Shown here: in pieces, positions 1 through 46,054 of the stretch
How positions within the stretch are numbered: position 1 is the stretch's first letter
Layout of the letters: each line of letters starts with the position of its first letter
Assembly (NCBI GenBank): GCA_012517475.1
Contig: JAAYUV010000102.1
Coordinates: 1 to 46,054 of the forward strand
DNA length: 46,054 nucleotides
Source: Peptococcaceae bacterium
GTDB lineage: Bacteria; Bacillota; Desulfitobacteriia; Desulfitobacteriales; Syntrophobotulaceae
Direction: 5' to 3'
Made by a program: the position numbers and the translations under genes
The notes under the pieces: generated by a model
The model's input: only the letters and a program-made list of their open reading frames with translations
Told to the model about the DNA's origin: nothing
Databases searched by the model: none

Positions 1-247
1 ATCATCACGTTTGATAGAGGGATTGGTTTCAGAAATAGGTACACGACCCCTTACTAAGGTCGGCCAATTGCCGGGTATATTGTACTGGGTAGGCATCCAC
101 CCTTTCCCCCCGGCAGCTCTGTCAGCTGTTAGCGGTGTTCCCGCAGCCGGCCAGGTTCAGCGAGACACCTACCAGGCTCGCTCCCCCTACCAGCTTTAGG
201 AAAGAACGCCTGGACAATTTTTTTGCTCGCCCTGTTTTGCTTGCCAT
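1..247 (-). pseudogene. 5' end of Tat-exported lipoprotein, probably [FeFe] hydrogenase; apparent frameshift, runs off window
   Basis: The start ATG (247) follows a very good ribosome site (AAGGAGG at about 254-260). The first 35 codons give a Tat signal with SRRSFLK at residues 12-18, a short hydrophobic stretch and a lipobox LAGC (Cys 35). That frame stops at TGA 124-122. The frame one base further on is open from there to the window edge and reads as a typical mature N-terminus (GWMPTQY, PGNWP, RGRVPIS, NPSIKRDD). A single extra base between the lipobox and about position 126 would join the two. The PI(S/D)xxNPSxxRDD style matches, from memory, the stretch before the first Cys cluster of exported [FeFe] hydrogenases, but the iron-binding part lies outside the window. 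It could be a real inactivation, a sequencing error or another exported Fe-S oxidoreductase. Confidence 0.55.
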
Positions 248-405
248 GTCTTTACCTCCTTCTTTGTATGAAACTGTTTAGCGCTTCTCTATCTTGCACT
301 AAAAGTATAATGTTGTTATTCTATCGTGTGAGCACTCCCCCCCTTATCTGAAGTGACTCTCACGGGATAGACAAATAAAAGAGAATTTTTGAAATATACC
401 GATCA

Positions 406-448
406 GACCAAATGGTCTTACCATTGCCAACTTTAAATGGTCCGACCA
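406..448. promoter_or_regulatory. Two GntR/FadR-type operators (TGGTNNNACCA) upstream of the exported-protein gene
   Basis: TGGTCTTACCA at 413-423 and TGGTCCGACCA at 438-448 are both perfect TGGT-N3-ACCA palindromes, 25 bp centre to centre. The first also overlaps GACCAAATGGTC (406-417). TNGTNNNACNA is the known recognition pattern of FadR-subfamily GntR regulators such as LldR, PdhR and GlcC, which sense lactate, pyruvate or glycolate. They lie about 165-200 bp upstream of the start at 247. No regulator gene is in the window. Confidence 0.6.
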
Positions 449-810
449 CGATAAAGCCAGTTATATCATTAGATAATATTATTAAAAAATAGCCTATAAA
501 TACTAATATTCACATAAGAAAAAGCGATAAGCATAAGTCCCTTACCTAAATTAAATAATATTTTTACTATTCTGTCAAAGCTTTTTTCGATATTTCGACA
601 TTTTTTTTATATCCAAAATTCACCGATTGCCAAAGAATATATATAACAAATAGGCTATTTTCTACTATTATTGTTATCTATTGACATTATACCAGAATTT
701 TATGGCAAAGCTAGTGAAATATTGCAAAAATTTAATTGATTTAAATAATTATATGCTTAGTATAATGTCGAAAATTATTAATATAACAAATTTATCAGAT
801 TGATACCTTG

Positions 811-838
811 TGAAAAAAATGGAGCCTAAAATGGCTCC
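811..838 (-). terminator. Rho-independent terminator, minus strand
   Basis: GGAGCC (821-826) and GGCTCC (833-838) pair across a 6-nt loop. On the minus strand the stem is followed by ATTTTTTT. It is the first clear terminator downstream of the lutB-like gene (stop at 1256), so the lutC-lutB transcript, or a separate small transcript, probably ends here. Confidence 0.55.
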
Positions 839-844
839 GGGTCA

Positions 845-887
845 AGGGTTGCAGCTTCCGATCGGTATTTATACCAAAAGCAACCCT
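845..887. other. Stem with nested hairpin next to the terminator
   Basis: AGGGTTGC (845-852) pairs with GCAACCCT (880-887). Inside is GGTAT (864-868) pairing with ATACC (871-875). It sits directly upstream of the 811-838 terminator in the minus direction. The fold looks RNA-like, but I could not match it to a riboswitch class. Confidence 0.35.
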
Positions 888-1093
888 GTGTTAAATTTTT
901 GGCAATACCATACTGCAGTATTTTTAAAACATTTTTCGAAGATTGATCTGCCGAGCATAAGATCTTAAACTCCGGAAACAAAACACCATTGCATTCCTTT
1001 AACTAATTGAAAAAACCCTTAAAAAAGCATCCGAAGTCTTAAGCATGATATATGCCGGGCATACCTCCTTTCAATCTTCTAAACTAACAATTC

Positions 1094-1160
1094 CTTTTTC
1101 TGGTTTTTGCGATTCGTCGCAGACCGTGACAACGCATTGTCATTCCAACCACAGAAAAAG
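1094..1160. other. Three-way-junction-like RNA fold downstream of lutB-like gene
   Basis: CTTTTTCTG (1094-1102) pairs with CAGAAAAAG (1152-1160). Alternatively the tip GGTT (1102-1105) pairs with AACC (1147-1150). The enclosed sequence holds two perfect hairpins: TGCGA-TTCG-TCGCA (1108-1121) and TGACAA-CGCA-TTGTCA (1127-1142). The fold is 95-160 bp past the lutB-like stop. Direction is uncertain; read-through from lutB would make it part of a minus-strand 3' UTR. It could also be an sRNA or a transposon-end remnant. Confidence 0.4.
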
Positions 1161-1255
1161 ATCATTGTCTTTACCCCCTATATATTCTATTCAGGGGTAT
1201 AAATTCCTTGAATGAATATTTTCTATTTACTTCTAAGTTTGTCGAAGAATAACGT

Positions 1256-3409
1256 CTATTTTTTCTTTCTTTTGTCCAATAATAATTCTGCGGTATGCTT
1301 TACTTTAATTTTTGAGGAGTCTTTCTGATCGAGTCCGCCCGAAATTTGCATCAGGCAGCCCGGACAGTCAACAGCAACAACTTCAGCACCGGTATCCGCA
1401 ATGTTCCTGAGTTTTCTTTCCAGGATCGGTACAGATATTTCAGGGAATTTAATCGAATACGATCCCGCAAAGCCACAACAGCGATCTGATTCATTCATTT
1501 CAATTAACTCAATACCACTCGTATTGCTTAATAGATCACGCTGTTCCTGATATACTCCCATTTTTCTTCTGAGATGACAGGAATCATGATAAGTAACCTT
1601 CAGCGGAATTCCATCCCCTTTATTCTCCAATCCTCCAAGAATCGTAACCAGTTTAGAAAAGTCATAGAGTTTATTGGCTAATTCCTCAGCACGTTTTAAC
1701 ATCTCAGGATTATCATGAAGCAATTCTTTATATTCTTTCAGTGCATGTGTGCAGGTTGGGCAGGCTGAAACAACATAGTCCACCTTTTCCGCTTCTAAAC
1801 CTTGAATATTTAGAATGGCCGATTTAACCGCATTTTCCCTGTCGCCCATATACGTTGCGGGGGCTCCGCAGCAGGATTGGTTCTCAGGGAACACAACTTT
1901 GTACCCTACCTCATTCAGTGCAGCTACAACACCTTCTCCTATCCTTGGGTAGACAAAGTCTAATAAACATCCTGCATAAATTGCAACGGTACCTTTAGGA
2001 TTCTTCACATCCTGCTCTATGGTTGGGAAAATATCTCTGAAAGGTTTTTCTGCAACTGCCGGTAAGCTTCTTCCCTCGGTTAGTCCCGAAAGGAACATTG
2101 GCAGATGCCGAATAACTTGCTTACCTCTGGTAAACGGTTTCTGGGCGACTGAAGCCACCCTCAGCATAGTGTGGAATAATCTTCGATTGGAAACAACGTC
2201 TAAGGCAAATTTTTGGGTAAAAGGCAGACCCGTCTTTTGCCCATGGCGGTTCCTTAATTCCAGAATCATTTCAGGAATCTGAAGTTTTCCTACACAGACT
2301 TCCGTGCATTTTCCGCATTGCAGGCATAGATTCTGAACTTTTCCGGCTGTTTCCTCGGAGTCTAAAAATGCCGTAAGAAGAGTTCCAATTCCTCCGGTAT
2401 AAGCTTTGCCACCGTATACATGCCCTCCTACCAGTTGGAAAGCAGGACAGACATTGATACACCCGCCGCAGCGCACACAGTTGAACATTTGACGGAATTT
2501 TTCATCCTTAAGGATGTTGCGTCTCCCATTGTCCAGGATGACAATATGAAAATCTTTTGTTCCCTTCATTCCATTTTCAAGGTAAGCTTCCGTAGCCCCT
2601 GTGTACAAGGAAACATACGTAGTAATATTTTGAGCTGTGCCATTACGGGGAAGGGTTTTCAAAATATAACTGGCATCCTTAAATTTAGGGATCAGTTTTT
2701 CAATCCCGACAACGTAAACATGGGTTTTAGGAATGGTTGCAGTAAGGTCTGCATTCCCCTCATTAGTAAACATGAAAAGAGTACCTGTTTCAGCTACTGC
2801 GATATTCGCTCCGGATATACCCATATCCGCTTCAATAAATTTCTTCCTCATAACGGATCTTGCAGTTTTAACCAGTTTGGAAATAATCGGATCATTTTTC
2901 TTGTTGGTATAACTCGTAAATAAATCCGCAACCTGCTCTTTCGTTAAATGAATAGCCGGAAAAACCATATGGGAAGGATGTTTTCCTTCTATCGCTATAA
3001 TAAATTCCCCAAGATCTGTTTCCTGAACTTCAACCCCGTCTGCTCGAAGGGCTTCGTTCAGATGTATTTCCTCTGAGGCCATAGATTTTGATTTAACGAT
3101 CTTTTTAACATTCTTCTCTTGAGCCAGTTTTTTAATATAATCATTCGCCTCTTTGCCATTGGCTGCGCGGAATACTTTTGCGCCTCTGGCCGTGGCGTTT
3201 TTTTCAAAGAGATCAATCATCTCATCAATGTGGGATGCGGAGTATGATTTGATTTCTTGAACTTTATTTCTTAAGGCCTCAAAGTCATATCCCTGATAGG
3301 CTTTTTCCCTGGCAATAACATAAAGATGTGAAAAACGTTCCAAGGCGCCTCTTAATACATTGTTTTGCAGCGCACCTGCAATTTCTTTCTTTAATTCACT
3401 ATTTGCCAT
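1256..3409 (-). CDS. LutB-LutA (LdhH-type) fusion Fe-S protein, 2-hydroxyacid (lactate/glycolate) oxidation
   Basis: 717 aa. Residues about 60-300 form a LUD domain with the LutB hallmark ANIAVAETGT (201-210). Two 4Fe-4S motifs follow: Cys 311/314/317/321 and Cys 362/365/368/372. The C-terminal part carries two cysteine-rich CCG modules (C481 with CC 513-514 and C550/C553; C611 with CC 644-645 and C682/C685), as in LutA/GlcF. So it joins the LutB and LutA activities in one chain, like the ~700-aa LdhH protein of sulfate reducers that with a LutC-like partner makes L-lactate dehydrogenase. It starts 24 bp after lutC. No flavin (GlcD-type) subunit is next to it. The true substrate (lactate or glycolate) cannot be read from sequence; the neighbouring glyoxylate genes make glycolate worth considering. 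Confidence 0.85.
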   Translation of the reverse strand: MANSELKKEIAGALQNNVLRGALERFSHLYVIAREKAYQGYDFEALRNKVQEIKSYSASHIDEMIDLFEKNATARGAKVFRAANGKEANDYIKKLAQEKNVKKIVKSKSMASEEIHLNEALRADGVEVQETDLGEFIIAIEGKHPSHMVFPAIHLTKEQVADLFTSYTNKKNDPIISKLVKTARSVMRKKFIEADMGISGANIAVAETGTLFMFTNEGNADLTATIPKTHVYVVGIEKLIPKFKDASYILKTLPRNGTAQNITTYVSLYTGATEAYLENGMKGTKDFHIVILDNGRRNILKDEKFRQMFNCVRCGGCINVCPAFQLVGGHVYGGKAYTGGIGTLLTAFLDSEETAGKVQNLCLQCGKCTEVCVGKLQIPEMILELRNRHGQKTGLPFTQKFALDVVSNRRLFHTMLRVASVAQKPFTRGKQVIRHLPMFLSGLTEGRSLPAVAEKPFRDIFPTIEQDVKNPKGTVAIYAGCLLDFVYPRIGEGVVAALNEVGYKVVFPENQSCCGAPATYMGDRENAVKSAILNIQGLEAEKVDYVVSACPTCTHALKEYKELLHDNPEMLKRAEELANKLYDFSKLVTILGGLENKGDGIPLKVTYHDSCHLRRKMGVYQEQRDLLSNTSGIELIEMNESDRCCGFAGSYSIKFPEISVPILERKLRNIADTGAEVVAVDCPGCLMQISGGLDQKDSSKIKVKHTAELLLDKRKKK

Positions 3410-3433
3410 GACTCCTCACCTCTCTTTTATTCT

Positions 3434-3982
3434 TTATTGGTCCGTAACAATTAAAATGACCTGCTCAGGACCGTGAACCCCAATCTCGAGGATACGTTCA
3501 ATGTCGGAACTCCGGCTTGGTCCGGTAACGAATCCGACAAACCCCGGTATTTGGGGAAGGCTATCCAGTTTCTCCAACACATCATCCATTTCCGGAAGAA
3601 TGGAATCAGTTTTTAACAAGGCAACATGTATAGGAACAAGGGTTGAACAAAGTCGTTTATCAACCTCGGGCGCAATCTGTACCATAGTTCCCAGTTCGGC
3701 GATTCCCCAATTCACTTCGGTTATCCCAACATGATCAGTGCAAGTGTTTGTAAACAAATCATCCGTATGAACAATAAATCCCGCCTCAGTCAGCTTTTCC
3801 CTAAGCCGGGCTGATTGAGAAATAGGGGATTCGTAAAGTGAAATCGTCTTTGATCCCTTCGCACCAAGTATATTAATCAATAAATCTCCAATTTCCTCAG
3901 ACTTGGCGACCCTAAAACATTCTCCATTTACTCCTTCAAATTTCCCTTTAAACTTATCATATAATTGGTTGATTCTTTCCAT
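3434..3982 (-). CDS. lutC: LutC/LldG-type LUD-domain protein
   Basis: 182 aa, one LUD domain. The C-terminal hallmark GPSRSSDIERILEIGVHGP is near residue 155, and a conserved GITEVNWGIAELGT stretch lies in the middle. LutC is the third component of the LutABC lactate-oxidation complex; its exact catalytic part is still unclear. It is the first gene of a two-gene operon with the LutB-LutA fusion 24 bp downstream. Start ATG 3982 has AGAAGAGGTG just upstream. A sigma-A promoter (4060-4088) and a GntR-type operator (4029-4039) lie in front of it. Confidence 0.9.
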   Translation of the reverse strand: MERINQLYDKFKGKFEGVNGECFRVAKSEEIGDLLINILGAKGSKTISLYESPISQSARLREKLTEAGFIVHTDDLFTNTCTDHVGITEVNWGIAELGTMVQIAPEVDKRLCSTLVPIHVALLKTDSILPEMDDVLEKLDSLPQIPGFVGFVTGPSRSSDIERILEIGVHGPEQVILIVTDQ

Positions 3983-4028
3983 AATTACACCTCTTCTCCC
4001 TAAAAATCTTTCATCGCAGTCAAATCAC

Positions 4029-4039
4029 CGGTCTGACCA
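4029..4039. promoter_or_regulatory. GntR/FadR-type operator in lutC leader
   Basis: On the minus strand TGGTCAGACCG, one base short of the TGGTNNNACCA palindrome. It lies some 20-30 bp downstream of the -10 box at 4060-4065, a position suited to repression. Same motif as at 413-448. Confidence 0.5.
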
Positions 4040-4059
4040 CCATGCCACCCTTTTTACTT

Positions 4060-4088
4060 ATCATATAATAAATTATTTGAAAATTCAA
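4060..4088 (-). promoter_or_regulatory. Sigma-A promoter of lutC-lutBA
   Basis: Minus strand: -35 TTGAAT (4088-4083), 17-bp spacer, -10 TATGAT (4065-4060). It is about 80 bp upstream of the lutC start. Confidence 0.6.
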
Positions 4089-4189
4089 TTCCAATTTAAT
4101 ATATTTTTTACTTTATTATTCATATTTACCTTAATTACCTTATACAAGACATAAATAAATCCTATTTCCATTTGAATAAAGCGAGTTAA

Positions 4190-4232
4190 TAAAAAATAAA
4201 AATCAGGGTCTCTGGAAGATGACCCTGATTTT
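4190..4232 (-). terminator. Terminator of the malyl-CoA operon (after malic enzyme)
   Basis: AAAATCAGGGTC (4199-4210) pairs perfectly with GACCCTGATTTT (4221-4232), and on the minus strand the stem runs into a T-rich tail (TTTTTATTTTTT). It lies 35 bp after the malic enzyme stop. Confidence 0.85.
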
Positions 4233-4266
4233 GGCAAATTATCCTGCACCGTAAGTTTATAAATGT

Positions 4267-5523
4267 TTATTTGTATTGATTAGCAAGTCTCTTCTTAAGG
4301 TTTTCAGCAATTACCTTTGGATCCATCGGATTTCTGGCAATTCCTGAATCCATGGCTGCCTGAGCTGTAGCTGCAGCAACTGCAGGAGCTACTTCAGGAT
4401 TGAATGCACTAGGAATAATGAAGTTTGCATTTAATTCTTCCGGTTTTACGCAGGAAGCGATTGCTTTAGCAGCAGCAATCTTCATAGCATCATTAATATC
4501 GGTAGCTCTAACGTCAATAGCTCCACGGAACATTCCGGGGAATGCAAGAACGTTATTAATCTGATTATGAACGTCGGAACGACCTGTAGAAATAACAGCT
4601 GCGCCAGCATTGATAGCTCTTTCAATCGGCCAAATTTCAGGAATTGGGTTGGCTTGAGCAAAAACGATAGGATCTTTAGCCATGGATTTAATCATATCTT
4701 CGTCGATGGAATCAGGAACAGATACGCCGATGAAAACATCTGCGCCTTTAATTACGTCTCTCAGGCTGCCTGAAAGTTTTTCAGGATTGGTAGCAGCAGC
4801 AATCTGCTCTTTCCAGGGGTTCATACCTTCTTTACGTCCTTGATAGATAGCACCCTTGGTGTCGCACATAATAACGTTCTTCAGGCCTTCAGCCATGAGC
4901 AGCTTGATAATAGCAATACCGGCAGCGCCTGCACCGTTGGCAACAACTTTGATATCTTCAATTTTCTTGCCAACAACTTTGAGAGCATTGTAAAGACCGG
5001 CAAGTGTAACAACAGCGGTTCCATGTTGGTCATCATGGAAAATAGGTCCTTTGAAAATTCCGCGGGCTTTCAGGGCTTCTTCAATCATGAAGCACTCAGG
5101 AGCTTTAATGTCTTCTAAGTTTACGCCGCCAAAAGTAGGTCCCATCAGCTCAACAAGTTCAACAATTTTATTGGTGTCATTGGTGCTAACGCAGATGGGG
5201 AAAGCATCAACATCACCAAATGCTTTAAAGAGAAGCGCTTTTCCTTCCATAACCGGCATAGCAGCTGCTCCGCCCAGGTTACCAAGGCCAAGAATAGCGG
5301 TTCCGTCAGAAACGATGCAAACATAGTTAGCATGGTTTGTATAAACATCAAGATTAGCATACTCAGCAGCGATTTCTTTAACAGGCTCAGCTACTCCGGG
5401 GGAATAAGCCAGGGTCAAATCATCCCTGTTAGCAGCAGGGCAGGTTACTCTTACTTCTAATTTACCAGGTTTTGCAGCGTGAAATGCAAGAGCTTCTTCA
5501 CGAAGATTTTTAATACGTGACAT
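4267..5523 (-). CDS. NAD(P)-dependent malic enzyme (malate to pyruvate + CO2)
   Basis: 418 aa, the usual length of the short bacterial malic enzymes that lack the C-terminal phosphotransacetylase-like domain. Visible landmarks are the catalytic Tyr in LAYSPGVAEP (Y40), catalytic Lys in VMEGKALL (K95), metal ligands in the EDIKAPECF (137-145) and HDDQHGTA (163-170) segments, and a Rossmann loop NGAGAAG (196-202). The second strand ends in an Asp (CDTKG), which favours NAD over NADP. It is the last gene of the ligase - Fe-S protein - ligase - lyase - malic enzyme operon, separated from the lyase gene by 170 bp with a 16-bp hairpin. In this setting it would oxidatively decarboxylate malate from malyl-CoA to pyruvate. 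SD: GGAAAG before ATG 5523. Confidence 0.93.
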   Translation of the reverse strand: MSRIKNLREEALAFHAAKPGKLEVRVTCPAANRDDLTLAYSPGVAEPVKEIAAEYANLDVYTNHANYVCIVSDGTAILGLGNLGGAAAMPVMEGKALLFKAFGDVDAFPICVSTNDTNKIVELVELMGPTFGGVNLEDIKAPECFMIEEALKARGIFKGPIFHDDQHGTAVVTLAGLYNALKVVGKKIEDIKVVANGAGAAGIAIIKLLMAEGLKNVIMCDTKGAIYQGRKEGMNPWKEQIAAATNPEKLSGSLRDVIKGADVFIGVSVPDSIDEDMIKSMAKDPIVFAQANPIPEIWPIERAINAGAAVISTGRSDVHNQINNVLAFPGMFRGAIDVRATDINDAMKIAAAKAIASCVKPEELNANFIIPSAFNPEVAPAVAAATAQAAMDSGIARNPMDPKVIAENLKKRLANQYK

Positions 5524-5644
5524 GTCTAAATCTTCCTTTCATAATAATATATATGTTTTATTCTTTGTATTTCTTCGGTATTTATTATGTTGGTGTACTG
5601 GTAAAATAATCTTAGATGCTTGTTCCTTCTGTAACAAGCACAAA

Positions 5645-5680
5645 GATGTTGGGTCGTCTCACTTGAGACGACCTAACATC
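5645..5680 (-). terminator. Strong intercistronic hairpin between lyase and malic enzyme genes
   Basis: GATGTTGGGTCGTCTC (5645-5660) pairs with GAGACGACCTAACATC (5665-5680) over 16 bp with one G-U, with a 4-nt loop. On the minus strand it is followed by TTTGTGCTTGTT, a weak U tract. It may be a partial terminator or an mRNA-stabilising hairpin. Confidence 0.6.
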
Positions 5681-5693
5681 GTATAACGTAAGA

Positions 5694-6581
5694 TTATTTC
5701 TTGCCTTCTTTAGCATCAATTTCAGCTTGGGCAGCAAGAATGTCTTTAGCGTTAAGGTATACAGGGGTATCAACCATTTTTCCATTGTAGGAAACAGCGG
5801 CTTTACCTTTAGCAATACCTTCTTCTTCGAAGACTTTAACAACACCGATAGCCCACTCAACATCAGCCGGATCTGGAGCATACATACGGTTGGAAGGTTC
5901 GATTTGGCTTGGATGAATAATCATACGGCCTTCATAACCCATTTGTTTGCCTTCAGCAACGTTTCTTTCGAAAGCGGGGATATCCTGGAATGCTACGAAA
6001 GGAGCATCAATAGCGACAATACCTGCAGCTCGGCAAGCTACGCCAACTTTTGCACGACCCCAAGTCTGCTCAACAGCCTCGGAAGTGAGTTTAACTCTCA
6101 TGTCACGGCAATAGTCAACTGCGCCAAAGATGGCATTTACGTTACGTTTGCTGGCCATGCAGCATTCATAAGCATTCATGATACCTTTTGCAGTTTCGAG
6201 AAGCATGGAAATTTTAACACTTCCAACTTCTAAGCCACGACGGCGCTCGAGTTCTTCGAGTTTCCAGTCAAGGCGCTTTACATCATCGGGATGACCGGTT
6301 TTAGCAAGTGTAACACCGGAAAGTCCTTCCCATACTACTGCTTCGAGGTCGTCATTGGTCAGTTCGGTTTCCCAGTTATTGATACGAACAAATACTAAGG
6401 AACCATTCTGTCCTACATACTTAAGATTTTCAGCAACAGTTTTTCTAGCGTTTTCTTTCTCGGCCGGTGGAACGGAATCTTCCAGGTCTAAAGTAATGAT
6501 GTCAGCAGGGAAAGTCGGAGCTTTCTCCACCATTTTAGGGTTATTTCCCGGTACATAGAGAATAGAGCGCATTACAGCCAT
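5694..6581 (-). CDS. HpcH/HpaI-family CoA-ester lyase (CitE-like), probable malyl-CoA lyase
   Basis: 295 aa from ATG 6581, chosen because AAGGAGG lies 9 bp upstream; the reading frame is open further upstream, but the extra residues are basic and unlike the family. Family landmarks: SILYVPGNNP (6-15), DLEDSVPPAEK (32-42; acidic metal ligands), VRINNW (Arg 66), MLLETAKGI (Glu 129), FGAVDY (Asp 156) and IIHPSQIEP (about 210-218). CitE, malyl-CoA lyase and citramalyl-CoA lyase share this fold. No citrate lyase alpha (CitF) or gamma (CitD) gene is near, and both neighbours act on malyl-CoA or malate, so condensation of glyoxylate with acetyl-CoA to malyl-CoA (reversible) is the best inference. 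A role as citrate lyase beta is unlikely here. Confidence 0.8.
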   Translation of the reverse strand: MAVMRSILYVPGNNPKMVEKAPTFPADIITLDLEDSVPPAEKENARKTVAENLKYVGQNGSLVFVRINNWETELTNDDLEAVVWEGLSGVTLAKTGHPDDVKRLDWKLEELERRRGLEVGSVKISMLLETAKGIMNAYECCMASKRNVNAIFGAVDYCRDMRVKLTSEAVEQTWGRAKVGVACRAAGIVAIDAPFVAFQDIPAFERNVAEGKQMGYEGRMIIHPSQIEPSNRMYAPDPADVEWAIGVVKVFEEEGIAKGKAAVSYNGKMVDTPVYLNAKDILAAQAEIDAKEGKK

Positions 6582-6623
6582 TGTGGTACGCCTCCTTCGT
6601 TTTATTGGCCCTTTTCCTAGGCC

Positions 6624-6662
6624 ATAACTTTGGTTTACTCTTTGTTTTTTTACCAAAGTTAT
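6624..6662 (-). promoter_or_regulatory. Intercistronic stem-loop between ligase alpha and lyase genes
   Basis: ATAACTTTGGT (6624-6634) pairs with ACCAAAGTTAT (6652-6662), 11 bp around a 17-nt loop. A smaller GGCC...GGCC hairpin (6607-6622) follows before the lyase ribosome site. No U tract, so a processing or stability element is more likely than a terminator. Confidence 0.5.
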
Positions 6663-6701
6663 TATACACTCATCCAGTTTAAATTAATCTAACCTTATCA
6701 A

Positions 6702-7598
6702 TTAGGCTTTAATTTTTTCTTTGAGGATTTTTGGAATGTCGGTCGGAGTTTGAGCTACAAAACCGCCGGCTTTGGTGATAGCTTCCATTTTGCTCTTAGC
6801 AGATCCACGACCACGCTCAACAATGTTGGAAGCATGGGAGAAACGCTGACCTTCAGGAGCCCAAGCACCAGCAACATAAATAACGAAAGGTTTGGTAAAT
6901 TTGCCTGCAGCAATTACTTCTGCACACTCTTCTTCTTGGGAACCGCCGATTTCAGCATAGACAGCTACACCTTTGGTTTCCGGATCTGCTTCGAAGAGAG
7001 GAAGAAGATCTGCCATGGATGTTCCGAGAACTGGCTCGGTTCCGGTATGAACAACCGTGCTGACACCGAAGCCGCCTTCTCTTAATACCCAGGGAATCGT
7101 ACCGGATTGTCCGCCGCTGCGGGAGAATACACCGATATTACCCTTTTGGAAGAATTTGTTTGCCCATTCTTTGTTACCGCCGAGCCAGCCAACTACGGCT
7201 TCACCAGGGGTAAGAATTCCGATGGAGCCAGGTCCGATCAGGCGGGTTCCTTTCAGCTTACAGTAAGCTACCATTTCCATAATATCATGGATAGGAGTGC
7301 CTTCTACGCAAGGAATAACATTTTTAACGCCTGCATCAGCTGCTTCAAATACAGCAGTCTTTAATACACTGCCCGGTACAAAGATAACGCTGAAATCAAC
7401 TTCACCTTGTTCCCTGACGATTTCTTTTACAGAATTGTAAACAGGAATGCCATGAACTTCTTCACCCTTTTTACCAGGGCTGGTTCCGCCGATAACTTTT
7501 GTACCATATTCCTTCATGTATTTGGTCCTTACGGATCCTTCACGACCGGTAATCCCTTGGATAACTACCTTCGTGTCTTTATTAATCAATATGCCCAT
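6702..7598 (-). CDS. sucD: ADP-forming acyl-CoA ligase alpha subunit (SucD/MtkB-like; malate- or succinate-CoA ligase)
   Basis: 298 aa, normal SucD/MtkB length. N-terminal CoA-binding Rossmann domain (VVIQGITGREG, 11-21) followed by the ligase domain with GNIGVFSRSGGQSG (153-166). The phospho-histidine is His 255 in RFSHASN, where SucD usually has GHAGAI; the change is compatible with MtkB-type or other branch members. It lies 56 bp after the Fe-S protein gene and two genes after the beta subunit. SucD and malate thiokinase alpha cannot be separated by motifs alone; the lyase and malic enzyme downstream argue for malate + CoA + ATP <-> malyl-CoA, run toward ATP. SD GAGGGAT upstream of ATG 7598. 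Confidence 0.88.
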   Translation of the reverse strand: MGILINKDTKVVIQGITGREGSVRTKYMKEYGTKVIGGTSPGKKGEEVHGIPVYNSVKEIVREQGEVDFSVIFVPGSVLKTAVFEAADAGVKNVIPCVEGTPIHDIMEMVAYCKLKGTRLIGPGSIGILTPGEAVVGWLGGNKEWANKFFQKGNIGVFSRSGGQSGTIPWVLREGGFGVSTVVHTGTEPVLGTSMADLLPLFEADPETKGVAVYAEIGGSQEEECAEVIAAGKFTKPFVIYVAGAWAPEGQRFSHASNIVERGRGSAKSKMEAITKAGGFVAQTPTDIPKILKEKIKA

Positions 7599-7654
7599 TA
7601 CTTATCCCTCATTTTAGTTTTTGCTCTGTATCCTTCGATACTAGACAAGTGATA

Positions 7655-7945
7655 TTAGGCTAAACCGCGTTTTGCGAGATACGCATCGAGTCCTTCAATA
7701 GGAACATCGATTTGAATCGCTTGATTGCCGTCAAATTTGCAAGCAATTTCACAGGCCAGACATTCTGTACCTAAACGGAGAACTTCATCAGCGCTCATAT
7801 GGGCTACGGATGGCTTTCCGTCAACAATTTGCAATACGCCTCTGGCAAATTTCTTGCATGCATCGGCACACGCTTTGGTTGCGCATGTGTCGCACTTGCT
7901 GGTATCTACTTTAACAGTAATACTTTTTTCTTTGATTTCCAGCAC
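7655..7945 (-). CDS. Small seven-cysteine Fe-S (ferredoxin-like) protein inside acyl-CoA ligase operon
   Basis: 96 aa. Cysteines at 18, 21, 26 and 30 (C-x2-C-x4-C-x3-C) and at 62, 65 and 69 (C-x2-C-x3-C); the second set lacks the fourth Cys of a normal 4Fe-4S motif. No signal peptide or membrane segment. It starts 9 bp after the stop of the ligase beta gene, so the two are probably translationally coupled, and the alpha gene follows 56 bp later. Fe-S proteins are not part of known succinyl-CoA or malate-CoA ligases, so the job is open: an electron carrier for a glyoxylate or pyruvate oxidoreductase, or a structural partner of the ligase. I do not recognise a named family. Confidence 0.85.
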   Translation of the reverse strand: MLEIKEKSITVKVDTSKCDTCATKACADACKKFARGVLQIVDGKPSVAHMSADEVLRLGTECLACEIACKFDGNQAIQIDVPIEGLDAYLAKRGLA

Positions 7946-7954
7946 AGTATTTCC

Positions 7955-9229
7955 CTACTTTCCTTGAGCTTCTTTCTCGGCTCTGTACTCTTTAGCCAGA
8001 GCTGCGAGTCTTTCGCCGATGAATTTAGTATCTGTAACATGCTCTTTTCCGTAGATTTCGACTCTCTTGCCAGGACCGTCCGGAGTCATAAGATCTGCTA
8101 AGCCTTTACGCAGGATTTCCAGAGACTCATCTTCCCTGTTACCGCAGAGAAGCAGTACGCAAGGCAGACCTGGTTTCTTCGGAAGTTCTTCCCAAAGTAC
8201 CTTAACCATTGCATTGGCATGGTGCCACTGTTCCTGGTTAGCCATCATGAAACCACCGAGAAGGTAGCCGTCAAGATTAGGCTGGGAAAGAACGCATTTA
8301 GCAACACGATAAATTTTGGATCCAACCGGGTTTCCGGAAGTATCAGCATAGTTGGCCGGTTTTAACCCTACTTGGTTCAAAGCATCTAATCCCATCATAG
8401 CGGAACCGCCGCCGATTGGATGATAACCAACATGACCGGGGCTAACTTCATCATAATTCATATTCATAAGGAAGCCAGTACCGCGCGCATCGGTTTCTTC
8501 GATGCTCCATCCGATAATATCCAGTTCAGTAGCTTCACCAGGAAGGTCACGGGCAATCTTAATCCCAAATTCCGGATGACGTCCAACGGAACTATTGTCA
8601 ATTTCCATCTTGCAGTCCGCACAGATCAAAGCGCCGCTGCCTGTCATGACAAAGGGGTTGATTTCCAAGGTCTGACAGTCATACTTCTTATGAGTCTGAG
8701 CTAACTTTGTGAGGAAAGATGCAAATTTGCTGATATCTTTGTCAGGAATTCCTGCTTTAACACAAAGATCAACTGCATCATAAATTTGGAAACCAAAAAT
8801 GGGATCGATATTTACTTTATGAATTAACTCTTCCGGAACACTTTCAATGTCCATACCGCCTTCGGTACTGAACATCATCATTGGGCTGCGTGCTTCTTTT
8901 GCATTGTTAATAACGATTGAACAATAAAATTCTTTCTTGATATCAAGTTTTTCTTCAATGAGTACTTGACGAACAGGAAGTCCTTTTACTGTCTTTGACA
9001 TAATCTCGGCTGCTGCTGCAGCTGCTTCATCAGGAGTGTTAACCAGTTTAACGATACCGGCTTTACCACGTCCGCCAGCCTGTACTTGGCCCTTTACTGC
9101 AACAGGACCGCCGATCCACTCCGCAACTTGCTTAGCTTCTTCCGGGGAAGATGCCGCTCTTCCTTTTGGAACCGGCATACCAGCTTTTCCAAGCCATTCC
9201 TTACCCTGATACTCTAGAAATTTAGCCAT
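7955..9229 (-). CDS. sucC: ADP-forming acyl-CoA ligase beta subunit (SucC/MtkA-like)
   Basis: 424 aa, about 35 longer than typical SucC (388). N-terminal ATP-grasp domain with VKGQVQAGGRGKAG (45-58), metal site Glu 189/Asn 191 (LEINPF) and Asp 205, then the CoA-ligase domain with GGGSAMMG (273-280) and LLCGNRED. With the alpha subunit it interconverts acyl-CoA + ADP + Pi and acid + CoA + ATP. First gene of the malyl-CoA operon; the promoter is some 510 bp upstream (9740-9768), leaving a long leader with a structured repeat element. SD GGAAGGGA 7 bp before ATG 9229. Succinate or malate specificity is not decided by sequence; context favours malate. Confidence 0.88.
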   Translation of the reverse strand: MAKFLEYQGKEWLGKAGMPVPKGRAASSPEEAKQVAEWIGGPVAVKGQVQAGGRGKAGIVKLVNTPDEAAAAAAEIMSKTVKGLPVRQVLIEEKLDIKKEFYCSIVINNAKEARSPMMMFSTEGGMDIESVPEELIHKVNIDPIFGFQIYDAVDLCVKAGIPDKDISKFASFLTKLAQTHKKYDCQTLEINPFVMTGSGALICADCKMEIDNSSVGRHPEFGIKIARDLPGEATELDIIGWSIEETDARGTGFLMNMNYDEVSPGHVGYHPIGGGSAMMGLDALNQVGLKPANYADTSGNPVGSKIYRVAKCVLSQPNLDGYLLGGFMMANQEQWHHANAMVKVLWEELPKKPGLPCVLLLCGNREDESLEILRKGLADLMTPDGPGKRVEIYGKEHVTDTKFIGERLAALAKEYRAEKEAQGK

Positions 9230-9342
9230 GCATTATCCCTTCCATAAAGAAATTTTGTTCCATAACTTTTGTCAAACTCAAAAAGTCGAATAATTCCTTA
9301 CTTAGAAGTATACCCCCCCCTCTTTATTTAATTAGCATACCC

Positions 9343-9543
9343 AGGTTGACATGTTTATTGCGACGGCCATGGAAACGGCAAACGTTGTGCCTAATTTCAG
9401 CCATGCCACAGTGGGCATAAATGGCTGATGGCATCGAGCGGTTGACCGCCATGGGACCTTGTGCCGCGATGCACATGTCGCTGAAGCCACGGATGGCGTG
9501 AAGCGACGATGCCAGGACGGCATAAAGCGGCTAACAGTCAAAT
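9343..9543 (-). repeat. GC-rich hairpin-rich repeat element in operon leader
   Basis: About 200 bp, clearly richer in GC than its flanks. Hairpins: CAGCCAT...ATGGCTG enclosing GCC-ACAGTG-GGC (about 9398-9427), GCGGT-TG-ACCGC (9438-9449), GCGA...TCGC (9466-9481) and ATGCC-AGGAC-GGCAT (9509-9523). ATGCC(A)...GGCATAAA occurs twice in direct orientation, about 106 bp apart. Ends are loosely inverted (TTGACATGTT at the left, TTGACTGTTA reading in from the right). On the minus strand the order AGCCGCT, CGCCATCCGTGGC, AGC, GCATCG matches the element at 45915-46054. Confidence 0.5.
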
Positions 9544-9739
9544 CTATTAGTTCAGCTTCGTTAACCCGGTATGAATAAAATATTGATATAGACACCACGA
9601 GGGCTTTTCATTGAGTCAAATGCCGCCTAAAAAAAATCATTATAACGACCTTTGACCAAAAAAGCCGCAATGTGTCGATAACACAATAATAATGTAGAAA
9701 ATGTTGTTTCACTATTTAAAACAGAGTTTCATTATTAAT

Positions 9740-9768
9740 ATTATCTAACGAATTATTGAAATAGTCAA
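9740..9768 (-). promoter_or_regulatory. Sigma-A promoter of the malyl-CoA operon
   Basis: Minus strand: -35 TTGACT (9768-9763), 17-bp spacer, -10 GATAAT (9745-9740). Each box has one mismatch to consensus. Predicted transcription start near 9733 gives a 5' leader of about 500 nt. Confidence 0.65.
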
Positions 9769-9948
9769 CCGTATTTAAAAGTGTCTAAATATTCAGATTT
9801 GTTATTAATCCACATAATGGAAAATTTTTATAAAACAAAATATACTTATCGCCAAAATTATACATAATTCTTAATTTTCTCATGATCATTATAACTTAAT
9901 TGTCTGCAAAAACAAGTCTGCCAATCTTTTAATATATTATACTCAAGT

Positions 9949-10407
9949 CTATTCCAAATCCTTCTTTAGGGAGTTGGAAATGGCCTCCTTTGCGAGAATG
10001 TCGCACCTTTCGTTCAAAGAATCACCTGAATGCCCCTTAACTTTAATCCAATTAACCTGATGTTTGGAAGCTAATTCAAGAAGCTTTTGCCACAAATCGC
10101 GATTTTCGACAGGTTTTTTTTGCGCATTTAACCAGCCGTTCTTTTTCCAGCGTACAAACCATTCCTGATGAAAAGCATTAATCAAATAAGCACTATCACT
10201 GTACAAGTCTACCCTACAAGGTTCTTTTAGCAGCAAAAGGGCTTCGATTGCGGCAGTTAACTCCATCCTCTGGTTTGTAGTAATTTCTTCAAATCCACTA
10301 GTTTCTTTAATATGCTCCCCATACCGTAATACAGCACCCCATCCGCCTGGCCCGGGATTCCCGGAACAAGCTCCGTCAGTATAGATTGTTACTCTTTTTG
10401 TGCTCAT
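9949..10407 (-). CDS. rnhA: Ribonuclease HI
   Basis: 152 aa, normal size for RNase HI, which cuts RNA in RNA-DNA hybrids. Catalytic residues are Asp 11 (YTDGACSGNPGPGGWG), Glu 49 (QRMELTA), Asp 71 (YSDSAYL) and Asp 136 (NERCDILAKEA), with the basic handle region WFVRWKKNGW. It begins 28 bp downstream of the acetyltransferase gene and is the last of a small minus-strand operon (unknown protein - thpR - acetyltransferase - rnhA). Confidence 0.96.
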   Translation of the reverse strand: MSTKRVTIYTDGACSGNPGPGGWGAVLRYGEHIKETSGFEEITTNQRMELTAAIEALLLLKEPCRVDLYSDSAYLINAFHQEWFVRWKKNGWLNAQKKPVENRDLWQKLLELASKHQVNWIKVKGHSGDSLNERCDILAKEAISNSLKKDLE

Positions 10408-10435
10408 TCAGCCTCCGAAAAAGGTGGGACTTTCT

Positions 10436-10894
10436 TTATCCCAAATTTAAGATCATTGCATTTTCGTCGCAATTCGGGAATTTGACACAGTTAATGCATT
10501 CTTTCCAAACCTTATGGGGCATATTTTCTTTATCAACAATGTTAAATCCAAAGTTTTTAAAAAACTCAACCTGATATGTAAGGGTAAATACTTGAGGACA
10601 ATGTAAATCCGCAGCCTCTTGCAGCAAAATTTCAACAATTCTGCGTCCTATCCCTTGCCCCCTACGGTCCGGGTCTACCGCCAAGGCTCTGACTTCAGCA
10701 AGATCATCCCATATAATATGCAAAGACCCTGTACCAATAATTTTTTCATCTTCAACAGCAACAACAAATTCCCTGATTCCTTCGTAAAGGGTACTTCTGG
10801 TCCGGGGAAGCATAAGGCCTTGTTCGGCATATAGATTAATCAATTTAATAATCTCTTCAACATCACTCAACTTTGCATTTCTATAGTTGATCAT
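10436..10894 (-). CDS. GNAT-family N-acetyltransferase, ArgA-like (N-acetylglutamate synthase type)
   Basis: 152 aa from ATG 10894, which has GGAGGAG 6 bp upstream; the ATG at 10909 overlaps that ribosome site and is rejected. Single GNAT domain: acetyl-CoA loop DPDRRGQGIGRRIV, preceded by DDLAEVRALAV. The segments LMLPRTRSTLYE and a C-terminal Cys pair in CINCVKFPNCDE resemble the short ArgA-type synthases of Clostridia, which start arginine biosynthesis by acetylating glutamate. No other arg gene is near, so the substrate is inferred. Followed by rnhA. Confidence 0.8.
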   Translation of the reverse strand: MINYRNAKLSDVEEIIKLINLYAEQGLMLPRTRSTLYEGIREFVVAVEDEKIIGTGSLHIIWDDLAEVRALAVDPDRRGQGIGRRIVEILLQEAADLHCPQVFTLTYQVEFFKNFGFNIVDKENMPHKVWKECINCVKFPNCDENAMILNLG

Positions 10895-10951
10895 TTTGTT
10901 CTCCTCCATGTTATCATTCTTCTGATTTTAATCAAAAAAATATCAGGCGAT

Positions 10952-11488
10952 CTATGTATGATAGCTTTCTATTTCCACATATTTTCGAATTCCTTTTTCC
11001 ACAACGCTGCTCATTAGGTAAAACCCGGTAACTTTCTCCCTTAAAACGAGACTCTCTCCCCATTTTAAAGTAGACATTTCTATTCCTTGAATCCCTCCGC
11101 TCGCCAAAGTCAGATGAGGGGTATACTTTTTATTCTCTAATTTTCCAAAATCCTTTGTGTTTTGTTCAATACTCTTTTGCAAAGTAAATAATTTAGGCTC
11201 GTTCTTTATCCCAGTCCATAATATTCTGGGGTTGGCTAAATTCGGAAATACCCCTAGCCCTCCAAGCACAAGCTCAAATCTTCCGATTTGCCCTGACGAT
11301 TTTTTCAGCGATTCTTTGAGCATAGGTAAATCGACCGGGTCAATTTCTCCTAAAAACCTCAGTGTAATATGAAGGTTATCCTTTTTCCTCCAGTACCCCT
11401 TGACTCCTTTAGAGCGGAGATTCTGCTGCCAGTTCTCCAGCTCGGAAATGCTTGCTTCGCAAAGGTTGATACTGATAAATAAGCGCAC
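10952..11488 (-). CDS. thpR: RNA 2',3'-cyclic phosphodiesterase (2'-5' RNA ligase family)
   Basis: 178 aa from GTG 11488 (MRLFISINL), chosen because TGGAGGG lies 5 bp upstream and because the family starts this way; the longer frame would run through a palindromic repeat. Two HxTx motifs, His 40-Thr 42 (NLHITLRF) and His 125-Thr 127 (TPHLTLAS), form the 2H phosphoesterase active site. Members open 2',3'-cyclic phosphates on RNA; the cellular role in bacteria is not settled. It sits 57 bp upstream of the acetyltransferase gene. Confidence 0.9.
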   Translation of the reverse strand: MRLFISINLCEASISELENWQQNLRSKGVKGYWRKKDNLHITLRFLGEIDPVDLPMLKESLKKSSGQIGRFELVLGGLGVFPNLANPRILWTGIKNEPKLFTLQKSIEQNTKDFGKLENKKYTPHLTLASGGIQGIEMSTLKWGESLVLREKVTGFYLMSSVVEKGIRKYVEIESYHT

Positions 11489-11510
11489 GAATACCCTCCA
11501 CATCACATTC

Positions 11511-11558
11511 GCAGCTCCTTGCCATCCATGGCACCGCTGCATTAGTCCATCCATGGAC
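11511..11558. repeat. Tandem CCATCCATGG palindromic hairpins before thpR
   Basis: GCAGC (11511-11515) and GCTGC (11536-11540) enclose GCCATCCATGGC (11521-11532); then comes GTCCATCCATGGAC (11545-11558). Two near-identical palindromes with the core CCATCCATGG sit in the 140-bp gap between the unknown gene and thpR. The core CCATCC(A/G)TGG also occurs in the elements at 9343-9543 and 45915-46054. Confidence 0.6.
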
Positions 11559-11628
11559 GTCAAATTGCCAGACTGAATGTCTGACAATTTAATCTTACTA
11601 TGTTGCTGAAATGAATGCAATTGGAATA

Positions 11629-12852
11629 TCAGTATGTAAAAAAATCTTCCCAATCCATTTGTGTTACTCCTTTATATTTTTTAAATCCTTCAGTTTTCCA
11701 GTCTTCAGGCAATAAGATAATAGGGAATTTTTCAGTTTGTAATAACCAAGATTGACACAAACGCAATTCGTCCATTAATTCCGGAAGAGTAAGCACATAA
11801 ATTTTCTGATTCCATTGAATCGGTGTTAATTTTTTTCCATCCATTATGCTGTATTCTAAAGCAGTATAAACAAGAAGAGTACTAACCATTCTTTGAACTG
11901 GTTTATCCAGGATAAAATTAAGCGCACTGATCTGATGATTTAACTCAAAATATATAAGCTGTCCCGTATCGGAAAATTCGCTTCGCTCCTTTGCCAGCCA
12001 CGGAAATTCTATGGGAGTTCCGAAGAATTCCGGAACAAATTCTTTATCATGCAATAACTTAATTGCAAGATGATCACGGTTATCCAGGCTTCCATTAACC
12101 TCCATATTTTCTAAAAGGTCAAGGATTCCAAGAATTGCCCTGCAAAATTCTTCGTTGATTGTTCCTGATAAATCTACCCACCCTGATTTTAGAAACTTGG
12201 TAGCGATATTTTTATTTCTCGTCCACTTTACTTTGGTAGCAAGTTCAAATTTATTTCCTTTTTGCTTAATCTCAGCTATTTCAATATTTCCCCAACGGTA
12301 GAGTATTCTGCTTTTTTCAAAAGATGCTTTTACCCGTCTTTTGGAGAGACTATCAAAGTAATTCTTTATGATTTTTAGGTGATTCCGGGCAACCGGATTT
12401 AGCTGCCTTTCCCAGAATTCCCAATTAGGCCGGGGATCCCCAAAATTGATTTTATATAAACTCTTCAGGTAGTCTTTTTCTTGTACAGGATATAGACTGG
12501 GGGTAAGTTTCTCTCTCCAATATACTGCTTTTGCTATTAATGTGCCCCCGAGCTTGGCAATAGAACCAAAAAAAACAGGTGAAAAATCTTGGGCAACAAA
12601 ATATATAACTGTCCTTGCGCCATTTCCAAGACGATTACCGAACAGGATACCTCCTAACAGGAATTCATCTTCTTTATAGATTCCTTGAGAGGCAACGATC
12701 CCCACACGCAAATTTAAATCCCCTGCACTAAAATAACTGAATTGAGAAGGCAGGTGCCAAATTTTTCTTTTTTCTTCTGTGCATTGTTCCCATCCTGATC
12801 CTATAAAAATTTCCGGATTAGCATCCCAAATCTCCTTCCAGTCAACCCTCAA
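11629..12852 (-). CDS. Conserved-looking protein of unknown function
   Basis: 407 aa from TTG 12852, with GGGAGGAT about 9 bp upstream. No signal peptide, membrane span or Cys cluster. Composition is that of a soluble protein rich in Trp and other aromatic residues (DWKEIWDANPEIF at the start, WNQKIYV and LLPEDWKTEGF near the end). I recognise no domain. Length, codon use and ribosome site support a real gene. It is the first gene of the minus-strand group with thpR, the acetyltransferase and rnhA, and lies downstream of phoU beyond a strong terminator. Confidence 0.75.
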   Translation of the reverse strand: MRVDWKEIWDANPEIFIGSGWEQCTEEKRKIWHLPSQFSYFSAGDLNLRVGIVASQGIYKEDEFLLGGILFGNRLGNGARTVIYFVAQDFSPVFFGSIAKLGGTLIAKAVYWREKLTPSLYPVQEKDYLKSLYKINFGDPRPNWEFWERQLNPVARNHLKIIKNYFDSLSKRRVKASFEKSRILYRWGNIEIAEIKQKGNKFELATKVKWTRNKNIATKFLKSGWVDLSGTINEEFCRAILGILDLLENMEVNGSLDNRDHLAIKLLHDKEFVPEFFGTPIEFPWLAKERSEFSDTGQLIYFELNHQISALNFILDKPVQRMVSTLLVYTALEYSIMDGKKLTPIQWNQKIYVLTLPELMDELRLCQSWLLQTEKFPIILLPEDWKTEGFKKYKGVTQMDWEDFFTY

Positions 12853-12939
12853 AACGATATCCTCCCTCGCAAGCTGTGTTTTGGAATATGATTATTAATA
12901 CGCTTTAATAAGTTTGGAAATGACTGGTTGGGATAAATT

Positions 12940-12977
12940 GAGAAAAATAAAACTCTGTACCGTTTCGGTACAGAGTT
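12940..12977 (-). terminator. Terminator of phoU
   Basis: AACTCTGTACCG (12951-12962) and CGGTACAGAGTT (12966-12977) form a 12-bp stem with a 3-nt loop. On the minus strand it is followed by TTATTTTTCTC. It lies 17 bp past the phoU stop. Confidence 0.9.
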
Positions 12978-12993
12978 CAGACTGCTGCGTTAT

Positions 12994-13647
12994 TTACATA
13001 TTCAAATCTTCCCGGACTCCAAGATCCATGTAGATGACCTCTTCACCAATGTTGGTGCAATAGTCCCCAATTCTTTCCATATAACGGGTTGTCAACAAAA
13101 TATATACCCCTTGAGCGGCTAAAGAAGCGTCCTTGGCCATCATTTCGTTGAGTTCAGTAAATACCCTTTTATAATAGTGGTCAACCTCGTGATCCATATC
13201 CGCTAAAGATCTTGCCATCTCAATATCTTCATTAATAAAGGCTTCTACTGCCGTGTGTATCATTTTTAGTACAATTTCAGTCATCTTCGGCAAATCGATG
13301 AGGGGCTTAATCAAAGGAACGGGACCGATTCTTAAAGAAAGTTTTGCAATATCTACCGCCAGATCGCCCATTCTCTCCAATGAGGCAATAATCTTATAGC
13401 TGGCAACAATCTTTCGGAGGTCAGAAGCAAAAGGCTGCTGAGTAGCAACGAGATGAGTACAAAGTTGTTCAATTTCTCGTTCAGCATTATTGATATTGAC
13501 GTCATTTGCAACGATCTTTTCTGCAATCTCCAAGTCCCTTTCTTTGAGACTCTGTATTGCCAGTTCAACTGCGTTACGTACCAAGTCGCTCATGCCGACA
13601 ATTTTTTTTCTTAATTCCATTAACTGAGTTTCAAATTTATGACGCAC
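12994..13647 (-). CDS. phoU: Phosphate-uptake regulator PhoU
   Basis: 217 aa from GTG 13647, with AAGGAGG upstream (an in-frame TTG lies before that ribosome site and is rejected). All-helical, two PhoU repeats: acidic metal-binding stretches ERMGDLAVDIAKL in the first and ERIGDYCTNIGEEV in the second. PhoU links the Pst transporter to PhoR signalling and represses phosphate uptake when phosphate is plentiful. Unusually it stands alone, 16 kb from pstB and about 30 kb from pstSCA in this window. No PhoP box was seen before it. Confidence 0.93.
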   Translation of the reverse strand: MRHKFETQLMELRKKIVGMSDLVRNAVELAIQSLKERDLEIAEKIVANDVNINNAEREIEQLCTHLVATQQPFASDLRKIVASYKIIASLERMGDLAVDIAKLSLRIGPVPLIKPLIDLPKMTEIVLKMIHTAVEAFINEDIEMARSLADMDHEVDHYYKRVFTELNEMMAKDASLAAQGVYILLTTRYMERIGDYCTNIGEEVIYMDLGVREDLNM

Positions 13648-13739
13648 AGTATCCCCTCCTTGCCACAAGCCTTATATGCATTAGAATAACCCATTAACTC
13701 CATAATCACAATAATGTTTACGCAATTTTAAAAATTAAT

Positions 13740-14528
13740 TTACATATTAAAGTAGAATAAATACAGAAATATGATTAATAAACCAAGAATAATCCGATAA
13801 CCAACAAACACTTTAAAACTGCACCGTTTTACAAATCGTAACAGGAAAGAGATAGAGAGCAAACCTACAATTGCCGAAACCAAAACTCCCACAATAAACG
13901 GAAGGTTAATTTCTGCGGGACTCAAGTCCACCATCTTTAATACCCCTGCACCAAAAATAACCGGTGTAGACAATAAAAAAGAAAATCTGGCCGCTTCCTC
14001 TCTTGTATAAGAAAAATATCGTGCAGCCGTGATCGTTACTCCTGAACGGGAAACTCCCGGAATTAATGCTATTGCTTGTGCTGCCCCGATAAGAAGTGCA
14101 TCACGTAAATTCATGTTGTCCAGTTTTCTGATTTGCCTCGTTTTATCTGAAAGGTAAAGCAGAATCCCAAACAAAATCAGCATAACTCCCACGATAAGCG
14201 GGGAACGAAGGGCATTCTCGATGAAGTCATCAAATAGAAATCCAACTATGGCAGCCGGAATCGAGCCAAAAACAAGATACCAGAAAATATTTCTGTTTTC
14301 GTTATCTCTTCGGCTAAAAGCAGCCTTAAGCAGATTCACCCAATCTTTCCAAAAGTATAGAAGGACAGCCAATAAAGTTCCCATGTGGAGAGCAATATCA
14401 AAAGTTAAACCGGGTACTTCCCAATCAAAGATCCAAGGTGCCAAGACCAGGTGCCCTGAACTGGATATCGGCAAAAACTCTCCCAAACCTTGGATAAGTC
14501 CCATCATTATAGCTTGCCAAATAGACAC
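13740..14528 (-). CDS. uppP: Undecaprenyl-diphosphatase (BacA/UppP)
   Basis: 262 aa, about eight membrane helices. Signature motifs are GLIQGLGEFLPISSSGHL near residues 10-27 (Glu and SSS of the active site) and PGVSRSG near residue 158 (catalytic Arg/Ser region). It recycles undecaprenyl pyrophosphate to the monophosphate carrier for cell-wall synthesis and gives bacitracin tolerance. It lies between guaB and phoU, all minus strand. SD GGGAGGAAC before ATG 14528. Confidence 0.95.
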   Translation of the reverse strand: MSIWQAIMMGLIQGLGEFLPISSSGHLVLAPWIFDWEVPGLTFDIALHMGTLLAVLLYFWKDWVNLLKAAFSRRDNENRNIFWYLVFGSIPAAIVGFLFDDFIENALRSPLIVGVMLILFGILLYLSDKTRQIRKLDNMNLRDALLIGAAQAIALIPGVSRSGVTITAARYFSYTREEAARFSFLLSTPVIFGAGVLKMVDLSPAEINLPFIVGVLVSAIVGLLSISFLLRFVKRCSFKVFVGYRIILGLLIIFLYLFYFNM

Positions 14529-14610
14529 GTTGTTCCTCCCGATTAATTATTTACTATACAAAACATATAGAATACTTTATTATATGGGATACCTTTCTAA
14601 TATAGGATGC

Positions 14611-16146
<1,536 letters not shown>

Positions 16147-16194
16147 TTACAATGAAGACAATTAAACTATTACAAAAGCAAAGGATAATTATCA

Positions 16195-16704
16195 ATGTTT
16201 TATCGTATAGGCCAATTCTGCAATGCCTTATATCCAAAAATTAAAACTGATGAATATGTCTGGCTGAATTCTGTTTTAACTCCTGGAGAGCTAGCGATTT
16301 TTTACAGGCAAACATTGACGGAGCAAAGACATGCTTTAGATGTGGCCATGGATATAGAAGAACAAAAAAATGAGTTAGTCGAAAGGTTCGGAGATGTCTC
16401 TTACCATTGCCTTTTACACGCTTCCCTCCTGCATGACTGCGGCAAGTCGCTGTTTAGACTTCGGCTTTGGCAAAGGGTTGCTATTGTTGCAGTGAATTAT
16501 CTTCCAGAAAAGTGGAAAAATCATATAAGTAAACGGGGTATTCTGGGTAAAACGATGGTTATTTATCAACAGCATCCTGCCTGGGGAAAACGTTTAGCCT
16601 CCAAAGCCGGACTCGACAAAGAAATTCAGACTCTCATCGAAAATCACCATCAGCCTGGCAGTCCTATGGAAAAAGTCCTCTTCCAGGCAGATAACAGGCA
16701 CTGA
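16195..16704 (+). CDS. HD-domain phosphohydrolase, small
   Basis: 169 aa. Metal-site residues are in order: His 46 (EQRHALDV), His 80-Asp 81 (SLLHDCGKS), His 127 (YQQHPAWG), His 151/152 (ENHHQP) and Asp 166 near the end. This is the full HD set, so the protein is probably an active phosphohydrolase; the substrate is unknown. The region between the HD and His 127 is basic with a short hydrophobic run (VAIVAVNYL). It is the only plus-strand gene between the left edge and 34.7 kb. SD AAAGGA about 9 bp before ATG. Converges on the coiled-coil gene with a shared terminator. Confidence 0.85.
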   Translation: MFYRIGQFCNALYPKIKTDEYVWLNSVLTPGELAIFYRQTLTEQRHALDVAMDIEEQKNELVERFGDVSYHCLLHASLLHDCGKSLFRLRLWQRVAIVAVNYLPEKWKNHISKRGILGKTMVIYQQHPAWGKRLASKAGLDKEIQTLIENHHQPGSPMEKVLFQADNRH

Positions 16705-16709
16705 ATGAA

Positions 16710-16757
16710 AAACTCAGCACCATTTTTAATTCAAAATTAACGAATGGCACTGAGTTT
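16710..16757. terminator. Bidirectional terminator between HD gene and coiled-coil gene
   Basis: AAACTCAG (16710-16717) pairs with CTGAGTTT (16750-16757), extended by CCATT/AATGG across a mismatch; A/T-rich on both sides. It serves two convergent genes with ends at 16704 and 16775. Confidence 0.65.
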
Positions 16758-16774
16758 ATTCAAATCCGGCTCTT

Positions 16775-17026
16775 TTATTCCCTTATATAGTTTTTGAATT
16801 CGTATAATTCAAAATCCTGAGAGTATAATTTTTTGTGATTGAGCTTTTTGTATCTTTGAAGATGTTTTGATTTTCTCTCCAGTTGAGAACTGAGATTATT
16901 TTTTTCTTTTTCTATTTGTTCCAGGAGATCCATCAATACCCTTCTGCTCAAACGAAGATTTTCAAGCTGTTTTTCTAATTCATTAACCCTCTTTTTTAGA
17001 AATGCAATTTCTTCATTGGCATTCAC
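16775..17026 (-). CDS. Small coiled-coil protein, unknown
   Basis: 83 aa from GTG 17026 with CCGGAGGAT upstream. Nearly the whole chain is a charged coiled coil (heptads from FLKKRVNELEKQLENL to LERKSKHLQRYKKL), followed by a basic then acidic tail. No Cys, no membrane part. It resembles small septum- or scaffold-type coiled coils only in general character; no family is assigned. It stands alone between two terminated units. Confidence 0.7.
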   Translation of the reverse strand: MNANEEIAFLKKRVNELEKQLENLRLSRRVLMDLLEQIEKEKNNLSSQLERKSKHLQRYKKLNHKKLYSQDFELYEFKNYIRE

Positions 17027-17147
17027 TGTTTTATCCTCCGGATAAGAATTGCTGTTACTATTCTATACCCGAATGCCTCTTTTTAATCCTTGCTTATGAA
17101 GAAAAATTGGGCTTTTGACGTTTTTTAGATGCTGTTGCGTTTGGTAT

Positions 17148-18326
17148 TCACTTTATTGTCCTTTTCTGGCATAGAAAATTTCTTACTCTGTAAACAGCTT
17201 CTTCTAATGCTTCTTCATTTTGGACAAGACCCACCCGGACATACCCTTCGCCGTACTCGCCAAAGGCTATTCCAGGTACCACAAGGACGCCCGCCTCTCT
17301 GGCTAATTCAAAAACAAAAGAAACCGAATCTTGCCCTGTGGGAACAGGTGCCCAGACAAACATTGATCCTTTAGGCCTTAACATATGCCATCCAGCCGCA
17401 GCACAACCGTCAACCCAGATGTCTCTTCTCTTTTTATAGGTTTCCTGGTTTCCCAGGATGGTATTCCTTGATCCAAGAAGCGCAGCCGCTCCGGCTTTAA
17501 GGATAGGGGAAAATGTCCCGTAATCAATATTGGATTTAATGGTCTCCAACGCCTTTATGACGTTAGCGTTTCCTACTACAAATCCCAGCCTGATACCTGC
17601 CAGATTGAATGTCTTGGATAGGGAGTGAAACTCAACGCCAACTTCCCTGGCTCCTTCGGCTTGTAAAAAGCTGGCCGGAACATACCCGTCATACGCTAAC
17701 TCCGTATACGCTGCGTCATGGCAGACAACAATTCCATGCTTAGCCGCAAATTCCACTGTTTCCTCAAAAAAAGACTTGGAAGCAACAGCAGCAGTAGGAT
17801 TATTGGGATAGTTGAGAATCATAAGCTTAGCCTGTGCCGCATCTTCAGGATTAATCGAAGAAAAATCAGGCAAAAAGCAATTATCCTCTTTTAATGGCAA
17901 AGGAATTTTCCTGCCCTGAACCAAGGCCAGCCCGTCTGAATAGATCGGATAGCCAGGATCAGGTATAAGAGCTGCATCGCCATGATCAATAAACGCCCAA
18001 AAAATATGGGAAAGTCCATCCTGTGAACCCATGACAGGCAGTACTTCCGTATCCGGGTCCAGGTCAACATCGAACCTTATTTTATACCATTTGGCACATG
18101 CTTCCCGAAATTCGGAACTCCCTCTCGTCAGGGTATAGGAATACGCATGGTCATGTAAAGAATGTTCGCTGATAACCTTTCTCACTTCTGCGGAGGGTGC
18201 AAGATCAGGACTTCCTATACTAAGATTAATCAGAGAATGTCCCGATCTTTCTACGTCCATTTTCAATTCAGCCAGTTGCGAAAATATAGAAGCCTGCAGA
18301 TTGCTGAGTCTTTGTGCAAATTTCAA
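17148..18326 (-). CDS. PLP-dependent aminotransferase class I/II, LL-diaminopimelate aminotransferase-like
   Basis: 392 aa from TTG 18326 (MKFAQRLSNL); GGAGGAGGAG lies 6 bp before it, inside the longer frame that begins at 18350. Fold-type I landmarks: SIGSPDLAP near the start, NYPNNPTAA, DAAYTELAY and the PLP lysine in SLSKTFNLAGIRLGF, then RVGLV near the end. Length and start match the DapL2/alanine-type group. In Clostridia such enzymes make LL-diaminopimelate directly, but other amino acids are possible, so the substrate is not certain. Downstream of the PHP gene at the end of the conserved block. Confidence 0.85.
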   Translation of the reverse strand: MKFAQRLSNLQASIFSQLAELKMDVERSGHSLINLSIGSPDLAPSAEVRKVISEHSLHDHAYSYTLTRGSSEFREACAKWYKIRFDVDLDPDTEVLPVMGSQDGLSHIFWAFIDHGDAALIPDPGYPIYSDGLALVQGRKIPLPLKEDNCFLPDFSSINPEDAAQAKLMILNYPNNPTAAVASKSFFEETVEFAAKHGIVVCHDAAYTELAYDGYVPASFLQAEGAREVGVEFHSLSKTFNLAGIRLGFVVGNANVIKALETIKSNIDYGTFSPILKAGAAALLGSRNTILGNQETYKKRRDIWVDGCAAAGWHMLRPKGSMFVWAPVPTGQDSVSFVFELAREAGVLVVPGIAFGEYGEGYVRVGLVQNEEALEEAVYRVRNFLCQKRTIK

Positions 18327-18414
18327 GAGATTCTCCTCCTCCAATTTCATTAGTATTATTTGTAAAAAATATCATTTAGGTTATTCAGAATACGCTTTCT
18401 TATGAAAGAACAAA

Positions 18415-19251
18415 TCATTTTGCTGTCAGATTTATGATCTGCTCTACAATATCCAATCCTACGCCCCATTCACCCAGCTCAATGTCAGGCTTGATATCAC
18501 CATGAAAATCAGATCCCCCTGTAGCAATCAGCCCGTTTTTTTCCGCTATCATTCCGTAACGGATGTTATCCGCAAATGTATGATCCGGATGGTAAACCTC
18601 AAGTCCTTGCAGCCCTGAATCTATCCATTCTTGTATATGTTTTTCTTCTCCCGAAGCCCCGGGATGGGCAAGAACGGCTACACCCCCGGCCTGACGGATA
18701 ATATGGATTGCTTCAACAGGGGTAAGTTTATATCTGGGCACATAAGCAGGCGCGCCTATTCTAAGGAAACGATCAAAAGCTTCTTTAACCGAGGACACAA
18801 AGCCATTCCTCATCATTGCTTGGGCAACATGCGGACGGCCAATGGATTCTCCGTGAGCATATGGAATAACTTCTTCAAAAGATATTTCATACCCCAGTTC
18901 CCGTAACTTTTTAAGAATTTTCTCAATGCGGGATATCCTTTTCTTTTGAATAGCAAGTAATTCCTCAAGGAAAAAAGGGTCCTGATCCTTCATTCCATAG
19001 CCGAGGATATGGACCTCTTTGCCCTCCCAATCTGTGTTTATTTCTATCCCCTTCAGCAGTAATATGCCTGATTCTTTTGCCGCCTTATCCGCTTCTCCCC
19101 ATCCTTCGATCGTGTCATGGTCTGTTATGGCTAAGGCCAGCAATCCTTTTTCTTTTGCAAGCTTTACCGTATCTTCCGGTGACAGTGATCCATCGGAGGC
19201 AGAAGTATGGCAATGAAGATCAGCTTCATACTTTGATTTATTCTTCATCAT
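18415..19251 (-). CDS. PHP-domain metal-dependent phosphoesterase (RNase AM/TrpH-like)
   Basis: 278 aa. PHP motifs in order: DLHCHTSASDG (about 11-21), ITDHDTIEG (about 42-50), GIEIN (about 68-72), HILGYG, GRPHVA, LAHPG and GGSDFHG near residue 245. This arrangement with a short inserted domain (residues about 100-180) is that of the COG0613 group, whose studied members degrade short 5'-phosphorylated RNA or nucleotides such as pAp. Minus strand, 56 bp after the dipeptidase gene; probably the same transcript. Confidence 0.88.
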   Translation of the reverse strand: MMKNKSKYEADLHCHTSASDGSLSPEDTVKLAKEKGLLALAITDHDTIEGWGEADKAAKESGILLLKGIEINTDWEGKEVHILGYGMKDQDPFFLEELLAIQKKRISRIEKILKKLRELGYEISFEEVIPYAHGESIGRPHVAQAMMRNGFVSSVKEAFDRFLRIGAPAYVPRYKLTPVEAIHIIRQAGGVAVLAHPGASGEEKHIQEWIDSGLQGLEVYHPDHTFADNIRYGMIAEKNGLIATGGSDFHGDIKPDIELGEWGVGLDIVEQIINLTAK

Positions 19252-19306
19252 GGTCTCCCTTATTCCGGAGCAGGCAGTTTTTAATGCGGTAAACTCATGT
19301 CTTTGT

Positions 19307-20260
19307 TTATTTTAACACACTTTTTAAAACCCTGACAAAATTGCCATGGCAAATTTTCTCGATTTCCATCAAAGAAAAACCACTCTGGTGCAGTTTTTCT
19401 ATTAGATCAATAAATTTAGACACATCTTCCAACCCGTGCGGAGTGGAAGAGATCCCGTCAAAATCTGATCCAAAAGCTACTGTGTCAACACCCGCAATTT
19501 CAGCTATATAGCAGATATGCCTGATCACATCATCCATACTTGCCTGGCCGGTTTCGTTAAGAAAATCCGGGCAGAAATTCACGCCAACTAAACCTTTTTT
19601 CTCAGCCAAGGCTTTTAATTGTTGGTCATTTAGATTTCTCGGATGATTGCAGAGGGCTTGAGCACAAGAATGAGTGGCAATAACCGGTTTATCGGAATGA
19701 CGGATAACATCCCAGAAGCCGGCCTCATTAATGTGGGACACGTCAACCAGCATACCCAGTTCGTTCATCCTGGAAATCACGTCAAGCCCAAACCTAGATA
19801 ATCCTCCCCGGCTGTGCAGCTCTCCTACTCCGTCAGCAATGGCATTACGTTCATTCCACGTAAGCCCAATACTTCTTACCCCTAAACGAAAAATGATATC
19901 CAGCATAAATAAGCTTTCAGCTAAAATTTCTCCACCCTCGACATGCAGCACAATTCCCATTTCTCCGTTATTTCCCAGGCGGTTTAGATCATGCAAACCG
20001 GAAATCAAAAAAATATCGTCCCGATTTTCATCGATGAACTTTCTGGCTGCTTCCACTTGTTCCAGACCTCTCTGCATAGCTAGAAAAGGCTTATATTGGC
20101 TTTCAATATAGGCTGAAAAAAATTGCATTCCGATATTAGCTACTTTGGCTTTCTGCAAATCCCAGTGTCCAAAATCAGCTTTCCCCTTCAGATCTCTTTT
20201 TCCATCAGTCAGATCACCTAAGCTGTCACAGTGACCGTCAGCAATCCATATTTTTTCCAT
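19307..20260 (-). CDS. Membrane dipeptidase (peptidase family M19)
   Basis: 317 aa from ATG 20260, with GGGAGGAAC just upstream. M19 motifs: ADGHCDSLGD (zinc His/Asp, 8-17), LHVEGGE (bridging Glu), VDVSHI (zinc His), IATHSCAQAL (zinc His) and FGSDFDG (Asp). No signal peptide, so bacterial cytosolic type. The family hydrolyses dipeptides, including D-containing ones. Lies between spoVS and the PHP gene in the conserved minus-strand block. Confidence 0.92.
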   Translation of the reverse strand: MEKIWIADGHCDSLGDLTDGKRDLKGKADFGHWDLQKAKVANIGMQFFSAYIESQYKPFLAMQRGLEQVEAARKFIDENRDDIFLISGLHDLNRLGNNGEMGIVLHVEGGEILAESLFMLDIIFRLGVRSIGLTWNERNAIADGVGELHSRGGLSRFGLDVISRMNELGMLVDVSHINEAGFWDVIRHSDKPVIATHSCAQALCNHPRNLNDQQLKALAEKKGLVGVNFCPDFLNETGQASMDDVIRHICYIAEIAGVDTVAFGSDFDGISSTPHGLEDVSKFIDLIEKLHQSGFSLMEIEKICHGNFVRVLKSVLK

Positions 20261-20278
20261 ATGTTCCTCCCTTACCAA

Positions 20279-20309
20279 TAAAAAACACCTGCCTGTTAAA
20301 GCAGGTGTT
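20279..20309 (-). terminator. Terminator of spoVS
   Basis: AACACCTGC (20284-20292) and GCAGGTGTT (20301-20309) form a 9-bp stem with an 8-nt loop. On the minus strand it is followed by TTTATTGG after a run of T. Confidence 0.85.
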
Positions 20310-20323
20310 AAAAGTCTAATATG

Positions 20324-20584
20324 TTATCGAGGCTCAACAATAAGCTTTATTGCCGTCCTTTCTTCGCCCTCAATCTGAATGTCGGTAAATGCTGGAATAC
20401 AAACCAAGTCAAGACCGCTTGGAGCAACAAAACCCCTGGCAATAGCAACAGCTTTTACAGCCTGGTTTAAAGCACCAGCACCAATCGCTTGTAATTCAGC
20501 TCCACCTTTTTCTCTAAGTACCCCAGCCAAAGCACCCGCTACGGAATTAGGACTTGATTTTGCTGAGACTTTTAAGACATCCAT
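20324..20584 (-). CDS. spoVS: Stage V sporulation protein S
   Basis: 86 aa, the full usual length. Start MDVLKVSAKS, then NSVAGALAGVLREKG and GAGALNQAVKAVAIARG, all strongly conserved in SpoVS. It has an Alba-like fold and is needed for proper spore coat and engulfment stages in Bacillus. SD AGGAGG 8 bp before ATG 20584. A sigma-H-type promoter sits at 20641-20669 and a terminator follows at once, so it is mainly monocistronic. Its presence indicates an endospore former. Confidence 0.97.
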   Translation of the reverse strand: MDVLKVSAKSSPNSVAGALAGVLREKGGAELQAIGAGALNQAVKAVAIARGFVAPSGLDLVCIPAFTDIQIEGEERTAIKLIVEPR

Positions 20585-20640
20585 TAATAATACCTCCTAA
20601 TCGATCCTGTTGACATGTATTTCCACCTAATTTGTATATA

Positions 20641-20669
20641 ATATTCTAGTAATTTAAAAAAAATCCTCT
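20641..20669 (-). promoter_or_regulatory. Sigma-H promoter of spoVS
   Basis: Minus strand: -35 AGAGGATTT (20669-20661) fits RnAGGAwWW, then an 11-bp spacer, then -10 CTAGAATAT (20649-20641), fitting RnnGAATww except the first base. In Bacillus subtilis spoVS is sigma-H dependent, which supports the reading. Confidence 0.6.
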
Positions 20670-20721
20670 TTTAGTCCTGTTAGTTTTTTCTTTTTTTGTT
20701 CGTTTTGTCCTATATTCCAAG

Positions 20722-21501
20722 CTATCCTTTGAACCTTTGGACAGGAACTATCCGTCGTGCTTTTCCGGTCTTTTCATCAATATCTAAAATGACGGCATTG
20801 AGTTGAATTACTCCGTTTGCCACTTCGAACCTGGCAGGCATTTGGGTCAAAAAACTATTTATTACGATTTCCTTTTTCATCCCCAGGACAGAATCCCTTG
20901 GTCCCGTCATTCCTACATCGGTAATAAATGCCGTGCCCTGATCAAGAATTCGGGCATCGGCAGTCTGAATATGGGTATGCGTTCCCAATACGGCACTGGC
21001 TTTTCCGTTTAACAGCCAGCCTAGTGCAACTTTTTCCGAAGTAGCTTCGGCATGAAAATCAACAAGAATGATGGGGGTTTCTAAAGATATGGTATTGATC
21101 AACTGCATAACCATCGTGAAAGGATTCTCTAAAGGGGGAAGAAAAACTCGCCCCGATAAATTAATAATCCCTGTTTTTATCCCATTGTGTATGACAAAAC
21201 CATAACCTTTTCCCGGAACCCCTTTCGGATAATTTGCAGGTCTGATAAGCCGGCGCTCATCGTCAATAAACTTAATGATGTCTTTCTGATCCCAGACATG
21301 ATTACCCATGGTGAGAAAGTGAATTCCACTGTCAAAAAGTTCATTCGCGACTTCCTTGGTTAATCCCCTTCCACCCGAGGCGTTTTCCGCATTTGCTACA
21401 ATCAGATCAAAATGATGCTCTTTCTGCAGATCCGGTAATAAGGTAGCAACCGCTTCTCTGCCAGGTTTCCCGACAATATCCCCAATAAAAAGAATCTGCA
21501 T
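20722..21501 (-). CDS. ymdB: YmdB-type metallophosphoesterase (cAMP phosphodiesterase family)
   Basis: 259 aa. Calcineurin-like metal ligands: GDIVGKPGR (Asp 8), ANAENASGG (Glu 39, Asn 40), TMGNHVWD (Asn 67, His 68), VDFHAE (His about 149) and GTHTHIQTAD (His about 174/176). The conserved Asp-x-x-Gly start and overall length match the YmdB/TIGR00282 family, which in Bacillus affects biofilm and motility decisions and interacts genetically with RNase Y. Neighbour of rny, as in many Firmicutes. Its ribosome site lies in a perfect 12-bp palindrome (21504-21515). Confidence 0.93.
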   Translation of the reverse strand: MQILFIGDIVGKPGREAVATLLPDLQKEHHFDLIVANAENASGGRGLTKEVANELFDSGIHFLTMGNHVWDQKDIIKFIDDERRLIRPANYPKGVPGKGYGFVIHNGIKTGIINLSGRVFLPPLENPFTMVMQLINTISLETPIILVDFHAEATSEKVALGWLLNGKASAVLGTHTHIQTADARILDQGTAFITDVGMTGPRDSVLGMKKEIVINSFLTQMPARFEVANGVIQLNAVILDIDEKTGKARRIVPVQRFKG

Positions 21502-21546
21502 TCAGGAGCTCTCCTTTTCCATGATCATTTTCTTTCGGCTCCGGCT

Positions 21547-22059
21547 CTAGCCGTTAAATACCAGAACCCTGCCATCTTCCCGTACTGCAGTAATACTCTT
21601 TTCGGTACCATTGGAACGAATCGCAGCCAACATATGGCTGATTACTTCTTCCTGCAATAAGATTTCCTCTTCAAGCAGGTTATTCTCATCTATAATCAAA
21701 TGTTTACCTAATTCACTCTTTATGATGCCGACAATGAGGTTCATTTCATTTTGCGTAACGCTTCGCAGATCCCGGGTTATTACCAGTAAATCCAGCTCTT
21801 GCTCAAGTTTTTCAATTCGGCATAACTGCATTTTGCGTCCTTCTATTTTGTGAAAGATTTCTAATGCTTGGGTAAGCTTATTTTTAAGGTTCGTAAAACC
21901 ACATTCTTTTGAGACGATAAATTTAATAACCAAGGCTTGTTGTTTCTGACAGCAACTAATCGTTCCAATTTCCGGATATCTTAGTAAAATTGAAACAAGC
22001 AGCCCGGTGCTATAATTTAAGTAACTCGAGTCTAAATCAGTTACATCTAATGCAGCCAT
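21547..22059 (-). CDS. Unknown protein between rny and ymdB
   Basis: 170 aa, starting at ATG 22059 with GGAAAGGAT upstream. Soluble; a short Cys pair (SCCQ, about 35-36) in the N-terminal half, mixed alpha/beta pattern, acidic stretch NNLLEEEILLQEE, and a C-terminal end SITAVREDGRVLVFNG. I do not recognise a domain. Its place between RNase Y and YmdB, two proteins tied together functionally in Bacillus, makes a role in RNA turnover or regulation possible but unproven. Confidence 0.75.
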   Translation of the reverse strand: MAALDVTDLDSSYLNYSTGLLVSILLRYPEIGTISCCQKQQALVIKFIVSKECGFTNLKNKLTQALEIFHKIEGRKMQLCRIEKLEQELDLLVITRDLRSVTQNEMNLIVGIIKSELGKHLIIDENNLLEEEILLQEEVISHMLAAIRSNGTEKSITAVREDGRVLVFNG

Positions 22060-22175
22060 CTTATTAATCCTTTCCTGAATGAAGATATTTTATACAATAA
22101 ACAAACCGTATATTTATTCTTCAAAGAGATGCAAAGTCCTTCAAAAAACCGATTAGTAATAATAACCTATTATAT

Positions 22176-22211
22176 GCAACAAAGCAGGCATCAACACACC
22201 TGCTTTGTTGC
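22176..22211 (-). terminator. Hairpin after rny
   Basis: GCAACAAAGCAGG (22176-22188) pairs with CCTGCTTTGTTGC (22199-22211), a 13-bp stem with a 10-nt loop, 34 bp after the rny stop. The tail on the minus strand (ATATAATAGG) is AT-rich but not a true T run, so it may be a 3'-end stabiliser or weak terminator. Confidence 0.6.
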
Positions 22212-22244
22212 GGAAACTCTATAGGATATGATCGAAAGCCTTTT

Positions 22245-23792
22245 TTATTTTGCGTAATCGACAGCTCTGGTTTCGCGGATGACAACCACCTTGATTTGCC
22301 CCGGATATTCCAGCTCTTCTTCAATTCTCTTAGAAATATCATGTGCAACCCTGGGTGCAAGTATATCATCAATTTTATCCGGATTTACGATAATTCGTAT
22401 TTCTCTGCCCGCTTGGATTGCATAGGATTTCTCAACACCTTCAAACGTTTCTGCAATTTCTTCCAGCTTCTGCAAGCGTTTGATATATGTTTCGAGTGTC
22501 TCTCTGCGAGCCCCTGGCCTTGCCGCAGATACAGCATCAGATGCTGCCACGAGAACGGCCACGATAGTTTTCGGTTCAACATCTCCGTGATGGGCCTCAA
22601 TCGCATGGATAACGTCCCAGGATTCCTTATATCTTTTACAGATATCTACGCCGATTTCAACATGAGTTCCTTCCGTATCATGATCAACTGCTTTGCCAAT
22701 GTCATGGAGTAATCCAGCCCGTTTAGCTGTTTGAACATCGACTCCCAATTCTGCGGCCATAAGACCCGCAAGATGGGATACCTCTATGGAATGCTTCAAA
22801 ACATTTTGTCCGTAGCTTGTTCTAAAGCGCAGACGTCCCAAAAGCTTGATTAATTCCGGATGCAATCCATGAACCCCGGTTTCAAAAGTTGCTTGTTCCC
22901 CTTCTTCACGGATTTTCTGTTCAACTTCCTTCTGCGCTTTTTCCACCATTTCTTCGATTCTGGCAGGATGTATTCGACCATCTAAAATCAATTTTTCCAG
23001 TGCAACCCTGGCAACTTCCCTTCTTATAGGGTCAAAACCGGATAAGATTACCGCTTCAGGCGTATCATCAATGATCAGGTCGATACCGGTCAGCGTCTCC
23101 AGCGCTCGAATGTTGCGACCCTCTCTCCCTATGATTCTTCCTTTCATTTCATCATTAGGCAAGGCCACAACAGATACTGTACTTTCCGCAACATGATCTG
23201 CCGCACAACGATGAATTGCCAGAGAAATGATATCTTTGGCTCGTTTTTCGGCTTCCTCTTTGGTTCGGGTTTCAATCTCCTTAATCATGATTGCAGATTC
23301 ATACCGAACTTCTTCTTCTACACTTTTCAGCAAGAGTTGTTTTGCTTCTTCAGGAGTCAGTCCCGACAGTCTTTCCAACTCGGCTACTTGTTTTACCATC
23401 AATTCATTTAATTCGTTCTTTTGTTTTTCAACATCGGTTTCCTTACGTTGTAGGTTTTCCTCTTTTCGTTCTAAAGCCTCCAGCTTTCTTTCCAGTGTCT
23501 CTTCTTTTTGAAGATAACGTCTTTCCATACGCTGGAGTTCATTACGCCTTTCCCTTGTTTCTTTTTCCATATCATTGCGGATCTGCATAACTTCTTCTTT
23601 TGCTGCTACAATAGCTTCTCTTCTTTTGGCTTCAGCCTCAGTTTCAGCATTCTGAATAAGTCTTTTTGATTCTATTTCGGCAGATCCGATCGTTTTTTCC
23701 GCCACTGTTTTTCGAATTAACCAACCGACTATACTGCCAATTGCTAATCCGAGCAGTACAATGATAATTGCAAATAATGTTGATGATTCCAC
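22245..23792 (-). CDS. rny: Ribonuclease Y
   Basis: 515 aa from GTG 23792 (AAGGAGG 8 bp upstream; the GTG at 23801 overlaps that site). N-terminal membrane helix ([20 protein letters not shown]), long charged coiled coil to about residue 190, KH domain with [15 protein letters not shown] (about 215-230), then HD domain with [10 protein letters not shown] and [13 protein letters not shown]. It is the membrane-anchored endoribonuclease that starts mRNA decay in many Firmicutes. Separated from recX by 270 bp containing a terminator. Confidence 0.97.
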
Positions 23793-23838
23793 ATAGTTCA
23801 CCTCCTTATCAATGTTTCAAATATAAAATCACTTATAC

Positions 23839-23865
23839 AAAAGAAAAAAACTGGTTAGACCAGTT
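23839..23865 (-). terminator. Terminator of recA-recX
   Basis: AACTGGT (23849-23855) and ACCAGTT (23859-23865) form a 7-bp stem with a 3-nt loop; on the minus strand a T run with one C follows (TTTTTTTCTTTT). It lies some 200 bp after the recX stop. The 200 bp between hold only AT-rich sequence and a small palindrome (CACTAAGGCCTAGTG, about 23922-23936). Confidence 0.7.
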
Positions 23866-24062
23866 CTGTTAAACTATAACCTCAATCCCATAATTTTCCC
23901 CTTAAAAATAGCTACACTAAGGCCTAGTGCGCACACCGCTGTTCAGTTGCCAATTTATATAAGAGAAAACCTTTAAAGGTTAAAATTTACTAGAAACAAG
24001 TCCAATTATTATTAGTTTAATGAAATGTGTAAATAATGTCAAGTAAACTGTAATAATCGTTG

Positions 24063-24575
24063 TTAAATGTCTCCAGAAAATTCATTGGCAAGAACATTTT
24101 TTACTATGTCAAATGAGAAACCTCTCATTAATAACTTATCGCCAACTTTTTTTTTCAAAAAAGCCTCTCGTATAATATGCTGATATTTTGCTAAATTTTT
24201 ATATTTTTCCCATTTTATACTTTCTGTTTGCCAAATTTTTTGGGCAAATCGTAAACAATTTTGATATTCGTGCTCGTCGGTATAATACTCATCCAAAAGA
24301 GTGGACGTCTGTTCCTGATCTACTCCGGCTCTTTGCAATTCAATTATGGTTTTCTTTTTAGAGAATTTGTTTCTTTTTGTTCTGATAAATGCTAAAGCAT
24401 ACTCTTTATCATTTACATAATTCCATTCAACAAGTTTTTTTATGGTCTCATTGATATTTCCCAGGTCGAACCCTTTTCTTTCCAGATATTTTCTGAGCTG
24501 CAAGACAGTTGTCTGGCTCCTGCTCAGACGGCTTAAGGCAATATCCATAGCATTTTTATTTCCGCTATTCTTCAT
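24063..24575 (-). CDS. recX: Regulatory protein RecX
   Basis: 170 aa, starting 11 bp inside the 3' end of recA, so translationally coupled. Helical three-repeat RecX architecture: [24 protein letters not shown] near the N-terminus, then [16 protein letters not shown] and [12 protein letters not shown], the typical order. RecX binds RecA filaments and tunes recombination. It is lysine-rich, and shorter than the ~260-aa Bacillus type, similar to short clostridial forms. Confidence 0.88.
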
Positions 24576-25617
24576 ATTCTATGGAATCTCTTGAATTCTC
24601 AGCAATCCGGTTCTTATCTTTTAAAGAGGAAAGGATCAATTCTCTGACTTTATTTTCTATTTCGGCAGAGACATCAGGATGTTGGCGAAGAAAATCTTTC
24701 ACATTTTCTCTTCCTTGTCCAAGCCGTTCACCGTTATAGGAGTACCATGCTCCGGATTTAACAAGAACTCCAGTTTCAGTTCCCATATCAATAATGCTTC
24801 CCTCTTTGGATATACCTTCTCCATATACCAAATCAAAATCGGCAAAATTGAAAGGCGGCGCAACTTTGTTCTTTACAATTTTTACTCTTGTCCGGTTCCC
24901 GATAATGTCCTGTCCCTGTTTAATCACATCCTGTTTTTTTACTTCCATTCTTATGGAAGCATAGAATTTCAGAGCCCTTCCTCCGGTAGTGGTTTCAGGG
25001 TTTCCAAACATAACCCCCACTTTTTCCCTAATCTGATTGATAAAGATCACGCAAGTCCTGCTTTTACTAATGGCGCCGGTAAGTTTCCGCAAAGCCTGGG
25101 ACATCAGACGAGCGTGCAGTCCTACGTGAGAATCACCCATTTCTCCTTCAATCTCTGCCCGCGGAACGAGTGCGGCTACCGAATCAACCACAATGACATC
25201 AATGGCCCCACTACGGACAAGGGCCTCACAGATTTCCAAAGCTTGTTCCCCGGTATCGGGCTGGGAAACAAGCAAATCATCGACATTTACTCCCAAGGCC
25301 CGAGCATACACCGGATCAAGGGCATGCTCAGCATCTATAAAAGCGGCGACCCCGCCTGTCTTTTGAGCTTCAGCAATAATATGCAAGGCTACTGTGGTTT
25401 TCCCCGAAGATTCAGGTCCGTAAACTTCAATCACCCTGCCCCTGGGTACACCCCCCACTCCTAAAGCCAAATCCAAGGCTAAGGAACCCGTGGAAATCGT
25501 TTCTACAGACAGCCTTGCCGAAGCTTCTCCAAGTTTCATAATTGCTCCTTTTCCAAATTGCTTCTCAATTTGGCTTAGGGCAATATCCAACGCTTTTAAT
25601 TTATCCGGAGTTGCCAT
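24565..25617 (-). CDS. recA: Recombinase RecA
   Basis: 350 aa, normal length. Start [19 protein letters not shown], Walker [10 protein letters not shown] (about 65-73), catalytic Glu in [11 protein letters not shown], Walker [11 protein letters not shown], loop L1 [15 protein letters not shown] and L2 [19 protein letters not shown]. Catalyses homologous strand exchange and triggers LexA self-cleavage. A LexA box (25647-25660) and a sigma-A promoter (25667-25696) are upstream. recX overlaps its end. Position between cinA and rny is standard for Firmicutes. Confidence 0.99.
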
Positions 25618-25646
25618 CTACTTTTAGCCTCCCTCTCATTCCAAAC

Positions 25647-25660
25647 AAAACATATGTTCG
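25647..25660 (-). promoter_or_regulatory. lexA box: LexA (SOS) box of recA
   Basis: Minus strand CGAACATATGTTTT, 12 of 14 bases of the Gram-positive SOS box CGAACATATGTTCG. It lies just downstream of the -10 box, where LexA would block transcription. Confidence 0.8.
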
Positions 25661-25666
25661 ATTCTC

Positions 25667-25696
25667 ATTATACTTTTTCTTTTGACCGATTGTCAA
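25667..25696 (-). promoter_or_regulatory. Sigma-A promoter of recA
   Basis: Minus strand: perfect -35 TTGACA (25696-25691), 18-bp spacer, perfect -10 TATAAT (25672-25667). Confidence 0.75.
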
Positions 25697-25728
25697 TCGG
25701 CCTTTGTAAAATATTTGCAATTCTTTTG

Positions 25729-26967
25729 TTACTTCATGTTCTGGAGGTCCAGCCTCAACATATTTAAGCCGGTTTCCACAGTCATATTTCGGATCGATTC
25801 CCGGTTCCCGGAAAACAGTTTCTTTTCAACAAGAGTGCCATTGGGCCCGGCAAGTGCCAGATAGACCAGGCCTACAGGTTTATCACCTGAACCACCGCCG
25901 GGGCCGGCAATTCCTGTCGTTGACAACCCGTAATCAGCGCCAAGAGCTTTCCGTACTCCTTCCGCCATTTCTCTGGCGACCTCTTCGCTTACCGCTCCGT
26001 ATTTTAGCAGGCTGCTGTTTTTTACACCAATTAAACCTTCCTTTGCAGAATTGGCATAACTCACAACTCCCCCCAGATAATAATCCGAACTCCCCGCTTC
26101 GGAAGTAATTCTTCCTCCAAGCAAACCGCCGCTGCAGGATTCAGCCGTTGCCAAAGTCTGTTTCTTTTCACGCAAAAGCCTTCCCACTATTTGAGAATGC
26201 GTTTCTTCATTGATCCCAAAAATCTGATTTTGTAGTCTTTGCCGTATTGCTTTTTCTGTGCGGTCCAAGATTTCCGCAGCAGTTTTTTCATCCTGACCTC
26301 TTACAGATACCCTTACATCCATATAGGTATGTTTATCCAATAAGGTTAAAAAGGGGGTGGTCTCTTTCATCAAGTCAGACAATTTAAGCTCCAGTTCAGA
26401 TTCACCTAACCCGAAAACCTTCAAGGTGCGAACATGCATTCTGTTATAACCGGAGATAATTTTTTGTATTTCCGGGAGGGCATAATTTTCAAACATTGGC
26501 TTCATTTCGGCCGGAGGCCCTGGAAGAATGACACAATACTTTCCTTCCTTTTTGACAATTGCCCCGGGGGCTGTTCCCCAATCATTGGGAAGGATTAGGG
26601 AACCCTCAGGAAAAAAGGCCTGTTTTTCGGACCCTGGAGGAAGGTCATTGTTATCTTTATAAAACTGTTCTATGAAAACCATACTCTTCTGATCAAAATT
26701 CATTTTCAAATCAAGAACCAGACTAATAACCTCTTTTGTAAGATCATCCGCAGTCGGGCCAAGCCCTCCCGTTAAAAATACCAATTCTGAGCGGCTCAGG
26801 GCCTGCTGTACTGCCCCAAGAAGCCTTTCTTTGTTGTCTCCAACCGTGGTATGATAATGAACTTCTACTCCTATTCCTGAGAGTTGTCCCGTAAGGTAAA
26901 AAGCACTGGTATTCAAGGTTTTTCCCAGCAATAGTTCCGTTCCTGAAGAAATAATTTCCGCATTCAT
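25729..26967 (-). CDS. cinA: CinA: nicotinamide-nucleotide amidohydrolase / competence-damage protein
   Basis: 412 aa, full two-domain form. N-terminal MoCF-like COG1058 domain (MNAEIISSGTELLLGK; FLTGGLGPTADDLTKE; ILPGPPAEMKPMF) and C-terminal PncC deamidase domain (TLATAESCSGGLLGGRIT; YANSAKEGLIGV; STTGIAGPGGGSGDKPVG). It converts NMN to nicotinate mononucleotide and may remove damaged ADP-ribose. Directly upstream of recA as in Bacillus, but recA has its own promoter. Confidence 0.96.
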   Translation of the reverse strand: MNAEIISSGTELLLGKTLNTSAFYLTGQLSGIGVEVHYHTTVGDNKERLLGAVQQALSRSELVFLTGGLGPTADDLTKEVISLVLDLKMNFDQKSMVFIEQFYKDNNDLPPGSEKQAFFPEGSLILPNDWGTAPGAIVKKEGKYCVILPGPPAEMKPMFENYALPEIQKIISGYNRMHVRTLKVFGLGESELELKLSDLMKETTPFLTLLDKHTYMDVRVSVRGQDEKTAAEILDRTEKAIRQRLQNQIFGINEETHSQIVGRLLREKKQTLATAESCSGGLLGGRITSEAGSSDYYLGGVVSYANSAKEGLIGVKNSSLLKYGAVSEEVAREMAEGVRKALGADYGLSTTGIAGPGGGSGDKPVGLVYLALAGPNGTLVEKKLFSGNRESIRNMTVETGLNMLRLDLQNMK

Positions 26968-27082
26968 GGGATCACACTCCTAATTTTTCATACCCACTCA
27001 TTATTTCACTTCGGACTAAACCTTATCCGCATATCCGCAAAATGGTAGGATAGTTGATTCTCGTTTATGAATTGAATCTCTA

Positions 27083-27118
27083 TACAAGAAAAGAGCTTTC
27101 ACATCAGGAAAACTCTTT
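27083..27118 (-). terminator. Terminator-like hairpin after pgsA
   Basis: AAAGAG (27090-27095) plus TTTC (27097-27100) pair with GAAA (27108-27111) plus CTCTTT (27113-27118). On the minus strand it is followed by TCTTGT. It lies 43 bp past the pgsA stop, between pgsA and cinA. Confidence 0.5.
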
Positions 27119-27160
27119 AACTAAGGCTTTATTGCTCCAATTTATAGCAACACTTATTTC

Positions 27161-27724
27161 CTATCTTTTACCTCTGAATAAATGCCAGGATTTCACTAAA
27201 TAATCTACCCCTGATATTACCGTAAGTACTAATGCGATATAAATCATCGGCTCTCCGATACGAATGCCAATCAGGGACAGCGGCCAATCCCGCAGGATTA
27301 AGGCAGAAATTGCTACAACCTGAGTCAAGGTTTTCAGTTTTCCTAATTTGCTGGCGCTAATCACTACTCCGTCAGCAGCAGCAATAGCGCGAATACCGGT
27401 TACGGCAAATTCCCTTGCCAGGATAACCCAAACAATCCAAGCAGAGACCATCTTAAGTTCTACCAAAGAAATCAGGGCAGCGGAAACCAGCAGTTTATCC
27501 GCCAGGGGATCAAGAAACTTCCCTAAATTTGTTACTTGCCCCCATTTGCGGGCAATATAGCCGTCCAAGCCATCCGTAGCTGCCGCAACAATAAAGATAG
27601 CTGCGGCGACATAATCCTGTGAAGGGAAATACGTCTTTCCTCCTGGGAGTTGAAGCAGCAGTACCACCATAAATACGGGTATCATGATGATCCTGATAAG
27701 CGTCAAGATATTAGGCAGATTCAC
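27161..27724 (-). CDS. pgsA: CDP-diacylglycerol-glycerol-3-phosphate 3-phosphatidyltransferase
   Basis: 187 aa integral membrane protein. Start NLPNILTLIRIIMIPVF and the CDP-alcohol phosphotransferase motif DGLDGYIARKWGQVTNLGKFLDPLADK (D-G-A-R-G-D-D residues all present). Makes phosphatidylglycerol phosphate, first step of PG and cardiolipin synthesis. Overlaps rimO by 4 bp (ATGA), so translationally coupled. Confidence 0.96.
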   Translation of the reverse strand: MNLPNILTLIRIIMIPVFMVVLLLQLPGGKTYFPSQDYVAAAIFIVAAATDGLDGYIARKWGQVTNLGKFLDPLADKLLVSAALISLVELKMVSAWIVWVILAREFAVTGIRAIAAADGVVISASKLGKLKTLTQVVAISALILRDWPLSLIGIRIGEPMIYIALVLTVISGVDYLVKSWHLFRGKR

Positions 27725-29046
27725 TCCAGACCCTCCCCCTGCATATCATAACTGTCAACCTGCAAAATTCGAACATGAAGAATATCTCCCGGGCTATGTT
27801 CGTGTTGTACTGTTACATAAATCTGACCGTCTATCTCCGGTGCGTCTCCTTCACTTCGGCCTACCCATTTGTTTTTGGCTACCTCTTCTTCCAGAATTAC
27901 CTGAAGGGTTTGCCCTATTCTTCGCTGCTGAAGTTCAGATGCGAGCTCAGCCTGTAACGACATCATGACATTTTTACGTTCTTCTCTCACTTCTGTTGGA
28001 ATCTGGTCTTCCATCATTCCTGCAGGAGTATTTTCTTCCTGAGAATAAGCAAAAACCCCCAGCCGGTCTAACGGTACTTGACGAATAAACTGAAGCATCT
28101 TAGCAAACTGCTCTTCGGTCTCTCCCGGAAATCCGGTAATGAATGTTGATCGAATAAAGATTCCCGGAATTGACGTTCGCAGTTTATTGATAAGTATTTC
28201 AGCTTCCTCCGCAGTATTCCTTCTATTCATCTTCGCTAAAATTTTATTATCCGCATGCTGCAGCGGCAAATCAACATATTTGCAGATCTTGGGCTCCTTG
28301 GCAATGATCTCAATCAATTCATCAGAAAATACATCCGGATAACAATACATAAGCCTAATCCACCGAATATCTTCGATTTGGGCAAGTTCATGTAAAAGAC
28401 CCGGCAAACAAAACTTGCCGTAAAGATCAATCCCAAAGCGGGTAGTATCCTGAGCAACCAAAATGATTTCTTTAACGCCCTCAGAGGCAAGCTTCTTCGC
28501 TTCCGCCAGAATGGATTCAATCGGTCTGCTTCGGTACTTTCCTTTAATCATGGGGATCGCACAATAGCTGCAGCGATTGTCACAGCCTTCTGCAATCTTA
28601 AGATAAGCCGAAAACGAAGGACCGAACCGGACTCTCGGCATAGCGTGAGAATAGATAAAATCCTGTTGCTTGCTGAAAGTATGTACTCTTTGATGACGGG
28701 CGTTCTCTATTTCCAAAGGAATCCTCTGCAGGTCCCCGTCACCCAGAACACCGTCTAATTCAGGAATCTCCTTTAATAATTCCTCCCCGTAACGCTGTGC
28801 CAGACACCCGGTAACAAAAACTTTTTCACATTTTCCAACAGATTTTAACTGGATCATTTCGCAAATCATTTCTATCGATTCTGCTTTGGCTTCCTCAATA
28901 AAACCACAGGTATTGACAATGATGATATTGGCTTCTTCAGGATTAAAAGTATTGATAAATCGATCGGCCAGCAGACCGGAAATCACTTCACTGTCAACCT
29001 GGTTCTTGGGACAGCCCAGATTGATTACTGCAACCTTTTTTTTCAA
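27721..29046 (-). CDS. rimO: Ribosomal protein S12 methylthiotransferase RimO
   Basis: 441 aa from TTG 29046 (MKKKVAVINLGCPKN) with GAGGTGG close upstream; another TTG at 29058 has no ribosome site. Three domains: UPF0004 with Cys of INLGCPKNQVDSE, VNTCGFIEEA and VTGCLAQRY (auxiliary 4Fe-4S); radical SAM with AEGCDNRCSYCAIP (C-x3-C-x2-C); C-terminal TRAM (about 375-441). Methylthiolates Asp of protein S12. The 'LGCPKNQVDSE' start separates RimO from the tRNA enzyme MiaB. Confidence 0.95.
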   Translation of the reverse strand: MKKKVAVINLGCPKNQVDSEVISGLLADRFINTFNPEEANIIIVNTCGFIEEAKAESIEMICEMIQLKSVGKCEKVFVTGCLAQRYGEELLKEIPELDGVLGDGDLQRIPLEIENARHQRVHTFSKQQDFIYSHAMPRVRFGPSFSAYLKIAEGCDNRCSYCAIPMIKGKYRSRPIESILAEAKKLASEGVKEIILVAQDTTRFGIDLYGKFCLPGLLHELAQIEDIRWIRLMYCYPDVFSDELIEIIAKEPKICKYVDLPLQHADNKILAKMNRRNTAEEAEILINKLRTSIPGIFIRSTFITGFPGETEEQFAKMLQFIRQVPLDRLGVFAYSQEENTPAGMMEDQIPTEVREERKNVMMSLQAELASELQQRRIGQTLQVILEEEVAKNKWVGRSEGDAPEIDGQIYVTVQHEHSPGDILHVRILQVDSYDMQGEGLE

Positions 29047-29161
29047 CTTCCACCTCAAAAACAGAAAAGAGTCAATGTTAATTCACTTCAGTATATAACA
29101 AGTTCTGGTAACGTGTCAAAATCATTCTTCCTTTTATTGAAGCCTTTTTTCAGGATAAAAC

Positions 29162-29192
29162 GAAAAAACTGAAGCCGTAAAATATGCCTCAG
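29162..29192 (-). terminator. Terminator of pstB
   Basis: CTGAAG (29169-29174) pairs with CCTCAG (29187-29192), 6 bp with one G-U, and TTTTTTCG follows on the minus strand. AAGCC/GGCTT offers an alternative longer loop. Lies about 55 bp past the pstB stop. Confidence 0.5.
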
Positions 29193-29247
29193 TATAAATG
29201 GCTTTTTATTATCCTTTCCTCCCAAAAATTTGGGGTTAAAACTTGTC

Positions 29248-30039
29248 TTACCCAAATTTTCCTGTAATATAATCTTCTGTTTTCTTGTTGGTAGGATTCG
29301 TAAACATTCTTCTTGTGGTATCTGTTTCGATCACTTCGCCGTTTAAGAAGAAAGAGGTAATATCAGAAATTCTTGCTGCTTGCTGCATATTATGTGTAAC
29401 AATAACAATGGTATATATTTCCTTCAGTTCATTCACCAATTCTTCGACTTTTAAAGTGGCCAAAGGATCAAGCGCAGAAGTTGGTTCATCCATCAGCAAA
29501 ACTTCCGGTTCCACTGCCAAAACCCTTGCGATACACAATCGCTGCTGTTGTCCGCCAGATAAACCCAAAGCGGACGTGTGCAGACGGTCTTTTACTTCGT
29601 CCCAAAGGGCAGCCTGAATAAGACTTTTCTCAACAATCTCGGCGATTCTTGCCTTATCTCTCAACCCATGGGCTTTAGGGCCATAGGCTACATTTTCCAG
29701 AATACTCATGGGGAAAGGGTTAGGTTTTTGAAATACCATACCCACTTTTTTCCTCAATTCTACGATATCAATTGATTTTTCGTAAATATCCTGGTGATCT
29801 ATTTCAACTTTACCTTTAATCACAACGCCATGGACAAGATCATTCATCCTGTTCAGGGTTCTAAGAAAGGTTGATTTGCCACAACCTGACGGTCCTATTA
29901 AGGCCGTTACCTGTTTATTCGGAATTTCTAAATTGACATTCTTCAGGGCCTGAAAATTGCCGTAAAAAAGATTGAGATCTTTTACTTTAATTTTTGTATC
30001 ATTGTTTTTACCATTTCCGCCGTTGTCATATTCTAACAC
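29248..30039 (-). CDS. pstB: Phosphate ABC transporter ATP-binding protein
   Basis: 263 aa. Walker [11 protein letters not shown] (48-57), Q-loop [12 protein letters not shown], signature [13 protein letters not shown], Walker [14 protein letters not shown], switch His in [13 protein letters not shown]; the KPNPFPMS and THNMQQA forms are specific to PstB. Energises phosphate uptake through PstCA. It is separated by about 12 kb from pstSCA and sits alone between rodZ-like and rimO, which normally lie close together. GTG start 30039 with GGGGGAT. A PhoP-type box is 126 bp upstream. Confidence 0.96.
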
Positions 30040-30164
30040 GATTTATCCCCCTGAGAAACGGTTTATCCGTTTATGGAAAAACCAACTTGTTTATTAATTT
30101 ATTGACTAAGACACACTGACATTAATAATATTACCAAATAAAAATTAAAAACAAGTTTGGCTTA

Positions 30165-30181
30165 TGTTAACTTTATGTTAA
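30165..30181 (-). promoter_or_regulatory. PhoP-type box upstream of pstB
   Basis: Minus strand TTAACA (30181-30176), 5-bp spacer, TTAACA (30170-30165): two direct repeats with an 11-bp period, as in Bacillus PhoP boxes. Lies 126 bp before the pstB start and just after the rodZ-like stop. Confidence 0.65.
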
Positions 30182-30185
30182 GTTT

Positions 30186-30944
30186 TTATAAATTTTGAAT
30201 TGTCTCCGGAGTCACGACATAGTTCCAAATAACTTGCCCGGATGTCCCTAAAGGCGGAATTTCTTTCCCATTGAGTTTTAATTGAACTCCCCCGGCATTC
30301 CCTATACTCAGGAATTCAATTTTTTTGGTTCCTTGTAACGTCTTGGTTGTGCCCGCGGCATTCATCCCATCTTCAACAATTACGCCGTCCACCCTTACTT
30401 TTAGCCAACAATCCTGTTTAAACGTCAATTCAGCGACAATACCCTGGTACACCACCGGTGGTTGTTCCTTAACCGGGGGCGGAGGAGTGGTTTCATTTTG
30501 AGGCGGAACCGTCTGGGGTTGGGGGGCTGTAGGCAAAGGGGCCGGTTTATAGTCTGAAACCAGTGGTTTTTCATTCATTCCGCTTAAATAGGTAATTCCT
30601 ATCACGATGGCCACTGCAAACAAACCCATAACAACAAGAACAATGGGTTTAAACCAAACCGGAGTACTTTGGATAGGAGTCAAAGGAGGATGGGTTTCAG
30701 GTACTGCTTCCTTCTGGAAAGATGAATTAAAAGCATCAATAATATTCTCGGAATTAAGCCCCAGGTGCTTGGAATAAGTTCTCAAGAACCCCCTGGTATA
30801 AGCAGTACCAGGCAGCAGTTCATATTGTTCTTCTTCTAATGCTTCCAAATACCTTACTCTAATTTTAATCTGGTCTTCAACATCCTTATAAGACCAGCCC
30901 AACTTTTCCCTGGCTTCCCGTAAGATTTTCCCTTCTCCGGCCAT
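30186..30944 (-). CDS. RodZ-like membrane protein (HTH - TM - DUF4115)
   Basis: 252 aa from ATG 30944 (AGGGTGG 6 bp upstream). N-terminal Cro-type HTH (GKILREAREKLGWSYKDVEDQIKI...RYLEALEE...YTRGFLRTY, about 4-70), a linker, one membrane helix (VLVVMGLFAVAIVIGITYL, about 105-123), a Pro-rich extracellular stretch (about 135-165) and a C-terminal DUF4115 beta domain ending QVIWNYVVTPE. This order is that of RodZ, which links MreB to cell-shape control. The start is 25 bp after the mnmH stop. Confidence 0.85.
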   Translation of the reverse strand: MAGEGKILREAREKLGWSYKDVEDQIKIRVRYLEALEEEQYELLPGTAYTRGFLRTYSKHLGLNSENIIDAFNSSFQKEAVPETHPPLTPIQSTPVWFKPIVLVVMGLFAVAIVIGITYLSGMNEKPLVSDYKPAPLPTAPQPQTVPPQNETTPPPPVKEQPPVVYQGIVAELTFKQDCWLKVRVDGVIVEDGMNAAGTTKTLQGTKKIEFLSIGNAGGVQLKLNGKEIPPLGTSGQVIWNYVVTPETIQNL

Positions 30945-30968
30945 TTTAAACCACCCTAACTTCCTCAT

Positions 30969-32024
30969 TTATTTAGGTATTGTGCCTAAGTTAAATCGTT
31001 CATCTAAAAAATTTTTGATTTTTTGTAAAGCATCTTGACTGGGATTATGAAGAACACACAAGTCATAACTATCGCTATTTTCATTAGGATAGCCATAAAG
31101 AGGATCATAGTATTCAAGAATTATCTTTCTGGAAAATCCCGCGTAATCTTTTTTTTCCAACATCTCTAAAAGTTCAGCGAGGCCAGCCTTCCCGATCCTC
31201 TTTTTCAATCTCTCAAGGGCTTTTTTCAAATCGTCATCGGGATCAAGCATATCGGTATACTCTTTGACCAGCCTGTGGATACGGCGATCCGGAGAATCAT
31301 AAATCAGGATTTGAGTCCCTTCCTGCATGGCAGTATAGACAGCCGAAGGAATTGTCACCCTTCCAATTCTTTTACTTTCGCATTCCAACAAAACATAGGA
31401 ATAACGGCTGAGATACCCCGATATTTCCTGATACAGCAATGATTCAAACTGCTTTTGCGTAGGTTGACTCCCCAGACCGATGTGCCCGAAAACTGAACCC
31501 CGGTTATTGGACAAACCTTCGAGATCGATGACAGGATAACCCTCGTCCTTTAATTGTTTAAGGATTTCCGTTTTGCCAGTACCGGTATTTCCTTTTAAAA
31601 CGACAACATGAAAAGGAAACTCCTGGTCAAAAAACTCTACAATAGCATGCCGATAGGCCTTATATCCTCCGCGCAAACGATAGACCGATAAACCCATAAG
31701 GTCCAGTATAACGGCTAAAGATTTGCTCCTCATCCCTCCACGCCAACAAAAAAGCATAACCGGACTTTTTCCGGCTAGTACCTCTACTTGTTTATACAAA
31801 TAAGGCAGTTTGCTGCTCGCAATCTGCAATCCTAATTCCGCTGCTTTTTTCGGTGATTCCTGAGTATAAATTGTCCCTATCTCTGCCCTTTCCTCATTAT
31901 CAAAAAGAGGAATGTTGTAGGCCCCGGGAATAGTTCCTTCTAAAAATTCTTTTTGAGACCTGACATCTATAAAAACCGTATTCTCCAGACTGGTTATTTC
32001 TTCTACTGAGATTTCCTGCACCAT
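30969..32024 (-). CDS. mnmH: tRNA 2-selenouridine synthase
   Basis: 351 aa, full length. N-terminal rhodanese domain (VFIDVRSQKEFLEGTIPGA) with catalytic Cys in FCWRGGMRSKS (about residue 93), then a P-loop domain with GNTGTGKTEIL (about 144-154) and DLEGLSNNRGS. It exchanges sulfur (through a geranylated form) for selenium in the wobble uridine of Lys/Glu/Gln tRNAs, using selenophosphate, so the host should have selD elsewhere. It sits between ftsK and the rodZ-like gene, not its usual partners. ATG 32024; upstream site is weak. Confidence 0.93.
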   Translation of the reverse strand: MVQEISVEEITSLENTVFIDVRSQKEFLEGTIPGAYNIPLFDNEERAEIGTIYTQESPKKAAELGLQIASSKLPYLYKQVEVLAGKSPVMLFCWRGGMRSKSLAVILDLMGLSVYRLRGGYKAYRHAIVEFFDQEFPFHVVVLKGNTGTGKTEILKQLKDEGYPVIDLEGLSNNRGSVFGHIGLGSQPTQKQFESLLYQEISGYLSRYSYVLLECESKRIGRVTIPSAVYTAMQEGTQILIYDSPDRRIHRLVKEYTDMLDPDDDLKKALERLKKRIGKAGLAELLEMLEKKDYAGFSRKIILEYYDPLYGYPNENSDSYDLCVLHNPSQDALQKIKNFLDERFNLGTIPK

Positions 32025-32104
32025 ATAATTACCCCATGTTGTTTTTGTATTCTACAATATCGTAAACAATTCCTTCTTTATTATATATATATTTTTAAAT
32101 TTTC

Positions 32105-34420
32105 CTATTTTTCTTCAATTTTACCAAATTTTAGATCAAATTGTCCTTTTGAAAGCAGCAACTCCCTTGGTTTTGACCCTTCGTACTGTCCGACAACCCC
32201 CTTATCCTCTAAAAGGTCCATAATCCTGGCAGCCCTGGCATATCCAATTCTTAATCTTCGCTGCAAAAGAGAAACGGAAGCGGTATTATTCTCGAAAAAG
32301 ATGTTGGCCGCCTTATAGAAATATTCATCTTCAGGCTCCTCATTCCTGTTACTCTGCAAATTTGTTTCAGGTATTTCGCAATATTCCGGTTTCGCCTGGT
32401 CGATAAGATAATCGACAATATTTTTGACTTCTTTATCGGCCAGAAAACTCCCCTGGACCCTGATCGGTTTGCTTACTCCTATTGGGTGGAACAGCATATC
32501 CCCGCGGCCCAACAATTTTTCCGCACCGCTCATATCCAAAATTGTCCTGGAATCAATTTGGGAAGATACCGCAAAGGCTATTCTTGATGGAATATTGGCT
32601 TTAATGAGACCGGTAATGACATCAACAGAAGGTCTCTGGGTTGCAACGATCAGGTGAATACCCGCTGCCCTGGCCATTTGAGCTAAACGGCAAATCGTCT
32701 CTTCCACTTCTCCCGGAGCTACCATCATCAAATCTGCCAATTCATCAATGATCACAACTACATAAGGCAGCACCTTTTGCTCGCTGTCCTTTTTTTCTGC
32801 GGCAATAAAATTGTACCTGACGATATCTCTGACCCCGGAAGAAGCAAATAGTTCATATCTTGTTTCCATCTCCGTAACAATCCACTTCAGGGCGCTGGCC
32901 GCTTTTTGGGATTCCGTTACAACGGGTGAAATCAAATGGGGTATCCCGTTATAATTAGCTAATTCCACCATTTTAGGATCAATCAGCAACAATTTCACTT
33001 CATCGGGTCTGGCCTTATAGACAATACTTGCAATAATCGTATTAATACATACTGATTTGCCTGAACCTGTAGCACCGGCTATCAACAGATGCGGCATCCG
33101 GCTTAGATCCGCAATAACAGGGGACCCTGCAATATCTTTGCCGAGCGCTAAACTAAGTTTACTTGAAGCTTGTTGAAATTCATCCGCTTCCAATACCTCA
33201 CGAAAATGAACCACAGAAATTTCCCTATTGGGAACTTCAATTCCTACTGCTGATTTTCCGGGAATGGGAGCCTCAATCCTAACGTCCCGGGCAGCAAGGC
33301 TTAGCGCAATATCATCAGCCAGATTGGTGATCTTACTCACTTTGACGCCCGGAGCCGGCTGAACTTCATACCTGGTTATCGTTGGTCCCTGTGTGACTCT
33401 GGTCACTTTCACTTTTACCCCAAAACTAGCTAAGGTATCTTCTAGTAGTTTTACATTTTCCGCAAGATCTTTGTTGGACTTATTTCCTTTTTTCATTGCT
33501 TTATGAACAAGATGAAGAGGGGGAAGCTGGTAATGATCATTTTTTTCGGTTTGACGTGAAAGAGGGGTACCGGTTAATTTTCCGGGAATCGCTCTGGACG
33601 GTTCTTTTTCAGGGGATTCCGGAACACTCCTTGAGGTAACTAACCGCTCTATATCCTTTTTTGGCGGCTCCGGTTTGATATCAAGCTCTTCTAAAACCTG
33701 ATCTGACACCGGATTCTCGATTTGAGGTTCAAAGAAATATTCCGGAACATTCCGTACAGGTTCCCGGTTTTTTACCAAAAATGGCCTGGACCGCTCAGCC
33801 TTTTCTTTTTTTTCTTTTTCCCCATCAGCCAAAACCTTAATAAAGTCATTAATTTGGAGAAAAACGGAGTTAATACCCCTAGCTAAAATCTCAAATAATT
33901 CTTTTATTGTTTCAACTAAAGAACGGTTAATGGTCAAAACCGCCCCTATGGATGCCAGGACTACCAAAACGATGTATGTTCCTATTACACCAACAAGATT
34001 GATTAACAGGATACATATCCCCGCGCCAAGCAGTCCCCCCCCTTGTCCGGATTTACCCAAAGCCAGCATTGTTGAGGATGAGGAATGACTTCCCATGCTC
34101 ATATGATTAAACCCCACAAATACCAGCCAGAGCAAAAATACTCCGATCATCCTGATTCTCATGGTCCGCTTATTTTTTCCCATCAGACTAATGCCAAAAA
34201 CCGCAAGGACAATGAAGATACCTGCACTGCCGTCACCCGTCCCGATTCTCAGAAACTTGACAAGCATATTCGCTATAGGATTCCCATTGTTTGCATAAAG
34301 CAATACAAATCCCAAGCAGGATAATCCCAAAATGGTAATACCAAGAATCTCATTTCTTATGGCATTCGTAATATTTTCTTTTTTCCGACGAACTCCACGC
34401 CGGGATTTTCTTTTAGCCAA
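32105..34420 (-). CDS. DNA translocase FtsK/SpoIIIE
   Basis: 771 aa from TTG 34420 with GGAGGT upstream. Basic start (AKRKSRRGVRRKK), about four membrane helices within residues 20-165, a charged linker to about 300, then the motor: Walker A GATGSGKSVCIN, DPKMVELANYNGIPHL, Walker B VVIIDELADLMM, and a C-terminal gamma winged helix (VSLLQRRLRIGYARAARI). Pumps chromosomal DNA through the septum or into the forespore. Head of the conserved minus-strand block. Confidence 0.95.
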   Translation of the reverse strand: MAKRKSRRGVRRKKENITNAIRNEILGITILGLSCLGFVLLYANNGNPIANMLVKFLRIGTGDGSAGIFIVLAVFGISLMGKNKRTMRIRMIGVFLLWLVFVGFNHMSMGSHSSSSTMLALGKSGQGGGLLGAGICILLINLVGVIGTYIVLVVLASIGAVLTINRSLVETIKELFEILARGINSVFLQINDFIKVLADGEKEKKEKAERSRPFLVKNREPVRNVPEYFFEPQIENPVSDQVLEELDIKPEPPKKDIERLVTSRSVPESPEKEPSRAIPGKLTGTPLSRQTEKNDHYQLPPLHLVHKAMKKGNKSNKDLAENVKLLEDTLASFGVKVKVTRVTQGPTITRYEVQPAPGVKVSKITNLADDIALSLAARDVRIEAPIPGKSAVGIEVPNREISVVHFREVLEADEFQQASSKLSLALGKDIAGSPVIADLSRMPHLLIAGATGSGKSVCINTIIASIVYKARPDEVKLLLIDPKMVELANYNGIPHLISPVVTESQKAASALKWIVTEMETRYELFASSGVRDIVRYNFIAAEKKDSEQKVLPYVVVIIDELADLMMVAPGEVEETICRLAQMARAAGIHLIVATQRPSVDVITGLIKANIPSRIAFAVSSQIDSRTILDMSGAEKLLGRGDMLFHPIGVSKPIRVQGSFLADKEVKNIVDYLIDQAKPEYCEIPETNLQSNRNEEPEDEYFYKAANIFFENNTASVSLLQRRLRIGYARAARIMDLLEDKGVVGQYEGSKPRELLLSKGQFDLKFGKIEEK

Positions 34421-34775
34421 GCAAAGACCTCCAGCTTCAATCTATCAACTTAGACCAGATAATACTTCCACAATTCTTAGCCAAATCCTTTTAATGCCCT
34501 AACAATTCTATAATCATTATAACTCTTCCAAAATAATATATTTCGAAAACAAATTGCCTTTTCGGTACCATTTTTAACATTTTTTTGGTTTTATACAAAT
34601 TATTACCCATGATTCTCAACTGGTTTCCGATTATTCACAAAAACACAATAAGTCCCAAGTCCTATGAAAAAGCGACTTGAGGTTATTGTGAATCTATTCC
34701 GAGTAGAGTAAATTTTTATATACAAAGGATCAAGCATTAGCAAATTAAATAAAATTTTAAGAAAGGAGTGATTGC
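34421..34775. other. Divergent intergenic region ftsK / Flp pilin
   Basis: 355 bp, AT-rich. A nested hairpin lies at 34650-34690: CACAATAA (34650-34657) with TTATTGTG (34683-34690), enclosing AAGTC/GACTT. It overlaps a possible plus-strand sigma-A promoter, TTGTGA (34686-34691), 17 bp, TAAATT (34709-34714). The ribosome site AAAGGAG (34762-34768) precedes the pilin ATG. The half near ftsK shows nothing definite. Confidence 0.45.
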
Positions 34776-34955
34776 ATGTTAGCAATATTGCAAACTATTA
34801 ATTCATTCAAAAAAGAGGAAAAAGGTCAGGCCCTGACAGAATATGGACTCATTATTGCCTTAATAGCTGTTCTCTTAATTGGTGCTTTGAGTGCATTATC
34901 AGGCGGCCTTGGAGCGACGTTCGGGGGCATTACGAGCAAACTCACTACCCCATAA
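34776..34955 (+). CDS. flp: Flp-type pilin (Tad pilus major subunit)
   Basis: 59 aa. A short basic leader (residues 1-17, ending KKEEKG) precedes the cleavage site G17|QALTEYGLI, with the Glu 22/Tyr 23 pair that defines Flp pilins, then a hydrophobic helix (IIALIAVLLIGALSAL) and a Gly-rich tail. After processing by the prepilin peptidase encoded next door it would form the pilus fibre. SD GAAAGGAG 7 bp upstream. A hairpin behind it (34982-35012) probably reduces downstream expression so that pilin is made in excess. Confidence 0.93.
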   Translation: MLAILQTINSFKKEEKGQALTEYGLIIALIAVLLIGALSALSGGLGATFGGITSKLTTP

Positions 34956-34981
34956 TTCAGGACCAAAGCGTTTAATTATCA

Positions 34982-35012
34982 GGCTCTACTGTTTCTGGCA
35001 GTAGGGCCTTCT
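34982..35012 (+). terminator. Attenuating terminator after pilin gene
   Basis: GGCTCTACTG (34982-34991) pairs with CAGTAGGGCC (34999-35008), one G-U, 7-nt loop, followed by the short U tract TTCTT. Placed 27 bp after the pilin stop and before tadV. Confidence 0.65.
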
Positions 35013-35036
35013 TAAACTAAGCAGGAGGGGGTGTTG

Positions 35037-35483
35037 TTGATTATGACTATTTCCATGTACTTCTTAGTAGCTGTCATTTGTGCTGCTTCCTGGACAGATT
35101 GGAGGTATAGATTAATCCCTAACTCCCTTCTCCTTCCCTTCTTCATGATTGCCCTTACCGTTAATTCCATTACAGAGGGAGTAAATGGTTTCGTATCGTC
35201 GATTGCAGGGTTATCCGTAGGATTCGCTTTATTAATCATTCCCTATTTGTTTGGCGGTATTGGGGCAGGTGATGTCAAACTCCTCATGGTAATCGGCAGC
35301 TTTGGAGGGGTTCATCTGGTAATCGGCAGTTTTTTATTGGGTGCAATTGTCGGAGGGATTTTTTCTATTGGGATTTACCTCTACAATTTTGCTTCTCACA
35401 AAAAGATTACCGCATTACCTTACGGAATTGCCCTCGCTTTAGGAACAGGTTTTTTTATTATTTTGGGAAATGGGAGATTGTAA
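35037..35483 (+). CDS. tadV: Prepilin peptidase TadV/CpaA (A24 family)
   Basis: About 148 aa. Small A24 peptidase with five to six membrane helices. The two catalytic Asp residues are in SWTDWRYRLIPN (Asp 20-21 region) and GGIGAGDVKLL (GxGD motif, near residue 79). It cleaves Flp pilin and pseudopilins. The start is uncertain: GTG 35031, TTG 35034/35037 and ATG 35043 are in frame; TTG 35037 gives 8 bp from AGGAGG. Stop overlaps the tadE start (TAATG). Confidence 0.9.
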   Translation: MIMTISMYFLVAVICAASWTDWRYRLIPNSLLLPFFMIALTVNSITEGVNGFVSSIAGLSVGFALLIIPYLFGGIGAGDVKLLMVIGSFGGVHLVIGSFLLGAIVGGIFSIGIYLYNFASHKKITALPYGIALALGTGFFIILGNGRL

Positions 35484-35878
35484 TGTTCAAAAAATTCTTC
35501 AAATCCTCCAATGGTCAAGCTGTAACAGAACTGGCTTTGGTCCTCCCTATTTTCCTCTTATTGGTTTTTGGCGTTATTGAGATGAGCAGGATCGGCTATT
35601 CCTATCTGACGCTAAACAACGCAGTACGGAGCGGTGCTCGGGTAGCTAGTTTGGGCGGTTTAGACAATGATATTAAAAATACGATCAAAGGGTCGGCTCC
35701 CCTGTTTGACGGAGCTTCCATAACCATTCAAATTACTCCCAATGAATCAACACGCCGCTCCGGATCAAGTGTCATGATTAACGCCTCTTATCCGGTATAC
35801 CTGAATACTCCTTTTCTTAGTCAAGTTTTACCTAATCCTGTGACAATCAGCACCTCATTGGCCATGAGGATAGAATAA
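35483..35878 (+). CDS. tadE: TadE-like pseudopilin
   Basis: 131 aa. Prepilin-like start: basic leader, then G11|QAVTELALVLPIF with Glu in the position used by pseudopilins and a hydrophobic helix; then NNAVRSGARVASLGG, typical of TadE. Pilus biogenesis minor pilin. Start overlaps the tadV stop by one base. Confidence 0.92.
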   Translation: MFKKFFKSSNGQAVTELALVLPIFLLLVFGVIEMSRIGYSYLTLNNAVRSGARVASLGGLDNDIKNTIKGSAPLFDGASITIQITPNESTRRSGSSVMINASYPVYLNTPFLSQVLPNPVTISTSLAMRIE

Positions 35879-35891
35879 GGGGGCAGGAAGA

Positions 35892-36827
35892 TTGGGCAAG
35901 AAAAAAGATCAGGGAAGTATATTAATTCTGACAATTGTGATGCTGACTGCCCTCCTGGGTATAGGGGCGCTGTCAACGGATATGGGAGTTCTTTATGTCG
36001 AAAAATCACGACTGCAAAATTCAGTAGATGCTTCGGCCTTAGCAGGGGCGCAGGAACTCCCCGGCAAACCCCAAAGTGCCCTTACAGCTGCTGAAGAATA
36101 TGCTTCCAGAAATCATACCGTCCTTTCCTCGGTCGAAATCTCCAACAATAAAAAAGAATTATCCGTGACTGCTCAAAAGGAAGTTCCTCTCTATCTGGCC
36201 CGTTTCTTCGGCATCACATCTAAGAAAGTAAGTGCTTCGTCCAAAGCGGCCGTATTATCAGCTCACAGTATTAAAGGAGTTGCCCCTTTAAGTATTACCA
36301 TGAGAGATTTTGTTTATGGCCAGGAATATACACTGAAGAATGCTCCCCCTGCCGGTGAAAGCGGCTGGTATGGTCCTGTCCGGCTGGATGGACAAGGTGC
36401 GAGTACGTATGAAGATGCGTTAAAGAACGGATGTACCTCTCCCCTCTCTATCGGTCAGGTATTGCAAATCGAACACGGAAATATGAGCGGTCCTACAAGA
36501 AGAGGCTTAAAAGACAGACTCGAATCTGATACCCGGGTTCCCAAAAATACTTTTGAAAATCATGACAGCAATGCCCCGGAAATCGTCTATATCCCCGTCG
36601 TTGAAATCATCACCAGGGATAGTACTTCCATCCAGGAGGTTAAAATCCTTGGGTTTGCAGCTTTTTTTATTGAGAACTTAACCCAAAACGGAAATGATTG
36701 TTTCATTACCGGACGTTTTTTGCAAACAATTGTATCTCTGGGGAGAGAAACAAGCCCCATACTATCTTCCGAAAATGATCCTTCCAATGACTATGGCTTA
36801 TATTCTGTCAAATTACTAATGAATTGA
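35892..36827 (+). CDS. TadG-like pilus assembly protein
   Basis: 311 aa from TTG 35892 with GGCAGGAAG just upstream. N-terminal Q7-G-SILILTIVML helix (TadG N-terminal domain), then DMGVLYVEKSRLQNSVDASALAGAQELPG, the classic TadG/DUF2134 start. The C-terminal 200 residues are extracytoplasmic and unlike anything I know; no von Willebrand domain as seen in long TadG. Two Cys (in NGCTSP and NDCFI) could form a disulfide. Between tadE and cpaB. Confidence 0.85.
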   Translation: MGKKKDQGSILILTIVMLTALLGIGALSTDMGVLYVEKSRLQNSVDASALAGAQELPGKPQSALTAAEEYASRNHTVLSSVEISNNKKELSVTAQKEVPLYLARFFGITSKKVSASSKAAVLSAHSIKGVAPLSITMRDFVYGQEYTLKNAPPAGESGWYGPVRLDGQGASTYEDALKNGCTSPLSIGQVLQIEHGNMSGPTRRGLKDRLESDTRVPKNTFENHDSNAPEIVYIPVVEIITRDSTSIQEVKILGFAAFFIENLTQNGNDCFITGRFLQTIVSLGRETSPILSSENDPSNDYGLYSVKLLMN

Positions 36828-36836
36828 GGGATACTG

Positions 36837-37580
36837 GTGAAGCGAAAGTTCTATGTCATCATGGCTGTTCTATCCGGGCTAATCTTCGGTCTTTCCTTGT
36901 TCTATTACCTAAAAAATATGCAAAATTCCTCGAACCTGGAGCTTAAACCTTTGGTTGTTGCCGCTATGGATATACCCGCGAGAACCATTGTTCAAGCCAA
37001 TCAGCTTGAGATCAAAAAAGTACCTGGTAATGGTTACCCCCAAGGTGGGGCTTCCTCAATCCAGGAAGTCAGCGGAAAGGTGCTTCTGGTAGGAATTAAA
37101 AAAGGGGATGTCCTGCTCAGCCCGATGTTGGAACCTTCTTTTAAAGCTGGTTCGGCGGCGGATATCCCGCTTAACGGCTTTTCCCTTACAGTGCCGGAAG
37201 GGAAAAGGGCTCTTGCCATACCTGTAAGTCAAGTAGGAAGTGTTGGTTATAAGGTCAAGCCGGGAGACCGTGTTGATGTTCTGGTGACAATAGATATTAA
37301 AGCAGAGGGCGGTTCTAAAACCGTCACCTCGCTTGCAGCCCAGGATGTTCTTGTTTTAAATACAGGCGAAACAACCGCCAAAGAAAGCGAAAAAACTCAA
37401 GGAAGCGGTTCCTATATTCTGGCCGTGAATGTTTCTCAGGCCATGGCCGTAACTTTAGGGAGCGAGAAAGGGTCAATCCGGCTGCTCCTGAGAAATCCCG
37501 CAAATAAAGAGGTATTGGCAGAACCTCCTGTAGATCCCAATGTATACTACGATCCAAACTATTTCAATCATTATAAATAG
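36837..37580 (+). CDS. cpaB: CpaB/RcpC-type pilus assembly protein
   Basis: 247 aa, GTG 36837. One N-terminal membrane helix (FYVIMAVLSGLIFGLSLFYYL), then a SAF domain (PLVVAAMDIPARTIVQANQLEI, about 38-60) and a C-terminal CpaB domain (RALAIPVSQVGSVGYKVKPGDRVDVLVT). In diderms RcpC helps the secretin; in monoderms it probably acts at the cell wall. Acidic Asn/Tyr tail. Confidence 0.9.
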   Translation: MKRKFYVIMAVLSGLIFGLSLFYYLKNMQNSSNLELKPLVVAAMDIPARTIVQANQLEIKKVPGNGYPQGGASSIQEVSGKVLLVGIKKGDVLLSPMLEPSFKAGSAADIPLNGFSLTVPEGKRALAIPVSQVGSVGYKVKPGDRVDVLVTIDIKAEGGSKTVTSLAAQDVLVLNTGETTAKESEKTQGSGSYILAVNVSQAMAVTLGSEKGSIRLLLRNPANKEVLAEPPVDPNVYYDPNYFNHYK

Positions 37581-37594
37581 AGGTGGTGATTGAT

Positions 37595-38824
37595 ATGCCG
37601 AGTATTCGCGTCCTCATTGTAGATGATGTAAGAAATACCCGGGAAAGCATTCGCCGGATTTTAAGCTTTGACTCGGATTTCGAAGTGGTAGGCGAGGCTG
37701 GATGCGGTTCAGATGCCTTACGACTGACAGAATTACTGAAACCGGACATTGTCCTGATGGATATCAGCATGCCGGATATTGACGGTATCAAAACGTCAGA
37801 ATTGCTTTCTTTTCGGGCGCCGAACACTTCCGTTATCATCATGTCAGTTGAAAAAGACTCAGATCATATGACCAAGGCCATGCTGGCAGGAGCAAAAGCC
37901 TATCTTGTAAAACCATTTACAGGCAATGAAGTAACCAGCACCATCCTCAATGTTTACCATAAAGAAGCCCGTAAAAGGGAAATCATCAGTTCTCCTTCAA
38001 CTCCCCAACCTTCTGAAAAAGACAACTCGGGAAAAATCATCAGTATTTTCAGTACAAAAGGCGGCGTTGGAAAAACAACCACTGCTGTAAATTTAGCCGT
38101 TGAGTTAAGAAAGTCCCATGCTTTCCAAGTTTTATTAATGGATTTGAACCTTCAGTTTGGAGATATCGCATCTTTTCTCAATCTTGTTCCCAAAAAAACA
38201 ATCAGCGACCTTGTCCAGATAAACACCATCAAGGAAGAAGATATCCGCTTTCATATTCTTACTCATTCTTCCGGGGCAGACGTTTTAGCAGCCTCTACCC
38301 GTCCGGAATATGCAGAAATGGTAAGTCCTGAACACATCGAACAAATTTTGCAAGAGATGAAACCGCACTATGATTTTATCATTTGTGACAACTCAACCCG
38401 CTTCGACGATATTAGTTTGGCATCCCTTGAGATAGCCGATGAAATCTGGATGGTTGTAGGCATGGATATTCCTGCTATCAAAAACACCAAACTGGCTCTG
38501 GAAATCCTCTATAGCCTTGATTACACCCCCAAAATAAAACTAATCCTTAACAAATATGACCGGAGAATCGGTATTGGAATCAAAGAGATCGAGAGCAGCC
38601 TTGGAAAGAAGATTAATTACGTTCTGCCGGACGAGGAACAGCTTACCTCTGTCCTCAATAAAGGCATTCCTTTTGTAGAAGCTTTACCCCGTTCCGCAAT
38701 GGCTCAGGAAACGAAAAAAATGATAAAGTATCTTACGGACACCGTGCCCCCGGTAAAAGTTTCATCGGAAAACACGAAGGGCAAAAGCTCCGGTCTTCAA
38801 AAAATACTAGGATTTGGCAGGTGA
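37595..38824 (+). CDS. tadZ: TadZ/CpaE-type ATPase with N-terminal receiver domain
   Basis: 409 aa from ATG 37595, with AGGTGGTGA as ribosome site. Residues 1-120 form a response-regulator receiver with a complete acidic set: Asp 10/11, phospho-acceptor Asp 56 (VLMDISMPDIDG), Ser 84 and Lys 106 (LVKPF). After a Pro/Ser linker comes a MinD-like ATPase with the deviant Walker A STKGGVGKTTTAVN (153-166). TadZ places the pilus machine in the cell. In most CpaE proteins the receiver is degenerate, so this one may respond to phosphorylation. Overlaps none; tadA starts 4 bp later. Confidence 0.92.
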   Translation: MPSIRVLIVDDVRNTRESIRRILSFDSDFEVVGEAGCGSDALRLTELLKPDIVLMDISMPDIDGIKTSELLSFRAPNTSVIIMSVEKDSDHMTKAMLAGAKAYLVKPFTGNEVTSTILNVYHKEARKREIISSPSTPQPSEKDNSGKIISIFSTKGGVGKTTTAVNLAVELRKSHAFQVLLMDLNLQFGDIASFLNLVPKKTISDLVQINTIKEEDIRFHILTHSSGADVLAASTRPEYAEMVSPEHIEQILQEMKPHYDFIICDNSTRFDDISLASLEIADEIWMVVGMDIPAIKNTKLALEILYSLDYTPKIKLILNKYDRRIGIGIKEIESSLGKKINYVLPDEEQLTSVLNKGIPFVEALPRSAMAQETKKMIKYLTDTVPPVKVSSENTKGKSSGLQKILGFGR

Positions 38825-38828
38825 TAAG

Positions 38829-40187
38829 ATGTCACTTCTATCACGTTTACAGCAAGAGAAAGAGAAAGAAAAGGAAAAGTTCAAACCCGAAAAGCCTATC
38901 ATTGAAGTGAGACAAGCAATAAGCCAACCCCCGGTCTCAGATCCTTGGCGGGAACTGAAAAGTATCATTCACAAAGAGACCATTAAAAACATTGGAAACG
39001 AAAACATTGCAGTAGAAGAAATTGAACCGGTTGTCCAAAAAATTATTGACCAGTATATTGAAAAAAACGGTACTCTTCTGCCCCGGAACGAGAGGCAGAA
39101 AATTGTTCAGGAAGTGATGGATGAAATTCTAGGATTTGGTCCCATCTCTCCCCTTCTAAAAGATGACAGTATCTCTGAAATCATGGTTAACGGTCCGAAT
39201 CAAGTTTATGTGGAACGCCATGGGATTGTAGAACTATCTAATGTTACTTTCCACGACGACCAGCATGTTCAGCATATTATCGAGAAAATCGTAGCCCCGA
39301 TCGGCCGCCGTATAGATGAAAGCCAACCCATGGTAGACGCCCGTCTGCCGGACGGCTCCAGGGTGAATGCCGTAATTCCTCCTCTATCTTTAAAAGGTCC
39401 TGTTATCACTATCCGTAAGTTTTCACGCGATCCATACGGGGTTGAGGATTTAATCACCTTTGGAACCTTAACCCGGGAAATGGCTTTTTTGCTGGAAGCC
39501 TGCGTCAAAGCGCGGCTGAATATCGTGGTATCGGGAGGTACCGGTTCAGGGAAAACCACTACCTTAAATGTTCTATCCTCGTTCATCCCTGAACATGAAA
39601 GAATTATAACGATCGAAGATGCAGCCGAGCTCCAGCTTCATCAAAGCCATGTGGTAACACTTGAAACCAGACCTCCAAATATCGAGGGCAAGGGAGCAAT
39701 TACCATCCGTGATCTCGTAAAAAACTCCTTAAGGATGAGGCCGGAAAGAATCATCGTCGGAGAGGTCCGCGGCGGAGAAGCATTAGATATGCTGCAAGCC
39801 ATGAATACCGGTCACGATGGTTCTCTGACAACCGGGCATGCCAATACACCCCGCGATATGCTCTCCCGTCTGGAAACCATGGTTCTTATGGCTGGAATGG
39901 ACCTTCCCATCAGAGCGATCCGGGAACAGATTTCCAGCGCAATCGACCTGATCGTTCAACAGAGCAGACTAAGAGACGGCAGCCGCAAGATAACCCATAT
40001 TACCGAGATTCTAGGTATGGAAGGAGACACAATCGTTACCCAGGATATTTTCAAGTTTGAACAGACAGGTATTGATTCTAATGTCCATGTACTGGGCGGG
40101 TTCAAAGCAACAGGAATCAGGCCTCGTTTTATGGATACGCTTATCGCTACGGGTCAAATTCTGCCGGAAAACATTTTTGTAAAATAA
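38829..40187 (+). CDS. tadA: Tad secretion ATPase TadA/CpaF
   Basis: 452 aa from ATG 38829 (AGGTGATAAG upstream; the frame is open 5 codons earlier, inside tadZ). Lys/Glu-rich N-terminus, all-alpha NTD, then the type II/IV secretion ATPase core: Walker [12 protein letters not shown] (235-245), Asp box TIEDAAEL (261-268), Walker [12 protein letters not shown] (about 307-317), His box [12 protein letters not shown] (328-339). Powers pilus extension (and retraction in Caulobacter). Confidence 0.95.
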
Positions 40188-40203
40188 ACGGGAGGAATAA
40201 AAC

Positions 40204-41148
40204 TTGGCAAAACTGATATTTCTGTCTTCATTTATGGGTTTTTTTCTTGTTTACTCCTTGTTAATGGCTGTTAAACCGAGAAAAGAGAGCATAGAAGAAA
40301 AAGTCAAGCGATTGGCTGCCGAAAAGGAGGCTCAATCCAATGACAAAAGTAAGATCTCCTGGAAGAAAACCCTTTCCAGTTTATCCAGATTTACCCCCCG
40401 CCGATGGACAAGGCAGCTGGATCAAGAGTTAAGAAACAGCGGCGTCCCGTTGACCGGGGGCGAATATATTATTTTACAAGCTTTTTTGCTCATTCTTTTT
40501 TCTCTTATCGCCTTAACCTTATCTTCCATTAATTTGGCAGTAATATTTTTGCCTTTGCTCAGTTTGATTCTTCCCCGGCTCTATGTCATCCGTTCAAGAA
40601 ATAAAAGAATCCGGCAATTTAACAACCAGTTGTGCGATGTTCTTTTAACCCTGGCCAACTCTCTTAAAGCCGGTTTCAGTTTATTTCAGGCTATGGAAAT
40701 GGCCAGCCAGGAAATGCCCGACCCAATTTCTTCAGAAATGCGGATAACGCTGAAAGAAATGACTTTCGGTGAATCAACGGAAGGTGCACTAATCCATCTC
40801 ACGGAAAGAGTGAAAAGTAGGGATCTGGATTTGATGATCACTGCTATTCTTATTCAGCGCCAAATCGGGGGAAATCTTGCAGAAATACTATTAGGCATTC
40901 ACAATACAATCCAGGAACGTCTGCGCATCCAAGGTGAGGTCAAAAGTCTTACCGCACAAGGAAGGTTATCGGGCAATATCATTGGCGCTTTACCTTTTTT
41001 CATTGGTATCGTGATTACAGCAGTGCAGCCTAACTACCTTTCAACTCTTTTCCACAGCAATATCGGAATTATCATGGTGGTTTGCGGATTGGTCCTGCAA
41101 GTCATTGGTTTTATCGCAATCAAACGAATCGTAAATATTAAGTACTAG
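40204..41148 (+). CDS. tadB: Tad inner-membrane platform protein TadB
   Basis: 314 aa from TTG 40204 (GGGAGGAAT 7 bp upstream). N-terminal membrane helix, cytoplasmic stretch, then a T2SSF domain (NNQLCDVLLTLANSLKAGFSLFQAMEMASQEMPDP; EMTFGESTEGALIHLTERV) and C-terminal helices. Forms the platform with TadC. 16 bp after tadA. Confidence 0.93.
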   Translation: MAKLIFLSSFMGFFLVYSLLMAVKPRKESIEEKVKRLAAEKEAQSNDKSKISWKKTLSSLSRFTPRRWTRQLDQELRNSGVPLTGGEYIILQAFLLILFSLIALTLSSINLAVIFLPLLSLILPRLYVIRSRNKRIRQFNNQLCDVLLTLANSLKAGFSLFQAMEMASQEMPDPISSEMRITLKEMTFGESTEGALIHLTERVKSRDLDLMITAILIQRQIGGNLAEILLGIHNTIQERLRIQGEVKSLTAQGRLSGNIIGALPFFIGIVITAVQPNYLSTLFHSNIGIIMVVCGLVLQVIGFIAIKRIVNIKY

Positions 41149-41160
41149 GGGAGTTGGACT

Positions 41161-42072
41161 ATGGAATCTGTGATTATTTTCAGCGGGTCCAGCCTTATCT
41201 GTTTTATTATTTTGGCGCTTTTCTCTAAAAAGCTCCATCTTTCACTTCCCCAAGACAGGGTTCTCCGTTCCCTCGGAAGGATATCCCAGCAAAAGAAAGA
41301 AAGCGAAGAACGGGTAAAACCCATTAGCAAACAAACACCCCGGAATTTCATACGAACTGTTCTTCAGATTTTCGCAAAAAAAAACAGTGAGGTCCAGGAA
41401 AAAGACCTGGAACTGGCAACCGCGGGATTAAAAGGCTGGAATTCTGCCGAATGGAAAGTTTTCAACCAGGCAGTGGCTTTTGGCAGCGGATTGCTTGCTG
41501 CCGCGGCAAGTTTTTTATTTTCCCTTCCTCCCTTAATCAAGATAGAACTAGCTATTTTGGGCTTTCTTGCGGGATATTTATACCCGAATATATGGTTAAA
41601 GTCCAAACTGAAGCAGCGCAAAGAGGAGATTCAGAGAACTCTTCCGGAAACATTAGACCTTATTATGGTTAGTGTGGAAGCAGGACTGGGGTTTGATGCC
41701 GCCATGATGAAAGTAGTCGAGAAACAAAAAGGATTTTTATCCGATGAGTTTAACGTTGTCCTGCAAGAAATTAAAATGGGCAAACCGCGCCGGGATGCCC
41801 TTCGGGATATGGCCAAGAAAAATAATGTGGATGATTTAAGCAATGTTATCGCTTCCCTTGTTCAGGCCGATCAATTAGGTATCTCAATGGGAAGTGTTCT
41901 TCGCAATCAGTCTAACCAGATTAGACAAAAGAGAAAACAGCGTGCTCAGGAACAGGCCCAGAAAGCCCCTGTAAAAATTATGATTCCTCTTGTTTTCTTT
42001 ATCTTTCCCAGTATTTTTATTATCATATTGGGTCCTGCATTTATTCAAATTATGGATTACTTTAGCAAATAA
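41161..42072 (+). CDS. tadC: Tad inner-membrane platform protein TadC
   Basis: 303 aa. One N-terminal helix, two mid helices, T2SSF domain (TLPETLDLIMVSVEAGLGFDAAMMKVVEKQ; EIKMGKPRRDALRDMAKKNNVDDLSNVIASLVQADQLG) and a C-terminal helix (LVFFIFPSIFIIILGPAFIQI). The LDLIMVSVEAGLGFDAA stretch is a TadC hallmark. 12 bp after tadB; SD GGGGAG. Confidence 0.94.
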   Translation: MESVIIFSGSSLICFIILALFSKKLHLSLPQDRVLRSLGRISQQKKESEERVKPISKQTPRNFIRTVLQIFAKKNSEVQEKDLELATAGLKGWNSAEWKVFNQAVAFGSGLLAAAASFLFSLPPLIKIELAILGFLAGYLYPNIWLKSKLKQRKEEIQRTLPETLDLIMVSVEAGLGFDAAMMKVVEKQKGFLSDEFNVVLQEIKMGKPRRDALRDMAKKNNVDDLSNVIASLVQADQLGISMGSVLRNQSNQIRQKRKQRAQEQAQKAPVKIMIPLVFFIFPSIFIIILGPAFIQIMDYFSK

Positions 42073-42096
42073 ATTAGCTTAAAGAGGAAAAACAAT

Positions 42097-42444
42097 ATGA
42101 AAGAATTCAATATAAAAAATTTACGAACCGATACTTATCTAGGAAAAGTTGCGATCGCAGAAGATACTGCTTCCAGGATGAAAGGACTATTAGGCACTCA
42201 GGAATTACCTTTTTTTCATGGCATTATTTTAAAACCCTGCAAACAAGTTCATACCATGGGAATGCGTTACCCTATTTCTGTCTGGTATATAAATCGGCAA
42301 TTACAGGTCATCAAGATTGTAGATAAACTCCAACCATGGAGGATTGCCCCGTTTATTCGCATTTCACATCTTATCATTGAATTCCCGCAAAGATGGGCGG
42401 AAATAACCGGCAGCCAAGAAGGCGATGATCTCCTGTTTATATAA
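42097..42444 (+). CDS. DUF192 protein
   Basis: 115 aa, single DUF192 domain: ASRMKGLLGTQ, the Cys-containing LKPCKQVHTMGMRYPISVWYI and a C-terminal beta segment. The family's job is unknown; members are often next to Tad genes. No signal peptide, though many relatives have one. Last gene of the plus-strand run, SD AAAGAGGAAA; the stop is only 5 bp from the stop of convergent pstA, and no terminator is visible in between. Confidence 0.85.
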   Translation: MKEFNIKNLRTDTYLGKVAIAEDTASRMKGLLGTQELPFFHGIILKPCKQVHTMGMRYPISVWYINRQLQVIKIVDKLQPWRIAPFIRISHLIIEFPQRWAEITGSQEGDDLLFI

Positions 42445-42449
42445 AATTT

Positions 42450-43346
42450 CTATTTGCTTTTGCCTAAAAACCTATTGCTGAAAAGTCTTCCAAGAAATCT
42501 AGAACAAATATTAAACAAGAAAACCGAGATCACCAGGATAGCTGCAGAACCGTCTGCAACCTGTCTGGCATCGGGGATAAGCCCTTCCGAATTCACCTTC
42601 CAAATATATACCGCCAGCGTCTCTGCAGGCCTGAAAGGATTTAAAGGAGATGTAAAACTTAGCGGATTCCAGTTCGAAAAATTCAGTTTGGGACTGCTCA
42701 TCCCTGCCGTATATAATAAAGCCGCTGCTTCTCCGAATGCTCTTCCGGCAGTCATGACGATACCCGTAATCAGTCCGGGTAAAGCAACCGGAATAAGAAC
42801 CCTGGTTATTGTTTGCCAATGGGTTGCACCTAAAGCAAGACTGGCTTCCTTATAAGAGTGCGGTACTCCTCTTAGGGAGTCTTCACTGATTCTTGTAATA
42901 ACAGGTAAATTCAATATGGATACTGCCAGGGCGCCGGACATTAAGGTATATCCCCAGCCGGTCATACTGACGAAAACGAGTAAACCAAACAATCCAATAA
43001 CAATAGAAGGCAAAGATGCCAAAGCTTCGATACAGAATCGAATGGCTTTGGTAATTCTATTTTGCCTGGCATATTCCGCCAGATATATTCCTGCAGAAAG
43101 TCCGATCGGCACTGTGATAAGGATTGATAAAAAAACTAAATAGAGAGAGTTAAATAGTTGAGGGGCAATCCCACCGCCGGCTTTCATAAAAACCGGTGCA
43201 GACGTGATAAAGTTCAAATTTAGCCTTAGTCTGCCCTGATACAGAATATATCCCACAAAGAATACTAAAAGAAGGATAAACCCGGCGGCCACAAGATAAA
43301 ACACCCCGGTAGATACTTTATCGGTAGTCTTGGGATCGATTCTCAT
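42450..43346 (-). CDS. pstA: Phosphate ABC transporter permease PstA
   Basis: 298 aa, about six membrane helices. PstA features: N-terminal TDKVSTGVFYLVAAGFI, FNSLYLVFLSILITVPIGLSAGIYLAEYA, SLPSIVIGLFG, and the EAA coupling loop SYKEASLALGATHWQTITRVLIPVALPGL. Forms the channel with PstC. Start overlaps the pstC stop by 4 bp. Confidence 0.96.
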   Translation of the reverse strand: MRIDPKTTDKVSTGVFYLVAAGFILLLVFFVGYILYQGRLRLNLNFITSAPVFMKAGGGIAPQLFNSLYLVFLSILITVPIGLSAGIYLAEYARQNRITKAIRFCIEALASLPSIVIGLFGLLVFVSMTGWGYTLMSGALAVSILNLPVITRISEDSLRGVPHSYKEASLALGATHWQTITRVLIPVALPGLITGIVMTAGRAFGEAAALLYTAGMSSPKLNFSNWNPLSFTSPLNPFRPAETLAVYIWKVNSEGLIPDARQVADGSAAILVISVFLFNICSRFLGRLFSNRFLGKSK

Positions 43347-44263
43347 GCTGACGTACTCCCCTTTCTGCCAATTCTATGGATAATAAAAATAAAGATAAAT
43401 GAAATGATCAAAAGCAATAAGGCCATAGACCATAAGGCATTATTCCAGGTAGTGCCCATTGCCGTATTTCCCATGTCCATCGTAATAATACTGGTTAAAT
43501 TTACAGTGGAATCCAAGATTGAACCTGGGATTCTGATGGTATTTCCGATTACCATTTGTACGGCAAGGGCTTCGCCGAAAGCGCGAGCCAGACCCAAAAC
43601 TACCCCTGTCAGGATACCGGGAAGAGCACTGGGGAAAATTATCTTTCTGATAGTTTGCCATCGTGTTGCTCCCAGAGCATAAGATGCTTCCTTATAATCA
43701 TCCGGAATAATACTGAGGGAATCGGCAGCAACGGTAGTAATAGTAGGAAAGATCATCACTGATAAAACCAAAGATCCTGCCAGGAGGCTAAACCCCAAAC
43801 CGCCGATTTGATGACGGAGAAAAGGCACAAGCACGCTTAAGCCAATCCAGCCGTATACTACGGACGGAATACCGACAAAGATTTCGATAATGGGCTGTAA
43901 AAGTTTTTTTCCAAATGAGGGCGATATCTGGGTCATAAATATGGCCAAGGCAACACTAAAGGGCGTACTGATTAACAGGGCCAAACCGGAAATGAAAACA
44001 GACCCTATGATAAAGATTAATGCTCCGACTGCAGGTCCGCCCTGAGCTTCCTCCCTGCCCGGCATCCATGCTGTAGAAAAGAGAAAATCCTTGATTGGAA
44101 TATGATTTTGAGTGAATGTCTTAATGCCCTTGGAAAAAAGAAATAAGACCATAGTGATTGTGATAAGGATTAACATGATTCCAAAAATAGTTACCACACT
44201 ACGTCCAAGATATTCGTGCTTTACCTGATAGAATTTATCTGTATTGGTTTTTTTACTATTCAC
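43343..44263 (-). CDS. pstC: Phosphate ABC transporter permease PstC
   Basis: 306 aa, six membrane helices. PstC features: EYLGRSVVTIFGIMLILITI, GIPSVVYGWIGL, EAA loop DYKEASYALGATRWQTIRKIIFPSALPG and ARAFGEALAVQMVIGNT. Second gene of pstSCA; a 46-bp hairpin lies in the 161-bp gap after pstS. Confidence 0.96.
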   Translation of the reverse strand: MNSKKTNTDKFYQVKHEYLGRSVVTIFGIMLILITITMVLFLFSKGIKTFTQNHIPIKDFLFSTAWMPGREEAQGGPAVGALIFIIGSVFISGLALLISTPFSVALAIFMTQISPSFGKKLLQPIIEIFVGIPSVVYGWIGLSVLVPFLRHQIGGLGFSLLAGSLVLSVMIFPTITTVAADSLSIIPDDYKEASYALGATRWQTIRKIIFPSALPGILTGVVLGLARAFGEALAVQMVIGNTIRIPGSILDSTVNLTSIITMDMGNTAMGTTWNNALWSMALLLLIISFIFIFIIHRIGRKGSTSA

Positions 44264-44357
44264 GCTGTACCCCCTAACACGAATAAAGCCTAAGCGACCG
44301 GAAGATTTATAATATTTTTGACGACCAAGTGATATAGCAGTTGTATGATCTATAGAA

Positions 44358-44403
44358 ATGCAAGATCTGGCTAACGCAATTTTACATTAACCAGTCCTTG
44401 CAT
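44358..44403 (-). promoter_or_regulatory. Intercistronic hairpin pstS-pstC
   Basis: ATGCAAG (44358-44364) pairs with CTTGCAT (44397-44403); inside, CTGG-C-TAA (44367-44374) pairs with TTA-A-CCAG (44387-44394) except one mismatch. No U tract on the minus strand. Such hairpins after a binding-protein gene usually stabilise its mRNA or weaken read-through, giving more PstS than permease. Confidence 0.6.
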
Positions 44404-44424
44404 CTATTTCATTATAAGAAAGTC

Positions 44425-45306
44425 TTATTTATCTCTGGTAACTTTCATTTCTGAATTAGGAATGTATCCCATTTGGGTAATGGTGGATTTAAATGCGTCA
44501 CTCATGATGAATTCAATAAAGTCTTTAGCTACGCCTTTTGCTTCCCCTTTGGTATACATATGCTCATAAGACCAGATTGGATATTTTCCGCTTGTGATAT
44601 TGGCAACTGTAGCTTCTACCCCATCATATTTTAAAGCTTTTACACTGTTATCAACATAAGACAAAGCAAGGTAGGATATGGACCCTTTGGTATCGCTTAA
44701 CGCTTTTTTGATTGCTCCCGAAGAATCTTCGGTTAAGGCCTGTCCTGTGGCTTCCTCAGCTCCATTAAGAGCATATTTCTTGAAAGTCGCTCTTGTACCG
44801 GATGATGCCGGTCTGTTAAGAATCACAATTTTAAGATCTTGTCCGCCTACATCTTTCCAGTTCGTGATCTTGCCGGTAAAAATGTCGATTAACTGTTTGC
44901 CGGTTAAACTATCAACTTTTACTTCCGGGTTTACTACAGTTGCAAAACCTACTACACAAACCTTATGGTCTACAAGAGTCCCGGCTTGATCTGCAGGAAG
45001 TTTCTCTGCAGCGAAAACGTCTGAGTTTCCAATATCAGCTCCGCCTTGGGCAACCTGGGTTAAGCCTGTGCCGCTTCCTCCGCCTTGTACCTGGACTTTA
45101 GCATTTTTATTCTTTTCCATGAACATTTCGGCAGCTTTCTCAGCTAAAGGCTGAAGTGCTGAAGAACCGACTGCTGTCGCTGAACCTGAAGGGCCGCTTG
45201 CTGCAGGTGCTGGTGTTGGCTGAGTGTTGCTTGAACATCCGACTAAAGCAACGGAAAGACTCAAAACCAATATTAAAGCAATTACGAATGGTTTACACTT
45301 GGTCAC
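44425..45306 (-). CDS. pstS: Phosphate-binding lipoprotein PstS
   Basis: 293 aa from GTG 45306 (AGGGGGTAAC upstream). Lipoprotein signal with lipobox LVGC (Cys 24), Pro/Ser/Ala linker, then the phosphate-binding fold: TAVGSSALQPLAE, VQGGGSGTGLTQV, GGADIGNSDV, LNRPASSGTRATFKKYAL and a C-terminal FIEFIMSD. High-affinity phosphate capture at the cell surface. A three-repeat PhoP box lies 48-75 bp upstream. Confidence 0.96.
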   Translation of the reverse strand: MTKCKPFVIALILVLSLSVALVGCSSNTQPTPAPAASGPSGSATAVGSSALQPLAEKAAEMFMEKNKNAKVQVQGGGSGTGLTQVAQGGADIGNSDVFAAEKLPADQAGTLVDHKVCVVGFATVVNPEVKVDSLTGKQLIDIFTGKITNWKDVGGQDLKIVILNRPASSGTRATFKKYALNGAEEATGQALTEDSSGAIKKALSDTKGSISYLALSYVDNSVKALKYDGVEATVANITSGKYPIWSYEHMYTKGEAKGVAKDFIEFIMSDAFKSTITQMGYIPNSEMKVTRDK

Positions 45307-45353
45307 TTTATGTTACCCCCTAAAAGTTTTATAGTCTAATCATAGAGCATCAA

Positions 45354-45381
45354 TGTTAATCACAAATTAACCTAATGTTAA
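45354..45381 (-). promoter_or_regulatory. PhoP-type box upstream of pstSCA
   Basis: Minus strand TTAACA (45381-45376), TTAATT (45370-45365), TTAACA (45359-45354): three direct repeats with an exact 11-bp period. A -10-like TATGAT is at 45344-45339. Matches the layout of Bacillus PhoP-activated promoters. Confidence 0.75.
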
Positions 45382-45456
45382 GTTAATGAAAAATTTATAG
45401 AATAGACTTAACATTATTTTTACAATAATAAAAAAAATAATCCGTTAAGAAAGGTA

Positions 45457-45681
45457 TTAGTTTATTTTAAATTTACCTTTTAGCTTATTTAAGGTACTGG
45501 CAATTTCTAGTATTCTTTCTGCATTCGAAGCTATGGAAGAGGACAGTTTACGATGATTGTTTATTTCTGCTGCCATCTCCTGTGAGCTATCAGCAATCTC
45601 GCCTATTATTCTGGCTATATTCGAAGAATTATCCGCAAACACCTGTACACTATTAGAGACATCTTGAGCATTAAAAAACAT
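45457..45681 (-). CDS. Orphan short protein resembling a chemoreceptor C-terminal tail
   Basis: 74 aa from ATG 45681 (GGTGGG 7 bp upstream). The heptad-rich sequence (VQVFADNSSNIARIIGEIADSSQEMAAEI, then a second helix ending LNKLKGKFKI) looks like the end of a methyl-accepting chemotaxis protein, but the conserved hairpin tip and everything before it are missing, and the frame is closed upstream. It may be a remnant of a larger gene or a small helical partner of receptors. An inverted repeat TAGGTTA-gctct-TAACCTA lies just upstream (about 45711-45729). Confidence 0.55.
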   Translation of the reverse strand: MFFNAQDVSNSVQVFADNSSNIARIIGEIADSSQEMAAEINNHRKLSSSIASNAERILEIASTLNKLKGKFKIN

Positions 45682-45693
45682 AATTAAACCCAC

Positions 45694-45914
45694 CTATACT
45701 AGTTACTACATAGGTTAGCTCTTAACCTACGGTCTATAAGTGAGCTTAATTATACTAATGATTTATTAATTTAATTTTATATTTGTGTTAATATGATGTA
45801 ACTTTTTTACATTTTCTTCATATTGAGGATCAATTTCCTATAAGATTCCTTCCGCCGGCGAACTAATCAGACTTCTTCACATGCTTCAATAGGTTTTAGG
45901 CATGAAAAGAGGTT
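45694..45914. other. AT-rich intergenic region
   Basis: 221 bp between the orphan receptor-tail ORF and the terminal inverted-repeat element. Apart from the TAGGTTA/TAACCTA inverted repeat near 45720 I see no gene or clear promoter. Confidence 0.5.
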
Positions 45915-46054
45915 GTTGCAAAACTCCTAAGAAGGTTTCCATAATGTATAGCCGCTCTCGGCAGATTGCGCCATCCGTGGCGCAAACAGCCGCGCTCCGC
46001 ATCGTGCTTCGCTTGACGCTGTCTATACATTACGGAAACTAGTCGTTTTGCAAC
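45915..46054. repeat. MITE-like inverted-repeat element at the window end
   Basis: 140 bp, flanked by inverted repeats: left GTTGCAAAAC (45915-45924) then GTTTCCATAATGTATAG (about 45935-45951); right CTATACATTACGGAAAC (about 46023-46039) then GTTTTGCAAC (46045-46054). The GC-rich middle holds TTGCGCCA-TCCG-TGGCGCAA (about 45967-45986). It encodes nothing. The right end coincides with the window edge, so target duplication cannot be judged; left flank is GGTT. Confidence 0.65.

Follow-up and report, generated by a model that had tools for sequence, protein, structure and literature searches.

A Seven-Cysteine Ferredoxin-Like Protein as a Probable Third Subunit of an ADP-Forming CoA Ligase Predicted to Act on 2-Hydroxy-Dicarboxylates

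Introduction

The ADP-forming CoA ligases SucCD and MtkAB consist of an ATP-grasp beta subunit and a CoA-binding alpha subunit with an active-site His, and the ligase described here shares both their subunits and their fold. The citryl-CoA synthetase CcsAB (PDB 6hxq) provides a further parallel, as it is a two-subunit ligase that uses a 2-hydroxy acid and functions ahead of a C-C lyase. According to an earlier note on this DNA, no Fe-S partner is known for acyl-CoA ligases. This agrees with our literature search, limited to open-access papers and incomplete, which yielded nothing relevant either on this operon or on a CoA ligase with an Fe-S subunit or partner. Here we describe a 46,054-nucleotide stretch of DNA from a Peptococcaceae bacterium (the window) in which the gene for a small ferredoxin-like protein, FeS, is found within a CoA ligase operon, and weigh the explanations for its presence.

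The Ligase Operon

The operon is read from the minus strand in the order LigB, FeS, LigA, CitE-type lyase, and malic enzyme (Table 1), with a LUD protein and an LdhH-like iron-sulfur dehydrogenase located further downstream on the same strand. Only 9 bp separate the LigB stop codon (TAG, 7957-7955) from the GTG start of FeS, while 56 bp separate the FeS stop codon from LigA, and the window sequence thus bears out the earlier placement of FeS 9 bp after one ligase subunit and before the other. The ribosome-binding stretch of FeS is located inside the end of LigB, a layout that is also observed in relatives.

The Pfam scores of the ligase genes are above the respective cut-offs (PF08442, 175 bits against 29.5; PF02629, 82.7 against 22.3; PF00549, 38.4 against 24.5), and judged by their sequences LigB and LigA together make up a succinyl-CoA-synthetase (SCS)-type ADP/GDP-forming CoA ligase. 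The FSHAS motif of LigA aligns with the GHAG motif of SucD-like sequences, and LigA therefore retains the His that is catalytic in SCS-type alpha subunits. Upstream of LigB there is a GC-rich stretch (window 9330-9560) containing repeated ggc/atgg words. An Rfam search of the window, including this stretch, returned no match, nor did a plasmid search.

Table 1. Features of the ligase operon in the window
Feature	Position	Strand	Evidence
LigB, 424 aa, ATP-grasp beta subunit of ADP-forming CoA ligase	7955..9229	-	Pfam ATP-grasp_2, 175 bits; tree clade
LigB tail and TAG stop overlapping FeS ribosome-binding stretch, ggaaagTAGgga	7946..7965	-	sequence; relatives alike
FeS, 96 aa, seven-Cys ferredoxin-like protein, GTG start	7655..7945	-	sequence, alignment, fold model
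Cys motif I, C18-x2-C21-x4-C26-x3-C30	7856..7894	-	kept in 53 distinct sequences except C21 of L078
Gly59 codon, place of eighth Cys in distant homologs	7769..7771	-	alignment
Cys motif II, C62-x2-C65-x3-C69	7739..7762	-	invariant in 53 distinct sequences
LigA, 298 aa, CoA-binding alpha subunit with SCS active-site His (FSHAS)	6702..7598	-	Pfam CoA_binding, Ligase_CoA; alignment
CitE/HpcH-type lyase, likely malyl-CoA lyase (substrate from context)	5694..6581	-	Pfam HpcH_HpaI, 152.8 bits
Malic enzyme, pathway context	4267..5523	-	Pfam malic, Malic_M

The FeS Protein

The minus-strand ORF confirms the 96-aa protein noted earlier at 7655-7945, including the spacings claimed for its cysteines, which number seven in all within the 96 codons. 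Alignment of 53 distinct homologs indicates that C18, C26, C30, C62, C65, and C69 are present in every sequence (53/53) and C21 in 52/53; the side chains E61, E66, and G73 are likewise found in 53/53. Given this conservation, the seven-Cys pattern is far from chance. Position 59 is Gly in 50 of the 53 sequences, Cys in two, and Asp in one. The description of the second Cys motif as incomplete holds up, since the two distant homologs L038 and L076 carry an extra Cys at this position. By analogy with dicluster ferredoxins, we take C18, C21, C26, and C69 to make up site I and C30, C62, and C65, together with position 59, to make up site II.

The matches of FeS to Pfam ferredoxin families are below cut-off (Fer4_6, 17.6 bits against 25; Fer4_7, 14.6 against 27), as is that to the curated equivalog model of OorD, the ferredoxin subunit of 2-oxoacid oxidoreductase (14.6 bits against 93). 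A structure model of FeS alone, built on an alignment that includes eight loci drawn from the wider genome search, is of medium confidence (pLDDT 72.5). A Foldseek search of this model against the PDB gave nothing at E<=0.001, and its best structural matches, with Z scores of 5.0-6.7 (all under 8), are ferredoxin domains, comprising hydrogenase ferredoxin domains, ferredoxins, a pyruvate:ferredoxin oxidoreductase subunit, and ABCE1. FeS would thus be a small protein with a predicted dicluster-ferredoxin fold. The main conclusion, that FeS is most likely a ligase subunit, is independent of this model. Co-folding of LigB and FeS (mean pLDDT 56.3) produced no usable complex model.

Distribution and Linkage to LigB

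The distribution of FeS was probed in three genome samples, consisting of 61 relatives, 299 genomes of the window's phylum, and 297 genomes of the phylum of Desulfospira (G351). FeS is found in 40 of the 61 relatives, and this branch of LigB is found in the same 40. Each of the 41 FeS genes of the relatives comes just after LigB and shares its strand and contig, at a distance of 50-280 bp in six cases and less in the remainder. In the window's phylum, LigB (at least 289 bits) and strong FeS matches occur in the same 13/299 genomes, and one genome (G178) has a weak FeS match (E 4.7e-4) with no such ligase adjoining. In the phylum of Desulfospira, LigB (at least 230 bits) and strong FeS matches again share the same genomes (18/297), with weaker FeS matches in genomes that do not have LigB. 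The order LigB-FeS-LigA with a CitE-type lyase is also present in three genomes of the phylum of an Actinobacteria MAG (G352). Because the genomes of each sample are kin, and the counts therefore non-independent, no probability is attached to these numbers. The search for the beta-FeS-alpha order that had been called for earlier thus finds it recurring across relatives and other phyla, and the 41/41 FeS genes of the relatives exclude an order restricted to this genome.

A tree of 22 FeS-type and 16 other LigB sequences places the FeS-type LigB on one side of a single branch (support 100/97). Furthermore, in one genome (L076) LigB and FeS are encoded by a single 522-aa ORF (3992-5557) with FeS at the C-terminus of LigB, the only such fusion observed. 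Two other candidate fusions were rejected. A LigB-FeS chain made by read-through of the stop codon would call for a shared frame, which is found in many loci and absent in many others, and is also countered by the overlap of the LigB stop with the FeS ribosome-binding stretch. An apparent FeS-LigA fusion (L077/G611) comes from an ORF that crosses an assembly N.

Several irregular loci were also observed. Near the base of the clade, L130 (G388) has no detected FeS and a beta-alpha gap of ~290 bp containing FeS-like pieces in two frames, which point either to a disrupted gene or to faulty assembly; this locus was counted neither for nor against co-occurrence. In two distant genomes, an in-frame TAG replaces the Glu of relatives in LigB, at codon 80 of L034 (G072) and at codon 189 of L054 (G379), where it falls in the conserved EINP motif. 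These are either nonsense mutations or sequencing errors.

Pathway Context

Judged by gene context, the ligase of the window would be a malate-CoA ligase. The glycolate oxidase GlcD, scoring above its cut-off, adjoins the operon in the Desulfofustis and Desulfospira loci, which supports a glyoxylate/malyl-CoA pathway and fits the malyl-CoA route of glyoxylate use put forward for Syntrophobotulus glycolicus, as described in PMC8092247, and the glycolate-degrading life style of this organism (PMC3156405). In Ca. Dichloromethanomonas elyunquensis strain RM, LigB-FeS-LigA, a CitE-type lyase, and malic enzyme are present (L021:4717-9692), although strain RM is said to be without canonical malyl-CoA lyase genes (PMC8092247). 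Two Desulfobacterota-group loci have formyltransferase-like genes (Fmt family, below cut-off) in the neighborhood of the operon (L027:3517-4431 and L077:5987-6892).

Elsewhere the neighbors of the operon differ. In L043 and L038 the ligase is accompanied by a fumarase-type hydratase and a citryl-CoA-lyase-like protein, with methylaspartate ammonia-lyase close by, a neighborhood that would fit citramalate rather than malate. L076 has fumarate-reductase-like (by sequence reading) and fumarase-like genes, LigA, and a citryl-CoA-lyase-like gene. In L078, a CitE-like lyase is found together with MmgE/PrpD genes. FeS is retained in all of these loci, across the change from a CitE-type to a citrate-synthase-type lyase.

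Role of FeS

Gene order, co-occurrence, a single LigB clade, the fusion, and the Cys pattern are all read from the sequences, and taken together they make it probable that the ligase, which would be an ADP-forming enzyme for 2-hydroxy-dicarboxylates, has FeS as a dedicated third subunit. This is the best reading because of the natural fusion, the overlap between the LigB tail and the FeS ribosome-binding stretch, and the strict co-occurrence. The co-occurrence, fixed place, clade, fusion, and retention through the lyase change argue for assigning FeS to the ligase rather than to an adjoining oxidation. The third subunit suggested by the earlier note is well supported by the co-occurrence, the fixed place, the overlapping translation signals, and the fusion. 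These fall short of proof, and gene order and co-occurrence can also arise for a protein that works with the ligase but is not bound to it.

In the proposed mechanism, physical binding, clusters, substrate, direction, and the role of FeS are predicted features. FeS would form a dicluster-ferredoxin domain seated on LigB; in one genome it is part of the LigB chain. Of its two predicted sites, the first would be a complete [4Fe-4S] site (C18, C21, C26, C69), and the second would have three Cys (C30, C62, C65). The substrate here is most likely malate, with the ligase converting malyl-CoA + ADP + Pi to malate + CoA + ATP beside a putative CitE-type malyl-CoA lyase (acetyl-CoA + glyoxylate) and malic enzyme. 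The clusters would mainly keep the shape of the FeS domain and set or regulate ligase assembly, with the passing of electrons less likely. This structural or assembly role, with possible regulation, is preferred to electron transfer, given that FeS is linked to no oxidoreductase and that site II varies among copies.

The clusters may have a more active role, sensing redox state or oxygen to switch the ligase and thereby gate malyl-CoA-driven ATP formation or the wasteful reverse reaction. The redox sensor proposed in the earlier note is compatible with the observations; as a special case of the subunit reading, it is a tentative possibility. Labile three-Cys cluster sites occur in known sensors; the three-Cys site II of most FeS copies could be labile, and FeS is confined here to loci resembling anaerobe pathways, whereas two distant copies have eight Cys. 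It is similarly doubtful, though conceivable, that these anaerobes have a ligase clade in which an obligate iron-sulfur subunit makes ATP formation dependent on redox state or oxygen. No description of redox or oxygen control of this ligase class was found in the searchable (open-access) literature.

The earlier note also suggested that FeS is the carrier for glyoxylate or pyruvate oxidation. As a soluble electron carrier for neighboring glycolate, glyoxylate, or pyruvate oxidation, FeS would be inside the ligase operon by chance. Its ferredoxin-like fold matches, the LdhH-like dehydrogenase near the operon, and GlcD near it elsewhere are consistent with such a role. However, FeS tracks LigB and no oxidoreductase, was fused once to LigB, and stays when the neighboring pathway changes. 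Consequently, a carrier role is disfavored and appears unlikely. Least probable is that site II has an open iron to which the 2-hydroxy acid substrate binds, as in aconitase and class I fumarase. In its favor, most copies have G59 and hence three Cys at site II, and the likely substrates are 2-hydroxy-dicarboxylates. Against it, the eighth Cys of two distant copies means that this cannot be general, and the SCS His kept in LigA makes new chemistry unneeded.

A third subunit of this kind would give a textbook enzyme class an iron-sulfur subunit, and anaerobes that use glycolate and glyoxylate would offer a case in which control of ATP formation by a metal cluster can be tested. In addition, the FeS gene could serve as a marker for malyl-CoA- and citramalyl-CoA-type ligases that are unnamed by current family models.

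Comparison with Known Systems

Both subunits match CcsAB in sequence (E 4.7e-38 for LigB and 3.4e-47 for LigA), and the 6hxq record has a large and a small subunit among the matches seen. FeS resembles the bacterial dicluster [4Fe-4S] ferredoxins in its two Cys motifs and in the matches of its model (Z 5.0-6.7), and differs from them in having seven Cys, an x4 spacing in motif I, no CP, and scores below the Pfam cut-offs. ABCE1 (Rli1) is similar by analogy, in that a ferredoxin-like domain is attached to a nucleotide-driven enzyme (fold match Z 5.0-5.4); in contrast, that enzyme is unrelated and FeS has a gene of its own in almost every genome. The window's ligase falls below the curated equivalog cut-offs for SucCD (beta 237.3 against 370, alpha 271.1 against 336), and its beta subunit scores 163 bits where the cut-off for MtkAB, the malate-CoA ligase, is 604. 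Unlike SucCD and MtkAB, the ligase described here has the FeS gene between its beta and alpha genes, and the FeS-type LigB forms a clade apart from the FeS-free homologs sampled.
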